From Maribellus maritimus (GTDB taxonomy: Bacteria > Bacteroidota > Bacteroidia > Bacteroidales > Prolixibacteraceae), in contig NZ_JAIKLE010000005.1 in the NCBI RefSeq assembly GCF_022267315.1, positions 124,001-188,000 on the forward strand: a stretch of DNA of 64,000 nucleotides, in the 5' to 3' direction. The translations under genes and the position numbers were made by a program. Position 1 is the stretch's first letter. Each line of letters begins with the position of its first letter. Positions 1-64,000 of this stretch are shown here, piece by piece. The notes beneath the pieces were generated by a model, which was not told the origin of the DNA, made no database searches, and saw nothing but the letters and a program-made list of their open reading frames with translations.

Positions 1-1770
1 CTTTTCCAATTGAGAACCTAATTTTTTATCCTTTGACTCCAACACTTTCTTCACCAGCGGATGAGAAGTGTTCACCACCAAATTCAAACTTTCAGGCATA
101 TCGCCATACATACTCATACCGCCTTGTGCTGCACTCATATCTTTCATTCTGCGCATAAATTCGCTTCGTGTAATTACCATTGGCGCCCCGGCTTCACCCA
201 AATCCTGAAAATCAACGATAAAAGAAAGGTCTTTGTTTTCCGGGCAAACCGCCTGGAAAACCGGTGATAAATCTTGTTTTTGTTCCCAGCTCAATTCTTC
301 TTTGGCTGAATCTTCCTTTTTTATTAAATTTTCAACCACATCCGAATCAACACGCACAAAACGTTTGTCAGATTGTTTTTGCTCAAACTTGTTAATTAAG
401 TGAGGGGCCAAAACATCATCGAGCACCAAAATATCGTAACCTTTATCTTTTGCAGCTTCAATAAATGAATACTGTTCTTCCGTATTGGTTGTGTATAAAT
501 AAATCAGGTTTTTGTCTTTGTCCGTCTGATTGTCTTTAATCAGTTTTTCATATTCCTCGTAAGTGAAATATTTTCCTTCAACATTTTTAAACATAAAGAA
601 ATTCATCGCACGGTCGTAGAATTTCTCTTCTGTCAACATTCCGTATTCGATAAAAATTTTCAGGTCATCCCATTTTTTCTCAAAATCTTCGCGATTATCT
701 TTAAAAATCTGATTCAACCGATCGGCCACTTTTTTATTGATGTGACTACTAATTTTTTTCACATTTGAGTCGCTTTGCAGGTACGAACGGGAAACGTTCA
801 ACGGAATATCCGGTGAATCAAGCACTCCGTGTAACAGCGTCAAAAATTCAGGTACAATCCCCTCAACCGAATCAGTTACAAAAACCTGGTTAGAATAAAG
901 TTGAATTTTATTTTTCTGAACTTCAAAATTGTTTTTGATTTTTGGGAAATACAAAATTCCCGTTAAAGTAAACGGATAATCCACGTTGAGGTGGATATTA
1001 AACAAAGGCTCATCCCCCATCGGATAAAGCTGACGATAGAAATTTTTGTAATCTTCATCTTTTAAATCAGCTGGCATTTTTGTCCATGCAGGTTCCGTTT
1101 CGTTTATCTGATTATCCTCATCTGTATCTACTTGCTGGCCGTCTTTCCAGTCTTTCTTTTTACCGTATATTACCGGGATCGGCAAAAATTTACAGTATCG
1201 ATTTAAAATTTCGCCCAGTTTGTTTTCTTCTAAAAACTCTTTTGAGTCTTCGTTGATGTGCATTACGATATCAGTTCCCACATCTTCTTTTTCCACATCC
1301 TCAATTGTAAACTCAGGATTCCCGTCGCAGCTCCATTTTACAGCCTGCGAACCTTCCTTGTGTGATTTTGTAATAACATCCACCCTTTCGGAAACCATAA
1401 AAGAGCTATAAAAACCCAAGCCAAAATGACCGATGATTGCATTTGCGTCGTCTTTGTACTTTTCAAGAAATTCGTTTGCGCCTGAAAATGCAATCTGGTT
1501 GATGTACTTTTCAATCTCCTCGGCAGTCATCCCAATACCATTGTCGGAAACGGTAATTGTTTTTGCATCTTTATCCAGCTTCACCTCAACTCTTGCTGCA
1601 GAAACATCCCCCTTGTATTCGCCTTTAGAAGCGAGTGTTTTTAACTTTTGAGTGGCATCAACTGCATTTGAAACAATTTCCCTTAGGAAAATGTCGTGGT
1701 CGGAATAAAGAAATTTTTTAATGATTGGAAAAAGATTTTCACTGGTTACACCAATTTTTCCTGTCTGCAT
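1..1770 (-). CDS. htpG: Molecular chaperone HtpG (Hsp90), C-terminus cut by window edge
   Basis: ATP-dependent cytosolic Hsp90-family chaperone. Translating the minus strand from the ATG at 1770 gives 590 codons with no stop before the window edge. The N-terminal GHKL ATPase domain is clear: FLREIVSNAVDA near residue 30, DNGIGM, and GHFGLGFYSSFMV. It is followed by the middle domain and part of the C-terminal dimerisation domain. E. coli HtpG has 624 residues and Bacteroidota forms tend to be longer, so I infer that about 40-100 residues lie outside the window. It is divergent from the aminotransferase at 1959. No TAnnTTTG element is obvious upstream, but a short palindrome lies in the shared intergenic region. 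Family assignment is very secure. Confidence 0.97.
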   Translation of the reverse strand, partial: MQTGKIGVTSENLFPIIKKFLYSDHDIFLREIVSNAVDATQKLKTLASKGEYKGDVSAARVEVKLDKDAKTITVSDNGIGMTAEEIEKYINQIAFSGANEFLEKYKDDANAIIGHFGLGFYSSFMVSERVDVITKSHKEGSQAVKWSCDGNPEFTIEDVEKEDVGTDIVMHINEDSKEFLEENKLGEILNRYCKFLPIPVIYGKKKDWKDGQQVDTDEDNQINETEPAWTKMPADLKDEDYKNFYRQLYPMGDEPLFNIHLNVDYPFTLTGILYFPKIKNNFEVQKNKIQLYSNQVFVTDSVEGIVPEFLTLLHGVLDSPDIPLNVSRSYLQSDSNVKKISSHINKKVADRLNQIFKDNREDFEKKWDDLKIFIEYGMLTEEKFYDRAMNFFMFKNVEGKYFTYEEYEKLIKDNQTDKDKNLIYLYTTNTEEQYSFIEAAKDKGYDILVLDDVLAPHLINKFEQKQSDKRFVRVDSDVVENLIKKEDSAKEELSWEQKQDLSPVFQAVCPENKDLSFIVDFQDLGEAGAPMVITRSEFMRRMKDMSAAQGGMSMYGDMPESLNLVVNTSHPLVKKVLESKDKKLGSQLEK

Positions 1771-1842
1771 TTTTATACGGTTTTAATTAAACATTTTCAA
1801 ACTTTGTCCGCCAAAAATCAAATGCCATGCCAAGCCTTTTTT

Positions 1843-1857
1843 ATGACGAATTGTCAT
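1843..1857. promoter_or_regulatory. Palindrome in htpG/aminotransferase intergenic region
   Basis: ATGAC and GTCAT arms (5 bp) flank GAATT, between two divergent genes and about 75 bp upstream of htpG. A stress-response operator is one possibility, but a single 5-bp-arm palindrome in AT-rich DNA may be chance. Confidence 0.25.
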
Positions 1858-1958
1858 TCCCCAACCCTACCCTCCACTAATTCTGTCTCAAAAAATGATA
1901 TTTACCTTTATTTTATTCAAGGAAAGTCGTTTAATTTGTGTGCGCTAAAAAGTTAACG

Positions 1959-3431
1959 ATGGGGAGTTTGCAGAACTATTTTGAAAAATTCAGAAAAAAC
2001 ATTGTTGGAATAAACCAGGAATTTGAATCGCCATTTGGCCAACAAAGAATTATTTATGGAGACTGGATTGCCAGTGGAAGGTTGTACCAGCCGATTGAAG
2101 ACAAAATTTCAAAAACAATCGGCCCGTTTGTGGGAAATACGCATACCGAAACCAGTGAAACAGGAATGCGAATGACACACGCCTATCATAAATCACACCA
2201 ATTAATAAAACAACATGTAAATGCGGGACCTGAAGATATTATCATAACTTCTGGTTTTGGAATGACAGCGGTGATTAACAAATTTCAACGCATTCTCGGA
2301 TTAAAATACTGTGGAAAAGTTGCCCATAGAAATTGCCTGCAGGAACGTGAGCGCCCGGTAGTTTTTATTACGCATTTGGAACACCACTCCAACCAAACAT
2401 CATGGTATGAAACCAATGCTGATGTTGTTATTGTGGAGCCGGGCCAAGGACTTTTGGTGGAACCGGAGAACCTCAGAAAAGCGCTTGTAGAATACAAAGA
2501 CAGACCGTTTAAAATTGGTTCTTTTACTGCTTGTTCGAATGTTACCGGATACAGAACTCCCTATAAACAACTGGCCAGAATTATGCACGAGTATGGCGGG
2601 GTTTGTTTTATCGACTTTGCCGCTTCTGCTCCTTACGACGAAATTGACATGCACCCTGAAGATCCAATGGAAAAACTTGATGCCGTGATGTTTTCACCTC
2701 ACAAATTTTTAGGCGGCCCCGGCGCTTCCGGAGTGCTGGTTTTTGATGCGACAATGTATAAAAACGAAGTACCGGATCAACCTGGCGGCGGAACGGTTGA
2801 CTGGACCAACCCGTGGGGAAAATACAAATATGTTGATAACATTGAAGCGCGCGAAGACGGCGGAACCCCCGGTTTTTTGCAATCGATAAAAACCGCACTT
2901 TGTTTCGAATTAAAAGATCAGATGGGCACCGACAATATCAAAAAACGCGAAGAAGAATTGCTTGAGATTGCGTTTAATGGTATGGATGAGATTCCGGAAA
3001 TAAAAATTCTGGCAGACAATGTCCGCGACAGGCTTGGCGTAATTTCATTTTATATCGAGGGAATTCATTACAACCTGGTTGTTCGAATTCTGAACGACAA
3101 ATACGGTATTCAAACTCGTGGTGGTTGCGCGTGTGCAGGAACTTACGGTCACTATTTGCTGGAAGTTTCGGTAGAACAGTCAGAAGAAATTACAGAAAAA
3201 ATAAACCTCGGCGATTTATCTGACAAACCGGGCTGGGTGCGTTGGTCTCTCCATCCAACAATGACAAACGAAGAAGTTCATGTAATGATTACTGCGTTAA
3301 AAGACATTGTTAAAAATATTGAGACCTACAAAAAAGAATACATTTACGAAAACCGCACAAACGTTTTCTGGCATAAAAAAGAAGTGAGTGACCAGGATTT
3401 AATGTTACGCTGGTTTTCGCTCGATTCATAA
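1959..3431 (+). CDS. Aminotransferase class V / cysteine desulfurase-like PLP enzyme
   Basis: Fold-type I PLP enzyme of the NifS/Csd/selenocysteine lyase superfamily. Visible motifs are THLEHHSN, the PLP-aspartate region DFAASAPYDE, and SPHKFLGGPG, with the probable Schiff-base lysine at residue 249. A cysteine-rich segment GGCACAGTYG follows near residue 390. At 490 residues it is longer than typical 400-residue desulfurases, with an extended C-terminus. I chose the ATG at 1959; an in-frame GTG at 1938 would add seven residues, but ATG is favoured in this genome. The substrate cannot be fixed from sequence: cysteine desulfuration is plausible because Cys residues sit where catalytic or cluster-donor Cys occur in relatives, but no scaffold or suf gene is adjacent. 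Confidence 0.85.
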   Translation: MGSLQNYFEKFRKNIVGINQEFESPFGQQRIIYGDWIASGRLYQPIEDKISKTIGPFVGNTHTETSETGMRMTHAYHKSHQLIKQHVNAGPEDIIITSGFGMTAVINKFQRILGLKYCGKVAHRNCLQERERPVVFITHLEHHSNQTSWYETNADVVIVEPGQGLLVEPENLRKALVEYKDRPFKIGSFTACSNVTGYRTPYKQLARIMHEYGGVCFIDFAASAPYDEIDMHPEDPMEKLDAVMFSPHKFLGGPGASGVLVFDATMYKNEVPDQPGGGTVDWTNPWGKYKYVDNIEAREDGGTPGFLQSIKTALCFELKDQMGTDNIKKREEELLEIAFNGMDEIPEIKILADNVRDRLGVISFYIEGIHYNLVVRILNDKYGIQTRGGCACAGTYGHYLLEVSVEQSEEITEKINLGDLSDKPGWVRWSLHPTMTNEEVHVMITALKDIVKNIETYKKEYIYENRTNVFWHKKEVSDQDLMLRWFSLDS

Positions 3432-3462
3432 AAAACATACCCAAAACTCCATCCTTAATTTG

Positions 3463-3470
3463 TACTTTTG
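3463..3470 (+). promoter_or_regulatory. Bacteroidota -7 element upstream of patatin gene
   Basis: TACTTTTG matches the TAnnTTTG -7 consensus of the Bacteroidota primary sigma factor. It lies 18 bases before the patatin ATG. No well-spaced -33 TTTG is present. Confidence 0.5.
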
Positions 3471-3488
3471 TTTTCATAAAATAATTGA

Positions 3489-4250
3489 ATGAAAAAGTAC
3501 AAAACAGGACTGGTTTTGAGCGGCGGAGGAACACGCGGGTTTGCTCATCTTGGAATTATTGCAGCACTTTACGAAAAAGGAATTGTTCCCGATGTAATTT
3601 CAGGGACCAGTGCTGGATCGATTGTTGGTGCTTTTATTGCCAGTGGAAAATCGCCCAAAGAAATTCTTTCCATTTTCAAAAAAGGATGGCTTTTTCAATA
3701 TACCAAACTTCACATTCCTGTTAACGGGCTTTTAAAACTCGACGGTCTGAAAGAAGTAATTCAGAAAGAAATAGCTGCAAAAAATATTGAAGATTTGCAA
3801 ATACCGTTCTTTATTTGTGTTTCAAACTTAAATAAAGGCGTTGTAGAATATAAAAACAGCGGCCCGTTGGGAGAAACAGTACTGGCATCCTCGTCGATTC
3901 CAATTTTGTTTTCGCCGGTAAAACTTGGAAATGATTTGTTTGCTGACGGTGGTGTTGTCGACAATATTCCGGCTGCTCCCATAAAAAAAGATTGCGAAAA
4001 ATTAATTGTGTGCAACATAAGTCCGATAACTCCGAAGGAGAAAGTAAAAAACCTCATCCAAATTACATCACGAACCTTTTATATGAATGTGAATGCACGA
4101 ACCAATGAAATTGCAAATTCAGCCAACATATACATTGAACCGGAAGGAATTAACAAATATGATTTTTTAAATTTGAGTCACGCGGATGAATTATACGAAC
4201 TGGGATACAAATCAACGATAAAAGCCATTGAAAGCCAGCTTGTGGAATAA
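3489..4250 (+). CDS. Patatin-like phospholipase family protein
   Basis: Serine acyl hydrolase of the patatin/RssA type, 253 residues. The oxyanion loop SGGGTRG is at residues 11-17. The nucleophile elbow GTSAGS is at 39-44, with Ser41 as nucleophile, and the DGG motif at 153-155 supplies Asp153. These make the Ser-Asp dyad complete. There is no signal peptide or transmembrane segment, so it probably acts in the cytoplasm or on the inner membrane face. Its length matches short bacterial patatins without extra domains. It probably has its own promoter (TACTTTTG at 3463) and ends convergent with pbpC. The lipid substrate is unknown. Confidence 0.9.
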   Translation: MKKYKTGLVLSGGGTRGFAHLGIIAALYEKGIVPDVISGTSAGSIVGAFIASGKSPKEILSIFKKGWLFQYTKLHIPVNGLLKLDGLKEVIQKEIAAKNIEDLQIPFFICVSNLNKGVVEYKNSGPLGETVLASSSIPILFSPVKLGNDLFADGGVVDNIPAAPIKKDCEKLIVCNISPITPKEKVKNLIQITSRTFYMNVNARTNEIANSANIYIEPEGINKYDFLNLSHADELYELGYKSTIKAIESQLVE

Positions 4251-4266
4251 TTTTTTTTCTCTTATT

Positions 4267-6618
4267 TTATTGATTTCTCTCGTTAACCACAAAAACCCGA
4301 CGAGTCAAACTATTTCCCAATTGGTCGGTAACATTTAAAATATGCCAGCCACTTTCCGGCCGTGCAGCAAACTGGTGAATTCCTGATGTTGTCCCCAAAA
4401 ACTTTTCATCCAGCTGCCAGAAAACCTTCGCGTTTTGCTGTCGGTGAACGAGTTCGAAGATCAACTGTCCGGGCGTCCCATCCAAATCGGTAGGAATAAA
4501 CAAATTATTCCACTCACGTGGATATACAAATTCCATGTTTTCAATGTCATCCTCGCAGTCCGATTTTAACGGTGGCAAGATGGCATACATCGGATTTCTG
4601 GGTTTGTAATAATATTCCATTGCCGGCGGCAACACAAACCAATTTTTATGCTGCATTTTCGAAACCGGATAACAATTGGCATTTACACGTTGCGTTCCGT
4701 TTTCATTTAAATGAATTTTTTGATGCCATGGACAAACGTCCACTTTTAAACCACGGGGTAACCAAACCATTTTTATTGAATCACAATTTACTCCCGGGCG
4801 ATAACCACTTTTGACACAAATTTCAACCTGCTCCATTTCATCCACCGGCATTTGAAACCAGCCAGCCCCTGGTAGCAAATCAAACACATCAAAAATCAAC
4901 GGAGCGGCAGCTGTAACTCCCGTCAATCCGGGGCGACCTTCGCCATCTGCATTTCCTGCCCAAACAGCCACTACATAGTCACGCGTCATTCCAACTGCCC
5001 ACGCATCACGAAAACCAAAACTGGTACCTGTTTTCCATGCAATATTTCGCGCCGAAGCAAATTCCTGCCAGCCCGCTTCCGAATCGGGTCGTTTTACTTT
5101 TAACAAAGCCTCCAATGTCAAGTAAACTGAGGCTGCCCTTATTTCAGGCTGAATAGCCATTTCTCCTTCATTTTGCACCTGAATGCCGTCTTTCTCCCAC
5201 TTCAATCCTGAAAATGGATGTGAAGAATAGAAACCATCATTTTCATCGTAATTCCGTACAACGGAAACCATTGAAGTGTACATTCCCGATAAATCCCACA
5301 ACGAAACTTCTGCTCCTCCCAAAATCAGCGAAAGACCGTAATAGTCCGGCGGATGAACAAGCGTTTTCATGCCTGCTTTTTTCAAAAAAGAATAAAACGG
5401 CGGAACTCCGTAATCCTGCAACATTCTCACTGCAGGAATATTTAATGAGCGAGCCAGTGCTTCGGCTGAGGAAACCGCGCCATTGTATTCCTGGTCAAAA
5501 TTCATTGGCGTAAAACCGCCAAAACGGGTTGGGATGTCGGGAACCAACATTTGGGGTGCAAGCAAACCATCGTCTAACATTTTGCTGTAAAGAAACGGTT
5601 TCAAAATACTTCCTGTACTTCGCGGCGACTGAATAACATCAACACTGTTTCCGTGCTCTGTTTCTTTTCCATCGAAATAATTTCCCACATAAGCTTTTAC
5701 TTCTTTTGTTGAGACCTTGGTAACGAGGACAGCGATATTATAAATGTGATTTGCCGCCAGCGTTTTCCGATGCCGTGTAACTAAAGAATTAACCCGTTCC
5801 TGCAAATTTCCATCAATGGTTGACCGAACCCGCTGCCCATTTTCTTCCAACGCCGCTTTTTCCACTAAATGATAAGCTTTCATCGGAAGGGAATGTACTT
5901 TTTCTGGAATCGATTCGGCAATAGAAAGCTGATAAGTTAAAGAATCAATTTCATCTGAATTCAATAATTTTTCCAGAAGTCGGTCGCGTTTTTGTTTAAG
6001 CCGTTCATCGAGCCGTCCCGGATAAATCAAAGATGGAGCATTGGGCAAAACCGCCAAAGTTGCCGACTCTGACCACGATAATTCAGAAACAGGTCGCGCA
6101 AAATAGCGCCAGGCAGCGGCATCCAGTCCAACAACATTTCCGCCAAACGGAGCGTGAGATGCATACATATTCAGAATTTCCTCTTTTGAAAAACGCAGTT
6201 CGAGGTTCAGAGCCCAAATCATCTCAATGATTTTATTTTTAACGGAACGCGGCCTCTCTCCTCGAGCCATCCGACAAACCTGCATGGTAATTGTACTTCC
6301 ACCACTGACGATCTTTCCCGACTTAATATTTTGAAAAAGCGCCCGAGCTAATGCAACGGGATTAATACCGGGATGCACATAAAAATATTGATCCTCGAAT
6401 TGAAGCAGACATTTTTCATATTTTTCAGGAACAGAATCCAAAGCAGGAAAGCGCCATTGTTCATCGGCCGCTATTCTCGCTCCAAGCAAACTACCGTCGC
6501 TAGCCTCAACAACAGTAGAAAACGGCTGGTTAAAAAGAGGGCGTGGAACAACAAAAAAGAAAGCGATGAAAAGAATCGCAGCAAGACTACCAATTATGAC
6601 AAGCTTCCTTTTCACCAA
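4267..6618 (-). CDS. pbpC: Penicillin-binding protein 1C (transglycosylase/transpeptidase)
   Basis: Bifunctional class A PBP, 783 residues. An N-terminal membrane anchor (residues 6-27) is followed by a GT51 glycosyltransferase domain with EDQYFYVHPG and GGSTITMQ. The transpeptidase domain has SxxK in STGSILKP near residue 335, SLN, and KTGTS. A C-terminal PBP1C domain (BiPBP_C) ends the protein. The first codon could be TTG at 6618 or the next codon, GTG at 6615; GTG reads naturally as VKRKLVII. It starts only about 7-10 bases after the alpha-2-macroglobulin stop, so the two are probably co-transcribed. This pairing is widely conserved (E. coli yfhM-pbpC) and is thought to couple peptidoglycan repair to trapping of foreign proteases. 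Confidence 0.95.
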   Translation of the reverse strand: MVKRKLVIIGSLAAILFIAFFFVVPRPLFNQPFSTVVEASDGSLLGARIAADEQWRFPALDSVPEKYEKCLLQFEDQYFYVHPGINPVALARALFQNIKSGKIVSGGSTITMQVCRMARGERPRSVKNKIIEMIWALNLELRFSKEEILNMYASHAPFGGNVVGLDAAAWRYFARPVSELSWSESATLAVLPNAPSLIYPGRLDERLKQKRDRLLEKLLNSDEIDSLTYQLSIAESIPEKVHSLPMKAYHLVEKAALEENGQRVRSTIDGNLQERVNSLVTRHRKTLAANHIYNIAVLVTKVSTKEVKAYVGNYFDGKETEHGNSVDVIQSPRSTGSILKPFLYSKMLDDGLLAPQMLVPDIPTRFGGFTPMNFDQEYNGAVSSAEALARSLNIPAVRMLQDYGVPPFYSFLKKAGMKTLVHPPDYYGLSLILGGAEVSLWDLSGMYTSMVSVVRNYDENDGFYSSHPFSGLKWEKDGIQVQNEGEMAIQPEIRAASVYLTLEALLKVKRPDSEAGWQEFASARNIAWKTGTSFGFRDAWAVGMTRDYVVAVWAGNADGEGRPGLTGVTAAAPLIFDVFDLLPGAGWFQMPVDEMEQVEICVKSGYRPGVNCDSIKMVWLPRGLKVDVCPWHQKIHLNENGTQRVNANCYPVSKMQHKNWFVLPPAMEYYYKPRNPMYAILPPLKSDCEDDIENMEFVYPREWNNLFIPTDLDGTPGQLIFELVHRQQNAKVFWQLDEKFLGTTSGIHQFAARPESGWHILNVTDQLGNSLTRRVFVVNERNQ

Positions 6619-6625
6619 TTCAAAA

Positions 6626-9600
6626 TTATTTCCCAGCTACAACTTCCACCCAATTTCCACGTTCCTGCGCCCGGATGCTATTATCATACATCGCTTCACA
6701 GTTTACTGGAGGTTGGTAAAAACGTCCTCCGTAGGCAGCATTCAGATAAAACACAAAGGTTTTCTGCTGATTCATTGCTAAATCAAAATAAGTATAAACC
6801 CGGTCGTCGCGAATATCCTGGTATTCGTAACTTGAGTTTTTATCTTCAGGAATATCATTCAGTCGTTTATTAATAATCTCCCAACCTGACGGGAACACAG
6901 TATTCAGCACCATTTCTTCATAATCTCTTTCTTTGCCCGGATTTTTCACCGTTACTATCATTTTAAAATCTTCGCCTTGTTTTAATGATTTGGGATTTAC
7001 CTCCCGGTTTCCAGAATCAATATATTTTACATTCAAGACTAAGTTATTCGACAAGGAAGTTGAATCGACTCCCAAAGGAATTCCCCGCGCCAAAATTCGA
7101 ACATAATTTGTATTCTCTCCTTTATTGGTAAAATTCACATTCACTTTCCCATCTGATTTTACCTTCACCGGGATTTTCAACACAGGAATTTCTGTCCGTA
7201 AACTTGATTTTTCGCCATTCGTATTCAACTCAAACTGAGTTTCAGAATCACCTTTGTAAAATGCCTTGGCAAAAGTTCCTGCTGAATTCAAACACCAGGC
7301 AGCTGTTTGCGTACTTAACCAATCGCGTTTATTTACTTCATCGGAAATATTTTGCAGCATCCGAAATGCTTCCTTTTTATCTTTTAGTAAAACCAGCGTC
7401 TCCAAAATCATTGCTTTGTCTCGCAATGCAGAACCAAAAGTTCCTCCCATTTCCTGATAGTCAGAAACCTCCGTAGTTAAACTATTTATCAGCTTGCGGG
7501 CCGCTTCCGGCTGACCGGCCAACACATAAGCGGCAGCTAAACGCCAGGATACTTCAGCAGTTTTCTCACCTTTTTCGCGCAGGCGGTTCATTGCGCCCAA
7601 ATCAGGCGAGCCTGCCAGCGCCAGGGTGTATAAACGATACGCCTGGATAAAATCGTAACCACGGTAGTAAATTCCATTTCTATAACTCCCGGAAGAATTC
7701 CAGTTTCGCGCAGCCGTACGTTGAAAATTCAGCCATTTGTCTTTCAAACCTATGGGCAACGGATATCCTTCGCTTTCCGCTTTCAACATAAAATGTCCGG
7801 CATAATTTGTACCCCACTCATTCACCACCGCCGAACCGGGCCAGTATCCAAATCCGCCGTTGTCAATCTGATACGAAGGTAATTTTTGCAACGTACTGCG
7901 GATATGATCTTCTGTGCTTTGTTTCTCTTCATCTGAGAACTTTGTGAGATTGGCTAAAAACAATTGAGGAAAAGCACCGGAAGTTACCTGCTCAATACAA
8001 CCATGCGGATACGAAATCAAATACTCCAGATGTTTGGTCAAATTCAAAGGTGGAAACCCTGAAATTTCAACCCACGCCTCAGCATCGGCCGGAACTCCGG
8101 GAACTGTCAACTCCTCCGACCAACTTTTTTGTCCGTCAACCGCGGCCGATTTTTCAACAGTAACAGCTGAGTTTGGATTTCTTATTTCCAGCTCAACTTC
8201 ATAAGTAGCTCTTTCGCTTCCACTTTTTGCTTCTATTTCAATTTTTGCAACTCCCGTTCTTGACTTCGCTTTCAATTTGAAATGAACCATTTTGTCACCT
8301 AAGGCAACAAACTCGACATTTTTCTGGCTTTCGCCTGTAACTTCAATAAAATCGTTTGTCTTTACCGAGATAGTTGCATTCTTCACATTCTCTTTCATTG
8401 CAAAAACATCAACCGGAAGACTTACTTCCTCATCGGGAGCCAGCACACGCGGAAGTGTTGCCAGCAACATCAAACCTTTTCGCACCGGAACTTCCTTTTC
8501 GTTATTTCCATAAGCGCCATCTTTTCCGGCAACAACCATCACCCGAACCGAACCCACATAATTTGGCATTGTAAATTTATGCTTGTTCGTTTGTCCTTTT
8601 TTTAGTGTGAAGGGTCCGGCAAACTGCACTACCGGTTTAAACCGGTTTGCTTCCTTTTTCCCTTTATTTGCCATATCGGCATCACCTCCCACGGCAAATG
8701 CTTTTTCCAGCCGCGCACCGTAAGCACCGGCAACCAAATCATATAAATCCCAGGTTTTCACACCCAATGCTTCGCGGGCATAAAAAGCAGCATGAGGATC
8801 AGGTGTCCTAAAATTGGTCAAGCCCAGCAAACCTTCATCCACAACAGCGAGTGTGTAAGTCATTTCCTTTTGATTTGCTTCGGAAACTTTTATAGTGTAT
8901 TTCTTTTCCGGTTCAATTTCTGCAGGTGCTTCAATTACTGGTTTTAAAATCGTTTCCGGATTTTCAACCGAAACCGGAATCACCCCGTAAAGTCGTAACG
9001 GCGCATCATTTTCTGTTTGTCCGTAGGCTTGAATCAAGCTCACATGAATATAAAAGTTGGGCGCCATTTCCGGCTTTGTTTCAATCGTAAATTTTGTTTG
9101 TTTATCCTGAGTTTCCACCCAAAACCAATCCATAACTTCCGTTCCATTTTCGAGGCTTACCAATGCTTTTCCCGTTTTCGAAGAAGGAATAGAGACTTCA
9201 ATTTTTTCGCCAACTTTATATTTCTCTTTATCTGTTTTGAGCGTTAACAAAGTTGCGCCATCCGCCATTCCTTCAGAACGCCAGCTTCCCCATTTCGACA
9301 TGTAAAAAGTAACACCGGAAGCATGCCCGCTGGTTTCATCCTTTACCCACAAAAGGTAACGACCATTGTCTTCCCAGCTTTTATATTTTACATTCAGTTT
9401 TATTCTATTTTTTTGCTGTGCTTTTTCAATATTCCATCGGCTCACCGGCTTGTAATAATTTCCTGAAACGTAATGCGCCAGGTTTTCCGAACCAGATTCC
9501 CACCACCAACGCCAGTCAATTTTATACAAACGCACCTGCAAATCATCCCCCGAAACCGGTTTCCCATTGGCATCCACCAATACAATCTCCGGCGAATAAT

Positions 9601-12166
9601 CGGTATCCGTTGTAAACCAATCATCTTCCGAATCAGGCATTTTTACTCCCACAAAAGTTTCAAAGGGCGCCAGGCGAGCTTGTTTCACATTAATACTAAA
9701 ATCGCCGCCTTCTTCAAAAACGCGTGAAGTAAACCAGGCCTTTAACATTCCCGGTGCATTTTCAAGCGAAGAAAAATCAACAGGAATTGTAGCCTTTCCA
9801 TTGTCATCCAAACGACCTTCAAAAACGGTTTGTTCTTCCGGCGCAAACTGCGAAGCCGGATCAGTGAAAGAATATTTCTCAAACCCTTCAAATTCTGCTT
9901 TATCTTTTACAAAAAGCACGTCAACTTTTGCTTTTAATGACCGAGCTGGCGAACCAAACAACCACATTGATTCCATGGGAATTGATTCCGTATCCAATGT
10001 CATTGCCTTTTGCGGAAGTTTTAAATCCACTTTCAAACGATTGGGTTTTACCGTTTCAATTTTTACACGTTTTGAAAACGTCGCATTTCCTACTTTTACT
10101 TCGGCTCGCCAATTTCCAGTGGGGGCATCGCTTTCTGTTTTTATTTTGAAAGAATAAAACCCGTTTATATTTTCAGTTTGAACACGCTTTTCAACCACTT
10201 GTCCGTTGGGATTTACCAATTGAAAAACAACGGGATAATTATCCGGCAATTCTGCATTCTCTTTTTCCACAATAAAATTCAGAAAAAGGGTATCGCCCGG
10301 TCGCCAAACGCCGCGCTCGCCATAAATAAACCCTTTCAATCCGTCGGTAATAACTTCGCCCAAAATATTAAAATTACTTGTAGAAAGCGCACTTCCATCA
10401 TCCAAACGCAGGTACCCGAACTGTTTTCCCTTTTGCGCCACCAGTAAAAACGGCTTTTTCTTCATATCCACTTTAGCAAAACCTCTGTTGTCGGTTGTCA
10501 CTGTTTCAATCAGCTGATTCTGGTAATTAAATAATTTGAGCTCAACTCCCGATTCAGGTTCAGTGGTAAGCAAATTCGTTACTGCAAAATCCATCACGTG
10601 ATTCCGGCCTTCTTTGGCAATAATCCCCAGTTCCGAAGCAAAAATATTTCGCGAAACAAAATGCGAATAGTTGTAATAAGAAACATCACAAGGATTATCC
10701 CGTTCATCCCAATCGTAACCGTCAGGATAATAATAATCGGAGTACCACCCAGGTTGATCCCACGCCGTTTGATAAGGCTCTTCTTCCGAAATTTGAGTCT
10801 GCTCCAAATTTGAATTTTCTTTTTTCTCTTCGCCACAACTGTAAAGCGAAAACTCCTTGTGAAAGCGGAATTGCACATTATAAATAGCGCCGGGTTCAAT
10901 GGTTACAAAATCAGAGAGATTTACCTTGTATGTATTCCATTTCAACAAATCCTCCGGTGTTTGACCTTTTAAAGGGACCTTCCCCGAATAAACCAAACGC
11001 CCTACTTTTTTTAATTCGGAGTCGCCCTCCAATCTATTTTCCTGAAAAAACTGAAGTACATTATTTTTGAAAATCTGAATTACCCGAATTTCAACCGCAT
11101 TCAAACTCACTGCCTCAAATGGCATTTCGAGTGTTCCTTTTTGCGAAACAATTACACCCTTTCCGATCAGACGCACAGCAGGTTTCAAGCTGCTAAACTG
11201 CAAGCGGAATGTTTGCGGCGATTTTATTTTTGCATAATTTACATTTTCAATTCCTTCAAAAACGGTTAAATCAATTTCTCCTGAAAGCATCTTTTCCGGC
11301 CAGGCTTTTATAATATTTCCTTCAGTAACAAGCCGCAAACTTGTAACATCTGACAGAGTAACCAAACCCGTTAAATCCTGCGACTTTTGTAAAGGATCTG
11401 AAAAGCGGATTTCTACATGCTGCTCAGGTTCCTGCAAAACTTTCGCTTCCAAAACATTAAAAACATTTAATGCCGGAACATCCACCTTTTCCTGTCCCTT
11501 TTTATCTACATTCAGCGGTTTCCCATCCCAAGAAATAATAAGTTCCTGCGTATTTATTTCGTCGCGTAACAAACTATCGATAGTAAAAAAATGCTTTCTA
11601 CGGTCGGAGGCATGCGTCCAGTTCAAGGTTATTTCATTTCCCTTATATGAAGCTGCAATCACTTTTTCGGTTTCTATAGGATTGGCAACATCAGCTGTTA
11701 GCAGGTAGCCCGAAAATTTCATTTGTTCGGGAACGTCACTTTCATAGTTTTTAAGTCCGTCAAGCGTAACCGAAAACGATTGTTTAATCGTGGAAAAACT
11801 GAAAGGCATCTTCTCCAAACCTTTTTCCGTTTCCAATATTTTCCCCAAATAAAATTCAGCAGAATATTTTATACCTGATTTTAGCTGTTCTGAAGGACGG
11901 AATTCAACAATCCGGTTTCCAACTAAAACGGTTTTCCCTTTTATTTCAGGCGAAAACTGAAAAAGTTGTTGTTCCGGATTTACATCAGAAGTAAACGGTT
12001 TTGTCAGATAAACCGAAATTACCGGCTCTGTTGAAATCGTTCCGCTGGTGAATGCCTGTACATATTTTCCAAATGCGGCGTCAGTATCAACTGTTTTATT
12101 ATCTGAATTGCAAGCAATTAAAAACAAAAACAGCCAAACCAATAAAGGGGATATACTTTTTTTCAC
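6626..12166 (-). CDS. Bacterial alpha-2-macroglobulin family lipoprotein
   Basis: Very large lipoprotein, about 1846 residues, with successive macroglobulin-like beta domains, a bait region and an alpha-helical thioester domain. The thioester motif GCIEQ is intact (Cys near residue 1390, DNA 7988-7999), so it should form the Cys-Gln thioester that captures attacking proteases covalently. After the start there is a short hydrophobic stretch ending LFLIAC, a lipobox. I chose GTG 12166 rather than TTG 12202 because a TACTTTTG -7 element at 12207-12200 overlaps the TTG, which would put that codon upstream of transcription. The next gene, pbpC, is its usual partner. Probably periplasmic and membrane-anchored. 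Family call very secure; start moderately secure. Confidence 0.94.
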   Translation of the reverse strand: MKKSISPLLVWLFLFLIACNSDNKTVDTDAAFGKYVQAFTSGTISTEPVISVYLTKPFTSDVNPEQQLFQFSPEIKGKTVLVGNRIVEFRPSEQLKSGIKYSAEFYLGKILETEKGLEKMPFSFSTIKQSFSVTLDGLKNYESDVPEQMKFSGYLLTADVANPIETEKVIAASYKGNEITLNWTHASDRRKHFFTIDSLLRDEINTQELIISWDGKPLNVDKKGQEKVDVPALNVFNVLEAKVLQEPEQHVEIRFSDPLQKSQDLTGLVTLSDVTSLRLVTEGNIIKAWPEKMLSGEIDLTVFEGIENVNYAKIKSPQTFRLQFSSLKPAVRLIGKGVIVSQKGTLEMPFEAVSLNAVEIRVIQIFKNNVLQFFQENRLEGDSELKKVGRLVYSGKVPLKGQTPEDLLKWNTYKVNLSDFVTIEPGAIYNVQFRFHKEFSLYSCGEEKKENSNLEQTQISEEEPYQTAWDQPGWYSDYYYPDGYDWDERDNPCDVSYYNYSHFVSRNIFASELGIIAKEGRNHVMDFAVTNLLTTEPESGVELKLFNYQNQLIETVTTDNRGFAKVDMKKKPFLLVAQKGKQFGYLRLDDGSALSTSNFNILGEVITDGLKGFIYGERGVWRPGDTLFLNFIVEKENAELPDNYPVVFQLVNPNGQVVEKRVQTENINGFYSFKIKTESDAPTGNWRAEVKVGNATFSKRVKIETVKPNRLKVDLKLPQKAMTLDTESIPMESMWLFGSPARSLKAKVDVLFVKDKAEFEGFEKYSFTDPASQFAPEEQTVFEGRLDDNGKATIPVDFSSLENAPGMLKAWFTSRVFEEGGDFSINVKQARLAPFETFVGVKMPDSEDDWFTTDTDYSPEIVLVDANGKPVSGDDLQVRLYKIDWRWWWESGSENLAHYVSGNYYKPVSRWNIEKAQQKNRIKLNVKYKSWEDNGRYLLWVKDETSGHASGVTFYMSKWGSWRSEGMADGATLLTLKTDKEKYKVGEKIEVSIPSSKTGKALVSLENGTEVMDWFWVETQDKQTKFTIETKPEMAPNFYIHVSLIQAYGQTENDAPLRLYGVIPVSVENPETILKPVIEAPAEIEPEKKYTIKVSEANQKEMTYTLAVVDEGLLGLTNFRTPDPHAAFYAREALGVKTWDLYDLVAGAYGARLEKAFAVGGDADMANKGKKEANRFKPVVQFAGPFTLKKGQTNKHKFTMPNYVGSVRVMVVAGKDGAYGNNEKEVPVRKGLMLLATLPRVLAPDEEVSLPVDVFAMKENVKNATISVKTNDFIEVTGESQKNVEFVALGDKMVHFKLKAKSRTGVAKIEIEAKSGSERATYEVELEIRNPNSAVTVEKSAAVDGQKSWSEELTVPGVPADAEAWVEISGFPPLNLTKHLEYLISYPHGCIEQVTSGAFPQLFLANLTKFSDEEKQSTEDHIRSTLQKLPSYQIDNGGFGYWPGSAVVNEWGTNYAGHFMLKAESEGYPLPIGLKDKWLNFQRTAARNWNSSGSYRNGIYYRGYDFIQAYRLYTLALAGSPDLGAMNRLREKGEKTAEVSWRLAAAYVLAGQPEAARKLINSLTTEVSDYQEMGGTFGSALRDKAMILETLVLLKDKKEAFRMLQNISDEVNKRDWLSTQTAAWCLNSAGTFAKAFYKGDSETQFELNTNGEKSSLRTEIPVLKIPVKVKSDGKVNVNFTNKGENTNYVRILARGIPLGVDSTSLSNNLVLNVKYIDSGNREVNPKSLKQGEDFKMIVTVKNPGKERDYEEMVLNTVFPSGWEIINKRLNDIPEDKNSSYEYQDIRDDRVYTYFDLAMNQQKTFVFYLNAAYGGRFYQPPVNCEAMYDNSIRAQERGNWVEVVAGK

Positions 12167-12199
12167 GACGTTGATTTTTAAAAGTGTATTACTGAAAAT

Positions 12200-12207
12200 C
12201 AAAAGTA
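12200..12207 (-). promoter_or_regulatory. -7 element for alpha-2-macroglobulin/pbpC operon
   Basis: On the minus strand this reads TACTTTTG, matching TAnnTTTG. Transcription would begin about 6 bases downstream (near 12194), leaving a leader of about 28 bases to GTG 12166. No -33 TTTG is seen at the normal distance. Confidence 0.5.
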
Positions 12208-12306
12208 CAAAATATAAAGAGGGATATCACGGAACATTTATCATCAAATTCTAAACGAAAAAAACTATTTTTATGAAACAAAAAACCCGTTTACCCAAAA
12301 TTAAAA

Positions 12307-12903
12307 ATGAAGAGAATACTCGTAATATTTGCCCATCCTGCCATTCAAAAATCACGAATCAATCAACAGATGATTCGGGCCTTACGCGGTTTAGAATGGG
12401 TTACTGTAAATGATTTGTATGATAATTATCCTGATTTTTATATCGACGTTATAAAAGAACAGCAGCTTTTAATGCTCCATGATATAATTGTGTGGCATCA
12501 TCCTTTTTACTGGTACAGTTGCCCATCTTTGTTAAAAGAATGGTTTGATTTGGTTCTGGAGCATGATTTTGCGTATGGAAAAAAAGGAACCTCGCTGGAG
12601 GAGAAAGATGCTATTTCTGTTTTAACAACCGGTGCGCGCAAAGAAGTTTATTCAGAAAAAGGCCGGAATCGTTATACCATCAATCAGTTCTTAATTCCTT
12701 TTCAGCAATCAGCTGCTTTATGTAAAATGAATTATCTTCCGCCATTTGTTGTACATGGCTCCTACACAATTCCTCCGGAAGAAATAAACAATTATGCAGA
12801 GCAATACAAAAAACTGATTTTGAGCCTTAGAGACGAAAAGCTCGATAGAAAAAAGATAAATTCCGTTGAATATCTAAATGAATTAATAGAAAACAATGCA
12901 TAA
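12307..12903 (+). CDS. NAD(P)H oxidoreductase, KefF/MdaB-like flavodoxin fold
   Basis: Flavodoxin-like quinone reductase, 198 residues. It opens with the FMN-binding strand and loop RILVIFAHPA. WHHPFYWYSCPSLLKEWFD is the typical quinone reductase/KefF signature, and VLTTGA is the second nucleotide loop. In enterobacteria KefF binds KefC as an ancillary activator. Here the stop overlaps the start of the KefC-like gene by 8 bases, which supports the same partnership and translational coupling. Cytoplasmic, acting on the antiporter's inner face. A general NAD(P)H:quinone reductase role cannot be excluded. Confidence 0.88.
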   Translation: MKRILVIFAHPAIQKSRINQQMIRALRGLEWVTVNDLYDNYPDFYIDVIKEQQLLMLHDIIVWHHPFYWYSCPSLLKEWFDLVLEHDFAYGKKGTSLEEKDAISVLTTGARKEVYSEKGRNRYTINQFLIPFQQSAALCKMNYLPPFVVHGSYTIPPEEINNYAEQYKKLILSLRDEKLDRKKINSVEYLNELIENNA

Positions 12904-14797
12904 TCAAGATTTCTTTTTTCAGGCGTTAATTTATTTGGGAGCGGCAGTAATTTCAGTTCCCATCGCAAAAAAAATGGGACTGGGCTCTGTGCTCGGCTAC
13001 CTTTTGGCAGGAGTTATTATTGGCCCGTTTATTTTAGGCCTTGTAGGAAATGAAGCCGACGAGGTGATGCATTTTGCTGAATTTGGTGTTGTATTAATGC
13101 TTTTTGTTATCGGCCTCGAACTCCAACCTTCGCTTTTATGGAAAATGCGAAAATCGATTTTTGGATTAGGCGGCCTCCAAGTATTGATAACTTCCGTGGT
13201 TATCGCAGCGGTCGCCGTCCTTTTTGGTTTCCGATTGAATAATGCCATTGCGATTGGATTAATTTTAGCACTTTCTTCTACCGCAATCGTTATTCAAACT
13301 TTAACTGAAAAAGGATTATTGCGAAATGTTGCAGGAAAATCAGCTTTTTCAGTTTTGCTTTTTCAGGATATGGCTGTTATTCCCATTCTTGCGTTGCTTC
13401 CTATTCTTGCAACCTGGGGTAGTAACATCAACCTGGCAGAATCGAATCTGGATAAAGTTACCGGAGTTTCTTCAATGCCGGGATGGGCGCAACTCCTGTT
13501 AATAATAGGTGTAATTGCTGCAATAATTTTTATTGGTCGTTTTATCGCCCGCCATGTTTTTCGACTAGTTGCAGAAACCGGTCTGCACGAAATATTTACG
13601 GCACTCGGACTTCTGCTGGTAATAGGCATTGCACTGGCCATGGATGCAATTGGCCTTTCACCTGCTCTTGGAACTTTTATAGCAGGAGTAGTTTTGGCTG
13701 AAAATGAATACCGTCATGAGCTAGAATCAACGATTGACCCATTCAAAGGACTCCTACTGGGTTTATTTTTTATTTCTGTGGGTGCAAGTATCAATTTCAA
13801 TTTATTTGTTGAGCAGCCCTTCAAAATCCTGGTTTATGTACTTTTATTGATCTTTTTAAAATTTATCGTTCTTTTTATCCTCGGGCGAATCTTTAAACTC
13901 AGAAAAGGCTACGATTTTCTATTTGCATTTTTACTCGCGCAGTCCAGTGAATTCAGTTTTGTTCTTATTTCTTTTTCCATTCAAAACCAACTTTTTGAAA
14001 CACAAACTGCCGGAATTTTGTTATTGGTTGTTACACTATCAATGACAATTTCTCCCCTTCTTCTGATTTTTAACGACAAAGCTGTTAGGCCTATTCTTTC
14101 CCGACGGGAGAATAAACAGGATTTCGATGAATTTGACGAAATAAATCCGGTAATAATAGCTGGTTTTGGGAGGTTTGGTCTGGCTTTAGGTAGATTTCTG
14201 CTCGCAAATAAAATCCAGGTAACCATTATTGATAGTAATCCTGCAAATGTGGAAATCCTCAGAAAATATGGGTTTAAGCTCTTTTATGGTGATGTTACCC
14301 GTCCGCAGGTGCTCGAGAAAGCCGGTATTGAAAAAGCAAAAATGTTGATATTAAGTATGGCAGAACATGAAGATGCTTTAAAAATAGCTAAGCACGTGCG
14401 GAAAAACTATCCCAGATTGCGAATTCTGGCAAGGGCAAAAGACATTTTTCATGTTTTTGAATTTTACAAACTACATGTTAGAATCACTCAGCGCGAAATG
14501 TTTAATTCTGCCACCGAGCTCGGTGTAAAAGCTTTGGTACAGTTAGGATTTACCAGGTATGAAGCATACAGAGCCGGCCGTATTTTCAAACATCATGAAG
14601 AACAAGTACTTGAAGAATTATACTCAACCTGGAAAGAGGACGAAAAAGAATTCATCAGGGAAACTCAACGCTTTTCAAAACAACTTTCAGAAACTCTGCT
14701 AACAGAAAGAAATTATACAATTCATGAGTCGGATGACGCATGGGATGTTGACTCGGCAAGAAAGGAATCAATCGAAAGTTCATCATCTAAAGAATAA
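12896..14797 (+). CDS. KefB/KefC-type monovalent cation:proton antiporter with RCK domain
   Basis: CPA2-family antiporter, 633 residues. About twelve hydrophobic segments fill residues 5-390, including the KefC-like LALSSTAIVIQTL and FQDMAVIP. An RCK/TrkA-N domain starts near residue 418 with the nucleotide loop GFGRFG, followed by a charged coiled-coil-like tail. In E. coli this family exports K+ in exchange for H+ after electrophile attack and is gated by glutathione adducts. Many Bacteroidota may lack glutathione, so the ligand here could differ; that is an inference. Coupled to the KefF-like gene by an 8-base overlap. Confidence 0.92.
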   Translation: MHNQDFFFQALIYLGAAVISVPIAKKMGLGSVLGYLLAGVIIGPFILGLVGNEADEVMHFAEFGVVLMLFVIGLELQPSLLWKMRKSIFGLGGLQVLITSVVIAAVAVLFGFRLNNAIAIGLILALSSTAIVIQTLTEKGLLRNVAGKSAFSVLLFQDMAVIPILALLPILATWGSNINLAESNLDKVTGVSSMPGWAQLLLIIGVIAAIIFIGRFIARHVFRLVAETGLHEIFTALGLLLVIGIALAMDAIGLSPALGTFIAGVVLAENEYRHELESTIDPFKGLLLGLFFISVGASINFNLFVEQPFKILVYVLLLIFLKFIVLFILGRIFKLRKGYDFLFAFLLAQSSEFSFVLISFSIQNQLFETQTAGILLLVVTLSMTISPLLLIFNDKAVRPILSRRENKQDFDEFDEINPVIIAGFGRFGLALGRFLLANKIQVTIIDSNPANVEILRKYGFKLFYGDVTRPQVLEKAGIEKAKMLILSMAEHEDALKIAKHVRKNYPRLRILARAKDIFHVFEFYKLHVRITQREMFNSATELGVKALVQLGFTRYEAYRAGRIFKHHEEQVLEELYSTWKEDEKEFIRETQRFSKQLSETLLTERNYTIHESDDAWDVDSARKESIESSSSKE

Positions 14798-14886
14798 GCT
14801 GGAAAATTCCTTAAATTAGACTTTTTATAAATAGCATTTTTTCAAATAAAACTGAATTTTGACATGTGTATGTATACATAAATATA

Positions 14887-14894
14887 TAAATTTG
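14887..14894 (+). promoter_or_regulatory. Possible -7 element upstream of rseC-rnf operon
   Basis: TAAATTTG matches TAnnTTTG. A TTTG at 14858-14861 is upstream, but the 25-base gap is longer than usual. A start near 14900 would leave almost no leader before the RseC reading frame, which opens at 14905. Confidence 0.4.
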
Positions 14895-14904
14895 CAATCT
14901 GTAA

Positions 14905-15339
14905 ATTACAAAATTTTCAGTTACGGGAACAGATATCAGACATAGGGGCTTCGTCAAAGAGACAAGAGGTAATTCACTGATTGTAAACATCATAAATAAA
15001 TCAGCTTGTTCAGCATGTCATGCAAAAGGTGCTTGTACTGTGGCAGATTACCAGGACAAAGAAATTGAAATCACCAATTTTCAAAAAAAATATTCTCCGG
15101 GACAGGAAGTAACCGTAATCTTTCAGGAATCAAAAGGTTTTACAGCACTTTTTTATGGTTATGTTCTACCTTTTATAATTGTACTTTTAACGCTCATTGT
15201 AACAAATTCTGTAACAAATGATGAATTATTGAGTGGTTTGATTTCACTCGGAATTTTAATACCATACTATATAACATTATTTTTTTTTCGTCATTTATTA
15301 AAAAAAGTTTTCAAATTCGAAGTTGAAGAAACGATCTAA
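14905..15339 (+). CDS. rseC: RseC/MucC-like SoxR-reducing family protein, non-canonical start
   Basis: Small membrane protein at the head of the rnf operon. Reading upstream from the two membrane segments (about residues 87-108 and 114-133), the frame is open to a TAA at 14902. It encodes the expected RseC N-terminus: HRGFVKETRGNSLIV, then a Cys-rich motif SACSACHAKGAC (C-x2-C-x5-C). The first ATG/GTG/TTG in frame is GTG 15040, which would delete this conserved portion. I therefore place the start near ATT 14905, though an indel or an unusual start is possible. RseC proteins accompany Rnf/Rsx complexes and are linked to SoxR reduction or to Rnf assembly. The gene ends 3 bases before rnfB. Confidence 0.72.
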   Translation: MTKFSVTGTDIRHRGFVKETRGNSLIVNIINKSACSACHAKGACTVADYQDKEIEITNFQKKYSPGQEVTVIFQESKGFTALFYGYVLPFIIVLLTLIVTNSVTNDELLSGLISLGILIPYYITLFFFRHLLKKVFKFEVEETI

Positions 15340-15342
15340 CCT

Positions 15343-16209
15343 ATGAGTATTACCGTTATATATACGATTGCCACATTAAGTGTAATTGGAACTTCGGCAG
15401 CAGTAATCCTTTTTTTTGTAGCACAAAAGTTTAAGGTAAACGAAGACCCGCGGATTGACCAGGTAGAGGAAGTTTTACCCAGTGCCAACTGTGGAGGGTG
15501 TGGTTTTGCCGGTTGCCGGGCATTTGCCGAAGCCTGCGTAAAAAATGGTGAACTGGCCGATTTATATTGCCCGGTAGGCGGCAATGAAACCATGAACACA
15601 GTTGCTTCCATCTTAGGACTGGAGGCTGTAAAAAAAGATCCAAGAGTAGCTTTTATAAGGTGTAACGGAACTTGCGACCACAGACCAAAAACAAGTCATT
15701 TTGACGGCGCAACAACATGTGCCATCGCATCATCCGTTTACAGTGGCGAATCTGATTGCCAATATGGTTGTTTGGGTTACGGCGACTGTTATGATGCATG
15801 CGATTTTGATGCCATTGACCTGCGGGAAGGAATGGGGGTCCCGTTAATTCTTGACGATAAGTGCGTAGCCTGCGGAGCTTGTGTTGACGCTTGCCCGAAA
15901 GATTTGATCGAGCTGCGTAAAAAGTTCCCAAAAGACAGGAAAGTTGTTGTTGCATGCCGCAACGAGGATAAGGGTGGAGTTGCACGGAAAGCATGTAGCA
16001 CAGCATGTATAGGTTGCGGAAAATGTCAAAAAGAGTGCAAATTCGATGCGATTACCATCGAAAACAATCTGGCATACATTGATTCAGATAAATGTAAACT
16101 TTGCCGGAAATGTCCACCTGTTTGTCCAACAAATGCAATCCTCGAACTGAATTTTCCACCGAGGAAAATAAAAAAGGAAGAAAAAGAAGAGTGTAATACA
16201 GCTAAATAG
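15343..16209 (+). CDS. rnfB: Rnf complex subunit B (iron-sulfur, ferredoxin-interacting)
   Basis: Electron-entry subunit of the Rnf ferredoxin:NAD+ oxidoreductase, 288 residues. There is one N-terminal transmembrane helix (residues 4-26), then the [4Fe-4S] domain CGGCGFAGC starting at Cys50. Ferredoxin-type clusters follow in CVACGACVDACP, CIGCGKCQKEC and CKLCRKCPPVCP. The cluster count and order match clostridial and Bacteroidota RnfB. It is the first rnf gene and is followed by rnfC after 6 bases. Confidence 0.96.
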   Translation: MSITVIYTIATLSVIGTSAAVILFFVAQKFKVNEDPRIDQVEEVLPSANCGGCGFAGCRAFAEACVKNGELADLYCPVGGNETMNTVASILGLEAVKKDPRVAFIRCNGTCDHRPKTSHFDGATTCAIASSVYSGESDCQYGCLGYGDCYDACDFDAIDLREGMGVPLILDDKCVACGACVDACPKDLIELRKKFPKDRKVVVACRNEDKGGVARKACSTACIGCGKCQKECKFDAITIENNLAYIDSDKCKLCRKCPPVCPTNAILELNFPPRKIKKEEKEECNTAK

Positions 16210-16215
16210 ACCAGA

Positions 16216-17547
16216 ATGTTAAAAACGTTCAAACTGGGAGGAGTTCACCCTCCTGAGAATAAGCTTTCAGCCGATAAAGAGATACAGGTTCTTCCTCTCC
16301 CGAAATCGGTGTTTATTCCGGTAGCTCAGCATATTGGAGCTCCGGCAACACCAACGGTAAAACGTGGGGATGAAGTAAAAGTGGGACAGGTTATTGCCAA
16401 AAGCAGCAGTTTTGTCTCCACCAATATTCATTCATCGGTTTCAGGAAAAGTTAAAAAAGTTGATTTTTCAGAAGATAGTTCGGGATATCCTAAGCAGGGA
16501 GTTTTTATCGATGTTGCCGGCGATGAATGGATAGATGAGATCGATCGCTCAGAAGAGTTGGCCAGAGAATTTGATATTGACGGAGCAGAAATCATCAAAA
16601 AGATTCAGGAAGCAGGAATCGTTGGTTTGGGAGGAGCTACTTTCCCCACACATGTAAAACTGGTTCCGCCAAAGGGAATGAAAGCCGAAGTATTATTAAT
16701 TAACGGTGTAGAATGTGAACCTTACCTCACTTCTGACCACCGTTTAATGCTGGAAAAAGCTGATGAAATTTTAGTCGGCATACAACTTTTAATGAAGGCA
16801 TTAAATGTGGAAAAGGCTGTAATCGGAATCGAAAACAATAAACCCAATGCGATTCAATTGCTTTCAGAAAAAACAAAAAACTACAAGGGTATTTTGGTTC
16901 AGCCTTTAAAAGTGAAATATCCGCAAGGTGGCGAAAAACAACTTATCAAAGCAGTTACGGGAAAAGAAGTTCCCTCAGGCGGGCTTCCAATTGCAGTAGG
17001 AGCCGTTGTGAGTAACGTAGGAACTGCTTTTGCAGTTTACGAAGCGGTTCAAAAAAACAAGCCTCTTTTTGAAAGAGTGGTTACTATAACCGGGAAAGGT
17101 GTTTCACAACCGTCAAATTTTAAAGTCAGGATTGGAACTTCAACTTCCGAACTGGTAGAATCTGCCGGAGGATTACCCGAAAGTACAGGAAAGGTTATTA
17201 GTGGTGGCCCTATGATGGGACGTGCCATTGCTTCGCTTGAAGTACCAGTTACAAAAGGCACTTCGGGAATTCTTATCATGAAAGAAGAGGAATCAAAACG
17301 TAAGGATTACATTGCCTGCATCCGTTGTTCGCGTTGTGTTTCAGTTTGCCCAATGGGACTGGAGCCTTATCTTTTAATGACACTTTCGCAGAAACAAATT
17401 TTCGACCGCGCAGAAAACGATCGCGTAATGGATTGTATTGAATGTGGATCGTGCAGTTACACCTGCCCTTCGGACAGGCCTTTACTCGACTATATACGTT
17501 TTGGAAAAGGGAAAGTGGGACAAATTATTCGTTCAAAAAAAAAATAA
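16216..17547 (+). CDS. rnfC: Rnf complex subunit C (NADH-binding, FMN)
   Basis: Peripheral Rnf subunit, 443 residues, which binds FMN and NAD(H) and links to RnfB. The N-terminal RnfC barrel begins KLGGVHPPENK. The Rossmann-like core includes GLGGATFPTHVK and NGVECEPYLT, followed by an SLBB region. Two [4Fe-4S] motifs, CIRCSRCVSVCP near residue 368 and CIECGSCSYTCP near 410, close the protein. Length and domains match the family. Part of the tightly packed rnfBCDGEA operon. Confidence 0.96.
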   Translation: MLKTFKLGGVHPPENKLSADKEIQVLPLPKSVFIPVAQHIGAPATPTVKRGDEVKVGQVIAKSSSFVSTNIHSSVSGKVKKVDFSEDSSGYPKQGVFIDVAGDEWIDEIDRSEELAREFDIDGAEIIKKIQEAGIVGLGGATFPTHVKLVPPKGMKAEVLLINGVECEPYLTSDHRLMLEKADEILVGIQLLMKALNVEKAVIGIENNKPNAIQLLSEKTKNYKGILVQPLKVKYPQGGEKQLIKAVTGKEVPSGGLPIAVGAVVSNVGTAFAVYEAVQKNKPLFERVVTITGKGVSQPSNFKVRIGTSTSELVESAGGLPESTGKVISGGPMMGRAIASLEVPVTKGTSGILIMKEEESKRKDYIACIRCSRCVSVCPMGLEPYLLMTLSQKQIFDRAENDRVMDCIECGSCSYTCPSDRPLLDYIRFGKGKVGQIIRSKKK

Positions 17548-17570
17548 TCAAATAATCTATACAACCGAAG

Positions 17571-18551
17571 ATGAGCAAATTATTAATAGTATCACCTTCA
17601 CCTCATGTTCATTCAGACGATTCAACCCAAAAAATAATGTACCGCGTTGTGCTGGCAATGATTCCGGCATTGGCATGGTCGGTTTTTGTTTTTGGTCTGG
17701 ATGCTCTGCGGGTTACCATAATTGCAGTTCTGGCATGTCTGGCATTTGAATTTCTGATTCAAAAATACCTGATAAAAGTAAAGCCAACAGTAACTGATGG
17801 CTCTGCGCTGATTACCGGAATTTTGCTGGCTTTTAATGTTCCTTCAAATATTCCGTGGTGGATAATCGTTATCGGATCGCTGGCTGCTATCGGTATTGGT
17901 AAACTATCGTTTGGCGGGCTGGGACACAATATCTTTAACCCCGCGCTGGTTGGAAGGGTTTTTATGCTGATTTCCTTTCCGGTTCAAATGACGTCGTGGC
18001 CTGTAAACAGACAAAGCGGAATAGATGCTGTTACTTCGGCTACTCCTCTTGGAATCATAAAAGAAGGTATTTCAAACGGCACCCCTATTTCTGAAATCTC
18101 GCAAAGCCTTCCCTCCACCTTTGAACTGTTTTGGGGCGGAATTGGAGGTTCGCTGGGAGAAATCTCAGCTGTGCTTTTGGTAATTGGTGGTTTATACATG
18201 TTGTATAAAAAAGTAATTACCTGGCATATTCCAGTTTCTATTCTGGCAACCGTGGGAGTAATCGCCGGAATCTTTTGGATGGTCAATCCGGCAATTTATA
18301 TCAACCCGCTTTATCATATTTTAACCGGAGGGTTAATGCTGGGCGCTATATTTATGGCAACTGATATGGTTTCGTCTCCCATGAACCCAAAAGGACAAGT
18401 TATTTATGGAGTTGGAATTGGTGTTATTACCATAAGCATCCGGTTATTTGGAGCTTACCCTGAGGGGATTTCATTTGCGATATTAATAATGAATGCTGTT
18501 ACTCCTCTTATTAATTACTATGTGAAACCTGTAAGATTTGGAGGGAAATAA
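17571..18551 (+). CDS. rnfD: Rnf complex subunit D (flavinylated membrane subunit)
   Basis: Integral membrane subunit, 326 residues, with about eight to ten helices (homolog of NqrB). The covalent FMN site DAVTSATPLG is present; the threonine in SAT is the expected phosphoester attachment point, loaded by ApbE-type flavin transferases. No apbE is seen in this window. The N-terminus SPSPHVHS is characteristic. The stop is 2 bases before rnfG. Involved in moving Na+ or H+ during ferredoxin oxidation; the ion cannot be told from sequence here. Confidence 0.96.
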   Translation: MSKLLIVSPSPHVHSDDSTQKIMYRVVLAMIPALAWSVFVFGLDALRVTIIAVLACLAFEFLIQKYLIKVKPTVTDGSALITGILLAFNVPSNIPWWIIVIGSLAAIGIGKLSFGGLGHNIFNPALVGRVFMLISFPVQMTSWPVNRQSGIDAVTSATPLGIIKEGISNGTPISEISQSLPSTFELFWGGIGGSLGEISAVLLVIGGLYMLYKKVITWHIPVSILATVGVIAGIFWMVNPAIYINPLYHILTGGLMLGAIFMATDMVSSPMNPKGQVIYGVGIGVITISIRLFGAYPEGISFAILIMNAVTPLINYYVKPVRFGGK

Positions 18552-18553
18552 CC

Positions 18554-19162
18554 ATGGCAAAACGAGAATCGACATTTATAAATATGGTGGTAACACTTTT
18601 CCTGGTTACCGGAATTGCGGCCGCCGGCTTGGGTTTTGTTTATGATTTAACAAAAGGACCTATTGAAGTAGCAAGGCTAAAGGCACAGAGTGAAGCAATA
18701 AAACAGGTTCTTCCTGAATTTGATACACTGGGAACTTCATTTAAAACACTGGCCGAAGAAGGCGGAGACAGTCTGGAATTTTTCCCGGCATATAAAAATG
18801 GAAGACTGGTTGGCACAGCCGTACAGACATATACAAAAAAAGGATTCAACGGATTTATCTCCATTATGGCCGGAATCGATGAGGCTGGAAATTTTTCCGG
18901 ATATTCAGTTTTGGAGCACGAAGAGACTCCCGGTTTGGGTTCAAAAATGGATGTTTGGTTTAACAACCCGGAGAAACCCAAACAATTTGTTATTGGAAAA
19001 AACCCGAACAATACAAATTTTACCGTTTCAAAAGACGGGGGCGACATTGATGCAATAACAGCATCTACAATCTCATCAAGAGCCTTTTTAGATGCGCTTA
19101 CACGAGCGTATTCTTCTTACGAAAAAAATAGTGACGCAACTTCCGGATTAACCGGAAATTAA
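18554..19162 (+). CDS. rnfG: Rnf complex subunit G (flavinylated periplasmic subunit)
   Basis: NqrC/RnfG family, 202 residues, with one N-terminal membrane helix (residues 11-31) and an FMN-binding domain outside the cytoplasm. [13 protein letters not shown] and [12 protein letters not shown] are family hallmarks. The flavinylation site is DAITASTIS, with Thr in AST as attachment residue. It starts 2 bases after rnfD, suggesting translational coupling. Confidence 0.95.
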
Positions 19163-19172
19163 AAATAATACT

Positions 19173-19757
19173 ATGAACCAGTGGAAAAACTTTTCAAAAG
19201 GATTTATTAAGGAAAACCCGGTTTTTGTTTTGCTTTTGGGAATGTGCCCTACGCTTGGAGTTACTTCGTCGGCGATTAACGGGCTTGGAATGGGACTGGC
19301 AACAACTTTTGTTTTACTGATGTCAAACATTGTAGTTTCGCTGGTTAAGAATCTTATTCCCGAAAAAGTTCGCATCCCGAGTTTTATAGTAATTATAGCG
19401 GCGTTTGTTACCATTGTGCAATTAGCTATGCAGGCCTATTTACCATCATTGTATAAAAGTCTGGGCTTGTTTATCCCGTTGATTGTTGTAAACTGTATTG
19501 TTCTCGGCCGTGCCGAAGCATTCGCATCAAAAAACACACTGGTTTCATCCGCAATTGACGGAGTTGGAATCGGACTTGGATTTAGCTTTGCTTTGGTTTT
19601 ACTGGGAAGTATCCGAGAAATTTTGGGCAGTGGTAAAATATTCAACATCACCTTGTATTCTGAAAATTACGTAACCCTGCTATTTGTTTTGGCACCGGGC
19701 GCATTTATTGTTTTGGGTTATTTAATTGCCATCATCAACCGGATTAAAAAGAATTAG
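19173..19757 (+). CDS. rnfE: Rnf complex subunit E
   Basis: Polytopic membrane subunit of the NqrD/RnfE family, 194 residues, with six predicted helices. [17 protein letters not shown] carries the conserved Cys that, in NqrD/RnfE proteins, helps bind the intramembrane [2Fe-2S] cluster with RnfA. A second Cys occurs in [12 protein letters not shown]. The spacer to rnfA is 11 bases. Gene order B-C-D-G-E-A matches many anaerobic Bacteroidota and Clostridia. Confidence 0.95.
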
Positions 19758-19768
19758 GAGGAAAAACA

Positions 19769-20341
19769 ATGAACTACTTAGTAATTATCATAGGAGCAGT
19801 TTTAGTCAACAACATCGTACTGATGCAGTTTTTGGGGATTTGTCCGTTTTTGGGTGTTTCCAAAAGACTTTCAACTGCCATTGGAATGACAGGAGCCGTT
19901 GCTTTTGTAATGGTTCTTGCCACCATTGTAACTTATTTAATTCAAAAATATGTACTCGACAGTTTGGGATTGGCATTTCTGCAAACCATAGCATTTATTC
20001 TGGTTATTGCATCGCTGGTTCAGCTAGTCGAGATTATACTCAAAAAAGTAAGCCCGGCATTGTACCAGGCTCTCGGAATTTTTCTTCCTTTAATCACAAC
20101 CAACTGTGCCATTTTGGGTGTTGCTATTCTAACCATTCAAAAAGAATTCAATTTACTTGAAGGTGTAGTGTATGCCATTGCCAATGCAGTGGGTTTTGGA
20201 TTGGCACTGGTTCTATTTGCAGGTATTCGCGAACATCTCGACTTACAGGATGTACCTAAAGGTTTAAAAGGAACACCGATTGCTTTAATCACTGCAGGAA
20301 TTCTGGCGATGGCCTTTATGGGATTTTCAGGATTAGTATAA
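19769..20341 (+). CDS. rnfA: Rnf complex subunit A
   Basis: Polytopic membrane subunit homologous to NqrE, 190 residues with six helices, inverted in topology relative to Rnf[16 protein letters not shown] and [12 protein letters not shown] contain the paired Cys residues that bind the [2Fe-2S] cluster with RnfE. It is the last gene of the operon, followed by a terminator hairpin at 20364. Confidence 0.96.
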
Positions 20342-20363
20342 AAACAAAGAAATAGAACAAAAG

Positions 20364-20397
20364 GATGGTGTCATTTCAGGGAGTGCCATCTTTTTTA
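20364..20397 (+). terminator. Rho-independent terminator of rnf operon
   Basis: GATGG pairs with CCATC, extended by three G-T wobble pairs, around an 11-base loop and followed by TTTTTTAT. It sits 23 bases after the rnfA stop and just before the end of the convergent radical SAM gene. Confidence 0.75.
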
Positions 20398-20400
20398 TAT

Positions 20401-21483
20401 TCATACTTCCCCTTCTTTTATCCGTTTATAGTGGCAAAAAAGCAGGTTCCCCATTTCATCGCGAAGATGCATACCGCTCCCCTCGCAATATTTAAAATAT
20501 TCGCAAAGCTCACACTCTCCCGTTTTTAACCATTCCCTGTTTCTAAATATGGAATAATTCTTTTCCCAGATTTCCCTGAAACTATCAGCGTAAATATTTC
20601 CCTGAACAAAGTTATCTTTTAAATTCGGGCATGCCGATATTGAGCCATCAATTAACACAGAAGCAATATTTATTCCTGCCCGGCAAAAAAACAGGTTATC
20701 TCTTACTTCGCTTTCATAATTTCCCAGAAAACCTTCGCAGCCATAATTTATTTTTATGTCTCCTTTTTTGCGCTCCGCAGCAATAAAATCAAAAAGCTGC
20801 CTGAATTGTTTTGGCGGCAGCTGTAATTCATTGTGAACTTTTGCCCTGCCAACAGGAAACACGGTAAACAAACGCCATTGTTTAACACCGTTTTCCAACA
20901 ACACTTTTTTTAATAAAGGTAACTCGTCAAAATTCTTTTGATTTACACAAGTCACAACATCAAATCCCAAACCGTTTACCTTTGACAAAAGAGCAATACT
21001 TTTTACCGCTTGCTGAAAACTGTTCCGGTTGCCGCGTAACCAGTTATGTGAATTTTCCAAACCGTCTAAACTAATTGTAACGGCACGCATTCCCACATTT
21101 AACAACGACTCCAGGCGGTTTGCCGAAAGTTGTAATCCGTTGGAAACAATTCCCCACGGAAATTCTCTCTTGTAAAGTTGTTGTCCGCACACCTCCAAAT
21201 CTTTTCGCAACAAGGGTTCGCCACCAGTAAATACAATCATTGTTTTATGCGGGTCAACAATTTCTTTAATATCGTCGATTGCATTAATAAAATCCTCAAC
21301 CGGCATATCTTTTACCTGCGACTCCTTCTTACAATCGCTCCCGCAATGCAAACAATTCAGATTACATCTTAATGTGCATTCCCAAAAAATATAATTTAAA
21401 CGGTGGAGTTTCTTTTCATTTTGTTTATAGCGGCGAAACAATTCCAACGCTATCTTTTTCCGAAAAGAGATATCTGAAATCAT
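20401..21483 (-). CDS. Radical SAM/SPASM enzyme of rSAM/lipoprotein system
   Basis: Radical SAM protein, 360 residues, with the cluster motif C40-x3-C44-x2-C47 inside a Cys-dense run (also Cys36 and Cys51), GGEP in the SAM-binding strand, and SLDGL. The C-terminus holds a SPASM/twitch-like set of cysteines (CRAG, SACP, CELCEYFKYC, FCHY) for auxiliary [4Fe-4S] clusters, as in peptide-modifying maturases. It closely resembles the described but uncharacterised group found beside small lipoproteins in Bacteroidales (TIGR04133-type, from memory). The ATG overlaps the stop of the lipoprotein gene by one base (TAATG), so the two are translationally coupled. I infer that the enzyme modifies the lipoprotein or its precursor; the reaction is unknown. 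Confidence 0.88.
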   Translation of the reverse strand: MISDISFRKKIALELFRRYKQNEKKLHRLNYIFWECTLRCNLNCLHCGSDCKKESQVKDMPVEDFINAIDDIKEIVDPHKTMIVFTGGEPLLRKDLEVCGQQLYKREFPWGIVSNGLQLSANRLESLLNVGMRAVTISLDGLENSHNWLRGNRNSFQQAVKSIALLSKVNGLGFDVVTCVNQKNFDELPLLKKVLLENGVKQWRLFTVFPVGRAKVHNELQLPPKQFRQLFDFIAAERKKGDIKINYGCEGFLGNYESEVRDNLFFCRAGINIASVLIDGSISACPNLKDNFVQGNIYADSFREIWEKNYSIFRNREWLKTGECELCEYFKYCEGSGMHLRDEMGNLLFCHYKRIKEGEV

Positions 21484-21923
21484 TAATTTTTGTCCTTCAG
21501 TTTTATGTCAAATTCCTTATTAGTCTCTCCATTGTACCAACCTCCGTCTCCTCCGTTAAACTCAGGATCAACAAATGCAACCACTGTATCAAGCTTTTGA
21601 TATTCGCCATTTTCAGCATCATCTACGTCCTCAAAATAAATTGGAAACTCCTGGTCGGTAGGGAAATCGACTTTCCCCACTTCGTATTGCCCACTTTCAT
21701 TGGTATAGGTTGAATCATAACTCATTTTTACCTTAATCCCTTTGATTCCGACGTCATTTTCATTTGTCACCTTTCCGGCAACAATAAATGTTGCACTTGG
21801 GGTACCATATTCTGCAACTGTGCCATATTCACACCCTCCAAAAGAGCAGGCAGTCCCTATTCCAAGAACGGATATAATAAATGCAATAATTCTATTTTGG
21901 CTTTTCAAAATTCGGTTTTTCAT
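21483..21923 (-). CDS. Radical SAM-associated putative lipoprotein
   Basis: Small exported protein, 146 residues, resembling the lipoprotein partner of the rSAM/lipoprotein system (TIGR04134-type, from memory). A signal segment (about residues 11-25) is followed by two candidate lipid cysteines, Cys26 (GTAC) and Cys31 (FGGC); neither lipobox is canonical. The hallmark CEYG begins at Cys31. EYGT appears twice, six residues apart, before SATF. Residues 48-80 look like a carboxypeptidase-regulatory-like beta-sandwich (GKVTNENDVGIKGIKV, TNESGQYEV). The C-terminal half is acidic. First gene of the coupled pair. Confidence 0.85.
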   Translation of the reverse strand: MKNRILKSQNRIIAFIISVLGIGTACSFGGCEYGTVAEYGTPSATFIVAGKVTNENDVGIKGIKVKMSYDSTYTNESGQYEVGKVDFPTDQEFPIYFEDVDDAENGEYQKLDTVVAFVDPEFNGGDGGWYNGETNKEFDIKLKDKN

Positions 21924-21986
21924 GTTGATTTTTTGGTTTACAGACTATTTTCTGCACAGAAAGGTTGCTTCGTTAAATCGTTTTTT

Positions 21987-21994
21987 CAAACTTA
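21987..21994 (-). promoter_or_regulatory. -7 element for the lipoprotein/rSAM operon
   Basis: Minus-strand TAAGTTTG matches TAnnTTTG, giving a predicted leader of about 58 bases. The nearest upstream TTTG is 25 bases away, longer than usual. Confidence 0.45.
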
Positions 21995-22038
21995 ACAAAA
22001 TATTTGCCACTTTTACATTCAAATTATTTAAATACAAA

Positions 22039-22731
22039 ATGAAAACCATAGGATTAATTGGAGGTACCGGGTGGGTATCAACTCAGGAATACTATAAAAT
22101 CATTAATGAAAAAGTTAATAAAAAACTTGGTGGGCTTCATTTCCCGCGAATAATTCTTTATTCGATCAACTACGGCGAGATTTATGCCTGTAACCAAAAA
22201 AACGATCGAGAGGGAGTATATAAAATCATAAAAGCCGGAGCTGAAACGTTACAACATACAGGTATTGATTTTCTGGCGCTTTGCGCAAACACCATTCATT
22301 TTACTTTCGAAAAATTAGTTACCGAAATTGACTTGCCATTTGTACACATTGCCGACGCAACCGGTAAAAAAATCAAAGAAAAGAAGTTAAAAAAGGTTGG
22401 GTTGCTGGGCACACAGGAAACCATGGAAATGGACTTTTACAAAACCAGGCTGGCAAAAATAGGAATTGAAGTCATTACACCTGAAAAAAACGACCGCAAC
22501 TTCATACACCAATCGATTATGGAAGAATTACTTAAAGAACAGTTTCTTCCGGAAACCAAAAGTGGTTTTATTTCTGTTATGAATGATTTGAAAAGCAAAG
22601 GCGCTGAAGGTATTATTCTAGGTTGTACGGAGATACCTTTGCTGATAAAACAAAAAGATTATGATTTGCCCCTTTTTAGTACGCTTGAAATTCATGCTGA
22701 TGCTATTGCAGAATTCTCTTTAACAAATTAA
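22039..22731 (+). CDS. Aspartate/glutamate racemase family protein
   Basis: PLP-independent amino acid racemase, 230 residues. The N-terminal signature IGLIGGTGWVST is followed by the first catalytic cysteine in ALCANTIH (about residue 84) and the second in GCTEIP. Both Cys are present, so it should be active. The ATG at 22039 matches the family N-terminus; the frame is open upstream, but that extension does not resemble the family. Substrate (Asp, Glu or other) is unresolved. It ends 3 bases before the convergent cation efflux gene. Confidence 0.88.
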   Translation: MKTIGLIGGTGWVSTQEYYKIINEKVNKKLGGLHFPRIILYSINYGEIYACNQKNDREGVYKIIKAGAETLQHTGIDFLALCANTIHFTFEKLVTEIDLPFVHIADATGKKIKEKKLKKVGLLGTQETMEMDFYKTRLAKIGIEVITPEKNDRNFIHQSIMEELLKEQFLPETKSGFISVMNDLKSKGAEGIILGCTEIPLLIKQKDYDLPLFSTLEIHADAIAEFSLTN

Positions 22732-22734
22732 AAA

Positions 22735-23625
22735 TTAGTCACAATCCCTACAATGCCCGGGATCATATTCAAACTGGATGGTAACATGCTCAATATCAAA
22801 TTCATCGTGCAACATTCTTTGAACATTTCCAAACAATCTGTTGGTTTCCGAGACTTTTATGTCGTCTTTCAAAATAATATGGCATTCAAAATGAATCAGT
22901 TTATCCGTTAAATTCCACAAATGAATGTGGTGAACATCTTTTAAATCGTGTAACTCCATCAGCCTCTTTTCTATTTCATCAATATGTAAATCTGCAGGAG
23001 CCATTTGCATCAAAATAGTAACCGACTCTTTTAACAATTTAATGGTATGTACAAACAAATAAATGCTAATTAAAACAGTTACAACCGGATCGATCCAGTA
23101 AATTTCATAAAACCAAATCAGAACTGCTCCCAAAATCACGGCCAGCGAAGTAAGTGCATCTCCAAGCAAATGCAGGTAGGCTGCTTTAATATTAATACTC
23201 TTATTTTTCTCTTTTTCGAGAATTAGAACGGAAATCCCGTTTGCAACCAGACCGAGCAAACCAAGCCAAAACATCCATTTGGCATCAACCTCGGGCAATG
23301 TAGACAAACGCTCAATGGCCTCAAAAACCAAAAATATTGAGATTCCTATCAGTGCCAGCGCATTAATAAAAGCCGCAAGAATCTCAGCACGTTTGTATCC
23401 AAAAGTCGATTTTCTCGTACTTGGTTTCTGGCTAAGAAGCTGAGCAATATAGGCGAGAATAACTGAAACCATATCGCTCAAATTGTGCACAGCATCGGAA
23501 ATTAAAGCGAGGCTTCCGGAAACTATTCCACCAACAATTTGGGCAGCCGTGATTATCCCGTTCAAAATAATTGTAAAAACCAATTTTGATGCTGATACCT
23601 GATGTATTTCGTGTGAGTGTGCCAT
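22735..23625 (-). CDS. Cation diffusion facilitator (CDF) metal efflux protein
   Basis: CDF/ZitB-CzcD type transporter, 296 residues, exporting Zn2+ or a similar divalent cation against a proton gradient. Six helices span about residues 12-200, with the metal site SDAVHNLSD in helix 2 and HLLGDALTS in helix 5. A cytoplasmic C-terminal domain contains DVHHIHLW. The N-terminal His residues and the C-terminal CRDCD add possible metal ligands. Metal preference cannot be assigned firmly, though the HD-HD arrangement favours Zn2+. Confidence 0.93.
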   Translation of the reverse strand: MAHSHEIHQVSASKLVFTIILNGIITAAQIVGGIVSGSLALISDAVHNLSDMVSVILAYIAQLLSQKPSTRKSTFGYKRAEILAAFINALALIGISIFLVFEAIERLSTLPEVDAKWMFWLGLLGLVANGISVLILEKEKNKSINIKAAYLHLLGDALTSLAVILGAVLIWFYEIYWIDPVVTVLISIYLFVHTIKLLKESVTILMQMAPADLHIDEIEKRLMELHDLKDVHHIHLWNLTDKLIHFECHIILKDDIKVSETNRLFGNVQRMLHDEFDIEHVTIQFEYDPGHCRDCD

Positions 23626-23648
23626 ATCGCTCTTAAAACATTATAATG

Positions 23649-23656
23649 TAAATTTG
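23649..23656 (+). promoter_or_regulatory. -7 element upstream of secreted protein gene at 23705
   Basis: TAAATTTG fits TAnnTTTG. The predicted start near 23662 gives a 43-base leader. There is no clear -33 TTTG. Confidence 0.45.
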
Positions 23657-23704
23657 GTTTAAAAATTGTGGCAAGTGTTATATTTATCAAAAATTATTCA
23701 AAAT

Positions 23705-24397
23705 ATGAAAAAATATTATTTTCCCATCTTCGTATTGCTGCTGTTTGCCGAAATTTTAAATGCCCAAAATATTTTGGAAGTCAGACAGGCAGTTGATCTC
23801 TTTAACACGTCGAAAATGTTAAGGGGTGATATGACAAGAACACTTACCGAACGTGATATTGAAGGTTCACCTTTTCTGGAAGATGAATTTATTAAAGGTG
23901 TTGTTTATACCACATCGAATACAAAATATGTTGACGTTCCTTTGCGCTATAATATATACAATGATGCAATTGAATTTGACACGGGAAGCGGAGTGCAGGA
24001 ACTTGCTGCACCTGAAATTGTAGATAAAGTTGAATTTGGCAGTTATACAATGGTATATGTTCCTTACAGTATCACAAAAAAAATACGACGTGGTTTTTTT
24101 ATCGTTGAAGAGGAAGGGAAAGCCTCTCTGTTGGTAAAACCGGAAATTGCATTTGTGAAAGCAACAGAGCCAGGTGCTTACAAAGCAGCAGAACCGGCAA
24201 AATTTGACAGGAAGAACGATGAATATTACATTTGGATAAAAAAGAACGAAGCTAAAATGATTTCGGGAAAAAATGATATTGTGGATGTTTTCCCGGACAA
24301 TCACGAGAAGATAGAAGCATTTATTAAAAAGAACAAAATAAAACACCGCAAACCGGAAGATCTAAAACAACTCGTTCAATATTACAATTCATTATAA
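23705..24397 (+). CDS. Secreted protein of unknown function
   Basis: 230 residues with a clear signal peptide (KKYYFPIFVLLLFAEILNAQ, cleaved after NAQ). The mature part is lysine- and glutamate-rich with alternating beta-type hydrophobicity and ends in a helical stretch (EKIEAFIKKNKIK, KPEDLKQLVQYYNSL). I do not recognise a domain. I start at ATG 23705 because the in-frame region before it lies upstream of the signal peptide. Small exported proteins of this look are common in Bacteroidota. It stands alone, with a gene-free stretch after it. Confidence 0.7.
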   Translation: MKKYYFPIFVLLLFAEILNAQNILEVRQAVDLFNTSKMLRGDMTRTLTERDIEGSPFLEDEFIKGVVYTTSNTKYVDVPLRYNIYNDAIEFDTGSGVQELAAPEIVDKVEFGSYTMVYVPYSITKKIRRGFFIVEEEGKASLLVKPEIAFVKATEPGAYKAAEPAKFDRKNDEYYIWIKKNEAKMISGKNDIVDVFPDNHEKIEAFIKKNKIKHRKPEDLKQLVQYYNSL

Positions 24398-25125
24398 AAA
24401 TTATTCGTGATTCGGAACAATACTTAATCCGGGTATAAATTCATTTTATCCTGATTGAATCCTCAACACCCGAAAATGTCGGTGTGGCTCCCTGTATTTA
24501 AAACCATAGAATTCGCAAATCTGAAACGTGTAAATCCAAACGGATATTTAAACAGGCCTGCAGAATGGATGGCATACAAGTAAAACGATATACTGAAAAA
24601 TACAAAGTTGAGAATTCTTTAAAAGAGGCTATTAATTGATATCGATTTTAAAATTGATGCTTTCGCGGGAAAAAAAGAATATTTCACGCTATCTAAACTG
24701 CCCGCTTTTATTATAAAAAAAGATACACTGAATACCCACTATATGTCTTTGCCCAAAAGGAAACAGCCTCAATAAATGAAGAGTTAAAACTTTAGGTTTT
24801 AGTTACTGCTGTTCTACCCCTCTTTAAACTAGGAGCAGGCTGTTTAATTAATATGAATTATCGAAACTTAACGATGTTGTTATGAAGAACAACAGAAGGA
24901 AATGAACTTAGATTGCTAACGCTAAAAAAATCGTTCTGCGAGACAACAGATCCAAAAAAAATACCAATATTTATCCCCTATTCTTTGAGCGATTGAACTT
25001 TCTCTGGAAGGACGATATTAACCTGCTACACTCGTTTTGTAATAAATACATCGAAAATAAAAATAATTCAGAAACGTATGCAACATTAATTTATTGCTGT
25101 CGTCATTGAATCAGAAATAAAAAAA
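24398..25125. other. Gene-free 0.7 kb, possibly decayed coding sequence
   Basis: No intact gene. Short fragments look coding-like but are broken by stops in different frames: 24476-24583 (+) reads 35 residues containing NPNGYLNRPAEWMAYK. Just after it, in another frame, KRYTEKYKVENSLKEA appears, and near 24640-24770 a third piece contains AFAGKKEYFTLSKLPAF. This pattern fits a pseudogene with several frameshifts, but I cannot name the parent gene. Confidence 0.35.
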
Positions 25126-25680
25126 TTGGAAGCGTTATACAAAAACATACATCAGGAGATAATTGACCAGTGCAGGCAAGGAAATGAAAAAGCACAGTTT
25201 CAGTTGTATAAATTGTATTATAAGGCAATGTACAGTGTTTGTATACGAATCCTGAATGACGAAATGGAGGCGGAAGATGTTATGCAGGAAGCGTTTCTGA
25301 AGGCATTCAAAAAAATAGATACCTATAAAGGAGAAGTTAGTTTTGGTGCCTGGCTCAAAAAAATAGTTGTAAACCGTTCTTTGGATCAATTGAAAAAAAG
25401 AAAAGTTCAGTTTGAAGAAGTAAATGAAAGAAACTCTCAGATTGCTGAATACCAAATGGAAACAAAAGAAGTGAATGTAAACACAATTAAAAAAGCCATT
25501 CAAAAACTTCCGGACGGTTATCGTGTAGTTTTAAGCCTTTATCTGATTGAAGGTTATGATCACGATGAAATCAGCCAGATTTTGGGAATCAGTAATTCTT
25601 CTTCACGGACACAACTTTTGCGGGCCAAAAATAAATTGAGAGAACAGTTAAAGGACGAAGAAATATTTTCATACAATTAG
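25126..25680 (+). CDS. RNA polymerase sigma-70 factor, ECF subfamily
   Basis: 184 residues with sigma region 2 (MYSVCIRILNDEMEAEDVMQEAFLKAF, about residues 35-62) and region 4 helix-turn-helix (YDHDEISQILGIS followed by SRTQLLRAKNKL, about 140-175). No extra domains. The start is TTG at 25126, with no ATG before region 2. It is followed 2 bases later by a membrane protein that is probably its anti-sigma factor, then by a DUF4097 protein, suggesting an envelope-sensing regulon. Confidence 0.92.
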   Translation: MEALYKNIHQEIIDQCRQGNEKAQFQLYKLYYKAMYSVCIRILNDEMEAEDVMQEAFLKAFKKIDTYKGEVSFGAWLKKIVVNRSLDQLKKRKVQFEEVNERNSQIAEYQMETKEVNVNTIKKAIQKLPDGYRVVLSLYLIEGYDHDEISQILGISNSSSRTQLLRAKNKLREQLKDEEIFSYN

Positions 25681-25682
25681 CA

Positions 25683-26270
25683 ATGAAAGAAAAAGACTAC
25701 ATAGAAGAAATTATTTTAAAAAACCTGGAAGAGTTAAACGACAACGAACCACAGGATGGGCATTTTGAACGTTTTGAAGCCAAGTTAAAAAACCAGAATA
25801 AAAAGAAAAAATTTACATTGAATGTGGCTTGGAAAGTGGCAGCGGCGGTTGTTTTTGTTTTGCTTGCAGTAAATCAGGTAGCAATTTATATGTCGCCCGA
25901 TAAACTAACTACCAAAATCGCAAATGTAAAAAACGATATTTCACTAGGCTCTGTTTCAGAAGAATATGAAGAAGTTGAAATTTATTATACAAATGCCATT
26001 GACGCCGGATTGACACAATGGAACACATTAAACAATGAAGGCTTTATATCGGCGGAAGAACAGGAAATGATGGATACCGAACTTGCTGAATTTGAGATAC
26101 GTTTTAAAGATCTTCAGGAAGATTTGGCTGCCAACCCCAACGACGAACGTGTGATAAATGCAATGCTGGAATATTATCAGACCAAGCTTGGAATTATAAA
26201 TATGATTGTAAACAAATTAGAAGAAGTAAAACAACAACAAAAAAATACGGAACATGAAATCGAAATTTAA
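25683..26270 (+). CDS. Probable anti-sigma factor, single-pass membrane protein
   Basis: 195 residues: a charged cytoplasmic N-terminus (residues 1-48), one membrane helix (about 49-70, VAWKVAAAVVFVLLAVNQVA) and an external helical, acidic C-terminal part. There is no clear zinc-binding anti-sigma motif. The assignment rests on topology and on position directly after an ECF sigma gene (2-base gap). It overlaps the DUF4097 gene by 17 bases. A sensor or anti-sigma role is inferred from context. Confidence 0.68.
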   Translation: MKEKDYIEEIILKNLEELNDNEPQDGHFERFEAKLKNQNKKKKFTLNVAWKVAAAVVFVLLAVNQVAIYMSPDKLTTKIANVKNDISLGSVSEEYEEVEIYYTNAIDAGLTQWNTLNNEGFISAEEQEMMDTELAEFEIRFKDLQEDLAANPNDERVINAMLEYYQTKLGIINMIVNKLEEVKQQQKNTEHEIEI

Positions 26271-27300
26271 ATTCTTCACCATTCTTTTTGTCCTCGGTAT
26301 TTTCTCCACCGGACTAAAAGCATTTGCAGAAGAAAAAACAAAAGAGTATCACCAGGCATGGACGGTGAATAGTGTCCAAACCATGGAAATATCAAATAAA
26401 TACGGAGAAATTAAAATCAATAGTTTTGGGGGAGACTCAATCACTATCGACGTTGTAATCACTGTAGAAGCTCCCAATGAAAAAAGAGCCAATGAGTTAC
26501 TTGAGCAAATTAATATTGATTTTGGAAAATCAGGAAGTACGGCCAGCGCCGTAACCGAACTCGACAATAATTTTAAAAGTCGTCAAAAATTTAGTATCGA
26601 TTACAGGGTAAATATCCCGTCGGATAAAAACCTGAAAGTTGTGAACAAATACGGAAATACCATTGTGAATGAGTTAAATGCCGATGGCGATTTTAATATT
26701 CAGTATGGTAATTTTACGGCCAACCAGTTAAACGCCCCTGTATCGGGAGGAGATATGAACCTGAATCTGGCCTATGGAAAGGCAGATATTGGTTCGTCTA
26801 ACGACATGGATATAGAGGTAAAATACTCAACTATAAATCTTGGCGGCGCAGGAAATCTGAAAGTTGAGTCTAAATATTCAGTTTTAAATGTAGAAGAGTC
26901 AAAAGTTGTAAGTATCGAATCCAAATATGATACATTTGAATTTGAAGAAATTGAGGCACTTAGTGCGACGACAAAATACAGCCATTTTAAAATTGAAGAA
27001 TTAAAGAAAAGATTAAAGATTGAAGCTGGTTATGGTGGAATCAGCGTTGATGAAATCGCTGATGATTTTGAATCCATTTCAATCGAAAACAGTTACGGAC
27101 AAATCAAACTCGGACTTGATGAAGCGAGCTATTCGTTGGACGCAAGTTGCGATTACTGTGGAATTTCTTATCCTGAAGATGATTTTGTTGGAAACAGGAT
27201 GAAAGAAAACCATTCGCAAACTGTAAAAGGAAAAGTAGGCTCAGGAGGAAGCGGAACAGTCTATATCAGAAGCCGCTACGGAGAAATAAAGTTACGCTAG
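26254..27300 (+). CDS. DUF4097-like exported beta-solenoid protein
   Basis: 348 residues with a signal peptide (FKFFTILFVLGIFSTGLKAFA). The mature protein is built from degenerate repeats of about 18-22 residues, each with an aromatic-glycine or aromatic-serine turn: KYGEIKI, KYGNTIV, QYGNFTA, AYGKADI, KYSTINL, KYSVLNV, KYDTFEF, KYSHFKI, GYGGISV, SYGQIKL, RYGEIKL. This suits a right-handed beta-solenoid as seen in DUF4097 (putative adhesin) proteins. Third gene of the sigma/anti-sigma unit, probably an envelope output or ligand of that system. Function unproven. Confidence 0.75.
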   Translation: MKSKFKFFTILFVLGIFSTGLKAFAEEKTKEYHQAWTVNSVQTMEISNKYGEIKINSFGGDSITIDVVITVEAPNEKRANELLEQINIDFGKSGSTASAVTELDNNFKSRQKFSIDYRVNIPSDKNLKVVNKYGNTIVNELNADGDFNIQYGNFTANQLNAPVSGGDMNLNLAYGKADIGSSNDMDIEVKYSTINLGGAGNLKVESKYSVLNVEESKVVSIESKYDTFEFEEIEALSATTKYSHFKIEELKKRLKIEAGYGGISVDEIADDFESISIENSYGQIKLGLDEASYSLDASCDYCGISYPEDDFVGNRMKENHSQTVKGKVGSGGSGTVYIRSRYGEIKLR

Positions 27301-27323
27301 AATATAATTACGATATTGCTGAA

Positions 27324-28247
27324 CTAAAAACCGTGGACATTTTGTTCACGGTTTTTTATGGTTGAGAAAAAACTGAGTTTATATAAATCAAACCATTTTA
27401 TCCGCGGATTTTGACTTTTCAGGTTTGCTTCAAGCGAAGAACAAAACACAGCATAAAACAAACGTAAAACAAACGTTGGAATCCACTTTGATATGGCATA
27501 AAACCTTTTAAGAAAATACACCTGATTTAAAAAGTCCGGATCGCTTTTCACCACTTCATCTGCAATGTAGTTCAAGTTTTTAAGTGCAGTTTTGCTTTTT
27601 CTGAGAAACATATCGGCATCTTCCAAACCAGTGTGCTCAACCGGATTATCGATATGCCATATTTCAACTCCCTTTTTAAATAAATCAAAACCAAGCACTG
27701 TGTCTTCATGACCATAGTTCCGAATATTTTCCCTAAAGTGAATAGCGCTAAAAACCTGCTTTGGAATCAAGAAATTATTTGAAGTAATAATAAATCCTTT
27801 TTTTCTGTTCCGTAAATCTGCAGAAACGGCTTCGCGTTCTGTTCCGTACTTCCAGCGCAGAACCTTCTCCTTCTCAACAGGTTTCTGCTTTTGATATGCA
27901 GTTCCTCCACACAAAACACGATTCGGCTTTGCATTTTTCAAAAAAACCGACAGATAATCTTCTTTTATAATTTTCGAATCTGCATCAATAAACAACAGGT
28001 TTTTATAGTTGGAATCAAAACCCATTCTATTCCGGATAGCAGCCCTGCCCTGGTTTGTTTCCATTTCAATGTATTTTACTTTTGGGAATTTTGCTAATGC
28101 CCGGTTTGCGCTTCTATAAACCTCCTCTGAGCCGTCATCGTAGATATTAATTTCATATAAATCGCTTATTTTTTTAGCCTGCTGAACAAGTTCTAAAACC
28201 AATTCGTTTACTTCAACGTTAAAAACCGGAATATTTATTGATAACAT
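27324..28247 (-). CDS. Glycosyltransferase family 2 protein
   Basis: 307-residue GT-A enzyme. The N-terminus LSINIPVFN and the nucleotide-binding YDDGSEE are typical of GT2, and the metal-binding DxD appears as FIDADSKI near residue 93. A later ED-type region (NYGHEDTVLGF) matches the catalytic base area. A hydrophobic C-terminal stretch could touch the membrane. It transfers a sugar from a nucleotide donor, acceptor unknown. No polysaccharide cluster is adjacent. The final codons lie within the terminator hairpin. Confidence 0.9.
   Translation of the reverse strand: MLSINIPVFNVEVNELVLELVQQAKKISDLYEINIYDDGSEEVYRSANRALAKFPKVKYIEMETNQGRAAIRNRMGFDSNYKNLLFIDADSKIIKEDYLSVFLKNAKPNRVLCGGTAYQKQKPVEKEKVLRWKYGTEREAVSADLRNRKKGFIITSNNFLIPKQVFSAIHFRENIRNYGHEDTVLGFDLFKKGVEIWHIDNPVEHTGLEDADMFLRKSKTALKNLNYIADEVVKSDPDFLNQVYFLKRFYAISKWIPTFVLRLFYAVFCSSLEANLKSQNPRIKWFDLYKLSFFSTIKNREQNVHGF
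27326..27357. terminator. Bidirectional terminator between DUF4097 and glycosyltransferase genes
   Basis: A stem of about 13 bp (AAAAACCGTGGAC with GTTCACGGTTTTT, one G-T wobble) around the loop ATTTT, with A-rich and T-rich flanks. It serves both convergent genes, and its 3' side encodes the last residues of the glycosyltransferase. Confidence 0.8.
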
Positions 28248-28310
28248 AAAACGACAAATGAATCAGGTTGAAATTACGGAAAGATTCCGTTTCAATTCTT
28301 TTTCTAACAC

Positions 28311-28318
28311 TATTTTTG
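28311..28318 (+). promoter_or_regulatory. -7 element upstream of TlpA-like gene
   Basis: TATTTTTG fits TAnnTTTG, about 55 bases before the ATG at 28374. Confidence 0.45.
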
Positions 28319-28373
28319 TAAAAAACTCTTAATAAAGTAAAATATTTTACTTTTAACATCAAATTTGGTTGCA

Positions 28374-29765
28374 ATGCTAAAATACATTTTACCGATCCTA
28401 TTTTTCATCACTACCGTTTCTTTTGCACAGGAACATCACATTGAAGTTCAGATAAATTCAGCTCCAAATCAAAAACTAAGTCTGGCATACTATTATTTGG
28501 GAAATATTTATATTAAAGATACAGTAGATCTGGATGAAAGAGGATTTGGTGCTTTTGAAGGGGACACCATCCTTCCTCAGGGTTTGTATAAAATGTATCT
28601 GGACGAAAAAAACCATTTTGATTTCTTGCTTGGAGCCGACCAAACTTTTTCAATAAAAAGTGATAGTTTTTCAGGTGAATACATAAACATAAACGGTGCA
28701 ATTGAAAGTGAAGAGTTTGCAAAATATGTTGAATTTCTAAAAAACTTACAGGAAAAAAGTGCTCAACTAAAGCAGGAATTTCAGCAGGCAAGCGGTGAAG
28801 AGAAAGAAAAAATTCAGCAAGAACTGAACGAACTTACTCCACAACTTCATAATTACTGGAAAAACATTAAAAAGAAATATCCCAACTCGCTTGTATCGGC
28901 TTTTTTAATCGCAAACCTTGTTCCTGTGCTGGATATATCGACATTACCTGAAAATATACAAAATAACGATTCGTTGTTATTGGCAGCCAGGTTTAATTAT
29001 CAAAAGGAACATTACTGGGATAATTTTGATTACACCGACGAACGATTGTTGTACACACCGCTTTACAAGCCTAAGCTGGAAAACTGGTTTACAAAAGTAT
29101 TGTATCAAAATTATGACTCTGTAAAAATACCCGTTATTGAATTTATTAAAGAAACACGCCCGCATAAAAGGATATTTCAATATGTTACATCCTATTTCCT
29201 GAACAGCAGTATAAACAGCAACATTATGGGAATGGATGCTCTGTTTGTTGACATTGCCCGAAGATACTACCTCTCTGGTGAGGCTTTTTGGGCATCAGAC
29301 GAAACCATTGAAAAAGTGAAGGAGAACGTAATGTTTTCTGAACATAACCTGATTGGGATGACTGCACCGGATCTAACACTTGAAAGTGTGGACGGAGATT
29401 TCTATAATCTTCACGGGATTAGTGCAAAATACACCGTTATCATCATATTCGAGCCCAACTGTTCGCATTGTAAGGTTTTTGTACCTGAATTCTATAAGGA
29501 AGTGTATTTACCCTTTCGCGACGAAGGTTTGGAAGTTTATTCTATTTACTCAATGGATGACAAAAATGAATGGACTGAGTTTTTAACGAAACATGATCTG
29601 TACGGCTGGATTAATGTTTGGGATGAACATAACGTGTCCCGTTTCAAAGTTTTGTATGATGCACGCAAAACACCAGGTGTTTATGTTTTGGATCGGGATA
29701 AAAAAATAGTAGCAAAAAAGCTCAGTGTCGAGCAGCTCAAAAAATTTATGGAAGACAACCTGTAG
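28374..29765 (+). CDS. TlpA-like thioredoxin with DUF4369/DUF5106-type domains
   Basis: 463 residues. A signal peptide ends FFITTVSFAQ. An N-terminal beta domain (about 22-110, DUF4369-like) is followed by a helical middle region with a coiled coil near 120-145 (DUF5106-like). A C-terminal AhpC/TSA-thioredoxin domain has the redox motif Cys363-Ser-His-Cys366. It probably acts in the periplasm as a thiol-disulfide oxidoreductase, possibly a reductant. I chose ATG 28374 over TTG 28365 as it is the natural signal-peptide start. No cytochrome biogenesis gene is nearby. Confidence 0.88.
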   Translation: MLKYILPILFFITTVSFAQEHHIEVQINSAPNQKLSLAYYYLGNIYIKDTVDLDERGFGAFEGDTILPQGLYKMYLDEKNHFDFLLGADQTFSIKSDSFSGEYININGAIESEEFAKYVEFLKNLQEKSAQLKQEFQQASGEEKEKIQQELNELTPQLHNYWKNIKKKYPNSLVSAFLIANLVPVLDISTLPENIQNNDSLLLAARFNYQKEHYWDNFDYTDERLLYTPLYKPKLENWFTKVLYQNYDSVKIPVIEFIKETRPHKRIFQYVTSYFLNSSINSNIMGMDALFVDIARRYYLSGEAFWASDETIEKVKENVMFSEHNLIGMTAPDLTLESVDGDFYNLHGISAKYTVIIIFEPNCSHCKVFVPEFYKEVYLPFRDEGLEVYSIYSMDDKNEWTEFLTKHDLYGWINVWDEHNVSRFKVLYDARKTPGVYVLDRDKKIVAKKLSVEQLKKFMEDNL

Positions 29766-29767
29766 AA

Positions 29768-31402
29768 CTAGTCAATCATCTTTTGTGCCTTTTGCAAGGC
29801 TTTATCAAACGATTCCAGAACAAACTCTTCGTCAATTAATTTGAAAATATTAGACTTCGCAAGGGCTTGTTTTACCTGAACATTCACACCGGAAAGAATT
29901 ACTTTAATTCCCGAATCTTTTAAAATTTTCAGAGTCTGCGTTAAATTCTGTAAGCCCGTTGAATCGACAAAGGGAACGTGCCGCATCCGGATAATGATTA
30001 TTTTACTTTTTAACCCGGTTGATTTTAAAACTTCACAATACTGCTTGGCTGAAGCAAAAAACAGCGGGCCACTAATTTCATAAATGCCTATTTCTCTGGG
30101 TAACGCTGAATAGTCCTCAATTACATCCGAGTCGACTACTGCCGGAATTGTTTTGCTCAAATCGGCCATTCTTTTCATAAAAAGCAAAGCTGAAAGTACA
30201 ACACCAACTTCAATAGCAACTGTTAAATCAACCAAAACGGTTAAAAAGAAGGTGCTCAATAAAATTAAAATATCAAAAACAGACCCCTTTAGAATCGAAC
30301 GGAATGTCCTCCATTCGCTCATATTATATGCAACCACAATCAAAATTCCCGCAAGGCACGACATGGGGATTAATTTTACCCATTTGCCAAAAAACAACAT
30401 AATTAAAAGCAAAACTACCGCGTGTATCATTCCGGCTACTGGTGTACGGCCTCCGTTTTTAACATTGGTTGCCGTCCGGGCAATGGCTCCTGTTGCAGGA
30501 ATTGCTCCAAAAAAAGGCGCAACAATGTTAGCAATCCCTTGCCCTATCAACTCAGTATTCGAACGGTGATGGCCACCTATCATTCCATCGGAAACAACCG
30601 CAGAAAGCAATGATTCGATGGCGCCGAGCAAAGCGATAGTTAAAGCCGGCTGAAAATAATACCCCAAATTGCTGAAATCAACTTTTGGAAATTGAAAATG
30701 AATTGAATTTGGGATCTCTCCAAAAAATGACTCAATCGTAGTAACAGGCAATTTAAAAACCTGCACCATTGCAGTTCCTATAATAATGGCTAGCAACGAC
30801 CCCGGAATCTTCCTGATATAATTTTTTGAAAATACGACCATTAAAATGGTTGCCGCTGTAATGGAAACAGCATAAATATTTATACTATGTAAGTGTAAAA
30901 AATAAACTTTCCATTTCTCAACAAAAGTGCTGGGTACCGATTGAATATCGAGCCCAAAAGCATCGCGAATTTGGGTAGAAAAAATAACCAGAGCAATTCC
31001 GCTGGTAAAACCGACAATTAGAGGATGTGGGAAATATTTTAACAATGAACCCAATTTCAACAAACCAAAAACGACAAGAAATATGCCGGCTAAAATCGTT
31101 GAAATCAACAAACCATCAAATCCGTACTGAGAAAGAATACTATATACGATTACGATAAAAGCACCTGTAGGACCACCAATTTGGACCCTGCTTCCTCCCA
31201 ACATGGAAATAATAAAACCGGCTATAACAGCAGTGACCAGGCCTTTCTCGGGAGAAACACCTGATGCAACAGCAAAAGCAACTGCCAATGGCAAAGCAAC
31301 AACTCCAACTACAATCCCGGCCATAACATCGGATGAAAACTGTTTTCCCGAGTAGCCCTCTTTTACAATACTAAAAAACTTTGGTTTGAAAATTCTTTCC
31401 AC
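29768..31402 (-). CDS. SulP family inorganic anion transporter with STAS domain
   Basis: SLC26/SulP transporter, 544 residues. The transmembrane core covers residues 20-420, with the signatures GGPTGAFIVIV and GAIPATGAIARTATN. A C-terminal STAS domain (about 435-540) has VDSTGLQNL, the loop containing the regulatory serine or threonine. Such proteins carry sulfate, bicarbonate or related anions, often with Na+ or H+; the substrate cannot be decided. Monocistronic on the minus strand. Confidence 0.93.
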   Translation of the reverse strand: MERIFKPKFFSIVKEGYSGKQFSSDVMAGIVVGVVALPLAVAFAVASGVSPEKGLVTAVIAGFIISMLGGSRVQIGGPTGAFIVIVYSILSQYGFDGLLISTILAGIFLVVFGLLKLGSLLKYFPHPLIVGFTSGIALVIFSTQIRDAFGLDIQSVPSTFVEKWKVYFLHLHSINIYAVSITAATILMVVFSKNYIRKIPGSLLAIIIGTAMVQVFKLPVTTIESFFGEIPNSIHFQFPKVDFSNLGYYFQPALTIALLGAIESLLSAVVSDGMIGGHHRSNTELIGQGIANIVAPFFGAIPATGAIARTATNVKNGGRTPVAGMIHAVVLLLIMLFFGKWVKLIPMSCLAGILIVVAYNMSEWRTFRSILKGSVFDILILLSTFFLTVLVDLTVAIEVGVVLSALLFMKRMADLSKTIPAVVDSDVIEDYSALPREIGIYEISGPLFFASAKQYCEVLKSTGLKSKIIIIRMRHVPFVDSTGLQNLTQTLKILKDSGIKVILSGVNVQVKQALAKSNIFKLIDEEFVLESFDKALQKAQKMID

Positions 31403-31427
31403 GATTACTATAGTTAAAAACGACGCG

Positions 31428-31461
31428 CAAAAGTAATCGGAAAAGAAATCCTTTGTTCAAA
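31428..31461 (-). promoter_or_regulatory. Promoter of SulP transporter gene
   Basis: Minus-strand TACTTTTG (31435-31428) fits the -7 consensus, with TTTG at 31461-31458 upstream, separated by 22 bases. Predicted leader is about 20 bases. Confidence 0.5.
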
Positions 31462-31701
31462 ATAGTTAAGAATAACTTTAATTCTTATGTAAATCTTAAG
31501 TCTTCCAAACAATTTATCTAAAAACACTCATTTTCAGCGCCCCCACAAAAAAACAAAAATAAACTGATGGTATTTTTTCTAAACCAAACTCTAGTGAAAA
31601 TTTTGTATTTTTATAGATACCGGAAAAAAAGCAATTCAATCGGGAAACAACCTTTTCTTGAAACAGGTGTTTATAAAAACCGAACAACAAAAAATACAAA
31701 T

Positions 31702-32175
31702 ATGGTTCCAATAATTACCCGGGAAGAAATTCAGGAAATTCAGGAAAAATGGGCAAGTGGCCTTGTGGGAATCGGTAAGTCTTATATAGAAAAAAGGAAT
31801 TTCCAAAAAGCAGCAGCCGAACATGTACAGAAATTGTACGGATATGGAGAGGAAACGGTTTTATTTAAACCAACAATGGCGAATAATAAACAGTTTCGTA
31901 AAACCTTTGAAGCCGCCCTGTCTTATTTTATTGGCGGAAATCCGGAATTTCCAAACGATGTTGGTTTTGCCTTAAAACCATGGAAAGATGTAAGATTTGA
32001 AAATTCAGATTTTATATTAAAAGAAAGATATGCGATTGCCATGGGTAACTATTTTTTTACAGATTATGAAGGCAGCGAAACCAAAGTTGAGTATACATTT
32101 GGCTTCTACCGCGATGAAAACCAAAAGTTAAAGATTCATCTGCATCATTCGTCGGTACCTTATAAACGAACTTAA
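31702..32175 (+). CDS. NTF2/SnoaL-like (CaMKII association-type) domain protein
   Basis: 157 residues, cytoplasmic. The single domain fits the NTF2-like alpha+beta cone fold: long N-terminal helices (EEIQEIQEKWASGLVGIG), FKPTMANNKQFRKTFE, and a final beta strand with KIHLHHSSVP, a signature of the CaMKII-association/SnoaL group. Homologs have sometimes been misnamed phosphoribosyl-AMP cyclohydrolase; HisI zinc and magnesium motifs are absent here. I start at ATG 31702, where the recognisable domain begins. The 299 bases before it contain no other gene. Function unknown, perhaps small-molecule binding or isomerisation. Confidence 0.72.
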   Translation: MVPIITREEIQEIQEKWASGLVGIGKSYIEKRNFQKAAAEHVQKLYGYGEETVLFKPTMANNKQFRKTFEAALSYFIGGNPEFPNDVGFALKPWKDVRFENSDFILKERYAIAMGNYFFTDYEGSETKVEYTFGFYRDENQKLKIHLHHSSVPYKRT

Positions 32176-32262
32176 TAAGTTTAAAATTATCAGGAAGTTT
32201 TTATAGTTTTTTGACTGGTATGTTTTTTGCTTGCAACCGGGAATAATTCAAACCAAACAAAA

Positions 32263-32850
32263 ATGAAAAGATTTACTTTCCTGTCCTTATCTTTCGTTTT
32301 CTATTCGACATTATCATTCTCTCAAAAATTAGTCACAGAACTAAACTTCAGTGATATAAGAAGTGCTTTAAAGCTGGCCAATATCGAAATTTACAAGTTT
32401 AATTTTTCAGAAGCCGATACAGTCCACAACCTGATTATTTATTTAGATGAAATAGCAGATGATTCAATTATTAACCATAAGGAATATAATTTTGGCAGGT
32501 GGAGTAACGACTTAACTAAAAGACAGTTGAAAATTATGTCAAAAATCGATTCGGCAAAAGACTCGGTTTATTTTATCACGCTTTCCCACCCCGGCATGCA
32601 ACTCTCTGCAAGATTTGATATCTCTCCCGAATTTTGTAAAAATCACGCATGGATGGATGTGAAACAGGATGAGATACTTTACAACAAAAAAACACCATTA
32701 CTTTTTTTCGGAATGTTTTGGGAAGATGAATTTAACGGGCAAAAAGTTTACCGGTTCTGCTGGGGAGAAGAAGTAACAAGGGAAATGAATAATGTGAGTC
32801 TCGAGCAAATTGACCACATGATTTTGGTTAGTTATGAACTAAAAGACTAA
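32263..32850 (+). CDS. Secreted protein of unknown function
   Basis: 195 residues with a signal peptide ending STLSFSQ (cleavage near residue 19). The mature part mixes beta strands and helices, with three cysteines (CKNHAWMDV, RFCWGEE, and none paired nearby). ATG 32263 is chosen because the upstream TTG 32227 would add residues ahead of a normal signal peptide. No domain recognised. It converges on the LytTR gene with a 2-base gap. Confidence 0.65.
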   Translation: MKRFTFLSLSFVFYSTLSFSQKLVTELNFSDIRSALKLANIEIYKFNFSEADTVHNLIIYLDEIADDSIINHKEYNFGRWSNDLTKRQLKIMSKIDSAKDSVYFITLSHPGMQLSARFDISPEFCKNHAWMDVKQDEILYNKKTPLLFFGMFWEDEFNGQKVYRFCWGEEVTREMNNVSLEQIDHMILVSYELKD

Positions 32851-32852
32851 AA

Positions 32853-33569
32853 TCAGACTTGTTCCAATCTTTCCAACACATCTTTTTTATAAGTGCGGCT
32901 GATGGGAATCTGTTTTTTCCCAATTTCAATTACTTCACTTGTAAAGGATTCAATTGCATTCCGGGCAACAATATATGAACGATGTGTGCGTATAAATTCC
33001 TTTTGTGGAAGTTTAGCTTCAATATTGATAATCGTTTCGCGCGTTACAACAGTTTTATCACTCAAATAAATCTTTATATAGTCACTTAAACTTTCGACAA
33101 ATAAAATTTCGTTAAAACATATTTTTACCATTTTCCGATCGGAACGCACAAAAAAATAGTCACTTTTTTCCTCATCAACCTGAACAGCTTCAATCACTTT
33201 AACCGGCATATTCTCATTCATATACTTGTTCAAAGCCTGAAGCAAACGTTCAAAGGAAATGGGCTTTAACAAATAATCAACAGCCTGCAAATCAAAACCA
33301 TCCACAGCGTACTCACGATAGGCAGTAGTAAAAACAACCTTGATGTTTTTATTGATGGATTTGGCAAATGACAAGCCCGATATTTCAGGCATATTAATGT
33401 CCAAGAAAATTAAATCAACATTCTGACTACTAATGATTCCAAAAGCCTCCAACGCATTTTTGCAACTTCCCAACACATTTATCCTGTCGATTTTTGAAAG
33501 ATGTGTTTCCAAAATTTCCCGTGCAACAGGTTCATCATCAACAATAATACAATTGATTTGCTCAGTCAT
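32853..33569 (-). CDS. LytTR-family response regulator
   Basis: 238 residues. The receiver domain (1-120) has the acidic pocket DDE at 11-13 and phospho-acceptor Asp57 in FLDINMP. A LytTR DNA-binding domain (about 135-238) contains FVESLSDYIKIYL and FIRTHRSYIV. LytTR proteins typically bind two direct repeats spaced two helical turns apart. It is co-transcribed with the LytS-type kinase (ATGA overlap), transcribed second. Candidate targets nearby are the divergent protease/permease operon and the gene itself. Confidence 0.95.
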   Translation of the reverse strand: MTEQINCIIVDDEPVAREILETHLSKIDRINVLGSCKNALEAFGIISSQNVDLIFLDINMPEISGLSFAKSINKNIKVVFTTAYREYAVDGFDLQAVDYLLKPISFERLLQALNKYMNENMPVKVIEAVQVDEEKSDYFFVRSDRKMVKICFNEILFVESLSDYIKIYLSDKTVVTRETIINIEAKLPQKEFIRTHRSYIVARNAIESFTSEVIEIGKKQIPISRTYKKDVLERLEQV

Positions 33570-34630
33570 TTTTTTTGAAAGTTTAGGTTCGAAATGTTAA
33601 GCTCTGCCAAAAACCAACGCTCGCGTCTGGCTATATCTAAATTGTAATTTGTTTTATAATTCAACTCCAATCGCTTACGCACATTTTCCAATCCTATCCC
33701 GCCCTTTTGATTCGCTTCGTATTCAGAAGATGTATTCCGGACTAAAAAATTGAGACAGTTATTTTTTACTCTCACGTTTATTTCAATATGAAGAAATCCA
33801 TCCACCAAACTACCGTGTTTAAAAGCATTTTCCACAAAGGGAATCAATAACATCGGCGCAATTTGAATGTTTTCGTCAATTTCATCCGAAATAAAAATAA
33901 CCTTCAACGTGTCCTTAAACCTGATTTTCTCCAGCTCAATATATTCTTTGATGTGCAAAACCTCCTCTTTTAAAATCACCCGTGGTTTGTTTACCTGATA
34001 CAAAATATAATCGAGCAGATTTGACAATCTTAGAATTATTTCCGGTGTTTGGAGCGACTGTTTCAAGGCAAAACCATAAATGGTATTCAGCGTGTTAAAA
34101 AGAAAATGCGGGTGAATTTGCATCTTCAGATAATGAAGCTCCTGCTCCTTCAATTGCAATTGTGTTTCTAAAATTTTATTTTGAAGCTCTTTGTTTTTTG
34201 AAAGGGTTGTAAAATTATGGTTTAGTAAAGTAATAAAACTAACTACACCCGAAACAAGGAAAACCAAAACCAGAATAAAAAAGAAGTTTTTACTCATGGG
34301 CGGCATTACCGCGACATTAAAACTAAGCAGAAAAATAAGACAACCATAAATTACCAACGCTATAATGTATGATGAAAATACGAGGGTATAAAAACTGTAT
34401 AAGCCAAATAAAAAATATCGTTTAGTGAGCAGGTATTTGGGAATAAGGAAATAAACCAGAAAATAGGTCACCATCATGGTTATAGGAAGCAGGCAACTCG
34501 AAAAAGTGGTGATATAAACCGTATCACTGGAATTGTAGCTAAAAAAATAGTAAAAGAAAAACCAAACACTTATCCAGAATAAAAAATGAAAAAGGACAGT
34601 TTTGAGTTTTATTTTTTTCCGTCGGTTCAT
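33566..34630 (-). CDS. LytS/YehU-type sensor histidine kinase
   Basis: 354 residues. Four N-terminal membrane helices (about residues 11-138) are followed by a short coiled coil and the His_kinase domain with QIHPHFLFNTLN (phosphorylated His near residue 173-175). An HATPase_c region has PFVENAFKHG and KGGIGLENVRKRL. No periplasmic sensor domain, so it probably senses through the membrane segments. The start is ATG 34630; TTG directly before it is less likely. Overlaps the regulator gene by 4 bases. Confidence 0.93.
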   Translation of the reverse strand: MNRRKKIKLKTVLFHFLFWISVWFFFYYFFSYNSSDTVYITTFSSCLLPITMMVTYFLVYFLIPKYLLTKRYFLFGLYSFYTLVFSSYIIALVIYGCLIFLLSFNVAVMPPMSKNFFFILVLVFLVSGVVSFITLLNHNFTTLSKNKELQNKILETQLQLKEQELHYLKMQIHPHFLFNTLNTIYGFALKQSLQTPEIILRLSNLLDYILYQVNKPRVILKEEVLHIKEYIELEKIRFKDTLKVIFISDEIDENIQIAPMLLIPFVENAFKHGSLVDGFLHIEINVRVKNNCLNFLVRNTSSEYEANQKGGIGLENVRKRLELNYKTNYNLDIARRERWFLAELNISNLNFQKK

Positions 34631-34697
34631 CAAACAATATTAATGAAAATTGATGTATTCGCTGCTATTTATCTACGAATTGCAGCTTTAGTCGGTG

Positions 34698-34782
34698 CCG
34701 TTGCAAATAAAACTCTTGTTTTAGTTTTCCGGTCTTTTTTCTGTGGAAACAGACAGAAAAAGCTCCATCCGTCGCAAATAAA
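34698..34782. repeat. Pair of 14-bp direct repeats between LytS and protease genes
   Basis: CCGTTGCAAATAAA at 34698-34711 and CCGTCGCAAATAAA at 34769-34782 (13 of 14 identical, 71 bases apart). They lie in the divergent intergenic region between the kinase gene and the protease/permease operon, so a shared operator is plausible. Confidence 0.45.
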
Positions 34783-34845
34783 TGTTATGAGCTGTATTCA
34801 GTAATATCTTTGATTTGATGTTCATTAACCGGATAAAAAAATCGT

Positions 34846-35622
34846 ATGATTCGACACCTAAATTTTATACTGGCAATTGTCCTTTTACTTTTTATAAGTT
34901 CTTGTAGGAAAACCAAAGAGACAATTTTGAAAGAAGCCTGGATTGAAAAACCGGTTTCTGAATGGCCCGACCTGGTAATGACAAATACGGTAGAATTTTC
35001 CGATACAACATACAGAAACATTGGTAACGCTTTCCTTGTGCACACAGGATCGGACACACTGGCTATAACCTGTAAACACATCTTTATGATTTTCAGAAAT
35101 GAAACAAATAACAAAATTAATTTGAACGACAATTTCCGGAGCTGGAGCATTTATCCCAAGGAGGAAGTTGAAAAATCGATTCAATTGGGAAAGCTGATAA
35201 ATCAGAACAGCAATGAAGAAACAGGGGAATTTAACACCTTAAAAAGCCGGGACTGGATACTATTCAAACTTAACAAAAAAACAGAATTTACCCCGTTAAA
35301 AATAAGAACACGTCCGGTGTCAGAAGGAGAAATTGTGTATGCTGTTGGCTGGGCATACAAACAGTACACCCAAAATCCATCTCTGGTAAAAATGAAGGTT
35401 TATAAAAACATGGGGAGTTATTTTTATATCAATACCATAACAGAAAATGTTGACCCGGCAGGCCGCAGCGGCTCTCCTGTAATCGACAAAAACGGATATC
35501 TTGTTGGAATAGTATCAGGTGCAGAAGGTAAACTTGGTGTTATTGGAGGAGTTTCGTACCTGAGCCGGCAGCTTGATGAATATAAAATTAATTCAATTTC
35601 TAAAAATGCTTACGAATCATGA
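34846..35622 (+). CDS. Trypsin-like serine protease lipoprotein
   Basis: 258 residues. The lipoprotein signal ends LFISSC (lipid Cys20). A chymotrypsin-fold domain follows, with His78 in ITCKHIF, Asp136 in SRDWILF and Ser208 in GRSGSPV, giving a complete catalytic triad in the right order and spacing. No PDZ domain, unlike DegP/HtrA. The final ATGA overlaps the permease gene by 4 bases, a strong sign of coupled function. It would sit in the periplasm on a membrane. The triad is seen; proteolytic activity and substrates are inferred or unknown. Confidence 0.8.
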   Translation: MIRHLNFILAIVLLLFISSCRKTKETILKEAWIEKPVSEWPDLVMTNTVEFSDTTYRNIGNAFLVHTGSDTLAITCKHIFMIFRNETNNKINLNDNFRSWSIYPKEEVEKSIQLGKLINQNSNEETGEFNTLKSRDWILFKLNKKTEFTPLKIRTRPVSEGEIVYAVGWAYKQYTQNPSLVKMKVYKNMGSYFYINTITENVDPAGRSGSPVIDKNGYLVGIVSGAEGKLGVIGGVSYLSRQLDEYKINSISKNAYES

Positions 35623-38009
35623 ATCTGATAATTCTAAAACTAGCCATTAAAAATTTGTTTGGCAGAGACCAAACATCGCTTTTAAGCATTTTGGGCTTAA
35701 CCATTGCCCTGGTGTCAACGTTTTATATTTACTCCTATGTATCTTTCGAATTAAGCTACGACAGTCAGCATAAAAAAGCAAAACGGATATACCGGATCAG
35801 CGGAGACATTATTGCCGCTGAAAACACAGCTACACATGCGGTTTTGGGCCCACTTTTGAGCCCCGAACTAAAAAACCACTTCGCTGTGGTGGAAGCATTT
35901 ACACGTTTGATTCCTATCCGTCAGCAGACTGTACTCGAATACCACAACCAACAATTTATTGTTGAAGAAGCCTATTCTGCTGACCCCGATGTTTTTAATA
36001 TTTTTAGCCTTGAGTTTATTTATGGAAGCAATGACAATATTTTTAATAATCCGGACGAAATAGTAATCAATGAAAGCCTATATAAAAAAATATTTAACGA
36101 TGTAAATCCAATAGGCAAGTCATTAATAAAAGATGGACAGCTTCTAAAAATAGCAGGTGTTGTAAAGGACTCTCCTGAAAATTCGCACCATAAATTAAAT
36201 GTGCTGTTCTCGATTGACAACAGATGGAGCAAGCTGGAAAATTTATTACCGGTTCAAATTTCAGAAGGGTACTGGATGCCTTCTGCCTACCATTTTATTC
36301 TTTTGAAACCCAATACCAGTATCACATCAATAACTGATAACTTCGATTCATTTTATAAAAAATACATGGCTGAATTTGGCAATGCCATTAATGCAAAATT
36401 CAAACCTGTTGCGGTATCTCTAAAAGAATTACATTTTTCGCGTCATATGGATTACGATCTTCAAAAAGGGAATAAAACTTATATCTATTTACTGATAATG
36501 ATTGGTCTTTTTATCCTTTCGGTTGCCGTTATCAATTATGCCAACCTGTTATTCACCCAAAATATAATACAATCAAAAAAAATTGGCATAAAAAAAATAC
36601 TGGGAGCCTCGCACTTTACTCTATACAAACAATTTACAGCTAATTCCTTCTTTTTTATATTCACTTCATTCGTACTCGCTTATTTAATTTATTTTCTTAG
36701 CCTGTCTGCTTTAATATCGGTTACGAATATCGATAAAACGGTATTTAATATTCTAAAAATATTTAAACTTTCTGCTGTTCTTTTGGTAGCCCTTGTTCTG
36801 ATTACTTCTTCCATTTCCTTTGTTAATCAGATGGGAAAAGAGGGCATAAAATTGCTCCACCCTTTTTCGTTAAAAATGCTCGCCCCAACAAATTATAGAT
36901 TTGGAATATCTTCAACCGTAATACAATATACTTTATCGAGTATACTGATTATTTCGATGATAATTATTACCCGCCAAATTAACTTTTTACTGCAAAGCGA
37001 TATGGGGTTTAATAAAGAGAATATTTTAATTATTGATTTAAACAACCTTGCCGGAACAGGAAAGAACATTAATCCGTTTTTAAACGAAATTCAGAGGAAT
37101 CCGCAAATAAAAAATGTCGCCCTGTCAACAAATATTCCCGGCAATATTATGGGTACAAGCCACTTTCAGATACAACGCAATGGGGAAACCGTGACTAAAA
37201 TCGTTAAGACAATGGGCGTTGATTATCAATATATTCCAACGCTGGATTTGCATTTAAAAGAAGGGCGAAATTTCGCAAAAACATTTAAAGACAGCAGCTT
37301 TAATTCAATAATCATTAATGAAGCATTTATTGATTTTTGTGGTTTTAACGGGGATATGATTGGCCAAAAACTGGCCGGAGATACCCAAGTTATCGGCGTA
37401 TTGAAAAACGCCCGGTTCAACTCGCTACATAATCCAACCGAACCGATGGTGCTTTATTTAGGAAATAACAAAATGAAGTACTTAAACATAAAACTTCAAA
37501 GTAACGAATTAAAAAAGGCCGTTCAGTCAATTGAAAAAATCTGGTATAATATTTATCCCGAAGTTCTTTTTGACACCCAATTTCTTGATAACAGAATAGC
37601 TATGTTATACAACAAAGACCAGCAAATAAATACGTTAATAAAACTTTTTGCCTTTATCAGCCTTCTCATTTCAATTATGGGGCTGGTAAATCTTTCAACA
37701 ATTCTAACAAAAAGCAAAACAAAAGAAATTGGCATTCGGAAAGCAAACGGAGCCAATACCCTTGGAATTTTATTATTGCTAAATACAAAATTTATTAAGT
37801 GGGTAACATTTGCGTTTATTCTGGCCATTCCTGCCGCCTATTTTATTATGAGTAACTGGCTTCACGGCTTTGCAAATAAAATTAATCTGAGTTGGTGGAT
37901 TTTTGGACTCGCCGGAATACTTGTTTTCGGAATTGCCTTGCTAACTGTAAATTTAAACAGCTGGAATGCGGCAAGAAGAAATCCTGTTGAAGCATTGAGA
38001 TATGAATAA
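35619..38009 (+). CDS. ABC transporter permease, MacB/FtsX type
   Basis: 796 residues in the common Bacteroidota double layout: N-terminal helix (about 20-42), large periplasmic MacB_PCD-like domain, three-helix FtsX domain (about 285-400), a second periplasmic region after another helix (about 430-450), and a second FtsX domain (about 685-790) with KTKEIGIRKANGA and ARRNPVEALRYE. Such proteins transduce mechanical work across the membrane for efflux or lipoprotein handling. Its ATPase and membrane-fusion partners are absent from this locus; instead it is paired with a protease lipoprotein. Confidence 0.9.
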   Translation: MNLIILKLAIKNLFGRDQTSLLSILGLTIALVSTFYIYSYVSFELSYDSQHKKAKRIYRISGDIIAAENTATHAVLGPLLSPELKNHFAVVEAFTRLIPIRQQTVLEYHNQQFIVEEAYSADPDVFNIFSLEFIYGSNDNIFNNPDEIVINESLYKKIFNDVNPIGKSLIKDGQLLKIAGVVKDSPENSHHKLNVLFSIDNRWSKLENLLPVQISEGYWMPSAYHFILLKPNTSITSITDNFDSFYKKYMAEFGNAINAKFKPVAVSLKELHFSRHMDYDLQKGNKTYIYLLIMIGLFILSVAVINYANLLFTQNIIQSKKIGIKKILGASHFTLYKQFTANSFFFIFTSFVLAYLIYFLSLSALISVTNIDKTVFNILKIFKLSAVLLVALVLITSSISFVNQMGKEGIKLLHPFSLKMLAPTNYRFGISSTVIQYTLSSILIISMIIITRQINFLLQSDMGFNKENILIIDLNNLAGTGKNINPFLNEIQRNPQIKNVALSTNIPGNIMGTSHFQIQRNGETVTKIVKTMGVDYQYIPTLDLHLKEGRNFAKTFKDSSFNSIIINEAFIDFCGFNGDMIGQKLAGDTQVIGVLKNARFNSLHNPTEPMVLYLGNNKMKYLNIKLQSNELKKAVQSIEKIWYNIYPEVLFDTQFLDNRIAMLYNKDQQINTLIKLFAFISLLISIMGLVNLSTILTKSKTKEIGIRKANGANTLGILLLLNTKFIKWVTFAFILAIPAAYFIMSNWLHGFANKINLSWWIFGLAGILVFGIALLTVNLNSWNAARRNPVEALRYE

Positions 38010-38040
38010 AATTTAAGTAACCTGATAATTTACATAAACG

Positions 38041-38418
38041 ATGAAAACAAAACTCATTTATCTGATCTTAATGACGTTAGTTATTTGCTTTAATGCAACT
38101 GCACAATTGGAAGGCAAAAAGTTTAGTACAAAAGTGGAAGGAATTGGAGAAATCAACCTGGAATTCAAAAATAATGTATATGAATTATCCACCTCTGCAA
38201 GTGTTATTGTTGTAAAAGGTAATTATGAAATCAATAAAAATACAATAAACTTTACCGATACAGAGGGGCCGATGGCCTGCCCCGAAGACATAACCGGAAA
38301 ATATGAGTTTGTGTTTAACAATGAAGATTTAATGCTTAAAGCAATACAGGATGCTTGCCCGGGCAGAAACACAATGGCAGGAACGCTGTGGAAAGAAGTG
38401 ACCAAAAATCGACAATAA
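38041..38418 (+). CDS. Small secreted protein, lipocalin-like candidate
   Basis: 125 residues with a signal peptide ending CFNATAQ. The mature part is almost all beta (repeated short strands such as KFSTKVEGIGEINLEF, TINFTDTEG, GKYEFVF), with two cysteines (MACPED, DACPGR) that could pair. It resembles small lipocalin-like Bacteroidota proteins, but I do not recognise a named family. It lies 31 bases after the permease gene and may be the third gene of that operon. Confidence 0.6.
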   Translation: MKTKLIYLILMTLVICFNATAQLEGKKFSTKVEGIGEINLEFKNNVYELSTSASVIVVKGNYEINKNTINFTDTEGPMACPEDITGKYEFVFNNEDLMLKAIQDACPGRNTMAGTLWKEVTKNRQ

Positions 38419-38557
38419 AAATTGTATTTAAACAAAAGCAGGAATTGTCTTTTCAATCCTTTCAAATCCGATATCGATAAATTAAGAGTCTGTCAAGAAA
38501 TAAAAAACAAAAATGGAAAGATACTTTTAGTCTGTTTGTATCACGTAGTAAAATTTC

Positions 38558-38587
38558 TTTACAATTCTAATCAGGAGTAATTGTAAA
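38558..38587 (+). promoter_or_regulatory. 9-bp inverted repeat in leader of ExbB-like gene
   Basis: TTTACAATT and AATTGTAAA are perfect inverted arms around a 12-base loop, ending 35 bases before the ATG at 38623. It could be an operator or a 5' UTR hairpin. No T-run follows, so a terminator is unlikely. Confidence 0.4.
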
Positions 38588-38622
38588 TATTATTCAATAC
38601 AACTAATTTTAAAACATAAATT

Positions 38623-38979
38623 ATGAAATCAATTATCGGAAAATTTATTGACGGAGGCCCAGTTTTTACTGTCGTTATCTTTATCTGCCTTCTTGTAATT
38701 CTGGCCTTGTTTTTTCTTGCGCTGGTAAAAAAAGGCGACAATCAGAAATCGAAAGAACTGATGACACACATTGGCTGGTTTGCTGTTGCCTGGGGATTTA
38801 TGGGGCGTACTTTTGGACTTATCAGTGCATTTAATGCTGTTGAAGCAAGTGGAGAACTCACCCCAAAACTACTTGCCGGAGGTTTAAAAATGGCACTTGT
38901 TGATCCGCTTTTCGGAATATTTGTTTTTGTTGTGGCGCGTCTGGCTATAATTATACTAGTTTCACTGCAGAAAAAATAA
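38623..38979 (+). CDS. Compact MotA/TolQ/ExbB-like proton channel protein
   Basis: 118 residues with three helices (about 14-35, 47-65 and 92-113). The segment GRTFGLISAFNAVEASGELTP, then LLAGGLKMALVDPLFGIFVF, matches the conserved TolQ/ExbB channel core. It is about half the length of usual ExbB (230-250 residues): the first helix and long cytoplasmic loops are reduced or missing. No ExbD/TolR gene follows. Ion-channel function by itself is uncertain, but homologous short forms annotated as MotA/TolQ/ExbB occur in Bacteroidota. Confidence 0.72.
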   Translation: MKSIIGKFIDGGPVFTVVIFICLLVILALFFLALVKKGDNQKSKELMTHIGWFAVAWGFMGRTFGLISAFNAVEASGELTPKLLAGGLKMALVDPLFGIFVFVVARLAIIILVSLQKK

Positions 38980-39044
38980 GATTTTAATTCTTCTAAAAGG
39001 CTCACGTCAACCTCACAAAATCATTGCCTGACAAAATATCAAAG

Positions 39045-39064
39045 AATCCGGTTTTTGCCGGATT
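39045..39064 (+). terminator. Possible terminator after ExbB-like gene
   Basis: AATCCGG and CCGGATT form a perfect 7-bp stem around TTTTTG. The following bases are T-rich but not a clean T-run. Confidence 0.45.
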
Positions 39065-39141
39065 TACTTATTTCCATTCAACTCTTTCATTCATAAACTG
39101 TTTACATTCAAAAGAATTCAAAAAAAAGAATTTTAAAGCGG

Positions 39142-39906
39142 ATGAATCGGGAATTTATACAAACCATCGACGATGTAATATCGGTACTGGAAACGATTAT
39201 CAACGAAACTGCAAAAAATGAAAATCCATTGGGCTATTTTGCCGTTCTGTATAAAAAAGTAACCGTCAACGTCAAAAAGGGAATAGAGAATAATTATTTT
39301 GATGATGGAAAACGAATGGAAAAACTGGATATAATTTTTGCCAAACGATACATTGATGCTTATTTCGCATGGAATCAAAAACAATGGGTTACACACTCCT
39401 GGGGAAAAACGTTCGAATTGGAAAAGAACAATAAAATGTTGGTTCTGCAGCACCTTTTGATGGGTATGAATGCACACATTAACCTCGATCTGGGCATTGC
39501 TGCAGCAAAAATTTCGGCAAACAAAAATATTCAGGAATTAGAAACTGATTTTAATAAAATAAACGAAATCCTTTCGTCTTTGGTAGATGAAGTTCAATTT
39601 GGTCTTTCATCCATTTGGCCGGCATTAAAATGGATACTTTCGAAATCGGGAAAACTTGATAATTACCTGGTTGATTTTAGCATGGAAATTGCCCGCGACG
39701 GAGCCTGGAATTTTGCAAATACAGTTGCCGGTCAGGAATCAGACAAATGGCCCTATGAAATAAAGCTAAGAGACGCTACAGTTGCTGAGAAATCTAAAAT
39801 TATTACCCATTCAAAAAAATGGATTCAATTTCTTTTATGGATAATTCGTCTGGGAGAAAGAGGCACTGTTTCTGAAAAGATGAAAAAACTAAGCGGAATA
39901 GTTTAA
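39142..39906 (+). CDS. DUF5995 family protein
   Basis: 254 residues, all helical, no signal peptide. The core matches the DUF5995 pattern: FAVLYKKVTVNVKKGI, KLDIIFAKRYIDAYFAW and QHLLMGMNAHINLDLGIAAA. The histidines and the NAHINLDL motif look like a possible metal or substrate site, but no reaction is known. The next 464 bases contain no convincing gene. Confidence 0.8.
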   Translation: MNREFIQTIDDVISVLETIINETAKNENPLGYFAVLYKKVTVNVKKGIENNYFDDGKRMEKLDIIFAKRYIDAYFAWNQKQWVTHSWGKTFELEKNNKMLVLQHLLMGMNAHINLDLGIAAAKISANKNIQELETDFNKINEILSSLVDEVQFGLSSIWPALKWILSKSGKLDNYLVDFSMEIARDGAWNFANTVAGQESDKWPYEIKLRDATVAEKSKIITHSKKWIQFLLWIIRLGERGTVSEKMKKLSGIV

Positions 39907-40370
39907 AAATTCTGTGATTTACGCTGCAATAAAATCAGTATATCCGGAAAAACACATCTGCGGCAAAATTGCTTTTCACCATTTTAATGTATCCTCTGTA
40001 CTGACATCTTACATCGCCCCCAAAAGTAAATCGGTGATGGAATCGAAGCAAGTAAACAACAAAATGCGACTTCGTTTTTTCGAAATTATGTTTATTTTTA
40101 AAAAGTCAAAAACCAAAATTTAATAAAATGCTTCTTTCCAATAAAAACCGAAAACAATGCGATCTTCTCAATCTGTAACAAAATCAAAATATTCTGACAA
40201 TTAGGAATCCGGCGGATTCTTTCAGTATTGTATATCCCTTTGCGTGAATGCTCTCCACGACATGACGATTTTTTAGACTACCCACTGTCATAAAATAAAA
40301 GCAAGTCTGGAATTGTAGGCGAGGCTCTGGAAAAAGAAGAACACTCACACAAAAAAATTGACAAACGAGA
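39907..40370. other. Intergenic region, 464 bases, no gene
   Basis: No convincing gene. It holds a small perfect palindrome (GAATCC, loop GGC, GGATTC at 40205-40219) that may end the DUF5995 transcript, and AT-rich DNA before the CotH gene. A short GTG-started frame at 39914-40123 has no protein-like features. Confidence 0.5.
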
Positions 40371-42107
40371 ATGATAAAAAAAGTTACATTTCAACTTATT
40401 TTTTTAAACCTCATTAGCGTTGTGGTATATTCTCAAAATGGTATAGTGAGCATCGAGAAGAACTATTTTAATGTAGATACAAACAAAAAAATAGTATTGA
40501 TTAATCAAAATATCGAAGAGCTTAACTCAATATACAACGGAGCAAAAGAAAAAGTGCTCTCTGGCGGTATCAGTTATACTCTCATCTCTCCGGTATCCGA
40601 ATTTAAAACAAGTCTGGCATACAAAGCTGTCAATGTTTATAATGAGCTTTTTGATTTATACTTCACTCGGCTACCTGTAATAACTATTACCACAAACAAT
40701 ACAATTGTTGACGAACCGAGAGTGTATGCCCATTTCTCAATGAGTGAAAGCAATGGAAATCTCACGGAGAACGCGATAGGGATAGAATACAGAGGAGGCT
40801 GGACTCAATCGTTACCAAAAAAATCGTTAAGAATTGAGTTTTGGAATGACACACTTGGTTATGATACGAAAGATGTTTGTATGCTTGGTATGAGAAGTGA
40901 TGACGATTGGAATCTACAAGCGATGTATAATGAACCGCTCAGAATTCGTAGTAAAGTAAGTTTTGACTTGTGGAAAAAAATCGATGCACTATATTACGCA
41001 GACGCTGAACCGGAAGCCGTAAACGGTGTAAATATGGAATTTATTGAACTGTTTATAAACAAGGAATACCGGGGATTATACACTCTAAGCGAAAGAGTTG
41101 ACAGAAAACAGCTCAAACTAAAAAAATTCAAAAACAATAAAATCAGAGGTGAATTATACAAAGGCATTAGTTGGGGGGCTTCTACATTTACATCTTTACC
41201 TCAATATTCCAATTCCAATACTTTGTGGAGCGGATTTGAATATATATATCCCGAAGAAGAAATAAACTGGGCAAACATTTATGATTTTGTTGATTTTGTA
41301 GTAAATGAAGACAGCATATCATTTTACAACATTTACAGAAACAAATTTAATCTTGATAACGCAGTAAATTACTTCTTGTTTCTAAATTTACTAAGGGCAA
41401 CAGACAACACGGGAAAAAACATATTTATTGCAAAATACGCCGATGGCGAACCTTTTTTTTATATCCCCTGGGATCTAGACGGTACCTTTGGGATAATATG
41501 GAACGGAACGCAAGAAAATATTACAAATGATGTTTTAACAAATGGTTTCTACAAAAGACTACTATCTGATAACAGCGAAAACGGATTTGTAAAAAAGCTA
41601 CAAAGCAGATGGACAGAATTAAGAAGCAACATATTTTCATTAGATAATTTAATAGGAGCATTTAATACACAGTTTTGTTATTTAACAACAAACGGAGTAT
41701 ATGAACGGGAATTGAAGGCATGGGAAAACTGCGATTTTTTTGATTATAACAATATTGAATATACATATGGTTGGTTAGAAAATCGTTTAAATTATTTGGA
41801 TAAAGTTTTTAATAATCCAGCACTTATTACACACATAGCAAAACACAAATTGGTTAATAAAACAGAAGAGTTAAAAATATACCCTAATCCGGCAAGTTGG
41901 TACTTCCATTTCGAAGCTGTAAAAGATGATTGTTTTATTGAAAAAATATCGATATTCAATTTTTTGGGACAATCGTCGATTATAAAAATGCCGCACAAAA
42001 ACAGCGGAAAAATTGATATTTCAACCTTAAATGAAGGAATATATTTGATTGTTACTGATTTCAATGATGGCTCCAGAGAAGTAAAAAAACTAATTATTAA
42101 AAAATAG
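40371..42107 (+). CDS. cotH: CotH kinase family protein with T9SS sorting domain
   Basis: 578 residues. A signal peptide (ends ISVVVYSQ) is followed by a CotH kinase domain (about 115-460). This has IEYRGGWTQSLPKKSLRIEF, DDWNLQAMYNEPLRIRSK and the catalytic-type motif PWDLDGTFG. The C-terminal 75 residues form a type A T9SS sorting signal (LKIYPNPAS, FNFLGQ, LNEGIYLI, KKLIIKK). It should be exported through the Por/type IX system and attached to the surface or released. CotH proteins are atypical protein kinases in Bacillus spore coats and secreted bacterial effectors; the surface target here is unknown. Confidence 0.92.
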   Translation: MIKKVTFQLIFLNLISVVVYSQNGIVSIEKNYFNVDTNKKIVLINQNIEELNSIYNGAKEKVLSGGISYTLISPVSEFKTSLAYKAVNVYNELFDLYFTRLPVITITTNNTIVDEPRVYAHFSMSESNGNLTENAIGIEYRGGWTQSLPKKSLRIEFWNDTLGYDTKDVCMLGMRSDDDWNLQAMYNEPLRIRSKVSFDLWKKIDALYYADAEPEAVNGVNMEFIELFINKEYRGLYTLSERVDRKQLKLKKFKNNKIRGELYKGISWGASTFTSLPQYSNSNTLWSGFEYIYPEEEINWANIYDFVDFVVNEDSISFYNIYRNKFNLDNAVNYFLFLNLLRATDNTGKNIFIAKYADGEPFFYIPWDLDGTFGIIWNGTQENITNDVLTNGFYKRLLSDNSENGFVKKLQSRWTELRSNIFSLDNLIGAFNTQFCYLTTNGVYERELKAWENCDFFDYNNIEYTYGWLENRLNYLDKVFNNPALITHIAKHKLVNKTEELKIYPNPASWYFHFEAVKDDCFIEKISIFNFLGQSSIIKMPHKNSGKIDISTLNEGIYLIVTDFNDGSREVKKLIIKK

Positions 42108-42216
42108 CAGGAAAGCTCAAACACCAAAGCCGGGACTCTATATTTAACTATAACTTGCAGACAGATACTTATTACAAAAAATATCTATTTTTAACTTTCA
42201 AAATACAACTCATATT

Positions 42217-43389
42217 ATGAAAAATCCTTCAACACTTATTTGTTTTATTCTTGTTCTTCTTACTTCTTTTAGCTGTACAAAAACAGAAAAAAAATCACAA
42301 AACATCCTGTACTTTGATTTAACGCAAAACTACGATGATATAGAAATTGATTTAGATAAATATGTTTCGGACATCCGGGTAATTCAGCTTGAAACCGATA
42401 CAAATACATTGCTTCGGAGTTTTAATGGCTTTGTTGGTGAAAAATACATCGTTTCGATTGATTTTGACAAGTTGCTTTTATTTTCCGAAGATGGAAACTA
42501 CATTACAACTATGGCAAAAAAAGGAAAAGGACCGAATGAATTTACACAAATTGACGCCTGGACAGTGGATGAAAATGAAACCTGTTTTTACTTTCATGAT
42601 TACAATAAGGATTATATCTACAGGTATCACCTAGAAAACAAAGAATATCTAAAAAAAATACCATTTGAATCAAAAGGATATCTGCAAAATATTGAACTGT
42701 TTAACGATTCTGTGTTCGCCATTCTTCCCGGAATGTTTTCCATATATGGTTATCTATATTTTTTTCAGGAGTTGAATGGCAAAATCTTAGACGGGATAAA
42801 AAAAGAACCAGTATCTCATCCCGGAACGTGGGCCGGGGCATCGCCTGCCTTTTCAAAATGGGGAAAAAACTCGATTGTTTTTCAACCTTCAGGCTCCGAC
42901 ACGGTATTCCAGATCAGTCAATCTAAAAAGAATCCCTGGTTGATCTTCGACTTAGAAAAAGCACAAAAAACGGGTAACAAAACCGTATTTACAACCGGGA
43001 GCGTTCTTTTTAGCGACAATGAAAAACTTTTTCTGGAAAAGAATAAATTCGAAAAAACAGTGACTGAATTTTCTGCCAGTATGAGAAGGCTGGACACGGA
43101 ACAGTTTATTTTTAATATAAAAAGTAGGGAGATACATGGTATCAACAAAATAACGATGCAGTTCAACAAAATTGAAATACCACTAAATACGGTTCGTTTT
43201 CAAAATAACAACCGTTTTGCGGTGTCAATTCAGGCAGCGTCTTTTAAATCGTTACTAAAAGAAGCCAAAAAAAATAAAAATCTTACCGAAACAGAAATTC
43301 AAAAACTAAATACATTTGACCAAAATTTATCTATAGACGATAATCCAATTATTATTACAGGAGTATGTAAACAGGATATAGAGATATGA
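42217..43389 (+). CDS. 6-bladed beta-propeller lipoprotein
   Basis: 390 residues. The lipoprotein signal ends LTSFSC (lipid Cys20). The mature part shows propeller-blade repeats characteristic of the Bacteroidota 6-bladed family: RVIQLETDTNTLLRS, KYIVSIDFDKLLLFSEDGNYI, KKGKGPNEFTQI, and FYFHDYNKDYIYRY. Such proteins sit in the outer membrane or periplasm, often beside transport or sensing genes. Here it follows CotH by 110 bases, so a common transcript is possible. Ligand unknown. Confidence 0.85.
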   Translation: MKNPSTLICFILVLLTSFSCTKTEKKSQNILYFDLTQNYDDIEIDLDKYVSDIRVIQLETDTNTLLRSFNGFVGEKYIVSIDFDKLLLFSEDGNYITTMAKKGKGPNEFTQIDAWTVDENETCFYFHDYNKDYIYRYHLENKEYLKKIPFESKGYLQNIELFNDSVFAILPGMFSIYGYLYFFQELNGKILDGIKKEPVSHPGTWAGASPAFSKWGKNSIVFQPSGSDTVFQISQSKKNPWLIFDLEKAQKTGNKTVFTTGSVLFSDNEKLFLEKNKFEKTVTEFSASMRRLDTEQFIFNIKSREIHGINKITMQFNKIEIPLNTVRFQNNNRFAVSIQAASFKSLLKEAKKNKNLTETEIQKLNTFDQNLSIDDNPIIITGVCKQDIEI

Positions 43390-43403
43390 GATTTGAAATC
43401 TAT

Positions 43404-45098
43404 CTAATTAATTTTACTGTTCACAGTTTCCAGAATTTCTTTTTCTTTTTCCCTTGCTGAACGGAGCAAATTCTCCGCTTGCGTTAATACTTGGGAAAGC
43501 CAGTTTTTGTCCTCATAACCCGAAGCATTTATTTTAACATTCAGGAAAGCACCTTCAACGGCGGTACGAGCGCAAAGTGCTCCCACCCCGGCATCAGACA
43601 CGGAGTTGGGATTTCCTGCTTCTGCCATTGCTTTTATTACTTCCATTGAATCAAAGGAAAGCTGCATAACTTTAAACGGAACTTCAATTGCATTTTTTGT
43701 TGCCTCCTGAATAGCTCTTTTCCGGTTTGTCTTTTCCTCTTCAGTTGATTTTGGCATAGCAAATGCAGCGATAATTTGATTAAAAGCATCGGTATCTTTA
43801 TCCACACAATTGAGCAATGCCGAATGAAAATTCTTCCCTTTTTCTGCCCAATCGGAGAATTCTTCCCAACCTTCGTCCCACCCCCTTTTGTGCGCAGAAA
43901 GGTTAGCCACCATTGTTCCCAATGCAGCGCCCAGCGAACCAACATAAGCTGAAATTGAACCCCCTCCGGGAGCCGGAGACTCAGAAGCCGTTTCTTCGGA
44001 AAACTGTTTCAAGGTTTGCTCCACCAGCCTTTCTCCGGTGTTTTCCGCAATTACATATTCAATAATCTTTTTCTTCGGTTCAAAAGGCCCAAGCTCATCG
44101 AGGCCAAGCGACTTAACAGCAATTTTTATAATTTCTTCATCCGAAATTCCAAGCGAACGTTGTTGTTTTCCAAGGAAATATTTTCCTGCATCAAGCATGG
44201 CGCTGAGTGGAATCAATCCAACCAACTCCGAACCGGTCACTCGTAATCCACGTTCGCGGGCACGTTCACAAACTTCATCAAAAGCAACGTGAACTGGTGT
44301 AACTGTTATGTCGGTTAGATTAATTGAAATTTGCGCAACTCCGTATTCCTCAATATACCAACCAATTGCACGAGTTTTTTTTAAACTTCCCGGTATACGT
44401 ACCGGTTCACCATTTTCATCGGTAACAATTTTACCTGTTAAGGGATTTCCTTCACGTTTTACCCGACCTGCTTCACGAATATCAAATGCAATTGCATTTG
44501 CCCTGCGGGTAGATGTTGTATTTAAATTTATATTGTAGGCCACCAAAAAATTACGAGCACCAATAGCAGTGGCTCCGCTCCCCGCCACTTGTTCCAACCA
44601 TTTATCGGGGCCAAAATCAGGTTTCCATCTTTCTGTTGAGATTCGATCTTTTAATCCCTCATATTCTCCTGAGCGACAATTTGCCAAACTTCTTCGTTCG
44701 CTTTTAAAAGCAGCAAATTCATAACAAAACACGGGAATTCCCAACTCCGTTCCTACCCTTTGGGCAAGCTCCCGGGCAAACTCTACGGCTTCCTCCATAT
44801 TAACGTTAGCAACAGGCACCAACGGACAAACATCGGTGGCTCCAAAACGGGGATGCTCGCCTTTGTGTTTGCTCATATCTATGATTTCGGCAGCCTTCTT
44901 TATGCCGCGAAAAGCAGCTTCAATCACAAATTCCGGCTCGCCAACAAAAGTTACAACGGTTCGGTTGGTTGCTTTTCCCGGGTCAACGTCCAGCAATTTT
45001 ACTTCTGAAACACTCTCAATGGCATCGGTAATTTGTTTAATTTTATTTAAATCCCTACCTTCAGAAAAATTCGGCACACACTCTATTAGTTTATTCAT
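43404..45098 (-). CDS. ftcD: Bifunctional glutamate formimidoyltransferase/formimidoyl-THF cyclodeaminase
   Basis: 564 residues, matching vertebrate-like fused FTCD (about 540). The N-terminal half (1-300) has the formiminotransferase motifs ECVPNFSEGRD, GEHPRFGATDVCPLVP and AIGARNFLVAYN. The C-terminal half (about 365-564) is the cyclodeaminase with SPAPGGGSISAYVGSLG. It transfers the formimino group from N-formimino-glutamate to tetrahydrofolate, then releases ammonia. It follows hutI on the same strand, completing the lower histidine pathway; hutH and hutU are not in this window. Confidence 0.96.
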   Translation of the reverse strand: MNKLIECVPNFSEGRDLNKIKQITDAIESVSEVKLLDVDPGKATNRTVVTFVGEPEFVIEAAFRGIKKAAEIIDMSKHKGEHPRFGATDVCPLVPVANVNMEEAVEFARELAQRVGTELGIPVFCYEFAAFKSERRSLANCRSGEYEGLKDRISTERWKPDFGPDKWLEQVAGSGATAIGARNFLVAYNINLNTTSTRRANAIAFDIREAGRVKREGNPLTGKIVTDENGEPVRIPGSLKKTRAIGWYIEEYGVAQISINLTDITVTPVHVAFDEVCERARERGLRVTGSELVGLIPLSAMLDAGKYFLGKQQRSLGISDEEIIKIAVKSLGLDELGPFEPKKKIIEYVIAENTGERLVEQTLKQFSEETASESPAPGGGSISAYVGSLGAALGTMVANLSAHKRGWDEGWEEFSDWAEKGKNFHSALLNCVDKDTDAFNQIIAAFAMPKSTEEEKTNRKRAIQEATKNAIEVPFKVMQLSFDSMEVIKAMAEAGNPNSVSDAGVGALCARTAVEGAFLNVKINASGYEDKNWLSQVLTQAENLLRSAREKEKEILETVNSKIN

Positions 45099-45179
45099 GA
45101 AACAAATTTTTTCGTCAACGATTTAAGCCCGAAAATAATCAACCCTTCAGGAAATGCATATGATATTTTTCATCTGAAT

Positions 45180-46433
45180 TTATAAGGTTTGTACTTCTCC
45201 GTTCAGAATAACAGTTTCAATAAGATTTGAACCAAAACTGTAGGGTATGTATTCAATCCCCGGAATTTCAGAAGTAATAAAAAGATTGGCTGTCTTTCCC
45301 CGGGCAACACTCCCCAACCTGTCTGAAATTCCCATGGCATAGGCAGAATTAATGGTAGTTGCATTGATTACTTCTTCCGGCAACATATTGTATTTAATAC
45401 ACCCCAGTGAAGAAATAAAATTCATATTTCCGCTTGGCGAAGACCCCGGATTGTAATCAGAGGCCAATGCAACCGGCAAGCCAGCATTAATCATTTCACG
45501 AACCGGAGACAGTTTCATATTTAGAAAAAATGCTGCTCCCGGCAAAACGGTTGGCATTGTTTCCGTATCTTTTAATGCGTCCAATTCATCTGTTCCCATG
45601 TGTTCCAGATGGTCAACAGAAATTGCTCCGTACTTAACCCCGGCCTGAACACCTCCGGTTTTTCCCAATTCATTGGCATGAATCTTTGGTTTTAATCCAT
45701 ATTTTATTCCGGCCATTAAAATCCGTTCGGTATCTTCAACTGAGAAGAATCCACGATCGCAAAATACATCAATAAAATCAGCCAAATCTTCACCGGCAAC
45801 CTGGGGAATCATTTCATTGATAACCAAATCAACATAATCAGACTTTCTGTTTTTAAACTGTGCAGGAATAGCGTGAGCGCCCAAAAATGTTGCCCTTATG
45901 CATAAAGGTGTTGTTTCCCTTAACCAACGAATCACACGGAGCATTTTTAATTCATCTTCAGTATTTAAACCATAGCCGCTTTTAATTTCTACTGCCCCCG
46001 TACCCATTTTAATAATTTCAATTACCCTCTCCATCGCACCGTTATATAACTCCTGCTCCGACTTTTCGTGCAGTAATTTTGCTGAATTTAAAATTCCGCC
46101 GCCACGTTTTGCTATTTCTTCATAGGAAAGGCCACTGATTCTGTCCACAAATTCTTTCTCTCTGGAACCGGGATAAACCAAATGAGTATGCGAATCGCAA
46201 TAACTTGGATATACCAACCGGTCAGAACAATCTATTTCAATCAGCATATCATCATCCATATAAACATCTTTTAAATGTTCCATCGGACCAAATTCTTCAA
46301 TAATCTCATCGCGGATAATTAAAAAAGCGTTAGGTATATTGATTAACTTTGACATCTCTTCTCCGGCCCTGAATAAAACAGGATTGTCTTCCGTCTGAAC
46401 AAGAAGTTTTATGTTTTCAAGTAATATCTTCAT
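45180..46433 (-). CDS. hutI: Imidazolonepropionase
   Basis: 417 residues, amidohydrolase fold. The metal-binding HxH is in YCDSHTHLVYPGSREKEF, and later ligands are in ATFLGAHAIP, IHANELG, DHLEHM and ASDYNPGSSPSG. It converts 4-imidazolone-5-propanoate to N-formimino-L-glutamate, the substrate of FtcD encoded 82 bases downstream. Length and motifs match HutI fully. Confidence 0.97.
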   Translation of the reverse strand: MKILLENIKLLVQTEDNPVLFRAGEEMSKLINIPNAFLIIRDEIIEEFGPMEHLKDVYMDDDMLIEIDCSDRLVYPSYCDSHTHLVYPGSREKEFVDRISGLSYEEIAKRGGGILNSAKLLHEKSEQELYNGAMERVIEIIKMGTGAVEIKSGYGLNTEDELKMLRVIRWLRETTPLCIRATFLGAHAIPAQFKNRKSDYVDLVINEMIPQVAGEDLADFIDVFCDRGFFSVEDTERILMAGIKYGLKPKIHANELGKTGGVQAGVKYGAISVDHLEHMGTDELDALKDTETMPTVLPGAAFFLNMKLSPVREMINAGLPVALASDYNPGSSPSGNMNFISSLGCIKYNMLPEEVINATTINSAYAMGISDRLGSVARGKTANLFITSEIPGIEYIPYSFGSNLIETVILNGEVQTL

Positions 46434-46804
46434 CTGTAAATCTTTAATATCTATATAAAAGTTACAAAAAGGTTTTCACAAATCATAAAGTCCGTTTTGT
46501 AATTATATGGTAATTGAAAATATAAATGGATACCAAAAATCATGAAGAGGATTCTAATTCCTCTTTTTCACAAAGATTTCTCAGGCAAACTTGAAAAATC
46601 TTATTGGAGAAAAACAAAATGTAAACTCATTTTAGCTTTTATTAAAAAAATAAAAGAATGAAGAGAGGCTGTTGGATTTCTTCTGCTCTTCTACTTTTAA
46701 AAAAATCACCGGTTATTCCTGTCACTTTTGAATTAAAATTAAATAAAACAAAAAAAGCCTATTCATCTTATGAACAGGCTTCAATGTTTTATGTTGACCG
46801 GATC
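46434..46804. other. Intergenic region, 371 bases
   Basis: Contains the hut operon leader and the ferredoxin terminator (46755-46781). No convincing gene; a short plus-strand frame at 46658 is antisense to the terminator and ferredoxin gene. Confidence 0.5.
46755..46781 (-). terminator. Rho-independent terminator of ferredoxin gene
   Basis: A 12-bp stem (AAGCCTGTTCAT with ATGAATAGGCTT, one mismatch) around a 3-base loop, followed on the minus strand by TTTTTTTGTTTT. It lies 24 bases after the ferredoxin stop. Confidence 0.85.
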
Positions 46805-46975
46805 TTACTCGTCTATCGAAATAGCTTCTACCGGGCAAACTTCCGCGCATGAACCACAGTCGGTGCAAAGGTCAGCATCAATTACATAGATATCACCTTC
46901 AGAAATAGCATCAACCGGGCATTCATCAATACACGTTCCGCATGCAATACATTCATCAGAAACTTTATATGCCAT
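46805..46975 (-). CDS. 2[4Fe-4S] bacterial ferredoxin
   Basis: Small electron carrier of 56 residues. Two complete cluster motifs are visible: CIACGTCIDECP (Cys9, 12, 15, 19) and CTDCGSCAEVCP (Cys37, 40, 43, 47). The sequence begins MAYKVSDE and ends AISIDE, the clostridial-type ferredoxin layout. It is a natural partner of the Rnf complex, although located 26 kb away. It is a complete transcription unit, with a strong promoter (47013-47042) and a terminator (46755-46781). Confidence 0.97.
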   Translation of the reverse strand: MAYKVSDECIACGTCIDECPVDAISEGDIYVIDADLCTDCGSCAEVCPVEAISIDE

Positions 46976-47359
46976 AGCAATTCATTTTATAAATTAAACA
47001 TGTATGTTTCAGCAAATGTACGAAGTTTCATATAAAATCAAATAACCATGCGTATTAATTTACACACATCCCGACACCTCACCCATAAAATACTAAAAAC
47101 AAACAACTTAAACCTTAACAAAACACTAATATAGAATTAATCTATTTTTGCTACTTTTGTAATACATGTCATCAACATATGATAATTATCGAAAAGATTT
47201 TACAAATCACCAATCTTAAAATTGATGAGGGTTTTCAAAAAAATAATTTTGAAAAAGATAAATAACAATACTCAAATTTTACAATTTTGCCTGACACTTT
47301 AAAAAAAATTCTGTGATAATAACTTTCAACCAAATTAAACATATATTTAACCTTAAAAA
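46976..47359. other. Divergent intergenic region, 384 bases
   Basis: Between ferredoxin and ZIP transporter genes, very AT-rich. It holds the ferredoxin promoter and, on the plus strand, overlapping TATTTTTG (47143) and TACTTTTG (47152) -7-like motifs, about 200 bases before the ZIP start. No protein-coding frame is convincing. The long leader may carry regulatory RNA. Confidence 0.45.
47013..47042 (-). promoter_or_regulatory. Promoter of ferredoxin gene
   Basis: On the minus strand, TTTG (47042-47039), 18 bases, then TACATTTG (47020-47013). This is the best match in the window to the Bacteroidota TTTG/TAnnTTTG promoter. The predicted leader is about 30 bases. Confidence 0.75.
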
Positions 47360-48175
47360 ATGCATTACAAAACACTTTTAGAAATAAACCCAATTCTACT
47401 TGCGCTTTTTGCGGCTTTGTTTACCTGGGGGGTGACGGCATTGGGGGCATCTATGGTTTTTTTCTTTAAGAAAATAAATCAGAAAGTATTAAACTCGATG
47501 CTTGGTTTTGCGGCCGGAGTTATGATTGCAGCCAGTTTTTGGTCGCTTTTAGCACCGGCCATCGAAATGTCGGAAGAGCAGGGAGGAATCTCCTGGATTC
47601 CCGCAGTAGTAGGGTTTCTTGCTGGCGGAGCCTTCTTATTAGCGATAGATAAAATCCTTCCTCACCTCCATCTTGGTCAAAAACTGGACAAAGCAGAAGG
47701 GATAAAAACATCTTGGAAAAGAAGTGTTTTACTGGTATTGGCAATAACTCTCCATAACATTCCGGAAGGTCTGGCGGTTGGCGTCGCGTTTGGGGCTCTC
47801 TCCAATAACCCCGATACTGGTGCACTGGCGGGAGCAATTGCTTTAGCTTTAGGAATTGGTCTGCAAAACTTCCCCGAAGGAGCTGCCGTGTCAATCCCGC
47901 TTCGGCGAGAAGGCTTTCCGAGACTAAAAGCTTTTAATTACGGGCAACTATCGGGAATTGTAGAGCCTATTGCAGCGGTAATTGGAGCTTACCTTGTTTT
48001 AATTATGACACCAATTCTCCCTTACGCGTTGTCTTTTGCTGCCGGGGCGATGATTTTTGTTGTTGTGGAAGAATTAATTCCGGAATCGCAAACCGGTAAC
48101 GAATCCGATCTTTCAACAATAGGTGCAATGCTGGGATTTGCAACAATGATGCTTCTGGATGTAGCCCTGGGTTAA
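47360..48175 (+). CDS. ZIP family divalent metal transporter
   Basis: 271 residues, eight predicted helices. The metal sites [10 protein letters not shown] (helix 4) and [13 protein letters not shown] (helix 5) give the binuclear H/N/E ligands typical of ZupT-like ZIP proteins. Imports Zn2+ or similar metals. The last 4 bases overlap the end of the convergent nth gene. Confidence 0.94.
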
Positions 48176-48831
48176 ACAGTGTTTATTTTCGCTTTGTTCT
48201 GCTGAGCATAATATTTACAGACCTCGGTGAGCCCACATTTTTCACATTTTGGTTTCCGTGCAATACAAACATAACGCCCGTGCAGAATAAGCCAATGGTG
48301 CGCTTTTGGAACCAATTCTTCAGGAATATATTTCATTAACTGGAGTTCGGTTGCCAAAGGTGTTTTTGCATTTGTACTCAAACCAATGCGGGCAGCCACT
48401 CTGAAAACATGTGTATCGACTGCCAATGTAGGCTTATTGTACACCACCGATGCGATAACATTTGCTGTCTTTCTGCCAACTCCGGGGAGTTTTTGCAAAT
48501 CGTCAACGTCGCTTGGCACTTCTCCTTCAAATAACTCGATAAGTTTCCGGGCCATTCCAACCAGATGTTTGGATTTATTGTTTGGATAAGAGCAACTTCT
48601 TATATAATCAAAAACTTCAGCAGGTTCTGCTTCAGCCATTTTTTGAGGAGTGGGAAAACGTTTTAAAAGATCCGGGGTAATTTGGTTTACACGCTTATCG
48701 GTACACTGGGCAGATAAAATAACTGCTACGATCAGATCAAACGGATTCGTATACTCCAGTTCTGTTTCGGCAATCGGGATTGCCTTTTCAAAATAACGGA
48801 TAACATATTCGAAAAGCTCTTTTTTACGCAT
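48172..48831 (-). CDS. nth: Endonuclease III (base excision DNA glycosylase/AP lyase)
   Basis: 219 residues, close to E. coli Nth (211). The HhH motif [12 protein letters not shown] includes the catalytic Lys, and VDTHVFRV supplies the catalytic Asp. The [4Fe-4S] loop has the C-x6-C-x2-C-x5-C arrangement in [17 protein letters not shown]. Removes oxidised pyrimidines from DNA. Monocistronic and divergent from the ABC-F gene across a 250-base gap. Confidence 0.96.
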
Positions 48832-48907
48832 ATTTCTGAGTTTTTCTCAAAATAATTGAAATTTCGTGAATTTATGTGTAACAAAACACGATTTATTCAG
48901 TCCTATT

Positions 48908-49018
48908 AACAGATATTGTAACTACAATACCGTTTCTCCCCCCTTTTGTAGAAATGGTTTTAAGTTAACAAATTAAACAGACGTTAAAAAAGCCGGTGCT
49001 GACCGGCTTTTTATTTTT
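48908..49018 (+). ncRNA. Candidate small RNA with orphan terminator
   Basis: In the 250-base gap between two divergent genes, a strong hairpin (AGCCGGT, loop GCTG, ACCGGCT at 48991-49008, flanked by A5 and T4AT5) terminates nothing known. Just upstream, CTACAA/TTGTAG and ACCGTTTC/GAAATGGT can pair as alternative stems with a C-rich loop. A small RNA on either strand is a reasonable reading. No clear promoter was found, so confidence is low. Confidence 0.35.
48986..49018. terminator. Strong bidirectional terminator hairpin, orphan
   Basis: A perfect 7-bp GC-rich stem (AGCCGGT/ACCGGCT), extended by A-T pairs, with T-runs on both sides. It sits between two genes that point away from it. Confidence 0.75.
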
Positions 49019-49081
49019 AACAATTTGCAGTTTCATCTCTGAAGTTCATTTCATTTTCTATTTTTACCAAAATTTTGAAAA

Positions 49082-50959
49082 ATGAGACCTTTTTTGCAAG
49101 TTGAAAATCTTTCAAAGAGATGGGGAGAAGTCATGCTCTTCGAAAATATTTCGTTTACGATTTTCGAAGGACAGAAAGTTGCGTTAATTGCAAAAAACGG
49201 AACCGGAAAATCAACACTTCTCAATCTTCTCGCAGACGAAGATTCGCCGGATTCGGGAATAATCACCCTTACAAACGATATAAACATTGGCTATTTTGAA
49301 CAAATACCAAACTTAAATCCTGAGAATACCGTTCTGGAGGAAATTTTTGAATCGGATAACCTAAAACTAAAAACAATAAAAGAGTTTGAGCTCGCCGTAG
49401 CAAAAAACAATCAGAATGCAATTGCCAGCATTTCGGCTAAAATGGACGAATTAAATGCCTGGGACTTTGAAGTTGAAATTAAACAAATTCTTACCGAGCT
49501 AAAAATCAATATTCATGACAAACTCGTGAGAGAATTATCAGGCGGACAGCAAAAACGGTTGTCGCTTGCCAAAGTCTTGGTAAACAAACCCGACCTGTTG
49601 ATATTGGATGAACCTACAAACCACCTTGATTTGGAAATGATTGAATGGTTGGAGGCTTACCTTGAAAAAACAAAATCGACACTTTTAATGGTCACACACG
49701 ACCGCTATTTTCTTGACCGTGTTTGTAATGAAATCATAGAAATGGAAGACAACCAGATTTACAGGTATCTGGGAAACTATTCCTATTTTCTTCAGAAACG
49801 AGATGAGCGCATTGAAATTCAACAAGCTACGGTTTCAAAAGCTAAAAACCTGTTACGCACTGAAATGGAATGGATGCGTCGAATGCCCAAAGCCCGCAGC
49901 CACAAAGCAAAATACAGGATCGATTCGTTTTATGATTTAAAAGACAAGGCATCACAAAAAATAAAAGAAGAGAATGTAAATCTGAATGTAAAATCAGCTC
50001 GGCTTGGAAAAAAAATTATCGAAATCGAAAATGTTTCCAAATCTTTCCCGGGGGTTAAGCTGATTGAAAATTTCAGTTACAAATTTTCACGCTTTGAAAA
50101 AGTTGGGATTGTAGGAAATAACGGTACAGGAAAATCTACATTTTTAAACCTGATAACCAACAGCCTAAAACCTGATTCGGGAGCAATTGAAATAGGGCAA
50201 ACAATAAAATTTGGTTACTACAGACAGGAAGGAATTCAGTTTGATCCCAAAGACCGGGTTATTGATGCGGTAAACAAAATTGCAGAGTATATTTATTTTG
50301 AAGATGGAACTAAAATGAGCGCTTCACAAATGCTGACTCATTTTCTATTTCCACCTGAAACGCAATACAACTATATTGAGAAACTCAGCGGAGGCGAACA
50401 AAGAAGGCTGTATTTGTGTACTGTTCTGATGCAAAATCCAAACTTTCTCATTCTTGACGAGCCAACAAACGATTTGGATATTATGACCCTTAATGTTCTG
50501 GAAGAATACCTACAGTCATTTGCAGGATGTGTAATTGTTGTTTCGCACGACCGTTTTTTTATGGACAAAATTGTTGATCACCTTTTTGTTTTTGAAGGGA
50601 ACGGAGTTGTAACTGACTTTCCGGGAAACTATACCGTTTACAGAAACAAAACGCTGGAAGAAAAAGAAAAACAGGAAGCAAAAAAAGCTGCCAGTGTTTC
50701 CAAAGAAAAGCCCAAGAATATTTCAAATAAAGACACAGAAAAACGTAAACTCTCTTTCAAAGAAAAAAGAGAATTGGAGCAACTGGAAAAAGACATTGCT
50801 GAATTGGAGGATAAAATAAATACAATTGAAGAAGAACTGAATTCAGGTAATTTGCCGCACGATAAACTTTTTACAAAATCGGAAGAATTAACACAGATGA
50901 AAACTCAACTTGACGAAAAAGAATTTCGCTGGTTGGAATTAAGTGAGTGGGAACAATAA
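49082..50959 (+). CDS. ABC-F family ATPase (Uup-like)
   Basis: 625 residues, two nucleotide-binding domains and no membrane segments. NBD1 has AKNGTGKST, LSGGQQKRL and LDEPTNHLD. NBD2 has GNNGTGKST, LSGGEQRRL and LDEPTNDLD. A linker near 240-300 and a C-terminal coiled coil (about 560-620) match Uup rather than EttA. ABC-F proteins act at the ribosome E site or in DNA structure maintenance. No antibiotic-specific features are evident. Confidence 0.93.
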   Translation: MRPFLQVENLSKRWGEVMLFENISFTIFEGQKVALIAKNGTGKSTLLNLLADEDSPDSGIITLTNDINIGYFEQIPNLNPENTVLEEIFESDNLKLKTIKEFELAVAKNNQNAIASISAKMDELNAWDFEVEIKQILTELKINIHDKLVRELSGGQQKRLSLAKVLVNKPDLLILDEPTNHLDLEMIEWLEAYLEKTKSTLLMVTHDRYFLDRVCNEIIEMEDNQIYRYLGNYSYFLQKRDERIEIQQATVSKAKNLLRTEMEWMRRMPKARSHKAKYRIDSFYDLKDKASQKIKEENVNLNVKSARLGKKIIEIENVSKSFPGVKLIENFSYKFSRFEKVGIVGNNGTGKSTFLNLITNSLKPDSGAIEIGQTIKFGYYRQEGIQFDPKDRVIDAVNKIAEYIYFEDGTKMSASQMLTHFLFPPETQYNYIEKLSGGEQRRLYLCTVLMQNPNFLILDEPTNDLDIMTLNVLEEYLQSFAGCVIVVSHDRFFMDKIVDHLFVFEGNGVVTDFPGNYTVYRNKTLEEKEKQEAKKAASVSKEKPKNISNKDTEKRKLSFKEKRELEQLEKDIAELEDKINTIEEELNSGNLPHDKLFTKSEELTQMKTQLDEKEFRWLELSEWEQ

Positions 50960-50978
50960 AAAAAATACTGATTTTTAG

Positions 50979-51356
50979 CTAAATATCTTCAAAATCAACA
51001 TTTGTGTAGTCTTTGGCAGGCCCGTCAAGTACAACTTCTTCTTCCAAATCTACCTCCTCTGAAGCGGACTCCGGTTGATTTTTACGAATATACCCTATTA
51101 TCTCCTCAAGGCTATCCGCAAACTTCTCAAAGTCCTCTTTATAAAGAAAGATTTTATGCTTTTCATAATGAAACTTACCATTATCAGCATACTTTCTTTT
51201 GCTTTCCGTAATGGTTAAATAATATTCATCATTACGTGTACTTTTTACATCGAAGAAATACGTTCTCTTGCCGGCTCTGATTACTTTAGAATGAATTTCC
51301 TGCCTAAAATTGCCTTCAGAATTTTTCATTCCATCCTTATTTTCAACGCTTTCCAT
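50979..51356 (-). CDS. PUR family DNA/RNA-binding protein (DUF3276)
   Basis: 125 residues. The central domain (about 15-95) has the PUR repeat pattern RTYFFDVKSTRNDEYYLTI and YEKHKIFLYKEDFEKF; the C-terminus is strongly acidic. Bacteroidota PUR proteins bind single-stranded GGN-type nucleic acid as dimers. A -7 element TATTTTTG lies at 51404-51397 with a leader of about 35 bases. Probably a nucleic-acid regulator; targets unknown. Confidence 0.9.
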   Translation of the reverse strand: MESVENKDGMKNSEGNFRQEIHSKVIRAGKRTYFFDVKSTRNDEYYLTITESKRKYADNGKFHYEKHKIFLYKEDFEKFADSLEEIIGYIRKNQPESASEEVDLEEEVVLDGPAKDYTNVDFEDI

Positions 51357-51396
51357 TCTTTGTTGTTTTCGATTTTTTTTACCAATGTTAGTATTC

Positions 51397-51404
51397 CAAA
51401 AATA
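51397..51404 (-). promoter_or_regulatory. -7 element of PUR protein gene
   Basis: Minus-strand TATTTTTG fits TAnnTTTG at the expected distance from the start codon. Confidence 0.5.
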
Positions 51405-51543
51405 AAAAAATTATTTTAATATCCTTCTTATTGGCAATATTACCTCAACATTTACAGCACTTTGTACTAATTTATAATTATTCCACACAAACAAACAAAT
51501 TCTTTGAAAAACAAACAGTTAAAGAAAAATTCAGTTTCTCAGG

Positions 51544-52419
51544 TTATTTGTAAATTGTTTTTTTTGACGCCAATAAAGTATTGTATAACAGTGAAACACG
51601 CGTCATAGGCCCAACGCCACCGGGAACCGGAGTGATGTACGAACACTTTTCAGCAACCTCTTCAAAAAGAACGTCTCCTTTTAATTTGAATCCGGATTTT
51701 GTTTTGTCTGATTTAACCCTTGTTGTTCCCACATCGATAACAACGGCACCTTCTTTTACCATATTCCCTTTTACAAATTCGGGAACTCCCATGGCAACTA
51801 TCAGAATATCAGCGTTTCGGCAAACTTCTTCCAAGTCTTTTGTGCGGCTGTGTGCAACTGTAACGGTTGCATTAATAGCTTTTTGCGACATCAAAACACT
51901 CATTGGCCGGCCTACTATATTGCTTCTTCCCAGAACCACACAATTTTTCCCGCTGGTTTCAATATTATAGCGTTTCAATAATTCAACAATTCCAAACGGT
52001 GTTGCAGAAACAAATGACGGCAGCCCAATAACCATTCTGCCCACATTAATCGGATGAAATCCGTCTACATCTTTTTTGGGATCGATGGCTTCAATTACTT
52101 TTTGCTCCGAAATATGTTTTGGCAAAGGCAGCTGAACAATAAATCCGTCCAAATCTTCATCATTATTCAATTCATGAACTTTAGCCAGCAACTCATCTTC
52201 CGTAACATCCTCTTCATAACGAATAAGCGATGATTTAAAACCAACGGCCTCACAGTCTTTAATTTTGTATGCCACATAGGTTTCACTTCCACCGTCGTGG
52301 CCCACAAGAACAGCAGCAAGGTGAGGTGCTTTTTCACCGTTTTCTTTCATTATCGCTACTTCAGCAGCAATTTCCTGCTTCATCTCAGCAGAAATCTTTT
52401 TCCCGTCGATTAAAATCAT
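51544..52419 (-). CDS. folD: Methylenetetrahydrofolate dehydrogenase/cyclohydrolase
   Basis: 291 residues. The catalytic Tyr-x3-Lys is in [14 protein letters not shown], followed by VQLPLPKH, the nucleotide loop [15 protein letters not shown] and the C-terminal [10 protein letters not shown]. Interconverts methylene-, methenyl- and formyl-tetrahydrofolate. It lies 41 bases after ffh on the same strand, so it may share its transcript. It also serves the folate pool fed by FtcD. Confidence 0.97.
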
Positions 52420-52460
52420 TTAATTTTTTTTGAATTCCGGATATTTGCTAAACAATCAAT

Positions 52461-53801
52461 TTAAAATCTTCTTCCTCCGCGCTGCATTCCGCTCATCACG
52501 CGTTGCATATTTTTACCCTGAGAAACCATTTTCATCATTTTCCGGGTTTCAGTAAATTGTTTCAAAAGGCGATTAACTTCCTGAATATTTGAACCAGAGC
52601 CGTCTGCAATTCGTTTTCTGCGGCTTCCGTTAATTAGTGAGGGGTTTTCACGCTCCTCATTTGTCATGGAAAAAATAATGGCCTCAATACTTTTAAAAGC
52701 ATCATCATCCAAATCCATGTTCTTCATTGCTTTTCCCATTCCCGGAATCATGGACATCACATCTTTAAGATTTCCCATCTTTTTTATCTGGTTTATCTGC
52801 TTCAGGAAATCGTTAAAATTGAATGTATTTTTTGCAAGCTTATTCTGTAGTTTTTTCGCTTCTTCGGCATCAAACTGCTCCTGTGCTTTTTCTACCAAAG
52901 AAACAATGTCACCCATTCCTAAAATACGATCAGCCATACGGTCGGGGTGGAAAACATCAATGGCATCCACTTTTTCACCGGTACCTACAAATTTGATTGG
53001 CTTTTCAACTACCGATCGGATAGAAAGCGCAGCACCGCCACGGGTATCACCGTCGAGTTTGGTAAGAACAACACCGTCGAAATCCAAACGATCGTTAAAT
53101 TCTTTGGCGGTATTTACTGCATCCTGGCCGGTCATTGAATCGACAACAAACAGAATTTCTTCCGGATCAACTGCTTTTTTTATCGCCGCAATTTCATTCA
53201 TCATCTGCTCGTCAACTGCCAAACGACCTGCGGTGTCGACAATAACTACATCGTATCCTTTATTCTTGGCTTCTTTAATCGCAGCCTTTGCAATTTTTAC
53301 AGGATCCATGTTCCCTTCTTCGGTATAAACCGGAACATTGATTTGCTCTCCCAGTACTTTTAACTGGTCGATTGCCGCCGGACGGTAAACATCGCCTGCT
53401 ACCAAAAGCGGATGGCGTCCTTTTTTGCTTTTCAACAAATTGGCCAGCTTACCTGAGAATGTGGTTTTCCCTGAACCTTGTAATCCAGACATCAGAATTA
53501 CGGTAGGATTACCGGTTAGATTCACATCTTCAAATTTACCTCCCATTAATGATGTCAACTCGTCTTTTACGATTTTCACCATCAACTGCCCCGGCTTAAC
53601 CGCTGTAAGCACTTGTTGTCCGAGCGCTTTTTCTTTTACATCGTCGGTAAATTTTTTGGCAATTTTAAAGTTAACGTCGGCATCAAGCAACGCACGACGA
53701 ATATCTTTTAACGTTTCAGCTACGTTAATTTCGGTAATCATTCCCTGGCCCTTCAGTATTTTGAAGGACTTCTCCAGCCTGTCACTTAAATTCTCAAACA
53801 T
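52461..53801 (-). CDS. ffh: Signal recognition particle protein Ffh
   Basis: 446 residues. The N domain is followed by the G domain with [22 protein letters not shown] and [14 protein letters not shown]. The methionine-rich M domain (about 310-446) has IPGMGK and ends [11 protein letters not shown]. Targets membrane proteins co-translationally with 4.5S RNA and FtsY. A -7 element TATTTTTG is present on the minus strand at 53835-53828. Divergent from tex. Confidence 0.97.
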
Positions 53802-53974
53802 GCTTTAAAACTTTTCTAAATGAGTTGCAAAAATAAAGTTTAAAGTTGAATGATAAAAGTTTAGAAAAAAAAGTTTATCGCATTTTATCAGCAATAGCTC
53901 TTTAATAATAATTGTTTCCCGAAAATACAAACAATAGTCCGGTAAAAACACAAGTTTCAAAAATTTTCTTTTAC

Positions 53975-53982
53975 TAACTTTG
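53975..53982 (+). promoter_or_regulatory. -7 element of tex gene
   Basis: TAACTTTG fits TAnnTTTG, with a predicted leader of about 13 bases before the ATG at 54002. TTTC at 53955-53958 could be a weak -33. Confidence 0.5.
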
Positions 53983-54001
53983 TGTTCAGAAAACAAAACA
54001 T

Positions 54002-56137
54002 ATGAAAACTCAAATCATCGAAATTATAGCTCAGAACCTTGGTATAAGGAACAATCAGGTTTTGAACACCATAAATTTGTTTAATGAAGGCGCTACCGTT
54101 CCGTTTATTTCGCGTTACCGGAAAGAGCGCACCGGAAGTTTGGACGAAGTTCAGATTTCAGAAATAAAAGAGCAGAACGAGAAATTTACGGAACTGGAAA
54201 AACGTAAAGAGACCATTTTAAGAACCATTGACGAGCAGGAAAAACTTACGCCCGAGTTAAAAGTCAGAATTGAAAATTGTTTTGAAGCCGTTGAACTGGA
54301 AGATATTTACCTTCCGTACAAACCCAAACGCCGTACCAAAGCCACCATTGCCCGCGAAAAAGGATTGGAACCGCTGGCAAAAATTATAATGAAGCAAATG
54401 GAGCTTGACCCAATTTTTCGGGCCAATTCATTTCTGAATGAAGATGTGAAAACTGCGGAAGACGCGCTTTCCGGCGCCCGCGATATTATTGCGGAATGGA
54501 TAAGCGAAAACGAGAAAGCAAGAAATATTGTTCGCCGTGGTTTTGATTTGGGTGCAGTTATTTCGTCGAAAGTGGTAAAAGGCAAAGAGGAGGAAGCTGC
54601 CAAATACCGCGATTATTTCGACTGGAACGAACCCTTGAAAAAATGCCCTTCGCACCGTTTACTGGCGATGCGTCGTGGCGAGAAAGAAGGATTCCTGCGG
54701 GTTTCTGTTACGCCCGATGAAGAGCGCGTTTTGGAAAATCTGGAACGTTTTTTTATTCGCGGGAATAATGAAAGCTCAGATCAGGTTGCGCTGGCAGTAA
54801 AAGACAGTATGAAACGATTGGTTCAACCGTCAATTGAAACTGAGTTTACCAATCTTTCAAAAGAAAAAGCCGACGAAGAGGCGATTAAAGTATTTGCCGA
54901 AAACCTGAAGCAACTTCTACTTGCACCTCCACTGGGTCAGAAACGAATATTGGCAATCGATCCCGGTTACCGCACGGGCTGTAAAGTGGTTTGTTTGGAT
55001 GCTCAGGGAAACTTGTTGCACAACGAAACCATTTATCCGCACAAGCCGCAGGAAGAACGAAAAATGGCTGCGAAGAAAATCACATCAATGGTGGAAGTGT
55101 ACCAAATTGATGCGGTTGCCATAGGAAACGGAACCGCCAGCCGCGAAACCGAAGCCTTTATAAAAAAATTACGCTACAACCGCGAAATTCGTGTGTATGT
55201 GGTTAGCGAAGATGGTGCGTCAGTGTATTCAGCGTCGTCGGTTGCACGAAAAGAATTTCCGCAATACGATGTTACCGTGCGAGGTGCGGTTTCTATTGGC
55301 CGAAGGTTAATGGACCCGCTGGCTGAATTGGTAAAAATAGATCCGAAAAGTATTGGCGTGGGGCAATATCAGCACGATGTAGATCAGAAAAAACTAAAAA
55401 GCAGTTTGGATACCGTTGTTGAACTTAGCGTAAACTCAGTGGGTGTGAACCTTAATACGGCCAGCCAGCATTTGCTAACCTACATCTCGGGTTTAGGTCC
55501 GCAACTGGCAGAAAACATTGTTGCTTTCAGAAAGGAGAACGGAGCTTTCACTTCCAGAAGCGAATTAAAGGATGTGCCTCGAATGGGGCCAAAAGCATTT
55601 GAGCAGGCCGCAGGATTCCTTCGAATTCCCGATGTGGAGAATCCACTCGATAATTCAGCCGTTCACCCGGAATCGTATAAAATTGTTCAGAAAATGGCCA
55701 AAGACATTCAATGCGAACTAAAAGATTTGGTGCGCAATGAAACGATGGTTGCAAAAATTAATTTCGAAAAATACCTGAGCAACGAAGTGGGCTGGCCAAC
55801 GCTAAACGATATAAAAAACGAACTGCAAAAACCAGGGCGCGACCCGCGAAAACCCATTAAAGTATTCGAATTTGCCGAGGGAATTTTTTCGATTGAAGAT
55901 TTAAGAGAGGGAACTGTTATTCCGGGCATTGTAAACAACATTACCAAATTTGGCGCCTTTGTAGATGTTGGCGTAAAACAGTCAGGACTGGTGCACATTT
56001 CGGAACTGGCCGACCGTTTTATTTCCGACCCGAATGAGGTAGTGAAACTGCACCAGCATGTGATGGTGAGAATAAAAGAAGTAGACCTAGCCCGCAAAAG
56101 GATTCAGCTTTCCATGCGGGGGGTAAATCAGGAATAA
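54002..56137 (+). CDS. tex: Tex family RNA-binding transcription accessory protein
   Basis: 711 residues with the usual order: helical N-terminal Tex domain (VPFISRYRKERTGSLDE near residue 35), YqgF/RuvX-like domain with LAIDPGYRTGCKV near 320, helix-hairpin-helix regions (LGPQLAENIV, DVPRMGPKAFEQAAGF) and a C-terminal S1 domain (about 640-708, GTVIPGIVNNITKFGAFVDVG). Full length for the family (E. coli YhgF 773). Involved in transcription and RNA metabolism. Confidence 0.96.
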   Translation: MKTQIIEIIAQNLGIRNNQVLNTINLFNEGATVPFISRYRKERTGSLDEVQISEIKEQNEKFTELEKRKETILRTIDEQEKLTPELKVRIENCFEAVELEDIYLPYKPKRRTKATIAREKGLEPLAKIIMKQMELDPIFRANSFLNEDVKTAEDALSGARDIIAEWISENEKARNIVRRGFDLGAVISSKVVKGKEEEAAKYRDYFDWNEPLKKCPSHRLLAMRRGEKEGFLRVSVTPDEERVLENLERFFIRGNNESSDQVALAVKDSMKRLVQPSIETEFTNLSKEKADEEAIKVFAENLKQLLLAPPLGQKRILAIDPGYRTGCKVVCLDAQGNLLHNETIYPHKPQEERKMAAKKITSMVEVYQIDAVAIGNGTASRETEAFIKKLRYNREIRVYVVSEDGASVYSASSVARKEFPQYDVTVRGAVSIGRRLMDPLAELVKIDPKSIGVGQYQHDVDQKKLKSSLDTVVELSVNSVGVNLNTASQHLLTYISGLGPQLAENIVAFRKENGAFTSRSELKDVPRMGPKAFEQAAGFLRIPDVENPLDNSAVHPESYKIVQKMAKDIQCELKDLVRNETMVAKINFEKYLSNEVGWPTLNDIKNELQKPGRDPRKPIKVFEFAEGIFSIEDLREGTVIPGIVNNITKFGAFVDVGVKQSGLVHISELADRFISDPNEVVKLHQHVMVRIKEVDLARKRIQLSMRGVNQE

Positions 56138-56156
56138 AGCGGCTTTTGAAACCGCT
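56138..56156 (+). terminator. Weak terminator after tex
   Basis: AGCGG and CCGCT form a short stem around a 9-base loop, followed by CTATTT. Placement directly after the stop supports the call; the T-run is poor. Confidence 0.35.
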
Positions 56157-56192
56157 CTATTTCCCAGGTATGTAATTTTGATATATGGTGAT

Positions 56193-57218
56193 TTACTCAT
56201 TGCCATAATACGCAGTAATTCTGTCCCCAACATTCTTTTCCAAATTCCTATACCACATGGCGTAATCAAAACGATGATATACGCCTTCATTATATGGTCC
56301 TATCTTTAGATTTTCACCTTCCGGTATTGTTGTTGTCAGCGCTCCTTTTTCTGCGTTTATCTTAGCCCCGCAATAATGTTCAACTTCACGTATGAATTCA
56401 CCGGTTTCATCGTTAAAAAACACCGCGCCCAAATTCTCTGATGATTCAGCATAGACATTGTCAGTTCTCCAGTTAAGCGGATTGATACAATTTGCGCCGT
56501 CCATTAGCATGGGGCCTCCTGTTGAAGTTATTGACTGAGTATTGTATGTTACAACCACACCTATATCAGTAGCATTTTGAGCGGCAGTTAAACCTGCTCT
56601 CGACAGATCGGCATCGGTTACTGTGTAGCCAATCAAATAGGCAGCTACTAAACGATTGCGGAGTTCGGCGTTATCGCCAAAACGTTTTTTCACCAACTCA
56701 ATCAGTGCCATTGTTCCCTGGCTATGCCCGGCAATAATAAACGGACGATTATTATTGAAATTCTTGATGTAATAATCGAAAGCGTCCTGAACATCAACTG
56801 CCGCCTGCTTAAATTCTTTTGTATCTGTTGCGAGTCCTCCGCCCGACATATCAACTTTTGTCGACATCTGACGATAGTACGGTGCAAAAACATTGGCATT
56901 TGATTCATACACACTTGCCTGGGCTTTAAAAATCCCGATGGCTAAATCCCGCTCACCGGCATCGGTTATATCCATCGCTCCACTGGTGTTGCTGCTAACC
57001 GTAGGATACACATAAAACACATCTACACTTTCTGTTACGGTTGGAATCGACACCCAATTTTCCAAATCACTGTAATCAACTCCATGATTAATTTCGAAAT
57101 CATCTTCGTTCTCTTCGCAATTGTATAACAACACTGAGCTCGTCAAAATAATAACCGGCATAAAAATGTAACTGTACATTTTCGTGTTTAATTTTTTCCG
57201 AGGTTTGTTTAATTTCAT
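56193..57218 (-). CDS. DUF3089 alpha/beta-hydrolase-like lipoprotein
   Basis: 341 residues. The N-terminal export signal ends VLLYNC, a probable lipobox. The alpha/beta hydrolase core has DVFYVYPTV, the nucleophile elbow GHSQGT, and a late His in EGVYHRFDY, typical of DUF3089 lipase-like proteins. Probably a surface or periplasmic esterase with unknown substrate. ATG 57218 is used; an internal ATG (57179) could also start the signal peptide. The large upstream gap carries direct repeats that may regulate it. Confidence 0.83.
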   Translation of the reverse strand: MKLNKPRKKLNTKMYSYIFMPVIILTSSVLLYNCEENEDDFEINHGVDYSDLENWVSIPTVTESVDVFYVYPTVSSNTSGAMDITDAGERDLAIGIFKAQASVYESNANVFAPYYRQMSTKVDMSGGGLATDTKEFKQAAVDVQDAFDYYIKNFNNNRPFIIAGHSQGTMALIELVKKRFGDNAELRNRLVAAYLIGYTVTDADLSRAGLTAAQNATDIGVVVTYNTQSITSTGGPMLMDGANCINPLNWRTDNVYAESSENLGAVFFNDETGEFIREVEHYCGAKINAEKGALTTTIPEGENLKIGPYNEGVYHRFDYAMWYRNLEKNVGDRITAYYGNE

Positions 57219-57466
57219 TTTTTAAGTTTTTACTGTTTGTAATTATTACTGCATCTGTTTATTATGTCGCTTACGTTCTCTCTGCAACCTACTCAACTAT
57301 TAGCAATCATTGAAATTATCCCCCGCCAGGGCAAACCGATAAATAAAAAATATGCATTTATTAAAATTTAATTTTACAATGTAAAATCACAGACTGCGTC
57401 CTTTTAGTGTATCCGGAGAATCACCTTTTAAAGATTAGAATTACTCAGCTTTTTATCAATTTTCCA

Positions 57467-57499
57467 ATGTCTCATTAAATAACATACATGTCTCACTAA
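57467..57499. repeat. ATGTCTCAYTAA direct repeats, 21-bp period
   Basis: ATGTCTCATTAA at 57467-57478 and ATGTCTCACTAA at 57488-57499, 11 of 12 identical and 21 bp apart, which is two helical turns. This is the layout expected for a dimeric regulator binding one DNA face, such as LytTR proteins. Confidence 0.5.
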
Positions 57500-57600
57500 G
57501 AATAACACCAACAATAACAAGCTGAATAAAAAGCACATAACAACCTATAATTTTAGACACAAAGGGGTAATATATAAATAGCTGAATTTAATTTTTACTT

Positions 57601-57632
57601 TTTGTCTTTTGAAATATTCTATTTTGTCTTTT
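57601..57632. repeat. TTTGTCTTTT direct repeats, 22-bp period
   Basis: TTTGTCTTTT at 57601-57610 recurs at 57623-57632. The 22-bp offset again equals two helical turns. Low-complexity T-richness makes chance more likely than for the first pair. Confidence 0.4.
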
Positions 57633-57955
57633 TTGAGAACGAGTAAATGATACAAATTTCACGACTGCCCTTATTTTTATTTATTGTCAATCCAATTACA
57701 CAAAAGTATCCTGCATCAACCTTTGATAATAACACCTCCAGGCCACTTTAAAGTCAGAAAAAAAGAATCATGAAACACTATTATCAACTTAATACCCAAG
57801 AGAATTTTTGATCCCGGGTATCTCGTCGGAGGCATCAGCTCTTCAACCTGGAATTTCAAATTATAAGCTTACTCTGTCAACAAAGAATGTCGCTTAGGAT
57901 AACTTCTCCAATTTTACTATCAGCCATTGAAGAAGATTAATGTACGTGAGCAATT

Positions 57956-59047
57956 TTACAATCGGATAAAAATCCTCCTTTTGTAAAGAAAATAACAAAC
58001 GTACCAAAGCATTGCCGCAACCAAAAGAGTTGAAAGAATGATAAGAGTAATCTCCCCTGTCCACCCAAAAATCCGATAAATAAACGGATCGACAAGACTG
58101 CTAAAAAAGCTTCTGAAGCTACCGGCCATTAAATAAATAAACAAAGGATTCATTCCGAATACAGCAAAAAACATAGGTACTTTCTTAATATTTAATACAT
58201 CAATTATCCAATATGAAATGGCCATTCCAATCAGGCACCAGCCTCCACTTACAATGATAAATGAGCTGGTACAAATATGTTTAATTATCGGAATATTCGG
58301 GCTCACGGCAAAACCAATAATTACTCCGGCTGCCCCAACAGACAAAAGAACCATAATCTTCTTTTTAGGCAGCCAGTCATTTTTTAATATGTAGCCAACA
58401 ATTACTCCCCAAATAGTGTGCGCCGAAGTGGGAATAGCATTAAACGGCACCCAGTTTCCATGTTCCAGACTTCCTGTAAGCATTAAATCGGTCCACGACC
58501 CAAAGTTTTGCCCTGCTGTAAAAGGATGATTAAATCCTTCAACAGGCCAAAAACGGTATAACAAATCTGAAATAAGAATTAAAATAAATGAAATAAGTAA
58601 CTGCCACATGATTTTTTTTCTCATAATGAGAAAAGCAATCAGATAGGTGACAGAAAGCTGTGCCATTACATTATTAAAATTTGAAGTTGTGGGTCCCGAA
58701 CTTATCGCCCAGCCAATAAGTAAAAGAAAAAGACATCGAAGCAATACATGTTTGAACGTTTTCATCCAGCTATCTCCCCTGTCCCATCTTTTCGAAATTG
58801 AAAATGGCATGGCAATACCAACTATAAACATAAAAAAGGGCTGTATGAGATCCCAGAAATGAAGGCCCTCCCACGGTACATGTTCCAATTGTTGTTGAAG
58901 GAAGCGTAAAACAGTGCCACTTTCTGATAAATCAATCTTACTAAATAATCCGCCAATGCCGCCAACAAGCATGAACATTGTAAAACCACGAAAAAAGTCA
59001 ATTGAAAAAATTCGATCCTCTTCTTTAGATAAATTTGTTGTATTCAT
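57956..59047 (-). CDS. DUF5009/heparan-alpha-glucosaminide N-acetyltransferase-like membrane protein
   Basis: 363 residues with about ten helices. The N-terminal segment SIDFFRGFTMFMLVGG and GLHFWDLIQPFFMFIVGIAMPFS match the YeiB/NagX/HGSNAT acyltransferase group. It may acetylate amino sugars from cell-wall or glycan breakdown using cytoplasmic acetyl-CoA; this is a family-based inference. No glycan cluster is adjacent. Confidence 0.85.
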   Translation of the reverse strand: MNTTNLSKEEDRIFSIDFFRGFTMFMLVGGIGGLFSKIDLSESGTVLRFLQQQLEHVPWEGLHFWDLIQPFFMFIVGIAMPFSISKRWDRGDSWMKTFKHVLLRCLFLLLIGWAISSGPTTSNFNNVMAQLSVTYLIAFLIMRKKIMWQLLISFILILISDLLYRFWPVEGFNHPFTAGQNFGSWTDLMLTGSLEHGNWVPFNAIPTSAHTIWGVIVGYILKNDWLPKKKIMVLLSVGAAGVIIGFAVSPNIPIIKHICTSSFIIVSGGWCLIGMAISYWIIDVLNIKKVPMFFAVFGMNPLFIYLMAGSFRSFFSSLVDPFIYRIFGWTGEITLIILSTLLVAAMLWYVCYFLYKRRIFIRL

Positions 59048-59386
59048 CGGTTTAGTTTTAAAAAGGTTTGGAAATTAAGTATAATATATATGGAATTTGG
59101 ATTTTTCCGCTGGAAATATTTATCTGGTAAAAAATAAACAAAAAGAAGAATTCTTTCACAAAGGATGATCCTTCAGTTTGCAAGCGAGGCCAGCCAACGT
59201 CACACAAACTTTCACCGTGGATATTTGCCTTGCAGATTTGCATCAGGCAATATCTAAAGCAGACAAACATCTACATAAAACTTGAACAGAAACTCAATTT
59301 CGAAATTTTCAGGAGCATCACTAAAAACCCCTCATTGAGCGTTTGGCTCTATCAGCAGAGCAGATTGCAGATTTTCCAACGCTCTT
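59048..59386. other. Intergenic region, 339 bases
   Basis: No gene. It contains a palindrome AAGGAT-G-ATCCTT at about 59161-59173 and the structured element at 59337-59384. Confidence 0.5.
59337..59384 (-). terminator. Long hairpin directly after the 82-residue gene
   Basis: GAGCGTTGG and CCAAACGCTC pair with one bulged base around a 29-base loop that can itself form CTCT/AGAG. It begins 2 bases after the stop at 59387 and is followed by GAGGGGTTTTT on the minus strand. It may be a terminator or a structured 3' UTR. Confidence 0.45.
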
Positions 59387-59635
59387 TTATTCCTCGCTGT
59401 CATCCAGCAATTCCTCATTTTCAAACTCTTTTTCCAAAAAATCTTCTGCTTCCTCAACCAGTTGCGAAATTAGATCTTCATCTCCCGGTTCACCATCGAT
59501 CCAGTGAATTTCCTGATTATTCCAAAAATCATCAATATCAGCTTCAATAATAAAACGGGGGTTTTCGGTATGAACCACAAAAATAGTATCCGGAGTTTCC
59601 AGAGAATTGTCGGCAAGTAAAAATCGCGGTAACAT
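59387..59635 (-). CDS. Small acidic protein of unknown function
   Basis: 82 residues, very acidic, with a C-terminal run of Asp/Glu (EKEFENEELLDDSEE). The N-terminal part reads like alternating strands (RFLLADNS, TIFVVHTENPRFIIEAD). No signal peptide or known motif. Coding is supported by a sensible start, consistent composition and the hairpin after its stop. I do not recognise a family. Confidence 0.65.
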   Translation of the reverse strand: MLPRFLLADNSLETPDTIFVVHTENPRFIIEADIDDFWNNQEIHWIDGEPGDEDLISQLVEEAEDFLEKEFENEELLDDSEE

Positions 59636-59888
59636 GGCTTTATCTTTTTATCGTTAAATAATTGAATAACTATAAACTATTGTTTTGTTATTTCACCAAA
59701 AACAAAAATAAGAGATTATATTGACATAAGACACACAAAATCAGCAATGAATATTAAAATGATGTAAAATAATACACTAAACTAACATTTAGAAATTTAA
59801 AAATCTGATTTTATTGACGACCTATATTGTTTCCAAAATAGAAAGAGATTACTATTTTTAGCACTCTTAATAAAAAAAACTGCCTGTA

Positions 59889-61568
59889 ATGAACAAACTG
59901 AATGACATCCTTTCTCTCATCGATGGTTATATTGGCGGATCTCAATGGTTCGTATTTTTACTGTTGGGAACCGGAATATTTTTTACCATTTATTTAAAAT
60001 TTCCTCAGTTTAGATATCTAAAACATTCCTTTCGAATTGTACGTGGAAAATTTGACAGAGAAGGAGATCAGGGCGACACATCTCATTTTCAGGCATTAAC
60101 CACAGCCTTATCGGGAACGGTAGGGACAGGCAACATTGCAGGAGTTGCTTTGGCCATTCACCTGGGAGGACCGGCAGCATTGTTCTGGATGCTGGTAACT
60201 GCTGCTTTAGGTATGACCACTAAATTTGTTGAGGTTACGCTTTCGCACAAATACCGCGAAACAGCTGCAGATGGTTCCATCGCCGGCGGCCCCATGTATT
60301 ATATGAAAAACAGGCTAAATCTAAAATGGCTGGCAGTAATTTTTGCTATCGCCACTATACTCTCCTCTTTCGGAACAGGAAACTTGCCGCAAATCAATAG
60401 CATTTCCAATTCGCTTTTCGAGACTTTTGGAATCAACCACATGCTTACAGGAGGAGTTTTAGCAGTTCTTCTTGGCTTTGTTATTATTGGCGGTATCAAA
60501 CGAATTGCCAGTGTAACGTCAAGGCTCGTGCCTATTATGGCATTAGTATATTTTGTAGGTGCCATTGCAGTAATTATTTATAACTACGAAAATATTATTC
60601 CATCGCTTGTTTCCATTTTTGGCGATGTTTTTACAGGTTCAGCTGCAGCAGGTGGATTTTTAGGCGGAAGTATAGCATTTGCTTTTAACCGGGGCGTAAA
60701 CCGCGGACTCTTTTCCAACGAAGCAGGCCAGGGGTCGGCTCCGATTGCCCACGCTGCAGCGCGCGCACATGAACCTGTTTCTGAAGGTTTGGTAGCACTT
60801 CTCGAACCTTTTATTGATACAATTATAATTTGCACCATAACGGGTTTGGTTTTGCTTTCGTCTGGTGTGTGGACCGAAAAAATGGAAAATACTTTTCAGG
60901 AAACAGATATGGTTGTTCTGGATGGAACCTATTCCGAAAGGAATAAAGACGATGTAGAACAACTACACAATTATCTGGTTGGAAAAGCTGACTTACCATT
61001 ATTTACCGGAACACTGAATGTGACAAACGGAATTATTGAAAACCAACCAACCATTTTGCATGCACGCTCGGTAGCCGAAGAAATAAAAGTTTGGACAAAT
61101 GATCAACCTTACTCCGGTAAAATAGAATTCAACGAGGGAAATATTGCAAGTGGCCAGGGTGTTACATTAACAGGGAAATCGTTGATGCACAGCGCCCCTC
61201 TTACTACTGTTGCTTTTACCAGGAGTTGGTTTGGCGATTACGGGAAATACATTGTCTCCATCGGTTTACTGATGTTTGCCTTTTCAACGGCAATAAGCTG
61301 GTCGTATTACGGCGACCGCGCGGTTACCTATCTCTGGGGCTCAAACAAAGTAATATATTACCATATCATTTATGTTATCGGATTTTTTCTGGCATCGTTT
61401 ACCGATACAACCATTATTTGGACACTCTCCGGAATTACTATCGCCTTGATGACCATTCCCAATTTATTTGGAATTCTCTCGCTGGCAAAAGAAATGAAGA
61501 ATGAGGTGAAATCGTTCTGGCAGGAATATGCAAACCGTTTCCCCGATGAAAAACTACCAAAGGGATAA
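59889..61568 (+). CDS. Alanine/glycine:cation symporter (AGCS) with large insertion
   Basis: 559 residues, about 100 longer than typical AGCS proteins (450-480). The core is standard: [34 protein letters not shown], and [17 protein letters not shown]. About 100 extra, hydrophilic residues (about 330-435) lie between two late helices, where relatives have a short loop, and are rich in Asp, Asn and Gly. The core resumes at [20 protein letters not shown]. It probably imports alanine or glycine with Na+; the insertion's role is unknown. Confidence 0.93.
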
Positions 61569-61980
61569 TATCCTCGTTTCTATGTATCAAAAATAAATCT
61601 GTTGTTATTTGGTAAAGACAGTTGTCTTTTTCATGTAGGTTTGGATGTAAATTATAAAATTCTCAAAAGACTCTTTCTAATAAACTAAAAACATTCTAAA
61701 TTATAATCTTCCGGAATTTATAACAGAAATCTGGTTATTTTTATTTCCTCCTAAATAAACCAAATTTTCAATAAATGAGAGCCTCTTATAGCCCTATAGT
61801 TAATGTGAGATATTTACACCACACATCGCTTAATTATATCTTTCTTAAGTACCCAGAGATAATTGACCAGAAATTCAGACTATCTTCCAACGCCGTGCCC
61901 CCAAAGGCGAGCATCTGCTTTGGGAACTAAAAAAAACATTTATGAAAATTTAATCCTTTCTCAAATTAATAAAACCAAAC
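61569..61980. other. Intergenic region, 412 bases
   Basis: Contains the AGCS terminator and the leader of the beta-barrel gene. No gene is convincing; a short frame starting at 61863 overlaps the following signal peptide gene in another frame. Confidence 0.5.
61614..61632 (+). terminator. Terminator after AGCS gene
   Basis: AAAGAC and GTCTTT form a perfect stem around AGTT (possible seventh pair A-T), followed by TTTC, 46 bases after the stop. Confidence 0.55.
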
Positions 61981-63120
61981 ATGAATACACTAAAATTAAA
62001 ACTCTTAAAAAAAACAATTCTGCCACTGCTACTATTATTGCTCACTTATACTTTATTTGGACAAAGAGGATATCTTGTAACCGACAGCACCACGTTGAGT
62101 GGAATAAAAATAATGGATAAAGGAAAAACAGGAAACGCCTTGTGGTGTGAAATAAAAAAAGAAAATAAAACACAAAAATTTTCTCCCGATGATGCAAAAG
62201 AATATGGATTTCATGATGGACGAACCTATGTGTCAAAAGAAATACCATATTCCGATTCAACCAGGCGTTTCTTTCTTGAACAACTCGCAGAGGGAAAACT
62301 AACGCTGTTTTATCTTGCCGAAAAAAAACATCATACTTTTTTCATAGAAAAGGACAGTACTTCTTTTTCTGAACTTCGCAAAGGAAAGAAACATAAAGAT
62401 TCATATTTCCAAAATCAGCTAGAGAAAATTACATCCGATTTCCCTGTAATTAAAGAGAATGCCCGTTTTGTTAATTATAATCCAGAGGACTTAGGAAGAT
62501 TTATTACCGATTATAACAACCGTTTGTACCGTCCATTTCCTCGTATAAGGATAGGAATTGTTGTCGTCTCCGAAATGTCGAAATTTAAAGCATCCTCACC
62601 AAAAACAGATGGTTATAAATACATATTAGACTATAGTAAAGTAGATTTCAAATATCAAAATTCGTTGAGCGGTGGACTATTAATAGACCTACCGGTATCA
62701 GCGAGTTATTTTTCATCACACATGGAAATCCAATTTGTAAAACATAATTATTCATATTCAGTTGGAGTGAACGAAAAGACGATCGATATATCGACCAATC
62801 TTTCATCTATAAAAACGCCGGTATTATTGCGATATACTTACCCGTTAAAAAAAATAAGCCCGTTCATTAATGGCGGAGCTATTATTGCTTACAACACCGA
62901 TAAAAAAACACAAATGTCAGGTGTGGAATCTTCGGAAAATTTAATCAGCGCTCCAACCATCTCATACCTTCAGGAGGGATTTGCTGCCGGAGGAGGTATA
63001 GAATACCGACTAAATTACAAACATTCGCTTTTTTTTGAAATAAGATATAATAAACTCTATAGCAATGACGCAACGTTAAACAACACAGATATCCAATTTT
63101 TAAGCGGTTTTAACTTCTAA
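61981..63120 (+). CDS. Outer-membrane beta-barrel-like protein with N-terminal extra domain
   Basis: 379 residues. The signal peptide ends LTYTLFGQ. The next 150 residues form a soluble region (RGYLVTDSTTLSGIK, KFSPDDAKEYGFHDGRTYVSKE). The C-terminal 190 residues look like an eight-stranded barrel, with LLRYTYPLKKISPFINGGAI, GGGIEYRLNYKHSLFFEIRYNKLYS and a final aromatic residue (LSGFNF), as in outer-membrane proteins. It resembles the next gene in layout (signal, TW-type beta region, barrel). Function unknown; a porin-like or receptor role is possible. Confidence 0.78.
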   Translation: MNTLKLKLLKKTILPLLLLLLTYTLFGQRGYLVTDSTTLSGIKIMDKGKTGNALWCEIKKENKTQKFSPDDAKEYGFHDGRTYVSKEIPYSDSTRRFFLEQLAEGKLTLFYLAEKKHHTFFIEKDSTSFSELRKGKKHKDSYFQNQLEKITSDFPVIKENARFVNYNPEDLGRFITDYNNRLYRPFPRIRIGIVVVSEMSKFKASSPKTDGYKYILDYSKVDFKYQNSLSGGLLIDLPVSASYFSSHMEIQFVKHNYSYSVGVNEKTIDISTNLSSIKTPVLLRYTYPLKKISPFINGGAIIAYNTDKKTQMSGVESSENLISAPTISYLQEGFAAGGGIEYRLNYKHSLFFEIRYNKLYSNDATLNNTDIQFLSGFNF

Positions 63121-63179
63121 TTGAAATCTTCAAATTGTCTTAACCCCTGGCTATTTTCAAAACTAAAAAAGATAAAACG

Positions 63180-64000
63180 ATGAAAACTTCAGTCTTTTAT
63201 TACGCTCAAAAAAAACTCAGATTTAAAAATACAACAATTAAAAAATTCTTTTCTACAGTTTTGTTTCTCTTTCTGTCATATTTTATCGACGCACAAACTA
63301 ATTTTCGTCCGGGGTATTACATCACCTGGGAAAATGATACTGTTTACGGATTTATCGATTACAGGGGCGAAATCAGAAATTCCAGTTTTTGTTCATTCAA
63401 AGAAAATGAAAAATCAGAATCTGTTAGGTTTGAACCATCAGAAATTAAGGCATACCGCTTTACCGACAGTAAATATTACATTTCAAAAGAGATAAAAATT
63501 GACGACAGAGAAAAGCAGGTTTTTGTAGAATTCCTGCTGAATGGAATTATTGATTTGTATTTCTATCGCGACATAAATAATTATATGTACCTGATTGAAG
63601 GAGAGAATGGACAACTCGTTGAACTCACCAATGAGAAAAATACTGAATATATTGCAGGAAAAGGCGAAACCGAAAGAAAAACACTAAAATATATCGGGCA
63701 GTTAAAAGCTACGCTGGCGGATTGTAAAGAAATTCAAAAGGATATTGAAAACGTAGCACTAGAACACGAATCGCTGATCAATATCACCAAAGAATATCAC
63801 GATTATATGTGTGACGATGAACAATGCATCATTTATGAAAAACAGGTGCAAAAGAGTAAAATTAAAATCGCGCCGGTAATAGGTGGTGGAATTTCGTCAC
63901 TGTATTTTGATAAAGGCGAATTTTCGAATTACAATTTTGACAACACGCAGTTTCCAATGATTGGTTTACTGATTAATATTTCTTTGCCCAAGTGGAACGA
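63180..64000 (+). CDS. Beta-barrel-like protein, paralog of the upstream gene (partial)
   Basis: Cut by the window edge after 273 codons. The first 35 residues are unusual: a charged stretch precedes the hydrophobic signal segment VLFLFLSYFIDAQ, so translation may begin internally. The mature region shares the layout of the preceding gene: GYYITWENDTVYGFIDY, then VRFEPSEIKAYRFTDSKYYISKEI, a helical region with Cys residues, and the start of a barrel (KIKIAPVIGGGISSLYF). The gene begins 59 bases after its neighbour. Probably a tandem duplication with divergence. Confidence 0.75.
   Translation, partial: MKTSVFYYAQKKLRFKNTTIKKFFSTVLFLFLSYFIDAQTNFRPGYYITWENDTVYGFIDYRGEIRNSSFCSFKENEKSESVRFEPSEIKAYRFTDSKYYISKEIKIDDREKQVFVEFLLNGIIDLYFYRDINNYMYLIEGENGQLVELTNEKNTEYIAGKGETERKTLKYIGQLKATLADCKEIQKDIENVALEHESLINITKEYHDYMCDDEQCIIYEKQVQKSKIKIAPVIGGGISSLYFDKGEFSNYNFDNTQFPMIGLLINISLPKWN

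Follow-up and report, generated by a model that had tools for sequence, protein, structure and literature searches.

A radical SAM/SPASM enzyme paired with a Tyr-Gly-tagged lipoprotein in Maribellus maritimus: a candidate lipoprotein splicease

Maribellus maritimus, a member of the Bacteroidales, encodes a radical SAM/SPASM enzyme and, directly upstream of it, a small putative lipoprotein (Table 1). Both genes lie in a 64,000-nucleotide stretch of contig NZ_JAIKLE010000005.1, referred to here as the window, and they share base 21483, where the stop codon of the lipoprotein gene and the start codon of the enzyme gene overlap as TAATG; the coordinates, strand and translational coupling given in an initial annotation of this DNA were right. 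The enzyme matches the NCBIfam profile TIGR04133 (rSAM_w_lipo) with 570.9 bits (cut-off 425; profile positions 1-350 of 350) and the lipoprotein matches TIGR04134 (lipo_with_rSAM) with 94 bits (cut-off 39.8), so that the HMM search places both proteins over the curated cut-offs of the families that the annotation had named. NCBIfam describes both families as hypothetical equivalogs with no function given, and the window's own assembly holds one over-cut-off match for each. PF04055 (Radical_SAM) and PF13186 (SPASM) are over cut-off in the enzyme, and the lipoprotein has sub-threshold Pfam matches only, the best being a carboxypeptidase-regulatory-like domain. Nothing essential sets the pair apart from other TIGR04133/TIGR04134 systems: the lipoprotein gene stands directly upstream, as in most relatives, and its product carries a two-site form of the family's Tyr-Gly (YG) tag. 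Next to the pair, at window positions 15343-20341 on the + strand, lies a cluster for Rnf-type electron transport, with ferredoxin-like, FMN-binding and Rnf-Nqr proteins. A functional link between the pair and these genes was considered and rejected: phmmer matches to RnfA (6 loci) and RnfE (5 loci) were confined to the window, its own genome and the loci L032, L041 and L046, and among the loci fetched only these three share the Rnf neighbourhood with the window's genome.

Table 1. Genes and sequence features of the pair (window coordinates)
Feature	Position	Strand	Basis
Radical SAM/SPASM enzyme, 360 aa, TIGR04133 family	20401..21483	-	ORF and NCBIfam match
SPASM region: C249, C267, C285, C324, C327, C333, C350, H339	20434..20739	-	146-row conservation
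Radical SAM cluster motif CNLNCLHC, codons 40-47, then G48-S49 (HCGS) and C51	21343..21366	-	
Putative substrate lipoprotein, 146 aa, TIGR04134 family	21483..21923	-	sequence, NCBIfam 94 bits
Second copy EYGTP, residues 38-42, aligns with family YGxP	21798..21812	-	alignment A3
First copy EYGT, residues 32-35, directly after C31	21819..21830	-	sequence
C26-SFGG-C31, codons 26-31, alternative lipidation Cys	21831..21848	-	relatives compared

The conservation of the enzyme was followed over 146 distinct enzymes longer than 300 aa, taken from samples of the window's order and phylum and from one scan with the window enzyme, and deduplicated on residues 40-200, so that related rows are among them. 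Three loci that the simple gene caller did not recover (L034, L040 and L092) and three fragments (L079, L080 and L084) were dropped before counting, and the plasmid members L172 and L173 stand outside these counts. Around the cluster motif, C40 is kept in 99%, C44, C47 and C51 in 100% and C36 in 88% of the rows; the ‘five Cys around the main cluster motif’ of the initial annotation are thus literally present. All seven Cys of the SPASM region are invariant, and in an alignment with seven reference enzymes the usual CX2CX5CX3C of SPASM appears without its fourth Cys. The sequence HCGS behind the cluster Cys is found in 8/8 splicease-like references and in 0/12 others. In the enzyme model the SPASM fold is of the peptide-modifying kind (structure alignment A2, 45 rows). 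No fused RRE is found among the enzyme's Pfam matches, and in the structure comparison the match of the model to SuiB begins at SuiB residue 95 or later; we reject an RRE fused to the enzyme, and a diverged one may still be there.

The lipoprotein contains GTACSFGGCEYGTVAEYGTPSATF, in which EYGT occupies residues 32-35 and recurs six residues on, at 38-41, just as first noted. Either C26 or C31 may be the lipidated residue: in a comparison of 21 relatives, L042 and L026 are among those with the second Cys alone and L020 among those with the first alone, and a lipobox rule that takes the first fitting Cys may choose C26 where C31 carries the lipid. A first YG copy directly behind a Cys is also seen in L041, L032, L060, L061, L050 and L036. 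When the CEYG region was compared across homologues, as the initial annotation had proposed, the second copy lined up with the family's YGxP, in an alignment (A3; 49 of 65 candidates plus the window) whose rows were picked for holding YGxP. Close YG pairs, 5-9 residues apart, number 18 among 156 YG-bearing partners, and some of the 18 may be chance; 12 pairs, the window's included, have the same place just before the beta-sandwich and a spacing of 6 or 7, and one stands in a different context (L064, KYGMPISKYGMPP). The window's CEYGTVAEYGTP is therefore a two-site form of the YG tag and not unique. In an AlphaFold model (alignment of 50 rows) the two copies lie after the signal helix (2-26) and before the first strand (43-53), at low confidence (mean pLDDT 57 for residues 21-30 and 59 for residues 31-40). 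The rest of the model is a beta-sandwich with weak fold matches to transthyretin-like and other beta-sandwich chains (E 1e-5 to 1e-3), and a PDB sequence search with the lipoprotein returned a single match, at E 0.91.

Most enzymes of the family have a YG lipoprotein nearby. At least 600 bp of upstream sequence was available for 138 enzymes, and a signal-bearing ORF lies directly upstream of 132 of them, YG-containing in 124. The 14 others comprise five with a YG lipoprotein elsewhere beside the enzyme (upstream in L031, L070 and L081, downstream in L151 and L152), L166 with CYA instead of CYG, L160, where the adjacent ORF has CYA and a further ORF in the vicinity has CYGSP, L097 with a short remnant as partner, and six with no YG lipoprotein in view near the enzyme (L098, L102, L108, L118, L121 and L128); the N-termini of L098, L102 and L108 are similar, and these three may be one subfamily with substrates elsewhere. 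A separate lipobox rule finds a nearby lipobox ORF with YG for 129/146 enzymes, in keeping with the two-gene unit first described. YGxP lies at most 60 residues from the lipobox Cys in 131/197 adjacent lipobox ORFs, compared with 1/201 control ORFs, which are lipobox ORFs more than 1 kb away in the same loci. The counts of upstream and lipobox ORFs were taken without selecting rows for the motif. Outside the order, the neighbour of the G160 enzyme (L010) bears a signal and YG but lacks a lipobox Cys, and that genome gave no TIGR04134 match; in G124, a TIGR04134 homologue over cut-off occurs with no TIGR04133 match, and this homologue is without YG (n=1). The TIGR04133 enzymes L124 and L134 stand in tandem, and the lipoproteins that belong to the two differ in type (CAKYGDIYD, ACYGTPHD).

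The YG-bearing partners are 51 to 277 aa long, and several of 51-66 aa hold little besides a signal peptide and, after a brief spacer, KYG. At L111, L107, L113, L116, L114 and L122 the partner lipoproteins are very small or contain repeats (51-142 aa), frequently occur as two consecutive genes, and bear one to three KYG sites in otherwise low-complexity sequence. In the tables of 173 sites, which take YGxP first and otherwise the first YG, a choice that fixes Y and G and favours Pro, Pro is found two positions behind Gly in 156. Tyr is preceded by E in 54, C in 46, K in 21, M in 18, V in 11, A in 10 and L in 7 sites, and by six others once each; the residue two after Tyr is Thr in 85, Val in 22, Ser in 21 and Gly in 3, and is of at least 14 types. 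The site follows the lipobox Cys at a distance from 1 to over 60 residues, directly behind it (CYG) in 44 partners, and 92/156 partners have no Cys after the lipobox Cys. The position of YG tracks the enzyme tree (FastTree), with 11 changes over 129 labelled enzymes versus 43-58 in 200 shuffles. The initial annotation had taken EYGT as the hallmark at the likely modification or processing site; YG holds up as the likely site, whereas EYGT does not, the hallmark being YG(x)P and Glu preceding Tyr in only 54/173 sites.

An even sample of the window's order has TIGR04133 matches (E 1e-80 or better) in 94/393 genomes, and 19 of these 94 hold more than one. A phylum-wide sample has TIGR04133 in 3/395 genomes, two of which are the window's own and another of its order. 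Of the 44 loci returned by the scan with the window enzyme, most carry the label of Bacteroidales or one of its families, six are labelled Treponema, one Fibrobacter and one Chlorobiota. Named relatives include rumen MAGs, Labilibaculum and Mariniphaga, and close relatives occur on plasmid records of Parabacteroides, Phocaeicola and Treponema.

By profile, the enzyme is nearer to TIGR04103, GDL-motif and Agathobacter enzymes than to MftC, NirJ, TIGR04053 and PqqE. The TIGR04133 profile gives 205.8 bits to the Agathobacter enzyme, 188.9 to that of Aureibacter, 185.2 to G205, 174.1 to G245, 162.8 to the Nostoc TIGR04103 enzyme and 153.3 and 151.6 to two Azospirillum GDL enzymes; a Paenibacillus enzyme without HCGS (149.5) scores above the Tropicibacter HCGS enzyme (135.2). 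Then come MftC (129.2 and 127.1), NirJ (124.8), TIGR04053 (117.5 and 105.7), TIGR04347 (106.6) and PqqE (70.6); four further radical SAM proteins from the window's genome score lower again. A reverse profile of eight HCGS splicease-like rows gives the window enzyme 205.3, compared with 166.4 for MftC as the best of 12 others, and spans 155.3-226.2 (median 194.6) over the 146 TIGR04133 rows. As single queries, the Nostoc enzyme scores the window enzyme at 126.9 versus at most 100.1 for the 12 others and the Agathobacter enzyme at 143.8 versus 119.8, while with the Azospirillum GDL query the window enzyme (108.0) falls below five non-members (up to 114.7). Against family profiles the window enzyme scores alike for TIGR04053 (142.9), TIGR04103 (137.9, below its cut-off of 725) and AhbD (137.0; no AhbD sequence is in the reference set). 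A quick tree without long branches, holding 21 of the 146 TIGR04133 rows, has TIGR04133 and the eight on one side with SH-aLRT 92, which is suggestive at most, and a fuller tree with long branches does not resolve the join of the TIGR04133 and splicease-like groups (56/0); as judged by trees, the join is weak. The references in trees and profiles were matches of our own searches and do not sample SPASM enzymes evenly. When the Nostoc and Agathobacter enzymes were searched against plasmids, no TIGR04133 record stood among the matches listed (40 of 378 and 12 of 438).

Among known systems, the pair can be compared with the PlpXY spliceases. Published work reports that PlpX with PlpY excises tyramine at Xaa-Tyr-Gly, with MYG and LYG as natural sites, and passages of PMC10533398 count 27 characterised and 939 predicted splicease systems; FtsZ was tagged with motifs of this kind, two tags with PIRPLYGLPI not being accepted in place and two with PIRPGYGLPI being accepted. 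The mass loss is printed there as 135.0757, and C8H9NO computes to 135.068. PlpXY and the window family have in common a radical SAM domain with SPASM, the HCGS variant and an X-Tyr-Gly site, and the Nostoc Nif11 precursor, which ends SIALYGLPPELF, has Pro two residues after Gly, like the window family. They differ in the substrate, a leader peptide in PlpXY and a lipoprotein with a signal peptide in the window family; in the window enzyme's extra conserved C51 and C179 and the lack of CX3C in its SPASM region; and in that no PlpY-like RRE gene lies beside the window enzyme. Nor was such a gene seen beside TIGR04133 enzymes; a test by adjacency and size found an ORF of at most 130 aa no more than 80 bp downstream in 12/142 loci, two of them YG lipoproteins. 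We take IPR026482 to be the nif11-class maturase entry. Since a passage of PMC11002830 places PlpX in IPR026482, TIGR04103 is presumably the PlpX group.

Peptides beside other relatives of the enzyme also bear on the tag. GDL-motif maturases (TIGR03913) resemble the window enzyme in carrying HCGS, and the DUF1843 peptides beside them have Y[GAM] near the N-terminus; unlike the window pair, these are small peptides without a signal, served by longer enzymes, and to our knowledge their chemistry has not been described. GDL peptides from three plasmid records and one genome have PYG, LYG, LYA, MYA or MYM near the N-terminus, Ala or Met often replacing Gly. Such DUF1843/GDL peptides with Y[GAM] stand beside HCGS radical SAM enzymes at L171, L174, L183 and L185, which suggests a possible role for them as XYG-type substrates as well, with Gly replaced by Ala or Met in some. 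On an Agathobacter rectalis plasmid, an unannotated 68-aa ORF ending VMYGTGVRM (L170:3743-3949) lies 81 bp before an HCGS radical SAM gene and is possibly an overlooked precursor of the XYG kind. At the G205 locus the protein immediately upstream of the enzyme has no YG, though a secreted-looking one more than 1 kb upstream does; the Tropicibacter locus showed no small YG ORF.

Taken together, the tag, the pairing, the profile kinship and the kin peptides make tyramine excision at XYG appear the most likely reaction, and we give about even credence to the proposal that the enzyme is a lipoprotein splicease working without the usual RRE partner. Unlikely, if still credible, is an alteration of Tyr or Gly that removes no backbone atoms (hydroxylation, epimerisation, dehydrogenation or alpha-carbon chemistry at Gly) or that marks the site for cleavage. 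It would agree with YG being what partners of differing length and domain have in common, but the nearest profile relatives include the TIGR04103 group, equated here with PlpX, which excises tyramine. The CYG subfamily, in turn, speaks against a splicease, as its residue X would be the lipid-bearing Cys itself, which might hinder processing.

Crosslinks at the Tyr have to be considered as well. MftC links Tyr and Val, and PqqE, which also acts on Tyr of a peptide, links Glu and Tyr. A passage of PMC8326336 likewise has MftC acting on Tyr of a peptide; both are SPASM enzymes, as here, but they score lower by profile (129.2 and 127.1; 70.6) and have no HCGS. A PqqE-like Glu-Tyr link was rejected because Glu precedes Tyr in only 54/173 sites. 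Triceptide enzymes crosslink an aromatic ring to a nearby beta-carbon, the third residue of their motif having a beta-carbon, and we know of no cyclophane enzyme that requires a constant Gly after Tyr. A crosslink of this kind within the motif is rather unlikely. The peptide-modifying kind of SPASM fold and the prevalence of Thr, Val and Ser two after Tyr (85, 22 and 21 of 173) would suit it, and all but 3 of the 173 sites could qualify by their third residue; against it, that position is of at least 14 types, and as it is Gly in 3/173 sites it cannot always be the crosslink partner. The initial annotation favoured a thioether or other crosslink through a Cys of the lipoprotein, and the window protein does have two Cys (C26 and C31) near its YG sites. 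This reading found no support in the survey and is highly improbable, because 92/156 YG partners have no Cys beyond the lipobox Cys, where sactipeptides and ranthipeptides have a conserved core Cys in the substrate, and because the distance from Cys to site runs from 1 to over 60 residues. It is also improbable, to a lesser degree, that the lipoprotein is no substrate at all and serves as scaffold or sensor while the pair acts on another molecule: the six enzymes without a partner in view could have substrates elsewhere, but conservation of a short tag in proteins as small as 51 aa is what one sees in a substrate.

Under the splicease reading, the enzyme would bind the pre-lipoprotein in the cytoplasm, before export, and, with no RRE gene seen next to it, would recognise the substrate by the signal-peptide region. 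A 5'-deoxyadenosyl radical would then be made and act on the X-Tyr-Gly of the flexible linker that follows the lipidation site, excising tyramine and so cutting most of the Tyr from the backbone; in the window protein, both Glu-Tyr-Gly sites could be processed. Export and lipidation would follow, and an electrophilic ketoamide would be displayed beside the membrane, in front of the beta-sandwich domain. In the CYGTP subfamily, the lipidated Cys itself would be the beta-residue. The product would probably serve as a covalent protease trap or inhibitor tethered to the membrane, or as a covalent attachment point; a passage of PMC11117315 calls splicease products protease inhibitors.

What is added here to a catalogued family without chemistry is the chemistry proposed for it, conditional on the splicease reading; if that reading fails, the pair is an ordinary TIGR04133/TIGR04134 member. 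A text search of the literature returned 0 papers for TIGR04133 or the lipoprotein's NCBI name, and no paper on the pair stood among the matches listed, judged by titles, abstract starts and passages of PMC10533398, PMC8326336, PMC11002830, PMC10885120, PMC11117315 and PMC10373908; the splicease survey of Scott et al. 2022 may include TIGR04133, and PMC4573289 describes other radical SAM families in Bacteroides. The proposal yields a prediction for a single experiment, a loss of 135.07 Da at X-Tyr-Gly, for a system present in 94/393 sampled genomes of the order. If it is true, backbone-edited residues would also occur in membrane lipoproteins and not only in peptide natural products, and an enzyme that works without a leader-binding partner would be useful for protein labelling.
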